This document shows, piece after piece, positions 1 through 64,000 of a DNA stretch of 64,000 nucleotides. The stretch spans positions 160,958 through 224,957 of the forward strand of contig JAIVFH010000057.1 of assembly GCA_025765595.1 (NCBI GenBank), written 5' to 3'. Position 1 is the stretch's first letter. The number at the start of each line of letters is the position of its first letter. The position numbers and the translations under genes were made by a program. This DNA comes from Obelidium mucronatum. Taxonomy: Eukaryota; Chytridiomycota; Chytridiomycetes; Chytridiales; Chytriomycetaceae. Below the pieces are notes generated by a model. It did not search any database. It was given only the letters and a program-made list of their open reading frames with translations, and was not told the DNA's origin.

Positions 1-1848
1 GAACATTTCGGGCTTCGGTTTCGTCATTGCATGGAGAACTTTCTTTGGTTGCCCCAGCCCTCTCTTTTCTTTTTCAGAAAACTTTTGGAACTGTTGCAGA
101 GTATCACCAACTGGGTCACAGGTATTGAGGTCCATTGCTGAAGTCCTGTCAAAAGCTGTCAAAATTGACTCCACTAAAGAAAAGAAAAACGAGCGACATA
201 CAGAAGGTACACGCAGTTTGTTGAACAAGTCACCCCTGCGATCTGTGCTAGATTTTGCAGCAGCGCTGGGAGCAGACTTCTGTTCAGTCTGTCCAGAAGC
301 GGATGTTCCAAGTTTTCCAGCACCTGGAGAAACACGTCCAGAAGAAGATCTTGATCCACTCGCACCAGCCGGTGCTCGGTTAGGAGATGGAGACTTTGCT
401 CGTTGCGAGGTTGGGGACTTTGATCGTTGCGAAACAGGTTCAGGAATAGCCATTGGCTTTGTGGACGCAGGGGCCGTTTGCAAAGCCTGGTATTTTTCAG
501 TGTCCTTTTTGACGGTACTCGTTGCAACAGCAATCTCGGGCTTTTTGGTTGCTGATGAGGATGTAGCCGCACCTGTTGTTCGAGCTCGCGCACCAGGCGG
601 AACATACGCATTTTCAGGCTTATCCGACTTTCGAAGAACAGATGAGTATTTGTCTTCCTCGTTGACGTCTTCATTTCCAGTACTGATGTTCCGTTCTTCC
701 AGCAAATGGGCATTGTCAGTCTGAAGGAGCAAAACATAAGGAACAGGTTTGTAAAAAATAGTAGCAACTCTACAAACATTGCCGAATCCAGCTTCAATTT
801 CCCGCGCAAGACGTGCTGCCTCTGCTTCCTTGCGTTTGAAATTCGGATCACTTTTATCAATAACCGTTGTGTACATTTCTTCCTTGAAATCCGTCTGAAC
901 GCCAAACAAAGACTCATTGGTTGCAAACTGGTCCCACTTTTCGCCTGTCAATCCATTCTCCAAATTCATGGTATCATCCACGTTATCCGTTGTCCACTGT
1001 ACCAGTTCACGTTCACGACCAAATTCGCCAACACGTGCGCCGATAGCAGAATCGGTTTGAAACCCACCTGAGAAGATCGTTCTTAAGTAAAAACTGCGGA
1101 GAACTTCACAGTCTTTTTTTAAAATGTGGATTTACCTTTGTTGCCAGATTCTGGCTTGACTTCGGCAATTTCGAGACCAGAAACTGACAAGGAAACCAAA
1201 TCTTTTGGAAGAATAATCAAGGAAGTAATGACATGAGGCGCAGGCTTTCCATCAATTATTTGACGAGCGAGTCCGAGGGCAATCCCTAAATCGGGAGAGG
1301 CGGTTGCTGTATGCAAAATGCCCTCGTATTGGAGATTGCCCTTTATAACGGCAGTGACTTTGGTACCCTATAGAAATTTTGATCCAGAATCAAACCGCGT
1401 CTTTGGCAAAAACACAGTCCGTACCACCATATGCATGAGTAGAAAATAAATTCGATCCAATTGCTCGTTTTGTGGAGAAGACTGAGCAGGAGCTGGTCCA
1501 TTTTGACTTAAAGCTGAAGAGGGTCTGGAATCCGTACTTTTCAAAGACGCGGGTGGTCCATTGCCCCATTTTCCCTTACTATATACCATGAATAATATCC
1601 GTTAGAGGTTTGAAGGATGTTGCTTCTTGGAGAAGGAATACCTGGCGACATCATTTGTGACAGGTGCTGAAGAACCAGCATAGCCTCCTCGACCACCACC
1701 GCCGTAATTTCCGCCACCGTTATTATTATTTCCCCCGCGATATCCTCCTCGCCCGCCTCCTCTCCCTCCACGGTAGGGTTGTTGCTGTTGGGGTTGGCCA
1801 GAACCGTTTCTGTTTCCGCCTCCGCTTCCGGTACCGCTACTCATCATG
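1..1848 (-). CDS. Ataxin-2 / Pbp1-like RNA-associated protein (3' part outside window)
   Basis: Minus-strand multi-exon gene starting at the ATG pair at 1843-1848. The N-terminus is an RGG/GGN-rich stretch (about 1660-1845). An Lsm-type segment follows: 1444-1475 encodes NEQLDRIYFLLMHMVVRTV, and about 1119-1365 encodes GTKVTAVIKGNLQYEGILH and then a conserved strand region. An LsmAD-like segment at about 790-1050 includes FGVQTDFKEEMYTT and KRKEAEAARLAREIE. A long Ser/Pro/Ala-rich disordered part runs to the left edge. Lsm followed by LsmAD is the signature of ataxin-2/Pbp1, which acts with poly(A)-binding protein in mRNA stability and stress granules. The C-terminal PAM2 region would lie outside the window. 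Introns at about 1370-1380 and 1080-1130 are inferred from frame changes. Family call is firm; exact splicing is not. Confidence 0.8.
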
Positions 1849-2039
1849 AAGCAATCAAACCAAAAAAGTTTACTAAAGAACTGCAAGAACAAGGCAAATG
1901 AGTGAACACCACTTGAAATCAACAAACACCAAAAACCTTTCACAAATTAAGACGAAACCAACGACAAAGTTTCTTGGGAAATAAAAGCGCTGCGAGTGAT
2001 AAAGAATCGCAGATCTAATTGTTTTGTTGTTGTTATTTT

Positions 2040-2428
2040 AATAGTTGCTTCTGTGAGCGTGGGTTTTGCTTGAAGGGTTGGCTGATATCTGCACCAAAGC
2101 CAAGCCAGTCCAGCTCCAGTGGCCACATCTCCAATCTCTCATTAAATACGAGTGCCTCTTGGATTAGATTCAGTCCTCAGTGCGCCTGGCTGAGTCCATC
2201 TTCAACATCATTGAAATGCCTCCAACGAGCTTCAGCACTTCTTCTGGCGTTCTTCCATTGTCTTCAACTCCATTGACCCATAGCATCGGATTCAGCCGGT
2301 TCTTTGAAATATGCGCACCTGCCAGTGACACTCAAGTTGATGGTCTTTGCGAAAAATTTCTTGCCAATGCTGTTATAATAAAATCAATGAACTTTGCTTT
2401 TATTGATACTGTCAAACCAGCTTTCAAT
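2040..2428 (-). other. Coding-like stretch of unknown identity, frame-interrupted
   Basis: Directly downstream of the P4-ATPase stop, the minus strand reads as protein-like pieces in changing frames. One (about 2172-2310) contains NRLNPMLWVNGVEDNGRTPE and EEVLKLVGGISMM. The next (2040-2165) contains NLIQEALVFNERLEMW and ends in a stop at about 2040. They would join if one base were lost near 2170. I do not recognise the family. It may be a small gene with an indel, an unresolved intron structure, or a remnant. Confidence 0.25.
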
Positions 2429-5400
2429 CCATAATTTTAGTGTATGATGGAGGATTCAACCTTCGGTTCACTAACTTCATGACATACAGTGGTAAACTGC
2501 TCACCGCTGTTATCACCAGAACTTTCCAACAAAAGTTCCAAGTCAAGATGAACGTCATATCTTAATTTAAATTTAAAATCATTTTTTTTTAGTCTTCAAT
2601 ATTATGAGGAGGCAGAGGAGAGAAGGGAGATTACCAAAATCAGTCGTCAGCACCCACATGCTTGCAATATATACAACAACAGTCAGCAGCTCACTATACA
2701 CCATCCATCGATGCCAAGTGTGGATTTCAAAAGCCACCATCAAAAGCTCATTGAAAATTAAAGAAGTGAAGGATATGGACACAATGTTCACAAATTCGTT
2801 TTCAAAGAGCATCAGACTGAGCAGCATAATCGCCCCGCCTTGATAAACACTGATAGTTAACCACGTGAAAAAAGTGCGATAGGAAAGCGATCGACCCTAT
2901 TTAACTTTTTTTAAGCCACGATAAATCACCATTAATGACATCCACACCTTCCGCAGGTCTTTATAAAGTTCAGGATACAACAGCGCCATGTCTTCCGACA
3001 AGTCTCGATCAAGTACCAGAGAAAATACGGGAGCCATTGTAAATGCGGTGGCATATCCCACCAACAATAAACCCTGGATGATGGATTTAAATGCCATTTT
3101 TTGAAAGCAATCAGCCGAACCTGATATAGCGGGATGGGCGCATAGTAAAAGATTGCAGAAAAAACTGCTTGCATCACTGATATGATAAGGCCTCTATGGA
3201 AAACAAACTGGCTCAACTTTGCAGATCGCTTGTCTAAACCGAAAAGTCAGAACACATGGTATGCTTGAAAAAATAAATCTCACAGCTATTCCTTCCATGC
3301 CATAATAGCAATTTAGTTAAATAACTAAACTGTGTCACAGAAAAGTCTGCCGCCAAAGATGCCTGCTTTCCTTCTTTTCCAACAATTCCAACACCAACAT
3401 CTGCGGCCTGGATCATACTGACATCATTTCCACCATCACCAATTGCACAAACTCGCCCTTTTGTGGTTGAGGCACGAATTAAGTTTGTCATCTCAGCCTT
3501 TTGAGTTGGAGAACAGCGACAGCAAATGACCACAGACAATAGTAAGGCAGTTGATATAAATGCGGCTCGATGATGTGTAGTGAACGTATGCAGAGACTCT
3601 CCATCAATAATCAGCGCCAAATCAGTTCGATTCCTCAAAAGATCCAATTCGTCCAAGGCTTGAATTGGGTCCGTCACTTATGGGTTGATAACAATGTCAG
3701 CTTAAAGATCACTTCCAGTGAGACCACCTTTCTAGTTACCTTTGGAAATAATATGAATTCCTTGATTCCTTGCAACAAGCTTACTGCTTACAGCAATACA
3801 TTGAGCAGTTTCAATCTTATCACCAGTCAACATCCAAATCTTCAATCCAGCATTCCTCAAGAGCTCCAGAGTAATCTTGACATCATCCTGTAACTTATCT
3901 TCAACACCCGTCAATCCAAGTAACTCTAAATCCCGTTCGATTAACTTCATGGCCCCTTTCACCTTGTCAACGCGGTTACTGGATACATCCACCATGGCAG
4001 CCATATACATCTTTGCAAAATGTGAGTATTCATCTTCAGTCAACCTTCTTCGCGCGACAACCAGTGTACGGAGTCCTTCGCGAGCCATAGTTCCCGCATT
4101 CTTCGTCCAGCCAGTCGTTGTATCTGACAAGCGAAGACATGACCCCGTCAGCGCCCTTCACAAGAAACCAAATCTCGTTTGTAACTTCGTCACGGACGAT
4201 AATTCCCCATTCGCTTCGATTCACTTGTGAATGGAAAAGTTTGAAGGATTTTGAAGGATAGAGTCCGTGCTCGTGGGTGCGAATCTGATTGTTGAAATGG
4301 GTTCGCTGAATAGGAGGTTGGTGATACAAGTTGCTGGTGCAACTGGGAGTGTTGGTTCCATTCATTCGTTACTGTTGGTAGATTGAATTGAGTCGAGTTC
4401 GAGTCGGATATGTGTCAATGAACGCTGCCGAAGTTGGAGACCAACTTGAGCTGTCCATTTGACAATCGCCACTTCGTCCGGTGATGAAGCTTGGTACTCA
4501 ACTTCTTTTCCATCGTCTGAAAAAACCGGAGTAACCTAATTTTCATGTTAAGTTTCTTTTTTAAAGCCAAAAAAAAACCTCCATCACTGAGCGAGAAACT
4601 TACATTGTGACATAATCCAAGCGCAAAAACAATATCCCTTACACGAGTACCGATATCTCTACTTCGTGCACCAGCACCAGCAGCTGAGCTGTTACCCCCA
4701 CTGGGAAGTGTATTGCCTGCAGTCAATCCACCTCGGACGACTCGTCGCACCTCCTCCATTCCTTCTTCACCGGCAAAGGCCATTGTTCCCATATGAAGCT
4801 TCTTCAATTCCATTTCATTTCTCGTCAAAGTTCCAGTTTTGTCGGTCAATAAATAACCAACTCGACCCAACTCCTCAGGAATTGTACTCGTTCTCACAAT
4901 AGTTCCTTTGATGTCACTGTCACCCATAATTTGGTGCGAATAGACAGTCTTTCCCATATCCAAATTCACGCGCAAAGAAATCGGGATAATTGAGCTGAAA
5001 AGGATCAGAAATCGGAACGCTGTGATGTACCACGTTCCCTTTAGACCATCCAGGAATACCAGCAGGAACGCAAGGAGCAGCGAAACGAATGCAAGAATTT
5101 TGGATAGTCGGTTGATTTCGAGGTCGAGTAGACCCACTTTGTTTGCAGGGAAGGATGTATTCATTACTGCACGGGTTTCACAACCAGTGTAAACGATGAA
5201 TCCAACGGCGGTCCCAGACGCGAGAACTGTGTTGCTCCAAAGTGTGTTTTCGATTGTGAGAGGATCCGAATGATTCTACGAGTGGGTTATACTTAAAAAT
5301 CGTACATTCAAGAAGGCGTTTACTACCCCATTCATATGAGTCGTGAAGTTTCCAAGAAAAGTGTGAATATCCTTTGTTGGCCTTTCGGCTTTCAAAAAAA

Positions 5401-6657
5401 AGGGGATCGTCAGGATACGGTAAAAGAATAAGAAATCTCGAACCATAAACAGATGCATTTAAATCGAGGAGCGAATCGTTACTCGGCAGCCGCTGGCATG
5501 AGGGTACGGCAATTCTGCATTTCTCGGTAAAAAATAGTATAAATAGTCTTGTGTCTGAAATACCTCATTTTCCAATCAGTTTCGCCATCAAGTTGATCTG
5601 TTCGAATAAAACACGCTCCACCATCTTCGGTGGTTCTCAAGAGAATGCAATCGGCAGGTACCTCAAAAAATACATAGAATGTCAATACGTTGCGAAATAA
5701 TGAAGTCCCTCACCCTCTGATCTTTATGGATAATGACGAAGTCACCAACACTCAAGTCTGCACTTCTGACCCATTCTGCATCACTTTCGCCGAGATTTTC
5801 ATCACGGTTTAGGCATGAGAGCCGCTGATACATTGCCGAATTCGCTTCCGCATCACGCTTCATTCGTTCGTAATCATCAGCAGCCTCTTTCCCCAGGGTG
5901 ACCAACAGAACAAAAACTAATGGCGCAACATAGGAAAACAAGAGACCGATTTTCAAGGCGGGTATGAACTGAGACAGTGCGATCAAGAGAAAGTACAGAT
6001 TGAAAAAGAACTTGAACTTGAAACACATGCGAGAATGAGAATCAAGCCCATAACAGCAAAGAAAAAATAGAATAGCTTTTGAGACGATACCTGCTCATAT
6101 AAAACCACCGGGAAGGAATGATATAATGTTGTACTTCTGATTTTTGACAATATTTGCTGGGTATTTCCGTTGTGTAATCTAGAACCACGACCAAACGATC
6201 AAATTCAGAGCAATATATAACTGAACGGAGAGTAGTAACGGTCGAGAGGAGATGACAGAATTCCATTTAACATGATACACATTCACTTCCACGTCACCCA
6301 CTCCAAACCCACAAACAACACCCAAAGATGCATCCAATCAATGATGACTGATAGAATTCGTACCCTTGTTGAGAGGAATCGTCCTGCCGCCTGTCGAAAC
6401 TTTTTCGCGCCAAAGGCGTCTTTGACGGTGCGCCAGACTGAGAGCAGACTAAGCTTCCGGCGCGCCGGCTTTCGCAGCGTCCGGCGCTGCGCCGAGTCGG
6501 TCGAAGCGACGGACGGCGCCGGCGAAACGCAAGCGTCGCCCCTGTTTGTGGGCGACGTACTCCGGCGCCGAAACTGCGGCGTCGCCGGCTCCGCGGCGTC
6601 GGCGCCGTCGCCGTGGGAGAGCGGCGCGTACGGCCGCAGTGGCGTCAGCGGGATCAT
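2428..6657 (-). CDS. NEO1: P4-ATPase phospholipid flippase, NEO1/ATP9 type
   Basis: Minus-strand multi-exon gene from the ATG at 6655-6657 ([12 protein letters not shown]) to a stop near 2428. It shows [19 protein letters not shown] (M1-M2), [11 protein letters not shown] (actuator domain, about 5575), [12 protein letters not shown] (M4, about 4965), the phosphorylated-Asp motif DKTGTLT (about 4830-4850), [12 protein letters not shown] (about 3825), [16 protein letters not shown] (about 3410-3455), and a C-terminus ending [18 protein letters not shown] (about 2435-2490). [12 protein letters not shown] and the LNPPSY-type tail point to the NEO1/ATP9 branch, which acts in Golgi/endosomal membranes without a Cdc50 partner. 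Several introns are placed only from frame changes. The first exon (6380-6657) is strikingly GC-rich. Repeat copy A ends 73 bp upstream of the start codon. Confidence 0.87.
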
Positions 6658-6730
6658 TCGCTGAGTCGAAGATTTGGTGTTGCGGTCAACAATATTTATG
6701 TGAATCAAACCACTCAAGAAAAGAGAACGC

Positions 6731-9252
6731 AATTATCAGCGCAACTCGCTGGTCAAGTTTTCTTGTATTGTTTTATTATTAAAAAAAAAAGGGATCACGA
6801 CACCACGAGCAACGCCTCCAAGTGCCAAACCCATCATTAAAACTCCAAAAAGACGTAAAAAGAAGCCGACCCAAATAAAAATAATGAAAGACGATAACAT
6901 AACAGATACTGTTTCTCAACCTGCACAGATGTGTGAAAGTTAATAAACTGGAATGCCATGTTCTTAAAAAAAGACTACGAACCAGGAACTTGCTGCTACT
7001 AAAATGTCGTTCCTCTTAATATTATCCTGACGCGATCTCAAAGACAGATGAATGGATCCTTTGATAGTTGACTTGAGAGAATCTAAAAAAAAATACGTCA
7101 ATGGAACGATCAAAGGCATCAAGGGAATACTAAACTAATATATCGCTCACTTTTTCACTCGATAACGGGCCATCTAATTCGCGGCAATATTTGTTTGGCG
7201 ATCATTGCATCCCTCGGCTGTTTGGACAGTAAGAATGGATCGTTAGAAAATGCCCACATTACGGTGATACACCTTCAATAAAATACTTTCACCAGTGGGG
7301 ATGTGGTATTGAGACTGAGCTACTTCTAAAAGAAAAACATGAGTAGCAGTATATGACAAGTCATATCCTGGATACTTAGCTGAAAAACTTGTTGAATATC
7401 GCTACCTCTTCCTTAAGAACGCCACCTAAATCACGACAACATTGTTAGCGATCGCTGCCATCCCTTTTAACCGTTACAGTAAGAATGGATCGTTAGTAAA
7501 TGCCCCTGAACCCACATACAAACACCCCACTCAATATTTTTGGTATTTTTGTCTTATTTTAATTTTTTTGGTATTTTTTTGAAGTTTTTTGATGGTGATG
7601 GCTGGGTTATTGTAGGTGACGTTGGATGAATTCACTTGGCTGCCAATCGAGCAGATCGTCGCGGTTCCTTCATTGCGGCAATTCGCTTGCTTCGTCGGAC
7701 TGGAACTTTACAGCGCTTTACCAACTGGCTTGGGGACAGCAGCAGCAGCAGGAATACTAGCAGCGACATTCACAGTAACTGGGACACAAGCAGCGGCGAT
7801 GACTGGGCAAATGAGGTTAGCTCTACCGTTACCTACTTCTTACTTTTACAATCACTGCAATTGGAATGACTTTAATAATCTCCAAGGAGGTATCAGCGGG
7901 ACAGTCAGAACAGTGAAGCATGGATAGACAAGAAGGCACGGTAATCAATTTGGCACGACGGAGGTAGTGGGAGTAATGTTGTTGGTATTTTTCGTGATGA
8001 GGATGGATAGCGCCCGCAAGGCCACGTAGATGGAGAGCTGAATCCACAACCCGTTGAAGAAACTTGTTATGCCGGATCTTACGTTCTGGAATCACAGGAA
8101 CCATATAAAGGATTGACCTTCCCACCAAAGCCAAACATGGGAGTGAATTCTTTAATGACGCGTGACGGGACTGGACCTGCTGCGCGGCGTAACCGCAGAC
8201 TGGCGCGCTTCCGGTGGATGTCACTGGTCCTGAGCTCCTCGATCGAGATGGCAGGATACGTGGTCTGGGTTGATGGCGATGGTTCCATCGGGTTGGCATT
8301 GGAACCGTGGCACATGCGGGCGGATTGTAGGTGAAATAGTCGGGATTATAGTCGGGATTGGGTTTCGAAACAACAGGCGGCGGTACAAACGAAGGTTTCA
8401 TTGCAGAAGCAGCCCACATAGCCAATGAAAGTCTGTTCCTAATACTGGACCACAGGGCCTTGTACTACTGGGACTGGTACGACTACTGGTGCAATTACTA
8501 CTTTCAGGAATACATTCGGGCACTTTAAGGTTCTGGGAGCGGTGGCATTGGACGATAGAATCGAAGAGGTCCGAAGATAGAAGCCGCTTGACGACGGGCC
8601 ACTAAATGGGGAACAAAGACTTCTTCGTCAGTACAGCCAAACACTGCTCACCTGAGACAGAGGAGACGGCACAGGACGAAACGTAAGGCAGCGAGGTCCG
8701 TTTCGTCGAGGCTTCTTCCAGCCGCTGTTTGATGAAGCCCATCCACTCGGCTGTTGTGTTTGATGTTGTTGTTGGTTGTTCGTTGGGTTCGTTGGGTTCA
8801 CTGGGGGCACGGAGGCAATCATGTTCAAGTTTAAGTTGTTCATAATGGGGAGGAGAAAACGGGGGGAATGGGCGGGGTTAAGTACTTTTTTGTTGTTGTT
8901 GTCCGAATTGTCAGTTTCTCTTTGTTTTGACTAGGAGGAAAAAAAAAGCTGAGACCACAACTTCAGCGAATATCGGAGCTACGATATCGAGAGTTTTCTA
9001 GAACAGGCCTAACAAAGGAACTGCGGTTCGATCGGAGCTAGTCTTGGTTTTCCTGGACGTCTGTGGCATGAGATAGCGTTGATTGTGGCCATTTTGTGTC
9101 GTCGGAGTTTGAAATCGAATAAACGCAATCCATTGATCTAATATCCAAAGCACCCCTGATCACATATTTGGTACTGATGCATTTGTGGATCTGACACTTT
9201 TTCTACCCCCCTAAAACAGAGTATTTCGATTCCAGAGCCGACGCGTTTTCTT
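6731..9252 (-). mobile_element. Dispersed 2.5-kb repeat, copy A
   Basis: Near-identical to 38194-40706 (opposite strand) and 53754-56225 (same strand). Read on the minus strand, the 5' edge is the AGAAAACGCGTCGG region at about 9252, and the 3' edge is just past a short hairpin (GACCAGCGAGTTGCGCTGAT) at about 6735-6753. The flanks differ completely from those of the other copies, so this is a transposed or duplicated unit. No long terminal repeats, terminal inverted repeats, reverse transcriptase or transposase were seen. It lies between MFS transporter 1 and NEO1. Confidence 0.85.
7632..8843 (-). pseudogene. Broken copy of the repeat-encoded ORF (copy A)
   Basis: It starts with the same ATG and N-terminus (MNNLNLNMIASVPPV) as the intact ORF of copy B. 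An extra base near 8645 shifts the frame so that the first piece ends after about 71 codons. Later pieces (7829-8425, 8079-8315) are in other frames. Indels rather than large deletions separate it from copy B. Some could be sequence errors, but there are more of them than in copy B. Confidence 0.75.
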
Positions 9253-9422
9253 GACCATCATATCTCGTATTTTAATACCAGTTTTTAGTTGAGCAGAACA
9301 GGTCTCATTATATTTTAATTTACGAATAGATTGCTCTTATCTGAAGCGATCTTTCACTCTTTGTTGTCGCTTTTATTAATATTAGGATCATAATGTTCAA
9401 CAAGTTATGAGGTTATCCTGCA

Positions 9423-11447
9423 TTAGTCACTGACTGATTGTCTTGGCTTTCTCTGCCAAATGAATGGCACGCAAAAGAGAATCAACACCATAAACCCAAG
9501 TTGACTCAACGTCGCAGCCTTAAACCCTTCGTTAAATGCGCCCGTTAATTCCACTCTCGCAGCCAAAAACTCTTGTTCTCTCGAAGGAAACTTGGAGGCA
9601 AGCTTGGCCAACAGTTTCGAGACAGTCATGTATTGCTGATAATCAACTTCAATTCCCATCCCAGAAAGGGTTTCAGTCATTTTTTGTAAGACTGGGTTGG
9701 TATGCGCTTTGGCTAGCAGAATGTTGTCCAATATCGCACCAGTCGTCGAAACGGCCATTGTTCTATGAAAAAGCCAATCTCAGCATTCTTTTCCTACAGA
9801 TGCAAAATAAATATCTTACCCCCCAACATAGACAATACTGGCCGCCAATCCCGTACTGACGAAAAGTAAATGAGGTTCTACTGTATTTTGAAGTGCAGAA
9901 ACGCGAAGTTGCATGATCGGTTCCGCAGCCAATTCCGAGGAGAAGTAACGCAACAATTACGATAGGAAAGAGCCTGAATCCACGGTCAAGAAGGCAGTTA
10001 GAAATCATGCCTACACCCCAAAGCACTGGACCGATAATAAAAAAGGAACCATAATGTCCTGTTGTTGTTTAAGGATTATTTCCGCTGAATTATGGCCTGA
10101 TATGCAGTGGGTATCATTACCAGTTCTTGAAAACAGGGCTCCACTAACAACCGTCAACAAAATGAATCCAATCACCATCGGATACGTTCGGATTCCAGAT
10201 TCAATAGCTGAATCCCCAAACGTAAATTGGAAGAACAGAGCATTATAATAGAGACCGGAGAACAAGGCAGCACCAATACAGAATGAGATAAAAATGAACG
10301 CAAGAATACTGCTATCAACAAATACTTGTCTTGGAATCAACGGGTTCTTGATGACATTCATTTCGAGATGGACAAACGCAATCATTATCGCGATGAATCC
10401 CACCATCATAGCAATGCTCTGAATACTGTCCCATCTCCATTGGTTTCCACCGAGTTGTAAAGGAGTGTCGATTAGCACCATGGCTACAAGGAGCATCGCA
10501 GATCCCAAAAAGTCAATTTCTTGGAGGCGGCTAGGCAACCGATGCCTCCGATTTCGGTGGATAACGCAGAAATGCAATGCATACAATGATTGCAAAGAAT
10601 CCAATTGGAATATTAATATAGAAACACCTGGTTTTGGACAATATATTTAATATCAATGACATTCGTTAGGTTGATTCATACCATCTCCACGATATATGGT
10701 CTGTAAGAACACCGCCAATTCACAGGCCCCAGCAAGAAGGCTAGTCCGTACGCCATACCAAGGATTCCCAGATATTTTCCTTTGAATAAAACTGTTACAA
10801 ACAGCGTATATCTCGTCAACAAAAGCACCAACCCACCTCGCTCCTTCGCAGTGCAAATCTCTGATACAATAATGTTGACCAAAGTTGCCATTCCACCTGC
10901 CCCAAATCCGGTTATAACTCTTCCAAGAATCAACATCAACATTGATTGTGAAATAGCACTCATCAACGACCCGATTTCGAACAAAACCAACGCAAACACG
11001 AGAATCCATTTACAGCCAAAGAGATGCGCCAGTTTTCCAAAAACCTGGAGTTTATTGTGATTGATATATTGAGTCCATAAATTTAATGTAAAATCACCCA
11101 GTTTGTGGCTGGTTGTCCAGCCACAAAAACATAGACACACTTACAATTCCAACAGGAGCTGCAGCAAGCGTATAGGCACTGCCGACCCACGGAAGGAGTT
11201 CTTGGTGCCCCAAGTCTGTAAAGATCTCTTGCAGCGCTGGACCGACGATCGAGGTGTCAAGAGGTGCAACAAACATAGCAAGGAAGAGGGAGAAGAAGAC
11301 AAGAGCGAATTCGATGCGGGACAAGGACACGGCTGGTTTATCAGCTTCGCCGTCATCTTCAATGTCAGCGAGAGCAGGCGTTGCTGATTTGCTGATGCCA
11401 ATTGTGGGTTCAAGTTTGGGTTCAATTGGTATGATTTTTGCCACCAT
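9423..11447 (-). CDS. MFS multidrug transporter, DHA2 type (paralog 1)
   Basis: Minus-strand multi-exon gene starting MVAKIIPIEPKLEP at 11447. TM1 carries PLDTSIVGPALQEIF, equivalent to the LDxTIV motif of 14-helix DHA2 drug:H+ antiporters. Motif-A-like FGKLAHLFGCKW, GRVITGFGAGGM and GKYLGILGMAYGLAFLLGP follow, then further helices and a C-terminal helix ending FCVPFIWQRK before the stop at 9423. Introns near 11040-11150, 10790-10850, 10640-10680, 10030-10100 and 9765-9820 are inferred from frames. Two single extra bases break the frame: AATT at 10717-10720, where GPVIGGVLTDHISWRW is expected, and near 10539. Tandem duplicate of the next gene. Plasma-membrane export of small molecules is the family expectation; the substrate cannot be told. 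Confidence 0.8.
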
Positions 11448-11491
11448 TTTAATTATAAACTTATTTATTAATTAAGTCCTTATCGCATTGA

Positions 11492-13389
11492 TTAAGCCTT
11501 GTCCGAGCCTCTTTTTTGCCAAATAAATGGCACAAGGAATAGAATAAACAACACAAAGGCAAGAAGACTCAATGTTGCCGCCTTAAACCCTTCATTAAAG
11601 GCCAGAATCAATTCCCCCTTCGCCGCCAAGAATTCTTCCCTCTGATCTGGAAACTTGACGGCATATTCACTCAGTATCTCAGAAACCGCCAGGTATTGTT
11701 GGAAATCAATATCGACACCCAAAGCCTTCAGCTTTTCTTCCATATTCAACAGCGTAGCGCTTGTACTAGGTCTTGGATCTAATTAAATTATCGAGAATCG
11801 CACCGGTGGTCGATACTGCCATGGTCCTTGTGGCAGCATACTTTAACAACAACATCATGCAAAAATCAAGACTCACCCTCCCATATAGAGAACACTTGCG
11901 GTCAATCCGGTTCCTACAGACAACAATTCGGGAGGAACTGTACTTTGCAACGCAGACACACGCAGTTGTAAAATACAACCAACACCAATCCCCATCAGCA
12001 GCATTGCAAAAATCGACTGAGCGGAGCTGGAATCAGATTTCAAAAATGCAGTCAAGATAATACCGCCAGCCCAAATGATTGGCCCAACAATGAAAAAGAG
12101 TCCATAATGGCCTGTGGTTTGGAGGTTAAAAATCGAAGAGAATCACAACAAGGTTGTTTTACCACTTCTTGAAAACAGAGCCCCAGAGACAATTGAAAAC
12201 ATTATGAAGGCCAAGACCATCGGATATGTCCTCACACCAGATTTAACAGCAGAGTCTCCGAACACAACTTGGAAAAACAAAGCATTGTAATACACACCGC
12301 TAAACATTCCTGCCCCAATAGCAAACGAAATCAAGCTAAATGCCACTATGGTCTTGTTCAGAAACACTTCGCGGGGGACTAATGGATTCTTGATTACATT
12401 CATTTCGAGGTAGACAAAAGCGGCAGCTAGCGCCAGAAAGACTGCAAACAGAGCGATTGTCTGGGGAGAATTCCATTTCCATTGATTTCCACCAAGTTGC
12501 AATGGTGTGTCAATGCAAATCATGGCTATAAACAAAATAGTTGCCCCCAAGAAATCAATCTGCTTCAGTTGGGAGCCAATAGACGGACCAGATTTGGGAG
12601 GATAACGAAGAAACGCAACGCAAACAATTATGGCGAAGACGCCAATGGGAATATTGATGTAGAAACACCATCGCCAGGAAATATGGTCTGTGAGAATGCC
12701 GCCGACGACAGGACCAAGCAAGAACGCTAATCCATATGCGACGCCAAGAATACCAAGGTATTTTCCTTTTTTGGGTATGTTTGTGATCAGATTGTGTGTG
12801 TGTTTGCGACAGTAAAATAATGACACACCTCTTTCGTTCACAGAGCAGATTTCGGTGATAATAATATTAATCGCAGTTCCCATTCCTCCTCCACCTAATC
12901 CAGTGATGACCCTTCCTATAATCAGCAAGACCATAGACTCAGACACAGCACTGATTAGTGAGCCAACTTCGAAAATAAGCAAGGCAAACACAAGGGTCCA
13001 TTTGCATCCAAACACTTGAACAAGTTTTCCAAAAACCTGAACGGAAAATGGATGGGCTGTCAATAACAATAAGGTTTTTAGGCTTGATGTTCCTCACAAT
13101 GCCAACTGGAGCAGCAGCCAGAGTGTAGGCACTGCCAACCCAAGGAAGCAGCTCTTGGTGTCCCAAGGTCTGTGAAGATTGCCTCCAAAGCGGGACTGAC
13201 AATGGATGTGTCCAGAGGAACCACAAGCATAGCGAGAAAGAGACCAAAGAAGACGAGAATGAATTCAACGCGGCTCAAAACAATAAGAGGCGCATTGCTG
13301 TCCTCGAGTTTATCGGTTTCAGTAATGTCAAAAGCAGCTGCTGGGTCTGTTGACGCGATCAGAAAACGTGGATCACTTTCGTCAGCCAT
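11492..13389 (-). CDS. MFS multidrug transporter, DHA2 type (paralog 2)
   Basis: Minus-strand multi-exon gene starting MADESDPRFLIASTD at 13389 and ending RGSDKA at 11492. TM1 has PLDTSIVSPALEAIF. Next come FGKLVQVFGCKW, GRVITGLGGGGMGTAI, KGKYLGILGVAYGLAFLLGP, VVGGILTDHISWRWCFYIN, IPIGVFAIIVCVAFLRYPP and a final helix LFLVPFIWQKRG. It is co-linear with the downstream paralog and shares its intron positions, so this is a tandem duplication. An extra C in the CCC at 13162-13164 shifts the frame just before HQELLPWVGSAYTLAAAP; without it the exon reads through. Expected to be a 14-helix proton-coupled exporter; the substrate is unknown. Confidence 0.85.
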
Positions 13390-13802
13390 GATTTTTTCAC
13401 TTACGCCCTTCTCGGCGTCCTCAGCTTCTAATAGTGCAGTGGCGTAAATTTGAAAAAGGCTTGTGGGATCTATTTGATGCGTTCTGAGTTCAAAATATCG
13501 ATTGGATTATCGTGCCAAACTTCGTAAGAGCAATCGGGGTTTCGCAATGATCATTCCACTTGTACCCTCACGAAATGGGCAAATGATACACATTCGATAT
13601 TCTGAGGAGTGAGGGACAAATCACCTCTAATAAGCTTGGAATAAACACTTGAAACTTTAATTCAAATCCCTCGTTTTTTTGTTCGAAACTCCAAAGACCA
13701 ACAACCCACAGGCGAAGTAAGCACTTTCAACTCAGCACCAACTACCGCTCTTCTGACCAACTGATTTCTTTGTCTGTAAATGTGATATATAAGCAGAGTA
13801 AA
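13390..13802. promoter_or_regulatory. Divergent intergenic region between MFS paralog 2 and XPO1
   Basis: 413 bp between two start codons on opposite strands, so it should hold both promoters. It is AT-rich, with a poly-T/GTTC stretch around 13673-13685. I see no ORF, RNA gene or clear consensus element. Confidence 0.5.
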
Positions 13803-16800
13803 ATGGACGCAATTCTAGACTTTTCCCGTGAATTCGATGTTTCCCTCTTGGACAGAGTCGTTCAAACTTTCTACTCATCAACGGGTGCTGAGGTACAAAT
13901 ACCCGCTTGTTATTTTTAATTGTTTGCATTCTTTTTCGCTCTATTCGAGACTGTGTTTGTGTTAAAGCGAAAAACACCACCTCCCACAGCAAGCAACTGC
14001 GGAGAAGGTCCTCTCTCAATTCCAGGCTCATCCGGACTCTTGGAAGCAAGTCGATGGAATCCTGGAAAAATCATCGCTTCTTCAGACGAAGGTATGTTTT
14101 CAATTCTGTGTTTGGCTTCAGCTGATGTCTTTTTCCCTCCCAGTTCATCGCCCTTACAATTCTCGAAAATCTCATCAAAACAATGTGGAAGGCTCTACCA
14201 GACGTCCAACGACAGGGTGCGTCTCGGTTTGGATTTTTTTCTAGTGGGTGGCGGCTGCTGAACCAACGTGCTTTCTGCAGGAATCAAGAACTTTATTGTC
14301 GGAATCATTATCAAAACATCATCGGATGAAGCGTCATTCGATAGGCAAAAACTGTATTTAAACAAACTCAACATGGTCTTGGTTCAAGTACGTTCCCTTC
14401 GGCATACCCACTTGAAGTCAAGAAAATAACGCCCTCCTTTCGTTTGTTTTTTTAAGATTCTGAAGCAAGAATGGCCGCATAACTGGCCAAACTTCATCCC
14501 AGAAATTGTTGAAAGTAGCAAAACAAACCTGTCGCTCTGTGAAAACAATATGAAGATCTTAAAACTGTTGAGGTTCGTGTAGATAATTCTAAAAATTAAG
14601 ATGCTTGTTTACTCACCGTATCTGCCTTCTTTTAGTGAGGAAATTTTCGACTTCTCAGCAGAGCAAATGACACAGCAAAAGACCAAAAACCTCAAAAACT
14701 CCATGTGTGGGCAATTCTCGGATATATTTCAGCTGTGTCTTCAAGTTTTGGATAAAGCGTCCAAGAAGTCTCTCATAAATGCAACATTGGAGACGCTGCT
14801 CCGTTTTCTCAACTGGATTCCATTGGGCTATATTTTCGAAACGAATCTTGTGGATATTCTTGCACTCGATTTTTGGAGGTTCCCGAGTTCAAGAATGTGA
14901 CGTTGAAGTGTTTGACGGAAATTAGGAGGGCTGCAAGTCGGGCCGGAATATAATGAAAAGTTTGCCATGCTTTTTAACATTGTGATGACAAGTATCAACA
15001 AGATGGTTCCTGCGTCCTATGGTGAGTATTGATTTTTGTGAAATGTCCTTTGTGCTTGCTGAACGATTTGTGATGTTAGATTTGGCGGAATTGTACGAAA
15101 CTGATGATGACGCTGAGCAATTTATTCAAAACTTAGCCATGTTCCTGACCAGCTTTCTCGGCGCCCATTTAAAGGTTCCCGCTTTTTTTTTGTTCAGAGT
15201 TCGGACGAAATCCACTCACCAACAAATGTTCTAAATTAGGTTGTTGAAGCTGGTGGAAACCGCGAACTTCTCATCAACGCACACTCGTATCTTATCCGCG
15301 TATCACTCGTAAAAGACCGTGAAATCTTCAAAGTGTGTCTTGAATACTGGAACAAACTTGTAGTCCGAACTCTATGAAGAAGTCCAACATATCCCAAGCG
15401 CCGAAATGCCTCTGTTGAATCTTGGTGGAGCGATGCTTCACGGTCAACATTTGCAAAACCATCCCGCCCTTCGGAAGCACATTTACTCTCAAATTCTTTC
15501 GAATTTGCGCTTGGTCATGATTGAGAGGATGGTGAAGCCTGAAGAAGTGTTGGTTGTTGAAAATGACGAAGGTGAAATTGTCAGAGAAACTTTGAAGGAG
15601 AGTGACACTATTGTCCTTTACAAGAGCATGAGAGAAGTTTTGGTTTACTTGACTCACTTGGACGTGGATGATACTGAGACTATCATGACGGATAAGCTGT
15701 CAAAGCAGGTACTAGTGCCGTGTTGCTTTGAGTATTTTTTTGGGGGTAATCTGATGTCAGTCTTAAATAAGATGGATGGTTCTGAGTGGTCTTGGGACAA
15801 TCTCAATAAGCTTGCATGGGCGATTGGTTCCATCTCAGGCGCAATGAGTGAAGAAACCTGAGAAGCGATTTCTGGTCAACTTCATCAAGTACCTTCTCAG
15901 TTTGTGTGAAATGAAACGTGGAAAGGATAACAAGGCTGTTGTAGCTTCCAACATCATGTATATTGTTGGACAGTATCCTCGTTTCTTGAAAGCCCATTGG
16001 AAGTTTTTGAAGACTGTAGTCAAGAAGTTGTTTGAATTTATGCATGAGTTACATGAAGGTAGGATTTGGTTTCAAGATTTTAATTTGATTGTTGACGTCT
16101 TGGTTTATTTTGTAGGTGTGCAAGATATGGCGTGTGACACATTTATGAAGATCTGTCAAAAGTGCAAAAGCCAGTTTGTGAAGCAGCAGCATGGAGAGTT
16201 ACAACCGTTCATTGATGAAGAGAATTTTAAAGCAAATCGACGTTATTACAGCCGATTTACAGCCTCACCAGGTATGTGAGGGGGGTGTTTATTCAATTTT
16301 CCGTTATTAAAAAGCTTCGTTAGGTCCATTCCTTCTACGAGTCTGTGGGTTACATGATTTCTGCCCAGCCGAACGCACAACTACGAGAGAGGAATATTCA
16401 TGGTCTGATGGAACTTCCGAACCAAGCTGTAAGTGGTTGTTTTTTTGTCCTGGCATTAAAATAAATATATTAATTTTTTCTTAAAGTGGACAAATGTTAT
16501 TCAAGAAGCTGGGCGTAACCCTAACTGTCTCAACAGCCCAGATACCGTTAAAATTCTTGGAAACATTATCAAAACAAATGTCGCAGCCTGTGTCTCGATT
16601 GGTGCGCCGTTTGTTTATCAAATCGGAAAAATCTACTGGGAGCTCTTGGAACTATATAAAGCCGTGAGCACTTTGATCAGCGACTCTGTCGCTCAACAGG
16701 GCCTGATTGCAACTCAAACACCGCGTGTGAGAGGAATGCGAACAATCAAAAAGGAGATTTTAAAGTTGATTGACACGTTTATTGGGAAAGCGGAGGATTT

Positions 16801-17915
16801 GGTTGATATTAACCAGAATATGATTCCACCGCTTTTGGAAGCTGTTTTGGGAGATTATGCGAGAAATGTAGAGCAAGCGCGAGAGGCAGAAGTTTTGAAC
16901 TTGATGGCTAGCGTCATTTCAAGATTTGGGGTTTGTTATTTTTGTGTTTTTATGCGATTTGCTCACATGTATTTTATTGACTGTTGGGTAGAATCTGATT
17001 GTCGATAAGGTTCCACCCATTTTGGAATCCGTCTTTGAGTGCACGTTGAACATGATCAACAAAGACTTTGAAAACTTCCCTGAGCACCGCTCTGGCTTCT
17101 TTAAGATGATTTACGCAATCAACGTGAACTGCTTCCCAGGTTCGCCAATACATCGTGGTCTTTTCAAGAATTTGTTGTACTGACATTGAGAATTATTCCA
17201 GCTCTGCTGAACCTCCCCCCACCGATGTTCAAGCTTTTCTTGGACAGCATTGTTTGGGGATTCAAGCACACAATGCGTGACATCAGTGACTTGGGTCTGA
17301 CAATCTGTCACGATCTCCTGAACAACTTTGGAAAGTGTGACGCATCTATTGCAAATGCCTTCTACCAGACCTACTATTTGAATATTCTTCAAGATATTTT
17401 CTTTGTCTTGACCAACACGTTCCACAAGTCTGGTTTCAAACTCCAAAGCGTGATTTTGGCGCAAATGTTCCAGATGGTGGAATCTGGACAAATCTCGGCG
17501 CCCTTGTATAACCCTGCAACGGTCGCGAACCCGAATCTCTCGAATCAAGATTTCGTGAGAGAGCACGTTATGTTGCTGTTGCATAACGCGTTCCCCCATT
17601 TGCAACCGTGAGTTCTAGATATACCAAATATGCGAGTTAATTTTTTTAAAATTGATTGTCTTGTTTAGAAACCAAGTACGGGCATTTGTTATGGGGCTCT
17701 TTGAACATAACAAGGACCTATTGGCCTTCAAAATGCATTTGAGAGACTTCTTGATCACATTGAAGGAGTTTAGTGGGGACGACAATAGTGACCTATTCTT
17801 GGAAGAGAAGGAAGCGGAGGCTAAGATGAAGTTGGAGTCTGAACGAGCGGCCGCCTTAAGAATTCCTGGAATGGTGAAAGTTTACGACAGACCCGACGAT
17901 GGAATGATGGACTGA
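13803..17915 (+). CDS. XPO1: Exportin-1 (CRM1), nuclear export receptor
   Basis: Plus-strand multi-exon gene, ATG at 13803 ([20 protein letters not shown]), ending [11 protein letters not shown] at 17915. Conserved blocks occur in order: [20 protein letters not shown] (Crm1 N-terminal domain), [14 protein letters not shown], the NES-groove region [20 protein letters not shown] (15785-15844), [40 protein letters not shown], and [20 protein letters not shown] near the end. Exportin-1 carries leucine-rich-NES cargo out of the nucleus with Ran-GTP. The position matching human Cys528, the leptomycin B target, is Ala here (codon 15814-15816). Single-base discrepancies break the frame near 14866, 14934 and 15362; these are probably sequence errors, because the flanking protein is highly conserved. 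Several introns of roughly 50-100 bp. Confidence 0.95.
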
Positions 17916-19301
17916 TTGCGTGATTCTTTAAAGTTGTTGTAGATGGAGGAATGTTTTTTTTTGTTTGATGTTGTGTGTTTTGATATTCTAATATTTGTTT
18001 TGTTTGCAACTCTTTTATATTCCTTTTTTTCCTTGCGCTGAGAGAATAAAGGAAAACTGATATTATGAAATAGACTGCTCACCCCTTGATGGGTTTTCGA
18101 TGGTGGCTGACATTGCAACGACAGACTGGGGTCGAGTGAGTTGCGTGCGCGGAAGAGCCCCGGCTGACTTGCCAACTGCCGCCGATGGTGTCGCTGAATT
18201 AGCACTGGACACTTTGCCAGATTCACTTTCTCTTTTCTTGATCATAACGGCCTGAGTGCGTAAAGCTCGAAATTCTTCCATTCTGTCTTTGAGGGGAAAC
18301 TCAATCAAATACACAGACTTGTTCGCCCCCACAGTTAACTCTATAGTCTCTTCAGCCTGTTTCTTTGCTGCAACAGTTGTCTTTTCAATCACTTTAATGT
18401 TTGCCTGCGACAAAACATGGGTTCCGCTGTAACTCTCGGCAAGAATAATCAACATATCGAGTTCTGGCATAACCATCAAAACAGCTGATTTCCATAAAGA
18501 AGTAGGTCTGTTGGGCCGGATTCCGGTGTGGAACATGAATGTGAGAACTTGGCCGTCGTCTCTGTCGATTCGCGAGACGCTTGATCCTGCTCCCTTGCTT
18601 GATGTGTGTGTCAATGATTGCCTACTTTCAATTTCTCCACGAAGGGAGGGTACAAAGAGAATGAAGGGGGATACAATGCAAATCACCCAAATGGCGACGG
18701 AAATTGTGATTCTGTGCAGGGTGAATATGCCGCTAGTTTGGGCTGTGATTCCAAAAGATATTCCCTGTATTTTATGGTTGATCTTTTGCTTGATTTATAA
18801 AAAATCCGACTTACCAGAGCCAACAGAACCGCGGCGCAGCTAACATAAATAGTCGCACCGACTTGCTTCGACTCATCAAACTTACTGGCAGCTTTGCGTG
18901 TCAATTGCCCAATGTAAACGCACAGAATCATGATCAAGGCATTGAAGCCAAATAGCAATCCCATAAGCGACGTGGCTTGTCGTTCATAACCTGGAGCTGT
19001 TCTGCACGTCCATACTTGGTGCTCTGTATCTGTAAATTCAGAGAGCTGTGGAGTGATTTGGCCTCCTTGTACATATATCAGCGCTAGGACTCCATCGAAT
19101 AATGCGATAAAGTTTGATGCGGCGATGAGAAAGTCATCCTTTATGAATCTAGAGCGAGCAATTCGTGGATATCCAAAGATGAGAAAGATTCGAAACGCTT
19201 TCATGAATATCATACTTTTTTTTTTTTTTTTTGGTTGGATTTTAGTTTTTCTCTTTTTGATAGGTTTTGTGTCACCTGAAAACCATCCCAAAAGTACGGA
19301 A

Positions 19302-19326
19302 GCTGATTTGTTCACAACCGGACGGG
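19302..19326 (+). repeat. Left terminal inverted repeat of the transposon
   Basis: 25 bp starting GCTGATTTGTTCACAACC, matching the reverse complement of 26062-26086 at every position. Similarity continues loosely inward as A-rich, CAAA-repeat sequence up to the transposase ATG at 19401. Confidence 0.92.
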
Positions 19327-19400
19327 GAAAAAAATTAGGGTTGAAACAAAAAATTTCGAGCAACAAACAAACAAACAAACAAACAAAGAAACAAACAGAC

Positions 19401-21409
19401 ATGGCACGTGCCTCTTATTGCACCGAAACAGGGTTGGCGCTAAGTGTTTGCATCCACTGCGTTGATGTAGACGCACTGTCGGCGCCATGGACAGGGCTTT
19501 TCTGTGCATTTCATGGAGGCGAGTTGGCGGGGTCCTGTTGCCAGTGTCCTCCCTGGCCAACTGCAGTGCCAAGAACATCCAGCTTCTCAGCAACTGACAT
19601 CTACAACTCCCCCTTCTACTGCTCTTTCACAGGGAAGCGTGTGGTGGACTGCAACCACTGCCACAGGCATGTTGGTCTTGGTGTCAGGCATGACGACGCA
19701 GCGTTTTTCTGTTCGACCACGGCGCAACTTCTACATGAATGCAATCACTGCAGGGTATCAGTAATGGCAGGCTTCGAGTGCGCTGATGGCGCCAACTCAG
19801 ACGACCTGGATTGCGAAGATGTTAGCGACGTCGAAACATGTAATCAGAACAATGGCTCCCAAGCGAACACTGCAGTCTCAGCGGAATCGGAATCCAATAT
19901 GTTTGCGGTGGTTGTAGACCTCCTTGATGAGGGGCTGAAGAATGCGGAAGTCGTGAAAGAGTTGATGTCTCGATTTGCTGTGACAAGAAGTGTGAGCTGG
20001 CTAGAAAAGTTCAAGAGGAAGCATGGACTGTCAAAGAAGCGACCGGAATTAACACTATTGGAGCAGTCTGATGATTGGATTCAGGACGTAAAGGAGTGCG
20101 TATACAAGGGGTACAAGGCCGCAGAGCTGCAGTACCACCTCAAAATCAAGTGGGGAGTGACCATTGGCCGCACACGGTTATGGAAAATACTAAAAGTAAG
20201 TGAATTCGTCAAGTGAATTCGTCTTGATTCCTCACCTAGAGTAACATTTTGCTTCTGTTGTTTCTTTTTAGACGCACAGAATTTGTCTTACGGATTCGTG
20301 GATACCCACCGACGTTATTGATGGACTGGTTGCTACTGAATCAGCCAACAAACCAGGAATTGGATACCGGGGAATGACCGATATTATCAGGCTGCGATAC
20401 AATGTTAAGGTTGCTCGCCAAAGAATTCATGCCAGTCTGAAGCAAGCCAACCCCCAACTTTCAGCAAGCCGGCTTGGAAACGTCATGTTCCGACGGGTTT
20501 ATGGATCCCGAGGTGTAAACGCTGTGTGGCACTTTGACGGCTACGACAAGCTCTCTCGCTTTGGCTTCGGTATCCACTGTTGTACAGATGGACTCTCCAG
20601 AAAGTACATGTGGTGGTACATCGGATCAACAAACCGCCTCTCTGTGCGTGTGGCTGGTCATTATGTAAAAGCTGTCGAACGAGCCGGCTGGAGACCTGAT
20701 ATTACCCGAACCGATTTTGGCTCCGAGAATGTGGTTGTAGCCACTATTCAGGGTTACTACAGTGACTTACTTGGCTTGACACATGACGGACACATTTATG
20801 GGACCTCAAAACGCAACACTCGCATTGAAGGAGGCTGGAGAATCCTTTCGCGTGACAACTTGAAGTACTGGAAGACACTGTTTGAGATGATGGAAATACA
20901 TCATGCGTATCAGTTCAACACACTGGACTTCTACCACGTCAAAGTAGCTCAGTTTGTATTTGGGGATTTCATCAAGGAAGAATTGAATGATTGGTGCATT
21001 CGATGGAATTCTCACCTTCTTCGGTAATGGTTTTTATTGTTGTTGTTGTTGTTGCATTGTGTAATTAATTGAGGATTGAAACAGGAAGACAAAACAATCA
21101 AGAGCTCCGAGCGGGAGACCGTGTCTTATGTACGACCACCCAGAGGCGTTCGGTTACAGAAACGTAGGACACACCCCTCCAGCAAATCTACGCCAAGTAG
21201 CCGAACAAGCAGCTTGCGACAACATGCCCTTTGAAGGCTACGACATGTTTGACGAAACTGATACATTTGACTTGAACCCATTTCGTCTAAGGTTTGCTGA
21301 TGCGGCTATGTCAGCTGGTTTGTTTCCAGTAACAAAAGCGAACATGTGTGTGCTATTTCAGACACTGACTCAAGATGATGTATTGCGTCAGCAGCTGGGA
21401 TTTGATTGA
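19401..21409 (+). CDS. DDE integrase-type transposase with N-terminal Cys knuckles
   Basis: Three exons, 19401-20195, 20272-21023 and 21085-21409, with GT-AG borders; about 623 residues. The N-terminus has four Cys knuckles, three of strict form C-x9-C-x2-C (YCTETGLALSVCIHC, YCSFTGKRVVDCNHC, FCSTTAQLLHECNHC) and one C-x10-C-x2-C. A helix-turn-helix-like region follows (AVTRSVSWLEKFKRKHGLSK). An rve-like catalytic core in exon 2 has D in AVWHFDGYDK, D in TRTDFGSENV and E in NTRIEGGWR. The WHFDGYDKL and IHCCTDGLSRKYMWWYIGST blocks resemble the integrase-core proteins scattered through animal and fungal genomes. Probable role: cutting and joining element ends. All three acidic residues are present and the frame is open, so it may be active. 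Confidence 0.85.
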
Positions 21410-21600
21410 TCGTGTTCATGTGTTCATTACTATTTAATTCTGTGTGCGTCAAAGAAGAATATATGAAAGTTTGACTTCTTTTAATTGTGAATGAGTTTCA
21501 AACACTACAAACACAAAAAAACACACACAAAGAGCCAAAGAGCCAAACAAAAATACAGACAAAGAAGCAATACAAAATTAAAGCACAAAGTTTGAACCAA
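21410..21600. other. Convergent 3' spacer inside the transposon
   Basis: 191 bp between the stops of the two convergent element genes. AT-rich, with short CACAAA/GAGCCAAA direct repeats (21505-21560). Probably holds both polyadenylation regions; no ORF seen. Confidence 0.5.
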
Positions 21601-24600
21601 TCAACAGTAAGTATTCCCTGGTGTTGCGTTCTCAGCCGCAGAAGCTAATACATTCAGCAACATCTCTATGTCTCCCGACTCCACCACATCCTCCGCTACT
21701 TCCACCGATTTCCCCGCTTCCTCCAACCCCACCTCCGAATACTCCACCAGCTTCTTTGTCTTCTTCTTCTTCTTAATTTCCACATCATGGGCAACCACAA
21801 CAATAATGCCTTCCCTCTTTTTCTTAGACTTTTTCTTCTCCTTTTCACGGGCCTCCTCATCCGACCCAACAGCCATTCCATTTTTCTTTCTCTTCTTTTC
21901 CTTGTTCCTCAACATTGTTCGAATTTCCTCAAAATCTTCCAAATCTGGATCATTTTCAACATTTCCATCCAGAGCAGCTGTGGAAGTTGTAGAAGTAGTA
22001 GCTTTGGTTTCTTTTGGTATACTCCACCAACTTTTATCGGAAGCATCCACAAAGTACCAGGCGGATTGAGTGGAGCTCCAGCCAAGTGTCCAGCCATCTG
22101 GGCATTCTGGCTGAACATACCAGTCGTTTATGTCATTGCACCACTCTACATTCCACCCAATGGGACAATCTGGCCGGACTTCCTTTGAAACTTCAAAACC
22201 AGGTGCAGGAACAACTGCCGCCAGTGGAAGGCCAGTTTCAGACGTGAAAATTCCGCGCACTGTCCAACCAGGAGGTGCTGTCAACAACATTCTTGCTGTT
22301 CTTCGAGTGGCACGTCTGATACTTTCGGGGGTTGAAACGGCAGCAGAAGAACTTATAGCAGCGGATGCCTTTGATGTGGGAAGTTTCTTTGGAGACTTTG
22401 ATTTGGGTGACTTTGATGGATTGTTTGATGATTTCGATGGATTGTTTGAGGGGATACCTAAAAAGACAAAGTCAAAATCAAATGTACAAGTTGAAAAATA
22501 AAAGAAAAGAAAATCAATCACCTTCTCCATATGTGTTCCGTCTTACAAACACAGCCCGAACAAAGTCCAAAGCAACCAACTTGTGACCAGAAGCTTTGGC
22601 TGCATTTTCGGCTTCCCGCTGACGAAGCTCATTTAAGTGCATTCGCACTTCTGGGACAATAACATCGGAAATCCAGCTAATTTTGTTTAAGTCTGATGCA
22701 AGACTTCCAGCCTCTGCATTGGAAGGAGGAATAACAAACAGAGCGGATAATTCCTTCTCAAACAGATCCATTTGAGCCTCCGTCAACATCAATTGGACTC
22801 CTTCCGCTAATGTGGTATCACCTTGGTGTGTCTTTCTGGTTCCCAAAAGGCGCAACTTCTTCAAGTTTCCGGTCAGTTTTGCTTCTCTTAATTCACTTGG
22901 CCGTTTTCCATCCAAAATTTCCTGGACCAATGGAACCACTTGCTTTAACTGCTGCAGAACAATTTCATCAAGAACTGGATTTGTGTCATTGTATCCTTTC
23001 AAGTACCGGTGGAAGTAAGGGTGAATTGGACAAGTTAAAAAATCGGCGTCAAACGCGAGATGAAAAGACGACTTTGCGACTCTGGGAAAGGGGGGGCCGT
23101 CCAGTGGCAGCAACAATTTCGAACGGAAAAGGCTCGTTTGCGTAATGATTCACAATGAACCCCGGTTCTGCAAAAGAATGTATCATTTAAAAAAGGGCAT
23201 GTGTAGCGTTCTTTAAACTAAAATAATTAATACCGTAGCAGCCATCTCGACACACAAGAGCGTACGCGTTTTTACATAAACCAACACCTTCCCAAGGGTC
23301 ATCAAGAATGTTTTCAAACAGGTGAGGATCCTCTTTTGGGGGTTTGGCAGAATCTTATATAAAATTAAAAAAAAACTATTACCCAAACAAAAAAAACTGT
23401 TACACAAACCAACAATGGGTGCAGGTGTAATGACAGCCCGGTCAATGGGAGATAAAACAATGGGCGCCTCCCCAACAGGCAAAACAATGGAAGGATTTGA
23501 TGGAATGGAAGTCTTTGGTGGAACAGAAGGATTTGGTGGAACAATGGGTGCAGCAACATGGAGTGGAATACGTTGAAATACTGTAGTTTCGACTGTCATT
23601 GTTGATTTGGGCCGTTCGAGTCTGGCATATGGGCCTTTTGGGCACTTTTTACCACATATGCGATGTGTTTTAACAAAAGCCCTGTATCCTTGTTCGCCCG
23701 AGTTTCCGTAACCATAGAATCTTTGGAAATCATGGTTGAACTTTCCCCAAAAACAAATCTATATATAGCGTCATCTCAATATATGAGCCGTTGATCAGTA
23801 AAAGCTTCCATACCTGGCAATCAAGAATGTATCGGGGGCCACTGGTCGTCATCAGGAGCTCTACGTCAAGAATCAACGCTTTTCCTTCTAAAACAGCATA
23901 CGATTTGTGTATAAATGCTTCCGCCTGGCAGAAAAGTGTTTAATCACTCAGTCCCTTACTCAAAACTGAAAAAAGGTTACCTCTTCTATTACAGAATGTG
24001 CGAACTCTGGATAATCATCTTGAAGCATATCGTTCACTTCTCCAACATTGGTGATGACCTTCTCCAACGGCCCGACAACCTGCTCCTCAAACACCCACAC
24101 CTTGGAAAGTTCCTCCATATTCTTCATTACACTGGAAAGGCATCCCGACAGTGTCATAAGAATCATACGAGGCGCAATGAAGTGACTTGACTTGTCGTTC
24201 TCAATGTTCCAAGCATCGCACACAGCGCAAACGATTTCCCGAATATAGAGTTCCGATCGAAGAAGGGCTGCCCCATCAAGTTGAACTCCATTTGCAGCTT
24301 CACTCTTTGGTTTCTGTTTCAAAACAGTTTTGATTAGTAATAAAGCTTTTAATAATAAATTAAAAAAATTCGTATCCCAACTCAAAGGCCTTGCTAACAC
24401 TCCGTTTGGAGTTTTAGCGTTGGTTAAGTCATTTTATCCCGTTTGGGAAAAAAAGACATCCAATACAAATTATAAGAGATAAGAAGGAATTTTAAGTACC
24501 TTCAAAACCCAAGTTTTGCCTTCAAAAAGACAGTGTGACACTAGAACATTCATCCATACTTCCTTGGTAGAGCCAGACTTGACTGGTTCAGCAAGCTGGA

Positions 24601-26001
24601 GTGCTGAAATAATGCTTTCGTCAAAGCTCACATGGATGGCTGTTCCAGATCCAGCTCCCTCCTGGAACATAATGGGAGGCGGTCGGGCGGTTGCGCCAAT
24701 TTCCATCAGCTGCTTGATTTCGACTTTGTTTTTCTTAACAGGATGCTCGCCACCTTCAGCCCGATGCTTCTTTGATGGAGGCTCGACAGCATCGAAAAAC
24801 ACCTCAGTCGTATCTACATAAAAATGCTATTAACGTAACAGCAAAGAAAGAGGGGGGAAATTAAAAACTTGCCACAATCTATCGAAATGACAGGTGATGG
24901 CGCTTTACAGCCCGGTGCTTCAGCTGCAGGTGCTTGAGTGCCAGATGTTACAGAGTCACCAAATCCAAAATCATCTTCATCCGCAAAGAAGTCTCGAACA
25001 TTGTAGGGGGCTGTTCCGTTTCTTTGGAGATACTGCAGTGGGAAGTCGGCTTCAGAAGTAAGCAAGTCCTCTTCCCGCTCCTTGGTCAATAGCGGAAGGA
25101 TCACTCGGGGCCGCACTCGAGGAAGGGGGGCAGAGGCAGACTCCAATGCTGTTGCTGTACGTGGGGGGGCTGAAGGAGGAGGAGAGGATGCCGGGCTGCT
25201 TTGAACTGAATGGGGGATAAGCCATGTTTCATCTTTGAGGCACAGGTGCAAAATCCGACTTTTTTGTGAAATAGATTTTGTTGCTATCATGAACCACGAT
25301 TTGACTTTCTTAGTTACGTTCAGACGTGATTTATCATGTATTAGGTCAAATTCATCAGGACATCTGCAAAGCAAATGTACGCTTAGTTTCATGCTCATAT
25401 GCCCAGACGCTCAAAAATACCTTCCACGAATTCCAGTTTGAGTAAGTACTGCGTTAATCACATCTTCACCACTCTGACCGTACGTTGCTTCCACATCAAC
25501 CGCGCCAAACCGTGACGTTTCAACAGAGGCCACCAATGATACTTCCGGTTGGTACTTTACTTTCCCCAACAACACTTTGAATGTAACCGTCTTGGCATCC
25601 TCCGCTTCTAAAGTTCCACCCTTCACCCTTCTTTTCTGTTCTTGGTTGGCTTTGTTAGCACGCAGTTTTGCTTGTATGGTCAGGGGATCTTCCATCTTTT
25701 CGTTGTTAAAGTGGCGGACACGCTCGTCTGCAAACCGCCGCTGTTGCTCAAGGAGTTCGGCAGCATTCTGCTCATGCGCTGACTTCTGCTGAACTTTCGG
25801 TTTCGAACTCTTTGGTGGGGACTTATCGTCGATACGACGAAGTTTGCATCCTTTGCAAGGACATTCGCTGCACGGATTTCCAGTCTCACCGCAGTAGAGC
25901 ATTTTCGCTGGATGGTCTGCTATTCCTAATCCGCAGTGGTCGCACTTTGCGCGCACCTTCCCGGTGAGTGGACAGTGCAATGACGGCGGGACGTTTGACA
26001 T
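21601..26001 (-). CDS. Large accessory protein of the transposon (Cys knuckles, WW-like domain)
   Basis: Minus-strand gene of about nine exons, ATG at 26001 (MSNVPPSLHCPLTGK), stop at 21601. The N-terminus has HCPLTGKVRAKCDHC, the same C-x9-C-x2-C form as in the transposase, then a second Cys cluster (YCGETGNPCSECPCKGC). The middle has a charged coiled region (about 25640-25760), Pro/Ala-rich linkers and helical exons I cannot assign. Near the C-terminus are two Trp-rich units; the second, CPDGWTLGWSSTQSAWYF then DKSWWSIP (about 22010-22110), matches the WW-domain pattern. A Lys-rich, nuclear-localisation-like tail follows. One likely indel lies in the seven-base G run at about 23090. The function is unknown. 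Location and shared knuckles suggest it works with the transposase. Confidence 0.72.
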
Positions 26002-26061
26002 GTTTTTGTTTTTGTTTGTTTGTTTTGATTCAATTTTTTCTTCGTGCGTCTTTATTTTTAT

Positions 26062-26086
26062 CCCGTCCGGTTGTGAACAAATCAGC
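26062..26086 (-). repeat. Right terminal inverted repeat of the transposon
   Basis: Exact reverse complement of 19302-19326. It abuts receptor gene 1 coding sequence (…IIPAIAFCG) on its outer side. Confidence 0.92.
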
Positions 26087-27776
26087 CACCGCAAAAAGCG
26101 ATCGCAGGTATAATAATTTTCGTATAACAAACACTTATAGTCTCCGTAGCAGCTTCCGCGATAATGGCGAATATCCCCAACAGACAGCCAGCCAAGATAT
26201 TAATACAGCAAAGTGGGGACATTGCTTTGATCGCTGGCTGGCCTCGATTCAAGAATACCATCACAATCAAAGCCACTAACAATACCGTTCCAGTTCCAAA
26301 AAGCGCCAACTGAGCTTTTGTGATCGCACCAGGTATAAAAAAGGGTGATCTTTCAGAACATGTTCGTAACTGGATATTCTCGTATCCAAATTCACAGAGA
26401 CATTCCACATCCGACTCTTGAAAGGCATACAAGTTTTTGCAGTATCCACGAACGCATGGGTTTTTGTAAGTCAGATCAATATCAGGATCGCAAACAGATT
26501 TGCCGTATAGCTGTTTACCACGGACTTCAATATTGGCAAGGGAAATTAGCGCGTGATTTCCAATCGATGTATTGAAAATTGGAATGAAGCCGTTTGCTGT
26601 CGAATGCTCTGGATGGGAAATCAGGAACCATAACAAGCGAAGTGTCCACAAGGACACAGTATCATCCGTAGATATATTGCTTGGATTAATAACAATATTT
26701 GAAATGATAGTCCATGGATATGCTCCAACTGCTGAAGTATCGATCACTGATAAAGCACTGGTTGCTTCATCCAAGTTGTAGACAGCAGATACATTTATAT
26801 TTGCAATTGCATGAAGTCCTGAGTAAGAAGACCAAGAGATATATTCGCCGTTAATGTGCTGGATTAAAGCCGTTGTCTGAGCGCTTAGGGAGTTTAACTC
26901 GAGATCCTTTGCTTCAAGTTGATTCAAATATGTGAACGTGTATGCCACAGATCCAACGATAATAGAAGCTGATGCAGTTGTGGCGGCAGTAATGGCGTTT
27001 TTCAAGGAGAGCTTAAACCCCTTCACTAAGTACGGTGATTTTTCAAATCCAGTGGATATATCCATTAAACCAAGCGCATGAACAAGGTTCTGACTGGCTC
27101 CCGATCCCGAGCTTCGAACCACTACCGTGATTGGTTTATTGATATTGGCCAAGAAAGGGTTTTCTTTCAAGAGGGCAGGATCATTCCATTGCGTAATTGT
27201 GCCATCATAAATTCGTGGGAGAACCACGCGAGACAGCCGAACGGTCTCATTTACTCCTGGCAGGTTGTAAGAGTTGATTAATCCTCCTGCAATCGCTGGT
27301 AGTGCGATTAGCCTGGTTCCATTGGGCTGAGCAATATTGATTGGGACATCACTGCCACCAAAGGCAAACGCGCCGGAATAAACTCCTTTTTGACCTGATG
27401 TCGAATCTGACGCTGTATATGAAATACTCTTTAAAGATTTTCCGTATAGATCATTGAATTCTTTGATGGCTGAAGCAAACGCGGGGGCAGAGAAACTCGA
27501 GCCACCAGCAACAATAGCTGAGCATAGAGAGTGAGTACTACATTCATCAACGGATTATCATAAATACATTGAGGGTGAACCAGTTTAGCCAACAGAGTGA
27601 GCCAAACCACTACGAATATGACCATTGTGTCAGAATTGTCAGTTTCGATCGCCCTGCGAAAAATATTCGCAAAGCAACAAGGTATAATAGAGAAATAAAT
27701 AGTAAAAATTGATGGCAAATGTTTCAAGTCAACTTGTTTCATAGAATCCTCCCTTGAAAAACAACACGACACCAAC

Positions 27777-28970
27777 ATGCAATTCACGAAGTCCAACGTC
27801 CCCAACACTCCCTTGAGAAAGCCGAAATCAATTGAAGATATCGACAAGGCAATGAAGGAAATGGACCGAATTCACGAGACCACGTTTTACAGTTGGATCA
27901 AGAGCGAAAAGAATATCGGCTACATCTCAACTTACAAACGGGACTTGTTTGATCGCTGCATGTCGGAGGATCCTTACACTCTTTCTTTAGTTTTGCAGTG
28001 GCTTACCGCTGATTGGACAACGGCATCGGTGGCAGAGATTCTTTTAAAGGCAAGTTTGTTGTTGTGTGGGGGGGATGGTGTTTCATCCTTCTTACCTCAC
28101 TCCCTACTGTAGTTGTTTTACAGCTACAAGATCGAGTCCAGGAAATTCACACATCTACTCGCAGCAGTAGCAAAAGCATGGCCACACACCAAAAAAGAGG
28201 ACATCGTAAACGTGCTCTTGATTGGTGAAACACCTACATCCACCGCCAAATTCATCAAACATTTCACAGAAGGAAACAATCTTGTGGATAAAAGCCTCAA
28301 AGATGCGCAATTGGACCCATGGGGAAAAGAGGAAATCGTGGAACTTGTTCGGTCTGTTGCTGGAATCTTGCGTTGGAATGATATCTTTATGGTTTGTTTT
28401 TCGGGCTTTTCATCCTGGATTTTATCTCACCTTTTCGTTCTAATTTTCGTCTTTCCTTCTTTCGTTCAGATGGACTTTATCATCGAGTACACGTCCCTTG
28501 TATTTACTGATCCTGTGCAAAAAGCAGCAGTAGTTGTTTCCGTGTTGGCAGAATTCGAAAGCCTCACCCAACCACCACCAGCAGAACCACCAATATCAAG
28601 AATTCGAACGGTTTCTTCCGAAAACACTCTGTGCGATTCCGATTCCGATTCCGATTCCGAAGATTCCACTGCCACAGCTGCTGAAGCACCAACATCCGAA
28701 GACGAAGCAATCCAACGCGAAGTTGCCGCAATCCTCAATAAACCAAAATCCAAGTTCAGAACTCAACGGGAATCCGTCAACTTTGGAATGAAAGTTTTTG
28801 GACGTGTTTTGAGAGAGGCTGAAGTGGAGGAAAAGCTTGAATTCGCTGCTGATAGACTCCTTGGCACCTTGACCTTAAACTGTACCCCACTGGCAAAATT
28901 TGACTCGAAAATCAGCTTTGATTCTGATGCTCCCTTCCATCCAACAGAATCTGAGAATAAAGAGGAGTGA
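27777..28970 (+). CDS. Unknown protein with Asp/Ser repeat
   Basis: Plus-strand gene of three exons; ATG at 27777 (MQFTKSNVPNTPLRKPKS), stop at 28970. Introns lie at about 28055-28124 and 28391-28469. The encoded protein is mostly helical and carries a DSDSDSDSED run (28640-28665) written as near-perfect repeats of the hexamer GATTCC. The donor of intron 1 is ambiguous: several GT positions in a GTTGTTGTTGTG run keep frame. I do not recognise the family. It diverges from receptor gene 1 (151 bp between starts) and converges with the DExH remnant (stops about 16 bp apart). Confidence 0.7.
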
Positions 28971-28985
28971 ACCCCCCCTTTTTTT

Positions 28986-31195
28986 TTATTCTTCAGAATC
29001 ATAGTCAAAGTCATATTTGCTGCTCAATTCGCTGCTAAAGTCGGATGCCTCGCAAGGAGGAATTCTTCCATCACCAACGCCCCCAGGCCCAGCCTCGTCG
29101 CCTTGACTTTCAATTCCCAGTACTTGACTTTCTTCTTAGCCAGAAACACCCGCAAATCCATCCCAACACGCTCGCCCAGCCTCAAGTCCCCGCTCTTGAA
29201 TAACAGCCGCCAAAGCCTGTACATCCGAAACCAAAAGCCTGGCAAACGATTACCCTCACACACCCCATCCATTCAAAAAATTTCCGTATCGCACTTGCAT
29301 TGCTCAGTTCAGGCGCGGAATACTTAATCCAAATTGCAATGCTCGCTGCTCTCTCCAACTGGAACATCGGTGTTGATGAGTGGGGAGGTTGTGGAAATAC
29401 GTGGCATGAGTAGGTTTTGGGGTCAAACTCATCATCATTGTCGTCATCATGGTTGGGTGCGATCAGGGAATGTGAAAACTGGTGGGACTGGTGTCACGAA
29501 TTAGCAAAACGCGTTCAAGAGATTTGCTTTACTGCTTGCGGTTACAATCATGGCAGTGGTGCTGTGAGATGAAAGTTTGTGTTGAAAAATTTTAGCCGAA
29601 AAAAAAAAAAAAAAAAAAAAAACTCACGATAAAAAAAGAATAAAACAGGAGCTTCAAGTGTCTTCCTCTTTCGTTTCTCAGACTTTGCTGTCCCACCACG
29701 CTTACTACTATTCATTTGTATTTTCTTCGTTATTTGGGCCAGTATCGTTGTTTGCTGCATCGAATCCATGCAGTTCAGCTTCTCTTGGTACACCGTGATA
29801 TATTTTAAGCGAGCAACCCGCAAGAATAACCGTCCGAATTGCATCCTGAGAGCCTTGAAACAGAGCCGATCCGCAAGTTTCAGTCCCAGCTTCTGTTGCT
29901 GCGACAGGGTATCTTCTGCGCCTCCATCCCAACATTCTAAAAAAAAAAAAGTCAGTTTAAGAAAAGAAACGTGCCAATGTAAAGAGGCTGAAAACACAAG
30001 AAAAAAAAACACCTTCAGAAGTATCAATTGATCCACAAACACTTTCATCCACAATCCACAAACCGTTCAACCTCCATCCTCTCCTTCACAACATCCCCCA
30101 ACCTCCCCGCAAACCCAGATACACTCGTCCGCAACTGCTTCCACCGATGCAAATGAATCCTCGGTCACTTACCAACCATTCGTTTTGCCTTTTCCTGTCT
30201 CTGTCCTCATCATCCTCTTCATCTCCTCCACACTCTACAACCCACGCCTTGAACAGATTCAAAATCGCCAATGCATCGCTATACTCCGCAGCATCGGCAT
30301 GCATCCGATTCCCAAACGACACTCCCAGAAGCACACTCAATTCCGCTCCATCATGCGTGAAATAACTGATCGGCATTGAAAACGGATACGTGCGGAAAGA
30401 GCGGCTGCTACAACAAAGGCTTCAGTTGCAACGTTGCATGCCAGGCCCAAGCGGAGGAGTCGTGTGATTGCAATGTCCGCAGGGGAAGCGGCTGCTTATG
30501 GAGCCCAGGAATGTTACACCGGTTGTTGTTCCTGTGGTCTTGTCGCGTATATCGTTGGCAGAGGTGGCGGTGCCACCTTGGATTTTTGAGCCAAACAAAG
30601 CAATAGCAACGGCAAAAACATAGTCGTCGTCAGGAATCGTTGGAGCCATTCGTTGTGTATTTGCCGAAGCACTAAAACGTTTTTTTAACGGCAGCAATGG
30701 GAGAGTAATTAAAGCTTACACAGCAAACTGATTAACGCGTGATTTGACGTGTGAGATTAGGTTTGGAGACAAACATGTGTTGTCTGTTACTTGTTGATGT
30801 TGATCAAGCAGTCTTTGCTGAGATTGAGCCTCAAACATTTCGCACAGGATTGAATGATTTAAGTCATCCAAGAAGATTTTTTCGACTGGGAAGCGGTTGA
30901 CGCCGACCTGTCATCAAGAAGTCAACGATCAGCCTCATCCAACCGAAAAAAAAAAAAAAAAAAACCCCCCCCCGAATGCTTTGGTTTGGCACACCGCCGT
31001 TGAATTCTTTAAAGTAGTCAGCGTACAGCGAAGTTTCCAGGGTTGCGGAATTAATGATGAGTTTGAAGCCACGACCTCATCGCCACTGTCGGCCGCGCGC
31101 TCATCACGCTGCGGCCGACACGGCGGGCGAGTTTGATTGGTCAGTTCAAGTCACGCGGTGCTGGTGCACTCGCTCAATGATGGCCGCGGAGTGTC
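28986..31195 (-). pseudogene. 5'-truncated DExH-box RNA helicase remnant
   Basis: The minus strand carries helicase pieces in order but in shifting frames. A corrupted motif II region with IIERVHQHR and then DERAADSGDEVV is at 31070-31180. Motif III follows as LIINSATLETSLYADYFKEF (31010-31065), then NRFPVEKIFLDDL (30860-30905). HA2-type sequence VTFLGSISSRFP, then DIAITRLLRLGLACNVATEA, AAALSA, YPFSMPISYFT and YSDALAILNLFKAWV spans 30250-30520. AIRTVILAGC follows (about 29830-29850), with an acidic tail ending DFDYDSEE at 28986. Motif I and everything N-terminal are missing: the next gene's 3' end lies at 31259. At least three frame changes are not explained by introns. The DExH order is clear; whether anything is expressed is not. 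Confidence 0.6.
29599..29622 (+). repeat. Poly(A) tract, 24 bp
   Basis: Uninterrupted A run within the non-coding part of the DExH remnant region. Confidence 0.9.
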
Positions 31196-31258
31196 CATTC
31201 GCTTGATTTGTTGATATGTTGTTTTATTACACATCTGCATGATGATAACGAAAAATAA

Positions 31259-31945
31259 TCAAAAGTTGGGCAAGATCCCGGCTCCAAGCGGCATTGGATG
31301 CTTGGTCCCTTTCCGCCGCCAGATTCTTGACCCCCCCATCTCCCGCTCCAGAATTCCCATGGCAACCATATTCGTGACAAACACGGTTGCACTCACTCCA
31401 TTCGCTTGACGCCCTGTTTCTCGTGGCAGGAAATATGAAATGATGGCCAAGACTTCTGATTGTTCATACATTTCGTCATCACTCCTTTCCTCAATCAATG
31501 TTCCCAGATACCGTATCATGGCTTCCCAATGCTTCTTTTTGGCTGGCCACTTTTTGATTCTCATTCCGTCGTGATCAAACTGTCCCTTGTTTTTTATAAT
31601 GTCTCGCTTGTACACTTCTCGAGCAATCACGTCGATCCAGCTGGATTGAATGTCTTTTGGGCAATAGTCGCTATTGAAGACGTATCGTTCAGTTTTCTCA
31701 TACGAGATTGTTCCATTCAAAGAACCTAACGCGTCTTGGATTTCTTGCGTGGTCATTGACTTTGGATTGGCAAGCGTTGCGATATCAATCGGCTTGTGTT
31801 TTTCTTGGGTTTTGGTTGGTACTTGCAACTTGTCGCTCTCTAGCAGTGATGGTTGTGTAACGTCAAGACCTTGAGGAGTTGGAACAGCAGTGTGGTCATC
31901 ACGACTCGGCTGAGTGTGGAAACAAGATGAGAAGCACGCAAGCAT
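31259..31945 (-). CDS. DUF2087-like protein (paralog 1)
   Basis: Single-exon ORF of 228 residues, starting MLACFSSCFHTQPSRDD. The C-terminal half reads WIDVIAREVYKRDII, IKKWPAKKKHWEAMIRYLGT, SEVLAIISYF and NMVAMGILEREMGG. This follows the DUF2087 pattern (WPAK-x3-W-x-A-x-IRYL, a helix with E-x-LAII, then L-x-x-MGILERE) found mainly in bacterial regulator-like proteins. Paralog of the gene at 32194 on the other strand, with an added N-terminal extension. Function unknown; a small winged-helix-like module is plausible. The family assignment is by eye. Confidence 0.68.
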   Translation of the reverse strand: MLACFSSCFHTQPSRDDHTAVPTPQGLDVTQPSLLESDKLQVPTKTQEKHKPIDIATLANPKSMTTQEIQDALGSLNGTISYEKTERYVFNSDYCPKDIQSSWIDVIAREVYKRDIIKNKGQFDHDGMRIKKWPAKKKHWEAMIRYLGTLIEERSDDEMYEQSEVLAIISYFLPRETGRQANGVSATVFVTNMVAMGILEREMGGSRIWRRKGTKHPMPLGAGILPNF

Positions 31946-32193
31946 TATTTGCTTTTTTTATGTTTTGTCTTTGTTTTGTCTGTTTGAGTAGGAAGAAAAA
32001 ACGTTGATTATTATCCTTCTTTTTTATGGTGAAATTTTTACGATTTTTCTTTTTTCAAGTATCGTGGGGACCACATCACATTCGCCACACTTTTGAAACT
32101 TTGAGACTTCACCACATCTGTGTGAGTACAAATAGAGTGCCAAAAGCGCCACAACTCAAACCCTTTACCAAAACCAGAAAAAGAAAAAAGAAA

Positions 32194-32712
32194 ATGCCTG
32201 CCTCTCTCGCCACAACTGAAACAAGTGAACTCGAATCCTTCCTCGCCAACCACGCCAGCCTTCCTCCAACCGCCGCAGCCACAACTGTAACTTACACTTT
32301 CGGAGCACCCAGCGACTTTGACTCCCCTTACATTGACGTCCTCGCCCGTGAACTCTATCGTAGAGATATTATCGCCAATAAGGGAGAATTCCACCCAGAC
32401 GGCCGCCTAAAAACCTGGCCTGCCAAAAACAAAAAATGGGAAGCAGTCATTCGATACATTGGAACCATCATTGATCCTTCGAGGAAGCTTGAACAATCCG
32501 AAGCAATGGCCATCATCCAATACTTTGTGCCCGATGGGACAGGAAAGGGCCCGCTTTCGCCAACAAACAATAATCCCGATGTTAGTTCGATTCTGAGGAA
32601 TTTGGTGGATATGGGAATCTTGGAGCGAGAAGCGGGGGGGAGCTTGTGTTGGCGAACAACCAACCAAGGGCATCCCATGCTTCTCGGAAAAGGGGTCATT
32701 CCTCGTTTCTGA
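32194..32712 (+). CDS. DUF2087-like protein (paralog 2)
   Basis: Single-exon ORF of 172 residues, ATG at 32194 (MPASLATTETSELESF). The domain reads YIDVLARELYRRDIIANKGE, LKTWPAKNKKWEAVIRYIGT, SEAMAIIQYF, LRNLVDMGILEREAGGSLCW, clearly paralogous to 31259-31945. The two genes are divergent, with about 250 bp between starts that presumably holds both promoters. No signal peptide or membrane helix. Role unknown. Confidence 0.7.
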   Translation: MPASLATTETSELESFLANHASLPPTAAATTVTYTFGAPSDFDSPYIDVLARELYRRDIIANKGEFHPDGRLKTWPAKNKKWEAVIRYIGTIIDPSRKLEQSEAMAIIQYFVPDGTGKGPLSPTNNNPDVSSILRNLVDMGILEREAGGSLCWRTTNQGHPMLLGKGVIPRF

Positions 32713-32762
32713 GAAAAATGAATTTATTGAGAGATCGAACTATTTAGATATCTCTATACATT

Positions 32763-32764
<2 letters not shown>

Positions 32765-32806
<42 letters not shown>
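32765..32806 (+). repeat. Poly(T) tract, 42 bp
   Basis: Pure T run between the convergent 3' ends of DUF2087 paralog 2 and receptor gene 2. Confidence 0.95.
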
Positions 32807-32807
<1 letters not shown>

Positions 32808-32861
32808 AGTGCAGAAGAAATGAAATGCTCGTAAATGCAAACGGTAACAAAAAAAAGAATC

Positions 32862-34012
32862 TTAAATATTTGATGTTTGCGAGGTTTTCCGACCCAGTTT
32901 TCCCATAAGAGGCTGCTGGGTATTATTACTCGCAACCGAGGCACGAATTCCAACTCCTTGCGACGAAGCATGGTTGGAATCACTATCCCTCTTCTTAACC
33001 ATCGCCGATCTACTTCTAAGAGACCTAAACTCTTCCATCAAATCCTTACGCGGGAACTCCACCAAATAAACCGTCTTATTAGCACCAACCGTCAATTCAA
33101 TGCACTCCTCATTCGATTTTTTAGCTGCCACCGTCGTCTTTTCCAGAACCCGAATACTACACTCTGAAAACGTAAACGTCCCACTATACTGCCCACCCAG
33201 CAAAATCAACATGTCAATCTCTGGAATCGCCAACATGGACGCAGCTTTCCAAAGAGCCGTGGCTCTGTTGGGACGTAGCCCGATTTGGAACATGAACGCC
33301 TTGACTTCCCCGTTTAATTCCGTGTCGACGCTGTCGATCATGGAGCTTTCAGATCGTTGAGAGGTGGAGATTCTTGAGTTTTCACCAGCGGTGGCATTGT
33401 GGAGGGCCGGGGCCATGAGCATGATGGGGGAGATGACGGCAACTATCCAGGTGGCTATGGAAACTGTGATTCTATGCAAGTTGTAAATGTTGATTGTTTT
33501 TGGTTCGAGGCCAAAGCAGATTCCCTAATACCAATTTTTTTTTTTTTTTTTTTTGGGTTTCAGTCTTTTGGGAATTACAAGACAATATACAAACCAAGCC
33601 GAGCATCACAGCAGCGCAACTAACATACACCATAGCAGAAACCGCCTTTGATTCACTAAACTTGGCCGCAGCTTGCCGCGTCACTTGTCCAATCAACACA
33701 CACAAAACCATAATCAATCCATTGAACGCAAACAACACTGCCATCAGCGCGGTTGCCGTATTCTCGCTTCCAATGCGCGGCTGGCAGGACCAAACATGTG
33801 TCGCAACGTCAGTGAACTCTTTGATTCCAGGTTCAATGTTTCCAGCCTTGACGTATATGAATGCAAGGATTCCATCGAAAACTGAAATCAATATTGAAGT
33901 TGCAATCAACACGTCGTCTCTGAGGAAGCGAGACCGTGCGATTCTTGGGTATTCGAAAATGAGGAAGATGCGAAGCGCTTTCAAGAAAATCATGCTAAAA
34001 TTGGCGAAAATA

Positions 34013-34068
<56 letters not shown>

Positions 34069-35641
34069 TTGTACCTAAAGACAATCCCAAACGCAACCGC
34101 CGGAATAACAGCTTTCCCATAGCAAACAGAGTGGTTTTGAGTGGCAGCCTGATAAATGATTGCAAACACTCCAAGAAAACAGCCTCCAAGAATATTAATA
34201 CTACACAACGGCGACATTGCCTTTACACTTGGCTGGTTCCTGTTCTTGTAAACCAATCCGATCAGCGTAACGACAAGCCCCGCGCCTGTCCCAAACAACG
34301 CCCATTGGATCGTCGTCAGTGTTCCCGGAATGAAAAATGGAGCTGGTTCAGAGCAGTTATCCTCATTCACATTTTGATATCCAAATTCACAAACGCATTG
34401 GATACTGGCGTCTTGGAAAGGATAAGGGTTATCGCAAGCCCCATGAACGCAAGGGTTCTTGTATGTTCCATCGGGAAGCGGGTCGCACACAGACAAACCG
34501 TAAATTTGTTGCCCTTGGAATGTTATGTTATATAAATGAGCGAGGATTTCATCTTCAATGTTTGTTCCAGCAATCGGAATAAACCCGGCATTTGCAGAGA
34601 ATTTCTCGTGAGTAATGAGAAACCAAAGGAATCGCAGCGTCCATATGGTTGTCATGTAATCAGACGAAATGTTTGTAGGATTCAGCACAAAGTTGGAGAC
34701 AATCGTCCATGGATAGGAACCCGCCACCGGCGTGTCAATCAGGTTGAGGGCTTGAGTGGCTTCATCCATATTCTGAACCACACTTTGATCAATGGAGCTT
34801 ACTGCAAGCTTACCAGTCGAAGCCGACCATCCAACGAATTCTCCATTAATATGCTGAATTAGCCCCGTTGTTGTCAACGTGGGAGATTGTAATTCAAGAT
34901 CTCTTGCTTCCAACTGATTCAAGTACGTCATTGTGTAGGCAACAGATCCGACAATAATAGCCGCCGAAGCCGTTGTAGCAGCTGTAAAAGAATTCTTCAT
35001 TGTCAGCTTGAATCCTTTGGCCAAGAACGGAGAGTTGGCGTATCCCGTTGAAGCATCCATCAACGCCAGACCGCGAAACATGTTCTGACTCGTTCCCGAA
35101 CTCGCGCTTCTTGTAACCACCATTAGAGTCTGACTAATGTTGGCCAGGAACGGGTTATCCTTGACAAGAGCTGGATCATTCCATTTTGTGATTGTTCCAT
35201 CAAAAATTCTTGGGAGAACTGTTCTCGAAAACTTGACGTTTTGGCTGACGCCTGGAAGGTTGTATGAGATTCCGATTCCACCAGCGATGGCGGGTAACGC
35301 GATGAGTCTGGTTCCGTTTGGTTGGGCAATGTTGATGGCGACATCGCTGCCGCCGAAATTGTAGTCTCCGCTGTAGGTGTTTTTCTGGCCTGTGGTTGTG
35401 TCTGAGACGGCGTAAGAAAAGGAGCCAATATCGGCATTGTAGAGAGTGTTGAACTCTGCAACGGCCGCGAGGTAAGCAGGTGCTGGGAAAGATGCACCTC
35501 CAGACTTGATGGTCACTTGTTAAAAACAAAAAACGCGTCAAAGAACAGAATATCACGCGACACAAGAAGGCTACCTTGCTCTCCACGAGCAGAGAGTGGC
35601 GCGAGGAAAAGAGCAATGAAGGGAGCAGTGGTCAGAATCAT
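32862..35641 (-). CDS. PstS-like domain + EGF + class C GPCR-like 7TM receptor (gene 2, intact)
   Basis: Minus-strand gene, ATG at 35641, with signal peptide MILTTAPFIALFLAPLSARG. After an intron (about 35520-35573) comes a PstS-type binding domain: GGASFPAPAYLAAVAEFN, FGGSDVAINIAQPNGTR, LPAIAGGIGISYNLPGV, RIFDGTITKWNDPAL, VVTRSASSGTSQNMF. An EGF-like Cys cluster follows (YKNPCVHGACDNP, CVCEFGYQNV). The membrane module starts TIQWALFGTGAGLVVTLIG and contains IKAMSPLCSINILGGCFLG, FLKALRIFLIFEYPRIAR and further helices. A cytoplasmic tail ends GRKTSQTSNI. The intron at 34016-34074 is mostly a 49-bp homopolymer; another at about 33527-33600 holds a T run. Likely a surface receptor for an anion or small ligand that signals through the 7TM part; ligand and G-protein coupling are inference. 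Confidence 0.85.
34018..34066 (+). repeat. 49-bp homopolymer filling a receptor gene 2 intron
   Basis: Uninterrupted A on the plus strand (T on the sense strand) inside the intron between GIVFR and the MIFLKALRI exon. It makes up most of that intron. Confidence 0.93.
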
Positions 35642-36213
35642 GGCCAGCTAGTTTTGTGGACAATCCCCCCTCTTGATTCTTTAGAAAATGCAAATCTCTT
35701 GCGAACATCCGAAGACGACGAATACAAAAATCTGCTTTGATATGAATAAGGTGATTGTCACTTTATCTAATAAAGTGATGAAACGATTCCTCGTATAGTA
35801 GATGCCAAAAAAAATCAAGAAAAAAGACAAAAAAGTTTAAGACCAGGACTGCTTGCTATGTTGCTCTTGTAATATAGCGTACTACAGATTTTTAACAGTC
35901 AACCCCATCCACCGCATCATCACTTCCGGCTAATTTCAAAACGCGTATATATTGAAAGATGGGAGCATTAGTCAACTGGATATTGTACGTTTCAAAAAGA
36001 AATCAAAAGTACAATAAACACAGCGCGGCGGCGGTCTTTCTTGATGGCCGACAAACCGGGATTGCAACCACGCACTCTCGATGAAAAAAAAAAATAAACC
36101 TTCAGCCCGGTGCCTTTCTTTCCTATTTTGTTCTCGCACTGCATGTTTTGCATTACTCGTTCAGTTGTGTTGTTTTGGGTGGAGGCATTTTGGGCTCTTT
36201 CCTTATCGTCAGA
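35642..36213. promoter_or_regulatory. Intergenic region between receptor gene 2 and eS8
   Basis: About 570 bp between divergent genes. Contains TATA-like sequence (GCGTATATATTG at 35943), repeated TAAAGTGA units (35758-35782) and an A run at 36084. No convincing ORF or RNA gene. Confidence 0.4.
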
Positions 36214-37265
36214 ATGGTTCGTTGCCATGCCGCTTCCACCACCCATCACAACACCATCGGCCCATCGCATCAGCACCGGCATCAGCTCAGAGAACTAGAC
36301 ACCCGTATGCGCCAATCTAGTACTCTGGCGGGATCGCTGTTGGGCGTGATGGACTCTTGGACAAAGACTGGTGGAGATGCCATTGTGTTGAATAATCTCG
36401 AGTGTGGAAGACTGGCTCAAACAACGGGAATGCAAAGGACGAGAGAAGCTATTCAGATCGAACATTGCTGGAGTGTGTGGATCCAGATCCGGCGCGGGCG
36501 TTGGTGTCACTCAATCATTCCCCAAACATCAACTCAAACAAATGCCCTCGGACCATGAAACTGATGCCGCTCCCTTCCTTCTCAATAGGGTATCAGCAGA
36601 GACTCCAGACACAAGCGTAACGCTACCGGTGCCAAGCGTGCCCACTACCGCAAGAAGAGAAAGTTCGAGTTGGGTCGTCAGGCCGCCAACACCAAGATTG
36701 GTGCTAAGCGTATCCACACTGTCCGTGTGCGTGGAGGAAACACCAAGTTCCGTGCTCTTCGTCTCGAAGCCGGTGAGTGGAATATGCGGTTGTCGAAAGT
36801 GAGTTCTCGGGACTAATGTCATCAACAGGTAACTTTGCTTGGGGATCTGAGCACACCACCCGCAAGTGCCGTGTCATCTCTGTGAAATACAACTCCACCA
36901 ACAACGAATTGGTCCGTACCAACACTCTCGTTAAGGGAGCTATTGTTGAAATCGATGCCACTCCATTCCGTCAATGGTTCGAGTCTCACTACGCTTTGCC
37001 AATCGGTCGTCGTGGAAAGAAGCCACACGAAGGACACGAAGAGGGTTTGAACAAGCCACGTTCCAACCACGTTACCCGCAAGGTCAACGAGCGCAAGGAA
37101 GGTTTCAAGGTTGAGCAGGCTATTGATGACCAGTTTGTGACTGGACGTGTTCTTGCCAGAGTTTCATCCCGCCCAGGACAGTCTGGTCGTTGCGATGGTT
37201 ACATTCTTGAAGGAAAGGAGTTGGACTTCTACTTGAAGAAGATCCGATCCAAGGGAAAGCACTAA
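36214..37265 (+). CDS. RPS8: 40S ribosomal protein eS8
   Basis: Exon 2 (36589-36772) begins [18 protein letters not shown] directly after an acceptor AG, and exon 3 (36829-37265) ends [44 protein letters not shown] and [20 protein letters not shown] are diagnostic of eS8, part of the small ribosomal subunit. The start Met must lie in an upstream exon consisting of little more than ATG. The best candidate is 36214-36216, followed by GTTCGT, giving a 372-bp intron, long for this window. The 36773-36828 intron has GTGAGT...CAACAG borders. Exon 1 placement is uncertain; the rest is firm. Confidence 0.93.
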
Positions 37266-37404
37266 AGCGTTTAATTATCTGTTCTCAGATAGATTTTTGT
37301 CGTTTTGGGGATCTTTCACTCTTTTTTTGCTTCCCTTACTAGGATGCCAAAATAAATCCAACAAACTTGTCTCTTAAACATTGTTCTTAAAGTTTGTCAG
37401 TAAA

Positions 37405-38040
37405 ATGCACGTGCAAGTGACGTCACTCTTCAGCTTTCTCTTCTGCATTGTGGTTTCGCTTGTCCATTGCAACCCCCACCGGCAATTTACTGTTCTGCAT
37501 GCAACTAGTTCTCGGCCATTCACCCCAAGAGGCCTGATAACACACAACAACCACGGATTGTTACCTGTATATCAGCCAACATCAAGAAACGATTCTATTT
37601 CAAACAACACCGCCACTGCATTATTATACCACTTGAAATTGATTTCCGACTCTGGAATCGAATTGAAAAGCTCCATTCGATTGTGCTTGTTGGATCATCT
37701 GATATCGGAGAGCTTCACAATTCACTTTGATGAAACCGGTGCCCCCTTTCACTTGGATTATTCAGTCGAACTATCTCAAATCAGCTGCGCAAAATCAACA
37801 GGTTTAGGACAAGTTGCTATAAAACTGAGTGAGCTGAAGGATGTCACAACAAGGGTGGAATATGTGAAACAAGAGGAAGGTAGCAGGCCTCGCTTGGAGC
37901 AAATCACGGCAGAGCTTGCTGCAGGAAAAGAGAATGTGGAAAAGACGTTTTTCCAAAAGTATTGGATCTTTGTGATCCCTGCGGTGATTCTACTTATCAG
38001 AATGGGAAGTGAACAAAAAGAGGATGCTGCTACTAAGTAA
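37405..38040 (+). CDS. EMC10: ER membrane protein complex subunit 10-like
   Basis: Single-exon ORF of 211 residues; ATG at 37405 (MHVQVTSLFSFLFCIVVSLV), a clear signal peptide. The lumenal part has LLYHLKLISDSGIELKSSI and HLISESFTIHFDETGAPFHL. It is followed by one C-terminal membrane helix (FQKYWIFVIPAVILLIRMG) and a short charged tail. Signal peptide, beta-rich lumenal domain and single C-terminal helix with KYWIFVIP match EMC10, a peripheral subunit of the EMC insertase at the ER. Length fits the family. The match is by eye. Confidence 0.68.
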   Translation: MHVQVTSLFSFLFCIVVSLVHCNPHRQFTVLHATSSRPFTPRGLITHNNHGLLPVYQPTSRNDSISNNTATALLYHLKLISDSGIELKSSIRLCLLDHLISESFTIHFDETGAPFHLDYSVELSQISCAKSTGLGQVAIKLSELKDVTTRVEYVKQEEGSRPRLEQITAELAAGKENVEKTFFQKYWIFVIPAVILLIRMGSEQKEDAATK

Positions 38041-38598
38041 AATGGAGGGGTATAATATGAAACGTATCAAAGAAAGAGGATCTTTTATTCCATAATCTTA
38101 TTTGTCAGTTCAAAGTTGTAACTGAATCCATGAAGGCAAGGTGTGAAGGAAGCTGCTTCGACAATAATGCAACTGATGGAGACACGATGGACAAGAAAAC
38201 GCGTCGGCTCTGGAATCGAAATACTCTGTTTTAGGGGGGTAGAAAAAGTGTCAGATTCACAAATTCGTCAGTACCAAATATGTGATCAGGGGTGCTTTGG
38301 ATTTTTGATCAATAGATCGTGTTTATGCAATTCAAACTCCGATGACACAAAATGGCCACAATAAACGCTATCTCATGCCACAGACGTCCAGGAAACCCAA
38401 GACTAGCTCCGATCGAACCGCAGTCCTTTGTTAGGGCTGTTCTGGAAAACTCTCGATATCGTAGCTCCGATATTCGGGAAGTTGTGGTCTTAGCTTTTTT
38501 TTTCCTCCTTGTCAAAACAAAGAGAAACTGACAATTCGGACAACAACAACAAAAAAGTACTTAAACCCGCCCATTCCCCCCGTTTTCTCCTCCCCATT

Positions 38599-39801
38599 AT
38601 GAACAACTTAAACTTGAACATGATTGCCTCCGTGCCCCCAGTGAACCCAACGAACCCAACGAACAAACAACAACAACATCAAACACAACAGCCGAGTGGA
38701 TGGGCTTCATCAAACAGCGGCTGGAAGAAGCCTCGACGAAACGGACCTCGCTGCCTTACGTTTCGTCCTGTGCCGTCTCCTCTGTCTCAGGTGAGCGTGT
38801 TTGGCTGTACTGACGAAGAAGTCTTTGTTCCCCATTTAGTGGCCCGTCGTCAAGCGGCTTCTATCTTCGGACCTCTTCGATTCTATCGTCCAATGCCACC
38901 GCTCCCAGAACTTAAAGTGCCCGAATGTATTCCGAAAGTAGTAATTGCACCAGTAGTCGTGCCAGTCCCAGTAGTACAAGGCCCTGTGGTCCAGTATTCG
39001 GAACAGAGTTTCATGGCTATGTGGGCTGCTTCTGCAATGAAACCTTCGTTTGTACCGCCGCCTGTTGTTTCGAAACCCAATCCCGACTATAATCCCGACT
39101 ATTTCACCTACATCCGCCCGCATGTGCCACGGTTCCAATGCCAACCCGATGGAACCATCGCCATCAACCCAGACCACGTATCCGCCATCTCGATCGAGGA
39201 GCTCAGGACCAGTGACATCCACCGGAAGCGCGCCAGTCTGCGGTTACGCCGCGCTGCAGGTCCAGTCCCGTCACGCGTCATTAAAGAATTCACTCCCATG
39301 TTTGGCTTTGGTGGGAAGGTCAATCCTTTATATGGTTCCTGTGATCCAGAACGTAAGATCCGGTCCAACAAGTTTCTTCAACGGGTTGTGGATTCAGCTC
39401 TCCATCTACGTGGCCTTGCGGGCGCCATCCATCCTCATCACGAAAAATACCAACATCATTACTCCCACTACCTCCGTCGTGCCAAATTGATTACCGTGCC
39501 TTCTTGTCTATCCATGCTTCACTGTTCTGACTGTCCCGCTGATACCTCCTTGGAGATTATTAAAGTCATTCCAATTGCAGTGATTGTAAAAGAAGAAGAA
39601 GGTAACGGTAGAGCTAACCTCATTTGCTCAGTCACTGCCGCTGCTTGTGTCCCAGTTACTGTGAATGTCGCTGCTAGTATTCCTGCCGCTGCTGCTGTCC
39701 CCAAGCCAGTTGGTAAAGCGCGTAAAGTTCCAGTCCGACGAAGCAAGCGAATTGCCGCAATGAAGGAACCTCGACGATCTGCTCGATTGGCAGCCAAGTG
39801 A
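38599..39801 (+). CDS. Repeat-encoded protein of unknown family
   Basis: Intact ORF of 400 residues, ATG at 38599 (MNNLNLNMIASVPPVNPT). Regions: N/Q-rich N-terminus, a basic Trp patch (SGWKKPRRNGPRCLTFRP), a Pro/Val-rich middle, and a more folded-looking core (FTPMFGFGGKVNPLYGSC, KFLQRVVDSALHLRGLAGAI, HHYSHYLRRAKLITVPSC, HCSDCPADTSLE). The Ala-rich C-terminus ends in two basic repeats, RRSKRIAAM and RRSARLAAK. I recognise no domain and no polymerase or nuclease motif. Copies A and C carry the same ORF with frame breaks. The closing motif resembles the RRSARLSA nucleosome-binding core of HMGN proteins, which hints at chromatin or nucleic-acid binding only. Confidence 0.7.
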   Translation: MNNLNLNMIASVPPVNPTNPTNKQQQHQTQQPSGWASSNSGWKKPRRNGPRCLTFRPVPSPLSQVSVFGCTDEEVFVPHLVARRQAASIFGPLRFYRPMPPLPELKVPECIPKVVIAPVVVPVPVVQGPVVQYSEQSFMAMWAASAMKPSFVPPPVVSKPNPDYNPDYFTYIRPHVPRFQCQPDGTIAINPDHVSAISIEELRTSDIHRKRASLRLRRAAGPVPSRVIKEFTPMFGFGGKVNPLYGSCDPERKIRSNKFLQRVVDSALHLRGLAGAIHPHHEKYQHHYSHYLRRAKLITVPSCLSMLHCSDCPADTSLEIIKVIPIAVIVKEEEGNGRANLICSVTAAACVPVTVNVAASIPAAAAVPKPVGKARKVPVRRSKRIAAMKEPRRSARLAAK

Positions 39802-39929
39802 ATTCACCAACGTCACCTACAATAACCCAGCCATCACCATCAAAAAACTTCAAAAAAATACCAAAAAAATTAAAATAAGACAAAAATACCAAAAATATTG
39901 AGTGGGGTGTTTGTGTGTGGGTTCAGGGA

Positions 39930-40259
39930 CATTTACTAACAATCCATTCTTACTGTAACGGTTAAAAGGGTGGCAACGATCGCTAACAATGTTGTCGTAA
40001 TTTAGGCAGCTTCTTAAAGGACTCAAGGTAGCGATCTTCAACAAATTTTCAGCTAAGTATCCTGGATATGATTGTCATGTACTGCTACCATGTTTTTCTT
40101 TTAGAAGTAGCTCGTCTTAATACCACATCCCCAATAGTGAAAATATTTTATCGAAGGTTGGCGTATCACTGTAATGTGGGCATTTTCTAACGATCCATTC
40201 TTACTCTCCAAACAGCCGAGGGATGCAATGATCGCCAAACAAATATCGCCGCGAATTAG
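39930..40259 (+). repeat. Diverged internal duplication in the 3' region of copy B
   Basis: An about 80-bp unit occurs twice, at 39930-40011 and 40181-40262. Both begin CATTT-CTAAC-ATCCATTCTTACT and continue with an alignable GATCGC-AACAA stretch. The equivalent pair is visible in copies A and C, so it predates dispersal. Confidence 0.6.
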
Positions 40260-40852
40260 ATGGCCCGTTATCGAGTGAAAAAGTGAGCGATATATTAGTT
40301 TAGTATTCCCTTGATGTCTTTGATCGTTCCACTAACGTATTTTTTCTTAGATTCTCTCAAGTCAACTATCGAAGGATCCATTCATCTTTCTTTGAGATCG
40401 GTCGCGTCAGAATAATATTAATTGGAACGACATTTTAGCAGCAGCAAGTTCCTGGTTCGTAGTCTCTTTTTAAGAACATGGCATTCCAGTTAATTAACTT
40501 TCACACATCTGTGCAGGTTGAGAAACAGTATCTTTTATGTTATCGTCTTTTATTATTTTTATTTGGGTCGGCTTCTTTTTATGTCATTTTTGGGGTTTTA
40601 ATGATGGGTTTGGCACTTGGAGGCGTTGCTCGTGGTGTCGTGATCCCTTTTTTTTTTTTAATAAAACAATACAAAAAAACTTGACCAGCGGGTTGCGCTG
40701 GTAATTAATGTTCCTTTTGTTAACAAGTGATATTCGAATTGAGCAAATAGTGGTGTATTTCTCATCGTCTCGAAAACGCCCAACACACATGATACACACA
40801 ACCACACAACCCAAATTTCTCTAGACTCAAAAACAAAATAACCTAAACAGAT

Positions 40853-43539
40853 GCGATAATCTCCTCGCTCTTTTGCAAAGCTTGAATCATCTTCCTACAC
40901 TCCTTCCTCCTTTCCACAACAGTCTCAGCTCTCCTTCAATCCATCGTCAAACACCTCCTTCTTGTACAACTCTGCCAACAACTCTCTTTGCAAATCATCT
41001 TTGGCTTTAGTTACCAAATTCAACATGATACTCTTGGGAACCACATCCGCAATTGTCCGCTTGACGATATTGTAATAACTCATAATCAACACTTTGATCG
41101 TTTCCGTCTCCAACGCCTCTTTATCAGTCATATTGGTGGCACTGGCTTTCAACACCGTGGGTGGGCTTTCAAGAACTCCTGGGGCGGATTGCTTCTTTGC
41201 TGCAAAGATTCCTCCAAAGAAACCGCTTTTCTGGTCTCGGCTTTGGTTGATAAGTTCCAACTGAGGGTCTTTGGGTGGTGGTGGTGCTTGGCCTGGCTTT
41301 TGCTGGTTGGGGGGGAGGATTTGGTTGATCATGGGTGCGTTTCGGGCAGCGATTCTCTCTTGCGCAATGACGGCCGCCTTGTGGCCCGGGATAAAGTCGG
41401 GGTGGCCTGTGTTGACGTAGTTGGATTCCATGCTGTGAGAAAAGTTTGCAAGAACATGGTTAAAACAAAAGCATCAAAAATATGGGAATTCGCACCTGAC
41501 AAAATCTGTAACAAGTTTGTTTGTTGGAATCATGCTCTTCTTGAAGAATCCGATAACAACATTGTAAAACCGTTCCCTCAAGGTTGGGAACCGCTTGAAA
41601 ACTGGACGTTGCAGAATTTTGTTCAAGATGCGGACAAGTTCATCATACACCAAGGTAACGCATTTCAGACTTGGGTCTTCCAAACGCTTGATTTGTTGCT
41701 TGACCAAGATTTCAAAGGCTGCGGTATTGACAAAGAGCGCCGGTGCGTTACCCTGATACCCACAATGTCAGAAAAAGCAGTAAATGGCATGAACTTACAG
41801 CAGCATTATAAGAAATTGTTCGAATGTCTGAATCTTTGATCAAGTTATCGGCAAAGGGGTCCATGGAGCGTACAGCACCAGTGAAGATTTCATGGAACAC
41901 AAAACTGATACGAGCACCACCACTAAGCTCGTCAGTAGCAATGTCCCCAGAAGTACCATCAATAGCAGTTCTGAACTCGCTGGTGAATTCAGTGATAATA
42001 TTGAGGATAATGTTCATCTGAGATAATGAATGTTAAATATGAACCAAAGTCTGGGATAATCTTACGTTGTTGGAATCGTCTTCGCCCATTGGGTCACCGA
42101 GCTGCTCGAGTTCTTGTTGGTACTTTTGCAACCCTTGTCCAATTTTTGCCTTGATTTCTGGAAGAGTGTTTCGAATGTGATGCAAAAGAATCTATAGTAC
42201 TTCACCATCAACAGATATCAAAAGTATTTAACAGTAGGGAGTACATACGACGTTGAGTCTACGAGCCAAGAATGGAGTTCCACAGTACTGAGCGCGAGTT
42301 CGGTAGGACGAGTGATTCTCGAAAAAGTTCTTTTCAGCATCCAATGCAGCAGAAATTTTCTTCTTGTTGTCAATGTCTCGCTGACCTCTGTTCACTACTG
42401 GAACATAACCTGTTTACGGAATATTAAAATTTAGAACAATCAGTGACTCCATGAATATATGGCTTGTAGGACAGTGCATATCCACAGATTTGTTTCGCAG
42501 CAAAAGGTCCCAATCCGCTTCAATTGTTTACCCAAGTCTTAATGCCTACCCAATCGCAAAGGAATAACACGACCAGCCAGAATATCAACAACATCAGTTC
42601 CTTGATCCATCAAATCAATCTTTGTCAAGACACCAATCGTTCTCAATCCTTCTGGGTCTACTTCTCTCGCCAACTTTAACCCATCACTGTTTGCCAAATC
42701 TGTGTTGGCTGCAGTAACAGCCAAAATAATACAATTTGGTTTCGTAATAAACTTCATGATCATGTCTTTGATGAGTCGCTCAATATCTTTCGGTTGATCC
42801 CCGACAGCGACTTTTGTGAGACCGGGTAAATCAATGAGAGTGAGAGTCAGCACGTTGGGCGAGTAGACTCTAAGATTGATTGGCTGAGGACTGATTCCAG
42901 CGTTTTTGCCGACTTTCTGCTCAGTCTCACGCTCAATTTCTTCACGGATCTTCGAAAAGTCAGTAAACTTCTGACCGGGGCTGCATGAGTTTGTTGAAGG
43001 AGAGTGAGCTTCGACCCCAAACAAAGAAAACCAAAGAAAAAGAAACAGATGCTTCTCACAGATGCAGAAACTCTCCCCATTCTTCGATTTCGCCGCTAGG
43101 AGCTGATGACGTGGCAGGGGAGGCGGCAGCCGCAGAGCCCTCTGGCGCAGCAACTCCACCCACTTCTCCCTTCGAATTTGGACGGTTGATTAGTTGGAGA
43201 ACAAGTGGACGCCGCGTGACGATTCCAGAGCCTTTTTTGTGATGGTTTGGTGGATTATTACTCTTGACTCAGCAAACACGAACGCAATCAACAACAAACC
43301 TCGCGGCAAAAAGTCTTTTCCAACAATGTTTTCGAGGACCGAAGACTTTCCGCTGGACTGGGATCCAACAACAGCAATTTGGGGTAAGTCAATTGGGTTG
43401 TTGACAGCCACAGACGCGAACGCATCCTGCAGCTTGTTGACCTTCTTGATCAGTCTGAGTGGGTTGGTGAATAGTTAGAATCTGAGATGGAAGGGAAGCG
43501 GTGGAGAGCATATAAAGAGTGCAATTACTCTGAGTCCAT
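40853..43539 (-). CDS. VPS1: Dynamin-like GTPase, Vps1 type
   Basis: Minus-strand multi-exon gene. Exon 1 is only MDSE (43529-43539), joined across an intron to [20 protein letters not shown]. The GTPase domain has [20 protein letters not shown] (P-loop), [13 protein letters not shown], and [12 protein letters not shown]. An insert rich in Ala/Ser/Pro sits before [17 protein letters not shown], as in Vps1. Middle/stalk region and a GED ([20 protein letters not shown]) follow, ending [20 protein letters not shown]. No PH or Pro-rich domain, consistent with Vps1/Dnm1. An apparent extra base near 40926-40931 puts a stop just before [10 protein letters not shown]; the conserved tail continues in the next frame to 40853. 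Vps1 acts in vacuolar, endosomal and peroxisomal membrane fission. Confidence 0.92.
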
Positions 43540-43655
43540 TTTGGGCTTTTCGAAATGTTCTTTGAACTCTTTTATTCACGAAGCATCAATACACATACAT
43601 CCATCATCAAAAGATCAAAAGATTGATTCCTTAATTATAAGAAAGTCGCCCGTTT

Positions 43656-44239
43656 TTACAAGGTAAGTTCCATGATGGCATTGACAATGTCGTTGTCGTT
43701 TGCCTTGAGAGCCTTCACAGCCTTGGTACGAGTAACATTGGCCTGGCTCATGACAAGCTCAATGTCCTTTTCCTCGACTCCAGATTCATCAACAGCTTCC
43801 TCGGCCAATTCTGGAGCTTCGTCATCGGCACCAGCTCCATCGAGGATGTCAGAAGCAGCCAAGTTCTGGGCGGCAAAGTCTCTTTGAGCCTGAGCCATGG
43901 TTTGAGCCATGTCTTCGACCTTGATTTCACCAAAGACAACGTAGGCTGTTACGGAATTAGATTAGTTCCAATTCGCTTCACATCAAGACAAACTTAAAAC
44001 ACTCAACTGTCGCTGCCAGACTTGAACACTTCTGGACGGGCAACAACAAAGAGCTGGTTGCGGGCACGCTTGAGGGTGACTCTGGTGATGCCCTCAACTC
44101 TCTTCAGTCCAAGCTTGGACAAAGCCTTGCGGGCCTTGCGTTCTCCCTTGGATTGCAAGGACTCGTCTCCAATGACTTCGGCGTCTTCTTCGGCGTCGCT
44201 TTCGACAGCTGGGTTGTTGATCTTCTCGTCCTTGACCAT
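43656..44239 (-). CDS. EGD2: Nascent polypeptide-associated complex subunit alpha
   Basis: Two exons on the minus strand, 44008-44239 and 43656-43945, joined in frame as GSD-TYVVFGE. The NAC domain reads [33 protein letters not shown]. The C-terminal UBA domain is [20 protein letters not shown] through [13 protein letters not shown]-terminus acidic. Binds nascent chains at the ribosome exit as a heterodimer with the beta subunit. Length of about 173 residues is normal for fungi. Confidence 0.95.
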
Positions 44240-44295
44240 TTTTCGATTTGTTTTGTTGAAAAGTGAAAACAAAAGCCAGTTTTTTCGGTCTTTTT

Positions 44296-46649
44296 CTAAT
44301 ACTGCGACACAACAGGCTTGGCAGGATCAAACCACCACGTTTTTAAGCTGCGGTCATCACTGCAGCTGCATAGCAAACTTTGGTTGGAGTTCCATCGAGC
44401 CGAATACGCAATTCCGCCATGACCTGAAAGTCGTGACAACAGCGTACCCTTCTCAGTGTCCCAAATATGAACCATCGAGTCCTGTAGATGCCATGTTAAT
44501 CATTTTAAGTAAAAGTTGTGCAAGAAAAACGGAATTTTACCTCTGAGCCACCAACAACTAGCGATTCTCCTGCAAACGAGCAGCGAACAAAATTTTTTGA
44601 CGTGTTTTGATGCCCTTTGAACCGTCTAATAGATTGAACGGTTCTCATATCCCACAACCGGTTCGAATTATCTTTGGAGGAGGAAACCAGTAATGTACCA
44701 GAAGGACTCATGTCCACAGACGTAACTTCCCCCAAATGCGACGTGATTGTTTTGATGCACAGGCCAGACACAATGTCCCAAAATTTGATTGTTGAGTCTT
44801 TGGATGCACTGATGATCAGGTTTCCAATTGGGGAAAAGATTGTCTTTGTGACACTGAGAGAGTGCCCAGAAAATGTTTTCACTACAACTCCTCTTTCAAT
44901 GTCGAAAAGGCGTATGATATTGTCATAACCTCCTGATACAATATGGTTCTATATTTTGCTTTTCATGTGAGATGGGAAGCGATATATAAGTCACAGAAGG
45001 GATTGCAAACTTACACTTCCTGGATGATAAGCCACTGAATATATGTCTGCAGAAGATGCCTTGAAAGTAGTAGCACATTGAAGCTTTGCAAGATCCCACA
45101 GCTTTTTCAAGGTAAAGAAGTATGGGGTTAAAAACCAGATTCGAAGACACAAAAAACACCCAATAATTCAAGTACCTTGACGGTACCATCCCCAGACCCA
45201 CTTGTCGCAAAAGTACCTGCTTTGTTTGAAGCGACATCCCAGACACAAGAATCATGCCCATCCAAAACAGCAACGCACGCACCAGAGTCTGTATTCCACA
45301 CGCGGCACATATTGTCACTTGAACCGGAAATTAAATGTGTTCCCAACTCTCCCACAAATTCTGCGCATTTGACGTTGCCCTGATGTCCCGAGTAGGTTTT
45401 AAGGGAGGCATTGGGGATAACAACAGATTGAAAGTTCTGAAGAAGTCTGATGAAAAAAAAGAGGACATAATTATTGTTGATCAGTCTTGTCTTTTTTGTG
45501 TCCCCAAAAGAAAAGCAAACTCAACGTAGAAATCTTGGGCGCTACACGAGGATGGTATCGTGAAAATTCAACTTGATAAGAAACAGCTTGCCTTAGTAAA
45601 GTGAGCAGTCGGTGGGGAGGAATGAAAGATCCCATGTTTTGCTTGTTTGTCAGATCAGAATCAATCATAGTTTGGAAGAGTTCAACAAGTTTTTCGCTTG
45701 AGAAGAGGAATAAAAGCATGTCCAGTATCAAAATAGGAATAGTTGAAAAGGCTCTATATCTCACCGTGATGGAGTGATACCTTCCCAGTTTTTGAATGAT
45801 GGGACGTCTTGAACGGATTTACTCGTAAGAAGGTAGCATAAGTCTCGAAACTCATTTGGGGTGGTTTGATAGTGTTCAAGTGGCTTCAGTCGTTTGTTCA
45901 AGTGTGTGAATGCCTTTCATCAAGTAGGTTAAGGCTTGAAAAAAAATCGAACAGAAGAGCGATGCGAATATCCACACCTTTTGAATTTCATGATGATCAA
46001 TATATTCCAAGAACTGCTGTTTATAAACTGCATAGAGAAACGCCTTCTGGTTCTTGACTATGCCTTTCCCCGAAGCAGCAAAAATCCGGTCAACTTCAGG
46101 CCAATCACCTTCCAAAATGGCTCTCTTGATTCTTTTTGAATCGAGAGAGAGGTCCTGCCGCTCGTTCGCTTTCACATTCGATTCATCCAAGAGTGTTGTT
46201 TTGGAAGCGTGATAGCCTTCATCCGTGAGATACTGAGCAATCATCCTGATGATATCCTTTAGGTGTTTTAATGGCGTAGTTTTCTTAGTGTCGGGTCGAG
46301 GTGGGGTTTGTATTTGACTGTACTTGTTTGATGTTTGGGTCTTTTGGGTTGAATACTTCATCAGACGGCTTAATGAGGCGCGTATGCATTCCAACATGTC
46401 TCAAATCAGCCGCTTGATTCACCATTGGAGATCTATGTGTTAAGTACCAGTCAGGTATGGCTGTACTTTCTTGTAGAGAGTTCTTGTTACAAACCCTGAA
46501 CCATCGACACTGGACTCTTCTGACACGAATGATTCAGAAGCTACAATTCCTTTAACGTTCTGAGGCGAAGAGCTCAGAGGCGATCGAATGCCATTGTTTG
46601 GTGCGGAGGAGGGCCGCTTTGTTGGTGAAGTGGGCGGATTCATTATCAT
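44296..46649 (-). CDS. LisH-CTLH-WD40 repeat protein
   Basis: Minus-strand multi-exon gene. The likely start is [15 protein letters not shown] at 46649 (an upstream in-frame ATG is at 46703), followed by a Ser/Pro-rich leader. A LisH motif ([20 protein letters not shown], about 46190-46255) and a CTLH-like helix region ([20 protein letters not shown]) follow, then about seven WD40 repeats, for example [52 protein letters not shown] and [18 protein letters not shown], ending PAKPVVSQY at 44296. This architecture occurs in scaffold proteins of E3 ligase and chromatin complexes; I cannot name the ortholog. It lies 56 bp upstream of NAC-alpha on the same strand. N-terminal splicing is uncertain. 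Confidence 0.8.
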
Positions 46650-46742
46650 CTTCTTTCTTAAACTAGCTTTAACTCTATCCCCTATTCCAAAAAAAAACCC
46701 CATGATATATTGCTTTATTTGGCGAATCTTCTCGGGAAAGAC

Positions 46743-48423
46743 TTATAACTTTCTCTTTTTGGTGGCTTGTACATGATGATTACTGCCCTTTTTCCTATCT
46801 TTTGAAGCCTGGGTCGCAATGGCCACAGGTTCATCACCAGCAAAAACTCGAGTTGCGGTCAGAATATAGCCACCACAGCCACTAGTTTGCATGAAAGGAT
46901 GAGTTCCCAGTCCACTAACAGGAACCTTCATCAACTAATTAGCAAATTGAACAAACGTGAGGACGGAGTGTACCTGATATTCGCGCGTCATGGTTTCTGA
47001 AATTTGGGCATTGACAAAATCCGGGCTGCTTCTCATCATCAAATAGGCAGGAACAAGGACATTCCTTGTATTGAGAGTATACAACAACGGGGCGACTGTA
47101 GCCAACAAATGGAATGAGCTTTTCCAAGATTTCCAAAGTTTCGAATTGAGACGCGACAACGAGACCATCGAAAGCGGCTGGTTGCAGTTTCGCCCGAGTC
47201 GCTACCGTCTTTGCGATGGCTGCGACTTTCTTCTGGTGACGCAACAGAACGGCTTCATCAGTTGAATCAGGGACAGGAAGGACTTTTCCTGTGTGTTTGA
47301 GAAAAAAAGAGTTGAATTGAATTCGGGTTCACCAGAAGTTTTTTCTTACCTTCGTTTTCACCAACTTCCAACCGACTCCATGAAAGTGAATCCAGGGTAC
47401 GTTCAACAGTTTCCTTATCCAAGTTCATTTCATTTACCAAATCAAAATTCGGCATATCACCATCCATCATCGCCAAAATGCGGCCCCCCAAATCGCGAGT
47501 CCCATGCGTCATACGTTCAAGAAGGGCACCAACAATCAATCCACCTGCGCTGTCTGCAACGAGCATGTTCGAAGATGCCATCACATTTGCAAAACACATG
47601 ATTTGGGCAAGAGTATCAACACGGATTCCGCGCGTTTTTTGGGGTCTTGTTGTAAAGTAGAAATCACACAAGTTTCTAGCAGTTGTTTCTAGGACTTCGA
47701 ATTTCTTGGAATACCTTTTTTTTCCAAGTAAACAAACAGAAGTGGTAAAGTGGGAGAGTTGGGAAATGAACTCAACTTGCGCGCTTTGCGCTTAATAAAC
47801 TTGATTTGGGCAAACTTTGTTTTTCCATCGTGCGAACTGTTGTTGGATACAAGTGTTTTGATAATGTCCTGTTCGAGAAGGCAGGATTAGCAAAAAGGGA
47901 AGCCAAGATTAACGCCAAATCGGATGAGAATAAACAATTACTTTGGCTTCGATCTTTCCTTCTTGCATTTCTTGCTTTAGACGGTCAATTTCTTCCTTGG
48001 AGACTTTTTGGTTTTCTTCACGGTCTTTGAGATTACTGTTATTTCGCTCTGCCGCAGCATCCTCATCGATTTCTGATATATGTTTCGTTGGGATTTGGTT
48101 GCTTCTATAAATCCGTTTGACAGTATGTACCTTCCTCCAAATCGCCAAAGATGGCATTAGGATCGACCTGCTCCAGGTTTCCATCTTGCAGAATATTGTA
48201 GGCAGCATTGTATGGTTTTCCAATCAAAGCGTCTGCGTTGAAAGAACCAAACTTTCCCAGGTTTATTTTGGCATTTGACCTGAGGAGGACTTTGCAAGAA
48301 ACGGGGCAGCGTTGGACGTCAGCAAACAGATGCCAGCGAATCACATTGCATCGCACTGCACTGACCAATCTTTGAGTTGTTTGACGGCATCCGAATCAGG
48401 ACTCTGTGGCCTTCACTGATCAT
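46743..48423 (-). CDS. TRM6: tRNA (adenine-58-N1)-methyltransferase non-catalytic subunit TRM6
   Basis: Minus-strand multi-exon gene, ATG at 48423 (MISEGHRVLIRMPSNNSK). Exon 2 gives LGKFGSFNADALIGKPYNAA. Next come a Lys/Glu-rich helix (SKEEIDRLKQEMQEGKIEA), FAQIKFIKRKARKFEVLETT, TRPQKTRGIRVDTLAQIMCF, VADSAGGLIVGALLERM, and VLVPAYLMMRSSPDFVNAQI. The C-terminal HPFMQTSGCGGYILTATRVF is the Gcd10/Trm6 signature. Basic tail ends KKRKL at 46743. TRM6 pairs with catalytic TRM61 to form m1A58 in tRNA, mainly nuclear. Starts of TRM6 and ERB1 are 56 bp apart on opposite strands. Confidence 0.93.
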
Positions 48424-48479
48424 TTTCTCCTTTCTTTCTTTCTTTTTTTTTTTTTTTAAAAAAAAAGTTAAACGAAAAA
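48424..48479. promoter_or_regulatory. 56-bp bidirectional promoter spacer between TRM6 and ERB1
   Basis: The whole interval between two divergent start codons. It holds TTTCTTTCTTTC repeats running into a T15 and A9 junction. Poly(dA:dT) of this kind commonly excludes nucleosomes at fungal promoters. Both genes belong to RNA maturation, so co-regulation is plausible. Confidence 0.6.
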
Positions 48480-51056
48480 ATGAAGAGGCCTTTGGATGTC
48501 AATGACAAGTTGTCAGAGCCGGAAGTTGATCTTCAGTTGGATCAAGAAAGCGATCGGGAAGATGAAGAGGTGTCGGATACCGAGTCGCTTTCAACAGGGT
48601 TTCGCTGAGAGCAACGTAAAGCCTGAAATCGAAGAAGAAGAGGAGCTGCCTGAGATTATTCCCGACTACGCTAGCGACGATTCGGATGAAGAAACTATAA
48701 ACACAATTGGGAATGTGCCGTTGGAGTGGTATGATGACCTGGACCACATCGGGTACGACATCAACGGGAAAAAGATTGCAAGACCAAAGGGACTTGCAAA
48801 AGATGCCCTTGATGAGTTTCTCTCTTCTATGGATGATCCAGACGCCTGGTAGCGTAAATTCTTGACCATTCAACATCTGCCAAAGTATTCACACAACTGT
48901 AGGCGGAGCGTTCTTAACAAGCTTGAAGGGGAAAATGTGGTTCTTAGTGATAACGAGCTGGACATCATTCAGCGAATTCAAAAGAAAATGATTCCAGATG
49001 CAGAGTACAACCCGTACGAACCAACTGTTGAGTGGTTCACGTCAAAAACCGAGATCCATCCGTTATCTTCTGCTCCAGAGCCGAAGGGACGCTTTTATTC
49101 CATCAAAGAGCGAACAAGGACGGGTGAGAAAAGTTTACACGGATATTTTGGCGATGATGGTAGTTAACTTGATGATTCGTAGATCATGAAAATTGTACGA
49201 GCGATTCGAAAAGGATGGGTGAAAACGAAAGAGCAGCGAGAATTGGAAAAGGAACAGACGCTTCCAAAGTTTTATGATATCTGGGGAACTAGCGACCCCG
49301 ATGCACAAGACCATCCCATGCACATTCCCGCCCCTCGTATGGCTTTACCAGGTAAAGGAAGGGCAGTGTTTTCGCTTTCTTTTGTTGACTGGAATTTTCA
49401 TTTACTTTGCAGAACACCGAGAATCGTACAATCCTCCTATTGAATACATTCCAACTGAGGAAGAAATCGCCGAGTGGAACGCCTTGGATCCCGAATTGCG
49501 TCCACACAACTACATCCCCAAAAAGTACGTAAACTGTTGGAAAAATCGAATCTTCTGTTTATTGATCAAAGAAACGTTCAGGCATCCAAACTTGCGAAGT
49601 GTTGGTGGATATGAAAGATTCGTGAACGAGAGATTTGAAAGATGCCTTGATCTGTACCTCTGCCCTCGAATGATCAAAAAGAGACTCAACATTGATCCAG
49701 AAAGCTTGATCCCACAATTACCCAGTCGGAAAGAACTCGAACCGTACCCAACTAGTCTTAGTGTTGTTTACGAAGGACACACCAAACGAATTCGCTGCTT
49801 CAGTGTGGATCCATCTGGAAAATGGCTTGCATCTGGAAGTGATGATTGCACTGTCCGATGTTGGGAAGTGCTGACCGGTCGGTTGGTCAAGAGTTGGAAG
49901 TTCGATGAACCTGTGATGGATGTTCGATGGAATCCAAATGTCGCATTTTCTATTCTGGCCGTGGCAGTGTGAGTGGCCGTTGTTCCGATTTTCCTTTGGA
50001 AACCATCCTGAATTTTCATTTTCAGTGTGAATGATGTGATTTTGTTGAACCCGTCCATTGGAACGAAGGATGTGACGACAGCTACGGATGAAGCATTTGC
50101 AAGTATTTGGGGAAAAGGTGAATACTTGTGGTTGAACACATTTGCTTAAAGTTATAAACTAAACAAGCGTGATAGAATCTCCAACCAAGATGGATTGGAC
50201 CAAACCTGGAGCCGCAGATTTTGCGAGAGGATACAGAGTCATGCTCCACTTCACCAAAAATGTTACCAATGTAGTCTGGCATAGAAAGGGCGATTACTTC
50301 AGTACAGTGTGTCCTGAGGGTGGGTTAAATTTTCTTCATCCTTTTTTCTTCGTCTAATGCAAGCATCAAAGGTGGAGGCACGGCTGTCAGCATTCACCAA
50401 ATCTCGAAAAAGCAAACCCAACACCCCTTCAAGAAATCATACGGTCTTGTTCAAAAAGTTCAGTTCCACCCGAAGAAACCTTGGCTGTTTGTTGCTACTC
50501 AACGATACATTCGCGTATACAACTTGATTCAACAAGATCTTGTTCATAAACTTCAACCGGGAGTCAAATGGATTTCCAGCATGGATGTTCACCCACAAGG
50601 TAAAAAAACGAAGAAGATAGTTCTGAGTGTGCATTTTTAACCACCTGTAAAAAAGGTGATAACGTCATCATGGGATCCTACGATAAACGACTCTGCTGGT
50701 TTCGACCTCGACTTGTCCGCAAAACCATACAAGACTCTGCGATACCACAAGAGCGCTATCCGAAATGCATCCTACCACAAGACACTTCCTCTTTTTGCAT
50801 CGTGCAGTGACGATGGTACACTAAACATCTTCCATGGAATGGTGTACGATAGTTTGGACCAGAACCCATTGATTGTCCCATTAAAGAGTTTCAAAGCGCA
50901 TGAAGTCGTGGATAGTTTGGGGGTTTTGCATTGCGAGTTCCATCCTGTGCAGCCTTGGGTGTTTACTTGTGGGGCTTCTGCAGATGAAAAGTTTACGCTC
51001 GAAGTTGTTTTCATAAGGAGAAGGTTGGGGAGAAGGAGCTTCAAGCGAAAGTCTTG
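48480..51056 (+). CDS. ERB1: Ribosome biogenesis protein ERB1/BOP1
   Basis: Plus-strand multi-exon gene, ATG at 48480 ([18 protein letters not shown]). The acidic N-terminus is followed by [20 protein letters not shown]. An intron at 48849-48902 joins DDPDA-W to [29 protein letters not shown] and [11 protein letters not shown] form the BOP1NT domain, then [22 protein letters not shown]40 repeats follow ([40 protein letters not shown], through [14 protein letters not shown]). Two single-base excesses break the frame, GGG at 48597-48599 and TTTT at 49093-49096; removing one base at each restores conserved sequence. The C-terminus after WVFTCG lacks the usual final strand and reads [16 protein letters not shown]. 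Acts in the PeBoW complex for 60S maturation in the nucleolus. Confidence 0.93.
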
Positions 51057-51101
51057 AAATAAAAAGAACAGAGAGGAATATAGTTAAATTCCTTTATTGA
51101 C

Positions 51102-51524
51102 TTATAAACGAGTGATATAAACAGAATTGATGTAGTCTTGAATATGGACACCACCTTCAACGTTTGTGTAGTGGATTCCACATGTTCCCAAAGCTCCATA
51201 CACATTTTGTCCAGCCGAACTCAAGCACTGTTGGCAGACTGCTGGACGGCTTGGGTGCAGGATCCAGTCATCGACCCACTGTTGGGGTAAGCTGAGACAA
51301 GCGCACACTAGAGCCGATCCGTTTGTGTATTGCAAAGCAGAAGAATGGGTGTAAGTTCCGCCATTAAACACTGCCTTATTTTGGCATTTGGTGTTACAGT
51401 CCCATTGGGAGGCAGTCGGGCCAACAGTGGTGCTGTAATAAGGTGTAAGTGCCGGGGATGGCTCCCAGTTAACGCATTGGGCTGAAGCAACGGTTGCAGC
51501 TAATGTGAGTGTAGCAATAAGCAT
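51102..51524 (-). CDS. Small secreted cysteine-rich protein
   Basis: Single-exon ORF of 140 residues; ATG at 51524 gives a classic signal peptide (MLIATLTLAATVASAQ). The mature part of about 124 residues has eight cysteines (QC, DC, KC, VC-AC, VC-QC, TC), consistent with four disulfides, and is rich in Ser, Thr, Tyr and Asn. No family recognised. An extracellular or cell-wall role is the simplest reading. It is not near other secreted-protein genes. Confidence 0.7.
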   Translation of the reverse strand: MLIATLTLAATVASAQCVNWEPSPALTPYYSTTVGPTASQWDCNTKCQNKAVFNGGTYTHSSALQYTNGSALVCACLSLPQQWVDDWILHPSRPAVCQQCLSSAGQNVYGALGTCGIHYTNVEGGVHIQDYINSVYITRL

Positions 51525-52099
51525 TTTTGTAGTTGAACGAATTTGAATGAGGCAAGGAAGAGGGCCTCCTTTTATCCACACGTCAAATATACAAGCCCAA
51601 AATTGTACTAACATCGACACATCATGAGTGATCCCCTGATGACTTTCGAGGAAGTCCCCAGCTTTCCTAGAACAATAAAATTATTAATATTTGCTGGAGT
51701 ATCATCCCTCATGGGCGCTTTTCGTGTTACGGTTATGGTTGCGATCCCATTGCAAGTCCACCTCTAAACACGTGACGTTATTAATGGATTTGATTGCTAT
51801 CATTACAGAGCGTTACGATCCTCGATGAAACTCCGTGCTCGACTGGTGGTAAAGTTTTGAATGAACGTGGGCCAGCTTGGGCAAGAAGATTGGCAAAGCT
51901 CAAAGTGCACACAAACGAAAGGGACATTATGCACAGTACTATTATCAAATCAACATTTATCGCAAGCGAGGACCAAATCCATCTCCCCGTTTCGGCCCCG
52001 GCCTCTTGCAAATTTTAGAAAACGTATAAACACCGGTGTTCATCCGTTTCGACCACTGCACCTCCTCCATATCACAACCACCGGACCCACTTCTCGAAT
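51525..52099. promoter_or_regulatory. Intergenic region, no gene seen
   Basis: 575 bp between the secreted protein start and the BED-like gene stop. Short ORFs on both strands show no protein-like composition. Probably the promoter of the secreted protein plus the 3' region of its neighbour. Confidence 0.4.
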
Positions 52100-53614
52100 T
52101 CATGCCTCCAAAAGTCCTTTTTTCCAGCCTGAATAATCAACACCATCTTCTAATTCCATACGATTCAAAATCCGTTGACGAACTAATCGCTTCCATTTTT
52201 TGGTTTCAGGGCGCTTGTCTTTGATGAGCACGAGGTTGGAAAAGTCTCGGAATTTGTTTGGTTTCACTTTTCGTTTGAGTATGTATTCGGCGTACACGAT
52301 GCGGTTTTCTGGGATGATGGTGGTATCGGAATTGCTGCTGTTATTACTGTTATTATTATCGGTACAAGGGATGGTATAGTTGATGTTGTCTGCAATATTT
52401 GTAGCGTTCGGGGTTTGGGGTATTACTGTAGCTGAGGAAGAAGGCTTCTCAGATTGATGTCCTGATTTCCTCTTTCTTTTCTTACTCTCACGATTCAAAA
52501 CAAGAAGGTCATCCTCCTCGCATTCATCTACATCCTGTTCATTTGAAGAGACTTGCTGATTGAGATGATTTGAATTTTCAATATTTTTTTGCGTGGTTTC
52601 GTGCCTTGGCCGACCACGCTCACCCAGCAATACATGAATCATGTTGCAGCGTACTTTAGATTTGTAAAGAAATGAAGGAGCGTCGAGGCAGTGAGAAATC
52701 TCGCTAATATGAATTCGGGATGCAGTGGTCATTGCTGGGAGAAGAGAAATTGGGGACTCCTGCTCGAGTGTTTCTGATGCTTCAGATAACACATCAAATG
52801 ATGCCTTCACCACCATGGACTGAAACCCCGAAAAGCTAGAGGCAAGTTGCGACAAAATTGAAGACTCCTTTTGTTTGGATCTTGAGTCTGGACGGGAGAG
52901 TCGAACTAGATTTAACCCAGAATAAGTGAACACCGGATCTTCCGCCTCGATCTATGATGAAATGGACCAAAGCACGGGTGGTTTGAGGTTGAGCAATCAA
53001 TGCATGATGAAGATCCAGTTTGGTTTTGTGCATTGAAATATCCCCATGTTCGTGCACCGCTCGCACCGAAATGGCTGCGCCAATTGAGATGGATTGAGCA
53101 GGGCCAGACGGCATTCGTATTTCTGCGGGTATATTATTGCTGGCTCTATTGGCGAGACCGACGGAGAGGGGAGGACTGATGATTCGAGTTGTTGTTTTGA
53201 AGCGAGGCATTGCTGCACATGAAAGATCCAGATTTCTTTGTGATTGGATCGAATCAGTTGCTGGCAATACTTGCAGCTTATTTCGCGATTCTTGTTCTTT
53301 CCCGAAATGAGGAGGTGATCTGAAACTGATGTCCGGTTAATCCCATCCACCAAGTTGTTGCTGTTCTTTGTCTCAACGGTTGATGCTGGCCGCTTCACGC
53401 AAGATCTAAGAATGTTCAAAGAAGCCCATTGCAGTCAGTCGTTTGTTCCTTGGAGTTGGTTCTATCCTTCTCACCCCAAGTGCACTGACCACCACCGCCT
53501 GTCCTTGTGCAATCGATGTCCGCAGTGGACACACTCAAACCGCCTGCGTGCTCCATCCGCCGGTCGAGAGGCTGTCTGCCGCACATCATGGTCGCTAAAC
53601 CCTGGTGCTGACAT
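52100..53614 (-). CDS. Putative DNA-binding protein with two BED-like zinc fingers
   Basis: The minus-strand ATG at 53614 starts MSAPGFSDHDVRQTASRP. The first finger reads FECVHCGHRLHKDRRWWSVH and is completed across an intron (about 53402-53470) by LRSC. The second, CKYCQQLIRSNHKEIWIFHV ending QQC, follows at about 53225-53290. Both fit C-x2-C...H-x3-C with aromatic residues before the His, as in BED fingers. The middle of the gene changes frame (52920-53170) in a way I could not resolve. The last exon (52100-52930) is Ser/Asn-rich with a Lys/Arg nuclear-localisation-like stretch (SKKRKRKSG) and a conserved-looking tail (YAEYILKRKVKPNKFRDF). A chromatin or transcription role is inferred; BED fingers also occur in transposases. 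Confidence 0.55.
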
Positions 53615-53623
53615 CGCCTTGTT

Positions 53624-53639
53624 TCTTTCTTTCTTTCTT

Positions 53640-53678
<39 letters not shown>
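53624..53678 (+). repeat. TTTC microsatellite running into a 37-bp poly(T)
   Basis: Four TTTC units followed by T at 53642-53678, just upstream of the BED-like gene and about 75 bp from repeat copy C. Confidence 0.93.
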
Positions 53679-53680
<2 letters not shown>

Positions 53681-53753
53681 AGAATACCTCAGAATACTAG
53701 TTTGAGCACACGCAATAACATGATTCCTTCTTTCACAAGCCAGGTGAATTCTT

Positions 53754-56225
53754 TTTTTGTATTGTTTTATTAAAAAAAAAAGGGATCACGACACCACGAG
53801 CAACGCCTCCAAGTGCCAAACCCATCATTAAAACCCCAAAAAGACATAAAAAGAAGCCGACCCAAATAAAAATAATAAAAGACGATAACATAACAGATAC
53901 TGTTTCTCAACCTGCACAGATGTGTGAAAGTTAATTAACTGGAATGCCAGTGTCCTGAAAAAAACCAACTACGAACCAGGAACTTGCTTCTACTAAAATG
54001 GTGCGTCCTCATTAATATTATTCCTGACGCGACCGATCTCAAAGACAGATGAATGGATCCTTCGATAGTTGACTCGAGAGAATCTAAGAAAAAATACGTC
54101 AGTGGAACGATCAAAGATATCAAGGGAATACTAAACTAATATATCGCTTCACTGTTTCACTCGATAACGGGCCATCTTATTCGCGGCAATATTTGTTTGG
54201 CATCATTGCATCCCTCGGCTGTTTGGAGCAGTAAGAATGGATCGTTACACATCACAGTGATACACCAACCTTCGATAAAATACTTAGACCATTGGGGATG
54301 TGGTATTGAGATGAATAACTTCTAAAAGAAAAACAGAGTAGCAGTACATGATAGTTATATCCAGGATACTTTGCTGAAAATTTGTTGAATATCGCTACCT
54401 CTTCCTTAAAGAAGCTGCCTAAATCACGACAACATTGTTAGCGATCGCTGCCATCCTTTTAACCGTTACAGTAAGAATGGATCGTTAGTAAATGCCCCTG
54501 AACCCACACACAAACACCCCACTCAATATTTTTGGTATTTTTGTCTTATTTTAATTTTTTTGGTATTTTTTTGAAGTTTTTTGATGGTGATGGCTGGGTT
54601 ATTGTAGGTGACATTGGTGAATTCACTTGGCTGCCAATCGAGCAGATCGTCGAGGTTCCTTCATTGCGGCAATTCGCTTGCTTCGTCGGACTGGAACTTT
54701 ACGCGCTTTACCAACTGGCTTGGGGACAGCAGCAGCGGCAGGAATACTAGCAGCGACATTCACAGTAACTGGGACACAAGCAGCGGCAGTGACTGAGCAA
54801 ATGAGGTTAGCTCTACCGTTACCTTACTTCTTCTTTTACAATCACTGCAATTGGAATGACTTTAATAATCTCCAAGGAGGTATCAGCGGGACAGTCAGAA
54901 CAGTGAAGCATGGATAGACAAGAAGGCACGGTAATCAATTTAGCACGACGGAGGTAGTGGGAGTAATGATGTTGGTATTTTTCGTGATGAGGATGGATAG
55001 GCGCCCGCAAGGCCACGTAGATGGAGAGCTGAATCCACAACCCGTTGAAGGAAACTTGTTGGACCGGATCTTACGTTCTGAATCACAGGAACCATATAAA
55101 GGATTGACCTTCCCACCAAAGCCAAACATGGGAGTGAATTCTTTAATGACGCGTGACGGGACTGGACCTGCGGCACGGCGTAACCTGCAGACTGGCGCGC
55201 TTCCGGTGGATGTCACTGGTCCTGAGCTCCTCGATCGAGATGGCAGATACGTGGTCTGGGTTGATGGCGATGGTTCCATCGGGTTGGCATTGGAACCGTG
55301 GCACATGCGGGCAGATGTAGGTGAAATAGTCGGGATCGGGTTTTGAAACAACAGGTGGCGGTACCAACGAAGGTTTCATTGCAGAAGCAGCCCACATAGC
55401 CATGAAACTCTGTTCCGAATACTGGACCACAGGGCCTTGTACTACTGGGACTGGTACGACTACTGGTGCAATTACTACTTTCGGAATACATTCGGGCACT
55501 TTAGGTTCTGGGAGCGGTGGCATTGGACGATAGAATCGAAGAGGTCCGAAGATAGAAGCCGCTTGACAACGGGCCACTAAATGGGGAACAAAGACTTCTT
55601 CGTCAGTACAGCCAAACACGCTCACCTGAGACAGAGGAGACGGCACAGGACGAAACGTAAGGCAGCGAGGTCCGTTTCGTCGAGGCTTCTTCCAGCCGCT
55701 GTTTGATGAAGCCCATCCACTCGGCTGTTGTGTTTGATGTTGTTGTTGTTTGTTCGTTGGGTTCGTTGGGTTCACTGGGGGCACGGAGGCAATCATGTTC
55801 AAGTTTAAGTTGTTCATAATGGGGAGGAGAAAACGGGGGGAATGGGCGGGTTTAAGTACTTTTTTGTTGTTGTTGTCCGAATTGTCAGTTTCTCTTTGTT
55901 TTGACGAGAGGAAAAAAAAAAGCTGTGACCACAACTTTGCGAATATCGGAGCTACGATATCGAGAGTTTTCCAGAACAGGCCTAACAAAGGACTGCGAAT
56001 TCGATCGGAGCTAGTCTTGGTTTTCCTGGACGTCTGTGGCGTGAGATAGCGTTGATTGTGGCCATTTTGTGTCGTCGGAGTTTGAAATCGAATAAACGCA
56101 ATCCGTTGATCTAATATCCGAAGCACCCCTGATCACATATTTGGTACTGATGCAATTTGTGGATCTGACACTTTTTCTACCCCCCTAAAACAGAGTATTT
56201 CGATTCGAGGGCCGACGCGTTTTCT
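53754..56225 (-). mobile_element. Dispersed 2.5-kb repeat, copy C
   Basis: Same orientation as copy A. The 5' edge (minus sense) is at about 56225 at the ACGCGT motif. At the 3' end similarity stops at the ACAATACAAAAAAA stretch (about 53755-53767), so the terminal hairpin present in copies A and B is missing. It sits between the divergent BED-like and Zn2Cys6 genes. Confidence 0.85.
54623..55817 (-). pseudogene. Broken copy of the repeat-encoded ORF (copy C)
   Basis: Starts at the same ATG as the copy B ORF (55817) and stays open to about 55143, nearly identical to copy B. Frame breaks near 55185 and 55020-55070 then split the C-terminal part into three frames. A short in-frame deletion removes part of a duplicated NPDY unit near 55335. 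Much closer to intact than copy A. Confidence 0.75.
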
Positions 56226-56732
56226 GTTCCATTGTACCTGTACCGTTTTCAAAGAGTTGCAAGACTTGCGCGGCTATGGCTTCCCAAAACAAAGCCGCCA
56301 GAACTGCAGAAGGCCGTGCCCATAATATGATGATATAAAATGCAACCGTATAGATAATTATGCTTTTTTCTTTAATTCAGAGATGAAATTGAAAGATATA
56401 AACCACAACAGCCCTTTCGCAACCGTGTCGAAACGCTTCATCCACATTTTTTGCACATAAAAGTCGTTTTTCCAAAAGAATCAGATGGCTGTAATTCGTG
56501 GTTGATCTATGGCGTGGAAACCTAAGGGATGCGAAGAGAAAAAGAGCAAAGATAGGTTGACTCATTTGATAGCATGAGCAAGTGGGTTGAGAAGTGTGGA
56601 AGGTTGCAGTCATTGTTCGTGAATGTGTTTTGCCACTTTTGTGTCATATAACCAGGAGCACATCCCCTTTTCATCCTTCGGTGGGAGCAGTTCTCAGTTC
56701 TAAAAATATTATTTGAAGATTCATATTTGGCG
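56226..56732. promoter_or_regulatory. Upstream region of the Zn2Cys6 regulator
   Basis: About 500 bp between repeat copy C and the start codon. Minus-strand ORFs here look like chance. No RNA gene or clear motif seen. Confidence 0.35.
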
Positions 56733-58987
56733 ATGGATGCACAAGCACCCCCACAGCCTATCCGAAAGGGCAAACGGGCACGGGCGATCCTTAGTTGTCT
56801 CCGCTGCCACTCGCTGGTAAGAAGTGATGGCTCTTCTCTTTGGCAGGATCGTTGAACCCCGCAACCCTACCAGCACAAACAATGCGACTCTGCAAAGCCA
56901 ACATGTTCCCGCTGCGTCAAATCTAGAAAACTCTGCGAATATTTGGAGAAGCCAAAGCGGGAGTCTCTGGCTCCAGAGAAGCGGAGGACGTTTGCGCAGG
57001 AACCAACGCCAAAGGAACCACAGGATGGCATTGCAGCACGGAGTAGTCCTAGCGCAATGTCACACACATCGTCGGTATCATCAAGCTCATCGAATCTTTT
57101 GGAAAATATTATGCAAGCCTCGGCGTCATTTAATGATCATGCTAATTACGAGGAAGTTGAAGTTTTCCAACCGTCGCTGATGCTAGAAGACCCCGATTTG
57201 ATGCCAACCATGGAGGATTGGGCCTTGGTGTATTCGTATGTGCGAGATGGAGAAGGGCCTCAACTGCTGGCTTTGGTGGATCCAACGCGATTTTTGGAGG
57301 AATTCTTCTTTTTACCACCAGCCCTCAGACTAAGCATATGTGCAAAGGCAGCATATTTGAAAAGAAACACGTTGCCAGAGAATCTTTACTTTGGTTATTA
57401 TGAGAAGGCGAAAAAGGCGATTTGGAGGTATTTGGGGACACCAAATCTCATGATGATACAAACGTTCGTCTCCCTGGCATCATTTGCAACAAGTACGCAC
57501 TAATTTAATCTGTATGGCTATTACTGAATTATTTTTTTTCAGTGGCTTTTCGGGACATGTACACTGCTTTGCCTCTCTTCCAGAAAGCCGTTGGAATGAT
57601 GCTTCAACTTCGCTTAGATGTCGATCCAGATATATCCCCATGGCTGTTCCATCTTAATCTAACGGAAGCTGAAAAAGAAGATCGCCGCATTGCGTATTGG
57701 GTCATATACTTTGCCTTGAAACGTGAGAGAAACAAAAGAACCAACTTCAGCTTGGGCATTATTTTAATAGACATATAAACAGGAGGCCAAATTGCACTAA
57801 AAGCTCCATTACCACCTCTTCAAAACACTGTTAAGTTCGCAAAGCAGATATCCCAACCAAAACAACCGCTACTCAACACACCCCAAGCCGCTCGACCTAT
57901 TGCGACAGTCTGTTATTTATGTGCCATGCTTGATATCGTTCAAGACACAAAAATGCATCACCTTAATATCCCCACTTCAGCCTTGGATATTCTTATATCA
58001 CCAACGACCATCCAACTAGCCGGTCGCCTGAACTCCCTACGAGAACAAATTCCATCAACGCTTCTTCTCTCTCCAACAAACAACACTCTGCACGAATTTC
58101 TCTCAAACCCAATCCACCCGACAAGCGCCTACTACATGGGAAGCACATCCCTCATGGACACACTCATGACAACAATGCTCTACAACAGCGCACAATGCGT
58201 TCTTTTTCGTCCCCAACTTTACTTGACAGGATTCCTAGAAGTCACGTCACCAGCGTTGCTAAACAAACCGTCAAATCTAGCGCTACTCCTAACAGTCTTG
58301 GAGAAATGCGTTACGAGTGCGAGGACAATCAGTGGACTGAACAGCTGGGTATTGAGCCTGCCAAATGAGATTGCGGATTCACTGAAATTGAGGACGAGTT
58401 TCTTTATGGAACACTATTTCACGTATTTCGCGCTTTTTGAGGCGGCAGTTGTGTTGTGGTTTGTGACTTGTAAATCCAAAGTGTTTTGGTGGAGGATAGA
58501 AGATAGTGGTGGTGGTGGTGGTGATGCTGGTGCGGAGGATAATACATTGAGAATGAATTTAGAGGATCGGAAGCGGATACGAAGTGAAGTGTTGGATTTA
58601 TTGAAAACCCTGACAGCGTTGGATGAGATGAATGGTGCGAAAGCTGGTGGGGCTGGGAAACTGACCAGCTTGATTGCACCTTTGCGGAAATGTGTAACAG
58701 CTATGGTTTTTGAGATGGAGAAGAAGGAAATTGAGTTGGCGGCTAGTTTAGCGATGAATACGGCATCGTCTTCCCCTTCAAGTCATGCAGTCAACATTGA
58801 AGATGTGGTGATTGGGTTGGAGATTATGGGGTTGGCGGACAATACCGAAACAAATCCAGCTGAATTAAGGACGGAAGAGCCATGGGTATTTTTGGGATTG
58901 CTTGGTGCATGCATTGATGGTTCTATGAGGTGGACTTCTCCCAAAGAAAAAGACTGGGAACAGTTGTGGAATCAGCACATCCGTTAG
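56733..58987 (+). CDS. Zn2Cys6 fungal transcription factor
   Basis: Plus-strand multi-exon gene, ATG at 56733 (MDAQAPPQPIRKGKRARA). Splicing at about 56817-56870 creates a complete binuclear cluster, CLRCHSLHKQC followed by DSAKPTCSRCVKSRKLCEY, with the C-x2-C-x6-C-x6-C-x2-C-x6-C spacing of Gal4-type factors. A Ser-rich linker follows, then a fungal-TF-like middle region (DPTRFLEEFFFLPPALRLSI, FRDMYTALPLFQKAVGMML, EAEKEDRRIAYWVIYFAL). Introns also at about 57491-57541 and 57720-57780. The last exon (from about 57781) contains an STSLMDTLMTTMLYNSAQCV helix and a Gly/Asp loop (58510-58550). Target genes unknown. Confidence 0.88.
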
Positions 58988-59296
58988 ACATTACAAATGA
59001 TAAACGTAAATTTGGTTGTTTCGATCAGTGCTTTTTATTTTCTTAATAATTTGAAACAGAGATGGTCTCTACTCTTTTCAGACACGCAAAACAACAAAAT
59101 TGCAATGACTGCGAATCAATTGACTCCCTCATCTAATTCAGTCCCTGCTCGAGATCCGTCCACTTGGATCACAGAGTAAGCTCCAGTCATTGTAACGCCG
59201 TTTGGCGACAATGTCCGCGGCAATGGTTCAAGCAGAAATCTATCTTCACCAACATCTGCCATAGCCGCAGCAAGAATAGGCTTGCACGAAGGACTT
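58988..59296. other. Convergent 3' spacer
   Basis: About 310 bp between the stops of the Zn2Cys6 gene and the nucleotidyltransferase. Short ORFs only; nothing recognisable. Confidence 0.35.
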
Positions 59297-62200
59297 TTAG
59301 GAGGTAGAATTGTAGACGCCATTGTTGGAGACGAAAGCCAAGGGACCCAAGCCGTTGAGTCCGATTTGCAAAGGAACGACATTAGATGGAACAATACTGT
59401 TTTGGTTGGGCGTAGTTACTGCTTGATCTTCTTCGGTATATTTAGAGGTGATGTTCGGAATATGCTGTTGTTGATGACGTAGTTGTTGTTGTGGTTGTTT
59501 CTGAGGGATAAGAACTTCGATTTTAGCTTGTGCAACAAATTCGCTGGCAACCTCTGATGAATTAGACGAGGATGTGCATGTCACGTCGCTGGATAGATAT
59601 CCGCCATCGTCATTGGGGTCATGGCCATCAACACTAGATATTGACATCTGGTGTCGATGCTGCTGATGGTGGTGTGGTTGTGTGAAGTATTGCTGCTGCA
59701 TTGAGAGAAGCTGCTGCTGATGGTAATGGTTCAAAAGCACTGGGTTAGAAACGACAGGCATCAGCCCTGGTGTAACTGCAACCATCTGCCAGCCGGGAGG
59801 AGGAGGCCCCATCATCCCAGTGGGTCCGATAAACTGAGGAACAGGGGTATTCATGCCGCTCCAGAGTTGATTACGGTAGTTGCCGTTATTATTGTTGATG
59901 TTGCTTCCGTAGTTGCTGTTGTTGATGTTGTGCCCATTGACACGCCCACTATTGAAATCTCCATTGGATCCAGGATTGCTGTAACCCCCGCCCCGCTTGT
60001 TAAGCTTTGCTCCGCTGCCAGAAAGTCCGCCACCAGCTCTTTCGTTGATGGTTTCCGTTTGCAAATGTATGATGTTGGTACTGCTGCCCGACACCTTGAT
60101 TTCGATAGCCTTTTTGCTGTTGTTGTTGCTGTTGTTGGCTTGCAAGAGATTGAGGATAGGAAGGATTGTGTGGGAACACGTCATATGGCTCACAAATTCT
60201 CGCCAACAATCCAATAACCACACCGCCCACACCATGACAATTGCTACTTGATAATGAGGATGATGATGAAGGTGCCAACGAGGAGGAGACAATCAAAACG
60301 GTGTCCAAGGCTCGTCGGAATTCGCCGCGCAATCCAGCGACCGCCACCGCGTCTGCACTATTCGCTAAATTCCGGTCTGGAGTGAACGGTTCCTCCACAC
60401 AAAGATGCCTACAAAAGCGCTTCTACATCCTGATCCCAGCCTTTACTCCTTTTACTCAAGAGGGCGCCATATCGAACACTGGCGATTTGAGTAGGATATG
60501 AAAACTCGCAGGCATACTGGCGGAAGAATGAATAAACAAGGGATGCAAGTGACGATTTGTTTTGTTTCGATTGTATCTTGTACGGGCTCTGTGTCTTGTT
60601 CAAAAGAGCAGTCAATGCCTTCAATAATTGTTGGCTCAGGAATTGCTTGGGTTAGTTTCGGTATCGGGGCTATTGGATAATGTTTTGCTGTTGGTGGTCA
60701 CATTGTTCGAGTCGTTTCCAAGAACTGTAACAGCAGCTACTTTGTCGAGATAGATTTTCTGAAGAGATGGAAGAATCGGCGGAGAACGTGTCTGGAGAAA
60801 GTTGATGCACATTATGACCCAACAATAGCTACTTAGAGTACCACCTTTGGCAGCTGGGAAAAATTTGTAATAAGTTTAGACAAAAAGTTTCGTTGACCAA
60901 CTTTTGTGACCAAACCATCGTTCAGCGATCTCTGTTTAGCCCAATGTTTTATAATAGTCACGAAGGGTCGAACGCGATCATCGAGTTCTACGTATTTCTT
61001 TATCAATTCGGTATTTTGCAGCGCGAGGATATTATTGACGTTGACATCGCATGAAAGCTCAGTTATAGGGTCATAGAATTTGCAGATTGGAACTTTTGCT
61101 TTTCGAACGGTGAAGATATTAGTCATTCCATCTGCAACATAAAAATGCAAATCAGCAAATCCCCTGATACAAAAAAAAAGGAAACACTTTACATTTCCTA
61201 AAAAATGACCCCAAAACAAACATATTTGAGATCCCATTCTGGGGATCTTTCCAATCAGTCGTTAGGCACAAATCCACATCACTCGCAGCTGATCCCAAGC
61301 CATTAACAGTAGAACTTGAAATATTGAAGGGGGTTAATCAACAAAAAAAAACAAAGAATGGGATTTGTTTGTTTGTTCCCTTACCCAAAAGCATGAACTT
61401 GGATCTTTTGATTGGGCCACTCACGATTAACAAGCATTTGAATCTTTGCAACAAACTCTTGGCGTTTCAAAATATCCGATTCGGTGGGTAACAGTTTCTA
61501 ATCAAGCACAGCATTGGAAGTTTAGAAAATAATATCTTGGGTTAATAAGCAGTATTGGGGACACTCACCCGACATGTATCCATAATCTCACGATTCAGCG
61601 CGTCTTCGATTTGTGTTGATAGTGTCATGGGATAAGATACAGTGGGGACGTCAAATGAGTCAAATGAAACAATCCCTGTCACTGCCTAGAACAATGGGAA
61701 TTTTGAGCGACCCAAACCCTCCAAATTCAAAAAAAAAGAAAAAGTGAAGAACGGTTACTTCAAAGTCACTGGTATCCATCACATCATTGCTGAAACGAAG
61801 TTGTCCCGTCGGCTTGAATCGAAGTGAAACATCTCTTGGATGCCGCCGGGCAGCAGCGGCATTGTGCTCATGCCTTGAATGAAGATCGTTCTCTGAATAG
61901 GTGTGTGATAAATAGGAAGAGGTTTGGTGGCCAGAGTGTTCGTTGTCGTGGTGGTGAAGTTGCTGAGTGTGGGAAGCCGCCGAAGTCGATGAGTTTGAGC
62001 GTTTTGGCTGCGTCGGCAGACTGTGCTGCTGAATCGACTGTTGCTGTTTTAGTTTTGACGGCCGATTGTTTGCCGGTGTTTGATGCGCTGGTTGAGAGCT
62101 ATTTCAGATTCGTTCCGAGGCGGCGAAAGACGCATCGACCAAAGCGGAGGAAGAGCAAATAGTCAGATCAAACAAAGAAGAATGATTCGAAAAGAAAAGA

Positions 62201-62522
62201 GAGACGCTACAAACCTTTCGTTCGCCAGTGGACTTTGTTTGACTCCAGAAGCAGCCGAAGCATTGTCCACTGCAGCCACTGACTCCTTCTGGCTGGATCC
62301 CGCGCCAGAGGCCCCCGAGACTACAGCCGAGTATGAAAGTATCCGCGGTGCTTCTTTCTTCGCAAAAACTGCAGTCTGTTCGCGTACCCCTTCCGGGTCT
62401 GCTGCCAGAGACCCTTTGCCTTGGCTCTCGCCGCTAGCTTCTTCCCGTAGTTGACTTTCGTCCAGACAACTGTTTGTCCTTGCCTCCACGCCAGAGGTTG
62501 CTGCTTCAGTCGCTTCTGGCAT
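59297..62522 (-). CDS. Cid1-type non-canonical poly(A)/poly(U) polymerase
   Basis: Minus-strand multi-exon gene starting [18 protein letters not shown] at 62522. Exon 1 joins across an intron (about 62103-62211) to a Gln/His/Ser-rich stretch. The nucleotidyltransferase core has [20 protein letters not shown] (about 61270-61420) and [16 protein letters not shown] (about 61010-61060), giving the G-S...D-x-D...D triad. The PAP-associated domain reads [37 protein letters not shown], and [20 protein letters not shown]. The C-terminal tail of roughly 300 residues is Gln/Asn/His/Gly-rich. A frame change near 60080-60130 inside the CAG/CAA run needs an indel or an unseen intron. Members add A or U tails to RNA; the position of discriminating residues was not resolved. 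Confidence 0.8.
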
Positions 62523-62598
62523 TTGGCAAAAAATCAGTCTTGGTTGGAAGAAAAAAGGCTCAAAAAGCAGAGCGAATCAAAAGAACTGTGTTGTGGAA
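62523..62598. promoter_or_regulatory. 76-bp divergent promoter spacer
   Basis: Separates the start codons of the Cid1-type gene (minus) and SGF73 (plus). Too short for separate promoters, so shared control is likely. Confidence 0.5.
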
Positions 62599-63632
62599 AT
62601 GACCGCCATCCTGAGCTCCGACTCCCTCGTCATCGTCTCCTGCAAGATTTGCAGCAAACCAGTCCTGCATTCGAGTCTGCTGGGCCATCTCGGTATGGGC
62701 CGTCAGGTGGAAGCTATTATTAGATGGCAGCCCAGTTAAATCGGGTCTTTTACAGAAAACTGCCGGAAGATACATCCTACAGCAGATCTATTTCAAATGG
62801 AAGATGCCCTTGGAGCTTCGGGAGTAACAGCACTAGGCCCCGATGGAAAAAAGGGTGCGGCTGTGAAGCGCAAACGAGAAGTGACGGCAGATGGTAAACT
62901 GGCTTTATCTATTTCTTTCCTTTTCGAGACCCGTCCAGCTAATACTGGATCTACACGATTGATCGGATTTGAAGGATCAGCTACGGTAAAGATCAAGAAG
63001 GAAAAGAAAGATAAGAAGGCAATTGATGCAGAAGCTGCAGCGGCATCGCTAGCTGCCAGTGCTGTTGCTGTCGGTGGCGGCGGTGGCGCCGGTGCTGTTG
63101 CTGGACCTGCTGTAGATGTTGCCAAAGATGTTAAACCCAAGCTACCACGATCTGATTCACAGACTATAAAAGAAAAGGGACCCAAACCGAAAGGACCTAT
63201 TGATTACGACAAGCACTGTGGAGTTATTGCTGAGCCAGGAGGTATCTTAACATTACGTTTGGTTCTGACCAAGAGCAGTTCTGATATCACGCTTTGAAAG
63301 GACTCCCCTGTGCGCGCTCAATTACATGTAAAATTCATTCAGTATCTGCGAAACGGGCTGTTGTAGGAAGAACGCATCTATACGATGTCCTCTTGGCCGA
63401 TTATCAGAGCAAAAGCCGAGCAACAAACCCAGGACTCAGTATTCCCGGTCTATTAGGCGACTCGATGGCAACTTCAGTGCGGAAACAGACGACGGCTATT
63501 CCAATGACGCTGCAACTGGGGCCAATGCATATTCCTACAGAACTGGAAGCAGCAGAACTCTTTGATGTGATTCGAAACCATCAACCGCAACCGTTAGTAC
63601 AACGAACAAGCATGACGCTAAGCTCTTATTGA
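62599..63632 (+). CDS. SGF73: SAGA complex subunit SGF73 (ataxin-7-like, SCA7 domain)
   Basis: Plus-strand, three exons. ATG at 62599 gives MTAILSSDSLVIVSCKICSK, a zinc finger (CKICSKPVLHSSLLGHLENC) completed across an intron (about 62692-62753). Exon 2 has a basic segment and Ala/Gly-rich linker. Exon 3, joined at about 63240-63299, carries the SCA7 domain: DYDKHCGVIAEPG, then GLPCARSITCKIHSVSAKRA, VVGRTHLYDVLLADYQS. The C-terminus ends SMTLSSY at 63632. SGF73 anchors the H2B deubiquitinating module to SAGA; the N-terminal finger and SCA7 box match that role. Exon borders agree with frame on both sides. Confidence 0.88.
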
Positions 63633-63830
63633 CGAGTATTGGGACGAGGAATGTTGGATGTATGTTGCGGGAGATTCGAGAAAAGAGGATGGGAGGAAGC
63701 GGAGCCGGTTCGTTTCTGAAGCAGCAATGAGATTTGCCTATTGTATAAAGTTTAGTTAAATTCAGTTAAATTCTTACGTCTCCTGATCTGTTGGGTTCTC
63801 AGCTGTTTGTTTTATTTCTCAATGTATTAA

Positions 63831-64000
63831 ATGTTGTTTGACCAGCTGCCAGTCGAGATCGTTCAAGATATTATGCCTTTAGTGCCGCTCGCTAAGACAA
63901 AACAATTGATTTGTCTCGGTTTGGCTTCAAAGCAGCAACGCCCGTCATCTTCAAGAGCCCCTTCTTTGCAGCAACCCATGTAACTCTCCAATACAAAGAT
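63831..64000 (+). CDS. F-box-like protein, N-terminus (cut by window edge)
   Basis: ATG at 63831 starts MLFDQLPVEIVQDIMPLVPL, an F-box-like LPxEIxxxI opening. Further sequence resembling AATPVIFKSPFFAATHVTL appears in the next frame after about 63925, so there is either an indel or an unresolved intron. Only about 56 codons are inside the window. F-box proteins recruit substrates to SCF ubiquitin ligases. Confidence 0.5.

Follow-up and report, generated by a model that had tools for sequence, protein, structure and literature searches.

The window, a stretch of 64,000 nucleotides from Obelidium mucronatum, contains a DNA transposon with two convergent genes, and this copy interrupts a class-C GPCR gene within an exon (Table 1). 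Gene 1 lies next to the left end and encodes a predicted transposase. Gene 2 is read from the other end and would encode an alpha-kinase-like protein. The introns of both genes were inferred from splice signals and from the comparison of copies.

Table 1. Features of the transposon and of its insertion site, in positions of the window
Feature	Position	Strand	Description
Whole transposon	19295..26093	.	6,799 bp; limits are where the copies cease matching
Left target-site duplication	19290..19294	.	AAAAG, identical to 26094-26098
Right target-site duplication	26094..26098	.	AAAAG, pairs with 19290-19294
Left terminal repeat	19295..19326	+	TACGGAAG, then perfect 24-bp core
Right terminal repeat	26062..26093	-	TGCGGTGG, then perfect 24-bp core
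Gene 1, predicted transposase	19401..21409	+	3 modelled exons (19401-20195, 20272-21023, 21085-21409), 623 aa
Gene 2, predicted alpha-kinase-like accessory protein	21601..26001	-	9 modelled exons; frameshifted at about 23093 in the window copy
Gene 2 exons (modelled)	26001-25421, 25363-24873, 24813-24500, 24313-23981, 23924-23814, 23758-23410, 23353-23234, 23167-22522, 22457-21601	-	
Gene 2 alpha-kinase match	23642..24544	-	Residues 448-649, exons 3-6
Gene 2 N-terminal Cys cluster	25861..25983	-	Residues 7-47; weak likeness to the gene 1 Cys clusters
3' part of interrupted class-C GPCR gene (7tm_3)	18683..19289	-	Pfam 7tm_3 positions 88-225, 54.8 bits; limits approximate
5' part of interrupted GPCR gene (PBP_like_2 + 7tm_3)	26099..27227	-	7tm_3 positions 12-84, 22.4 bits, below cut-off; continues upstream

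Ends, insertion site and genomic copies

Where does the element begin and end? The original prediction placed its limits at 19302 and 26086, with perfect terminal inverted repeats (TIRs) of 25 bp. The inverted repeat is present, but it is 89% identical over 37 nt (19297-19333 and 26055-26091) and the perfect core within it has 24 bp. The outermost 8 bp, TACGGAAG on the left and TGCGGTGG on the right, mismatch at 3 positions, and therefore the perfect portion of the repeat is internal. Comparison of the copies in the genome shows that TACGGAAG stands outside the left core in five of five copies and TGCGGTGG outside the right core in three of three. The flanking 5 bp are the same on both sides of each two-ended copy and different among copies, giving a target-site duplication (TSD) of 5 bp in all three: AAAAG in the window copy (C57), TCCTT in C262 and TTATA in C131. 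Since the copies have the outer 8 bp in common and the flanking 5 bp match, the element is 19295-26093, and both predicted limits move 7 bp outward. The end bases of all three two-ended copies are TACGG..CCGCA. A TSD of 6 bp was rejected for this family, as shifting the ends by one base yields none. Each gene had been predicted to start about 75 bp inside its own TIR; this is right for gene 1, which starts 74 bp inside the core (19401), while the distance for gene 2 is 60 bp (26001).

The 24-bp core was searched in the 48.3-Mb source assembly at up to 3 mismatches. As originally predicted, the TIR recurs elsewhere: the core was found at 8 sites, 6 of them exact, while the reversed pattern, used as a control, gave 0 sites in the same assembly. 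The 8 sites make up three copies with two ends (window, C262 and C131) and two loci with a left end alone (C2 and C50). Searches with the whole ends gave 5 left ends and 3 right ends; the right-end search had 7 matches, 4 of which were weaker matches to left ends through the common core. C262 is a second complete copy, with both genes between the same ends and a TSD of its own, as was expected of a further copy. C131 is internally deleted, with gene 1 kept to about codon 470, gene 2 kept to about codon 253, and the middle missing. C2 has a left end only; its gene 1 is stop-free in the matched parts, and of gene 2 it has just the far end, within which the copy breaks off. C50, also with a left end only, has an insert of 4.85 kb within it, and of gene 2 it retains just a far-end piece. 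A complete gene 2 is missing from three of the five copies (C131, C2 and C50). At the right end, the last 450 bp or so are about 99% identical between the window copy and C262, compared with mostly 63-87% in the other 250-bp blocks (one is 47%, and the left end block is 92%). This difference indicates that the copies have exchanged sequence.

When the flanks of the window copy are joined at one TSD, they give a single 7tm_3 match of 92.4 bits over positions 12-225. Neither activity nor excision nor a real empty-site allele was seen for this family, which has only three two-ended copies in the genome. The ends, the TSDs and the copies establish that this is a genuine mobile element.

The transposase gene and its alpha-kinase-like partner

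The product of gene 1 is 623 aa long in the window copy and 626 aa long in C262, and the reading frame is open in both. It has two N-terminal Cys clusters, an HTH-like region and a DDE core of the rva_4 type (PF24764; integrase core), which is matched in Pfam by the window exon at E 5.4e-26 and by the C262 protein at E 5.1e-27. The C262 transposase matches rve only at E 0.13, its HTH matches are weak, and there is no Pfam match to KDZ up to E 10. A DDE integrase-type gene with its catalytic D, D and E had been predicted here, and the three residues were located in the integrase-type rva_4 core as D357, D416 and E454 (C262 numbering), spaced by 58 and 37 residues. Among the eight homologues found, three from Rhizoclosmatium globosum and R. 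hyalinum (P0002-P0004) are 48-70% identical, and the remaining five 29-35%. The AlphaFold model of P0003 (574 aa; pLDDT 67.4 overall, better in the core and poor in the N-terminal 117 residues) has matches to the cores of retroviral integrases and looser ones to TnsB, MuA and IstA. The IS3/IS481 models of NCBIfam match the homologues P0008, P0002 and P0006 below cut-off. The C262 transposase does not match the IS3 and IS481 models; its only match is to IS630, in the HTH-like region, at E 7.6e-4 and below cut-off. Judged by these features, gene 1 is predicted to be a DDE transposase gene with an integrase-type core.

Gene 2 agrees with the prediction of a second gene of over 1000 codons, convergent with gene 1: it has about 1,266 codons as modelled, in nine exons in the window and in eight in C262, which has one small intron fewer. 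The modelled C262 reading frame is open over 1,233 aa, and the database model P0001, of 1,210 aa and with another splice choice, is 98% identical. The element had been described as apparently intact. This holds for gene 1 and for the ends; gene 2 of the window contains an additional base, in a run of C at about 23093, compared with C262, a frameshift of 1 bp beyond which the other frame is open for 474 aa. It is either a mutation or an assembly error in the C run. The alpha-kinase domain (PF02816) is matched at E 6.5e-11 on the window part upstream of the frameshift and at E 5.1e-10 on the C262 copy, with scores of 40.2 and 43.1 bits for gene 2 against a cut-off of 21.3. Its sequence thus predicts an alpha-kinase-like protein. 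A WW-like stretch near the C-terminus is non-significant (E 4.7).

Could this protein be an active kinase? The conserved motifs of alpha-kinases are DxQG, TDPQ and a Zn-binding H/C/C. Gene 2 was read for them in an HMM alignment with five other alpha-kinases of the Obelidium mucronatum genome. In both window-family copies the motifs are eroded, DxQG to DVEL and TDPQ to LDCQ; the domain keeps both motif Asp, a GNxGxxG stretch and the Zn-type H/C/C, while Q has become E and the G and P are gone. A Lys-containing WVLK stretch is present. Because the motifs are eroded, catalysis by the window-family kinase appears doubtful.

A protein search with gene 2 (E <= 0.001; 7,987 candidates scored) found only P0001, its own C262 record, and none in other species. 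The kinase domain of C262 had 0 matches to PDB sequences up to E 10, and the predicted structure of the helical C-terminal exon (poor, pLDDT 64.9) had none at E <= 0.001. Residues 772-930 of P0001 have 28-31% identity to ORFs at C2:595.7k and C172:27.6k.

Both genes show purifying selection. In the comparison of one pair of copies, window and C262, by the Nei-Gojobori method, dN/dS is 0.133 for gene 1 (623 codons), and for gene 2 it is 0.192 before the frameshift (769 codons) and 0.273 after it (435 codons). When the gene 2 alignment is divided into nine blocks, each of at most 150 codons, the lowest value, 0.10, is in block 450-600, which overlaps the kinase domain. The original prediction called the partner obligate-looking; the selection on gene 2 fits this, while an obligate function goes beyond such evidence.

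The two proteins may also have a domain in common. An HMM was built from seven transposase Cys clusters (window, C262, P0003 and P0004) and searched against 2,252 sequences, namely ORFs of the window and of the loci, together with C262 gene 2. Gene 1 ranked first, followed by the window gene 2 exon (E 0.0056, 13.9 bits), C262 gene 2 (E 0.012) and an unrelated ORF (E 0.024). A score of 17.3 bits was obtained for the first 60 aa of gene 2; the best shuffle had 10.1, and none of the 1995 shuffles scored (of 2,000) reached the real score. It is suggestive of a weak resemblance between the N-terminal Cys cluster of gene 2 and those of gene 1.

Related gene pairs and the possible role of the kinase

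Is the pairing of the two domains found elsewhere in the genome? There are at least 20 matches to PF02816 at 14 loci and at least 25 matches to PF24764 at 18 loci. Note that the exon-by-exon search with PF02816 missed gene 2 itself, C57 and C262 being outside its 20 matches, and therefore a kinase near other rva_4 loci may go undetected. At two of the 14 kinase loci, C71 and C96, an rva_4 core adjoins the kinase in convergent orientation within the flanking stretch analysed. The 18 rva_4 loci comprise five of the window family, C71 and C96, and 11 others, which have no PF02816 match within 1.5 kb on either side by this search that misses gene 2. The nearest kinase to C15:53.7k is 7.3 kb away with repeats between, and it was left out of the pair count. 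C126 is a partial copy of C71 (94%), and C165 repeats the kinase part of C96 at 99% and stops at a contig end.

C71 and C96 have the same convergent layout of DDE and alpha-kinase as the window family, while their DDE and kinase sequences are deeply diverged from it. C71 has a perfect inverted repeat of 25 bp (26 bp if one also-matching TSD base is included), a TSD of 6 bp, GTTATC, in its one copy with a TSD, and ends TACAG..CTGTA, that is TA..TA. As read, both genes of C71 have in-frame stops, and the kinase of C96 is frameshifted. The C71 kinase, 477 aa as modelled, matches myosin heavy chain kinase A at E 2.7e-14 and, as in C96, has canonical motifs, whereas the window-family kinase is a larger protein in which the motifs are eroded and a Cys cluster is present. 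A protein search with the C71/C96 kinases found only the Obelidium proteins P0010-P0012 (3 matches; 7,994 scored). In a DDE tree of 15 rows, C71 and C96 form a group (100/98) separate from the window family (100/99). On this tree, in which long branches meet, 2 changes are needed for the kinase-linked rows, and 15% of the bootstrap trees have one origin; the tree is compatible with one or with several acquisitions of the kinase.

What then is the role of gene 2? Because the pairing recurs in the window family and in C71/C96, and the partner is under purifying selection in the window family, the role of the kinase is likely real rather than a random capture. We consider it very probable that this chytrid element is an IS3EU-like DNA transposon that moves by cut-and-paste and has a selected alpha-kinase-like accessory. 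In this scenario the zinc-type Cys clusters and HTH region at the N-terminus of the transposase would bind the terminal repeats, and the D,D,E core would cleave the ends and link them to the target DNA at points 5 bp apart, leaving the 5-bp duplication; a cut-and-paste mode is what we infer from such a core. Gene 2 would be an accessory that travels with the element and is retained by selection, most likely acting in trans on transposition. It may phosphorylate the transposase or a host chromatin or repair factor, or it may be a kinase-fold scaffold, and its Cys cluster, resembling that of the transposase, might bring it to the element.

Other explanations should be considered. That two ordinary host genes are flanked by a chance inverted repeat has nothing in its favour and practically no chance of being true: the core recurs at 8 sites compared with 0 in the control, at C262 the two genes recur within the same ends and with a separate TSD, and the deletion derivative C131 has its own TSD as well. 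The insertion also splits a GPCR gene whose match is restored by joining the flanks, and so a host gene pair is refuted. A more serious alternative is that gene 2 travels as a passenger, selected for a task in the host or against host silencing and taking no part in the transposition reaction. TET/JBP genes on fungal DNA transposons have been interpreted as anti-silencing in the account of PMC12730594, and copies without a complete gene 2 do exist, among them C2 with its stop-free gene 1 parts and the incomplete C131 and C50. However, the same class of partner in the same layout at C71 and C96, which stand well apart from the window family, speaks against cargo, and a Cys cluster seemingly common to both proteins fits action on the element; we lean mildly away from this alternative. 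It is also conceivable, though somewhat short of probable, that the kinase domain is a pseudokinase scaffold, its fold kept for binding and its catalysis lost in the window lineage. In both copies E replaces the invariant Q of DxQG, and neither the G of that motif nor the P of TDPQ remains; the C71 kinase keeps canonical motifs. Against this, both motif Asp, the H/C/C and the WVLK stretch are retained, and the block that overlaps the domain has the lowest dN/dS of the gene.

Comparison with known transposons

The original prediction left the superfamily unclear and thought of a new family. The partner is now recognised as alpha-kinase-like, and its pairing with a transposase is already published: in the TET+ IS3EU families described by Kojima 2025 (PMC12730594), all have a TET/JBP gene between oppositely oriented transposase and alpha-kinase genes, and they come from Pucciniales and Tuber. 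A new superfamily was thus rejected. Compared with that description, the window family likewise has an integrase-type transposase, an alpha-kinase in opposite orientation and TIRs of about 30 bp, and its left end TACGG fits the TAYGG of the rust elements, which have TAYGG..CCRTA ends and 6-bp TSDs (PMC12730594). It differs in its 5-bp TSD, its right end CCGCA and its chytrid host. No TET/JBP match was found in the family among the ORFs and proteins scanned, which took in part of the small ORFs. IS3EU as characterised in PMC10045372 has TA..TA ends and usually 6-bp TSDs. The window family has the integrase-type DDE without the TA..TA ends and the 6-bp TSD, while C71 has both of the latter. We call the window family IS3EU-like, and not a member, because its ends and TSD length depart from the IS3EU descriptions.

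Two other groups may be compared. GingerRoot, as described in PMC10045372, has an integrase-type transposase, 6-bp TSDs and, in some families, TG..CA ends; the window family also has such a transposase and a TG..CA-type end, with a TSD of 5 bp and not 6, and the word kinase is absent from the main text of that paper. Zisupton and KDZ elements have a KDZ transposase and, according to PMC12730594, TSDs of 7 or 8 bp, unlike the 5-bp TSD and the lack of a KDZ match here.

The architecture itself is thus known, and the new part is a chytrid lineage whose end and TSD length differ and whose partner protein has a form of its own. In the open-licence PMC literature we found no report of alpha kinase with transposase in chytrids, nor of transposable elements in the Obelidium mucronatum genome. 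The known range of the DDE and alpha-kinase pairing, rusts and a truffle, now includes an early-diverging fungus. An alpha-kinase expansion in rusts has been noted (in PMC4469406), and many genes in such fungal expansions may be mobile-element genes. A bolder scenario is that the alpha-kinase is a dedicated transposition factor kept with the transposase lineage across fungi, docking on the ends or on the transposase by a Cys-cluster domain that both proteins have, and phosphorylating the complex; the alpha-kinase expansions of some fungal genomes would then be largely transposon genes. We regard this scenario as unlikely on the whole. If true, a kinase within the transposon's own machinery would be new biology, a kinase-controlled DNA transposon.

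The nearest parallels in organisation are the two-component systems MuA/MuB, TnsB/TnsC and IstA/IstB, which likewise combine an integrase-fold transposase with a second dedicated protein. In those systems the partner is an AAA+ ATPase, whereas in the window family it is predicted to be alpha-kinase-like.

Similarity between the two complete copies

When the window copy was compared with C262, the second complete copy of the family, the right-end ~450 bp were found to be ~99% identical and the remainder mostly 63-87%. Such a step in identity points to conversion or recombination between the two copies at this end.

Other alpha-kinase and DDE repeats

Over most of the compared stretches, alpha-kinase loci elsewhere in the genome are ~99% identical among contigs C81, C15 and C441, 97-99% between C13 and C38, and ~95% between C49 and C35. 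Given this near-identity, these repeats may be mobile too. A look-alike ORF, judged by eye, adjoins the alpha-kinase gene on both C15 and C96; DNA comparison of the two stretches gave no match, nor did a Pfam search with the C15 ORF. Long ORFs on C2 and C172, outside the identified window-family copies, resemble gene 2 in its helical C-terminal part, at 28-31% identity. Two further families with the integrase-type rva_4 core consist of near-identical copies (C45/C313/C15:376k, ~97%; C101/C182/C124, 96-97%), and the alpha-kinase profile PF02816 was not found within ±1.5 kb of them.

Coordinates of the compared features
Feature	Location
Right end shared with C262	window ~25640-26093
Alpha-kinase loci	C81:46567-49806; C15:59773-63012; C441:2318-5557
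Look-alike ORFs	C15:60261-61033; C96:5624-6317
ORFs resembling the gene 2 C-terminal part	C2:595634-596998 (L078); C172:27558-28034
Insert in C50 copy	L012 1577-6425

Insert in the C50 copy

The window-family copy on C50, which has only the left end, is split by a 4.85-kb insert. A 209-aa part of it had no match in Pfam. The insert contains an ORF of 628 aa as well as an N-terminus that looks like the C2H2 type, and it seems to resemble Plavaka transposases.
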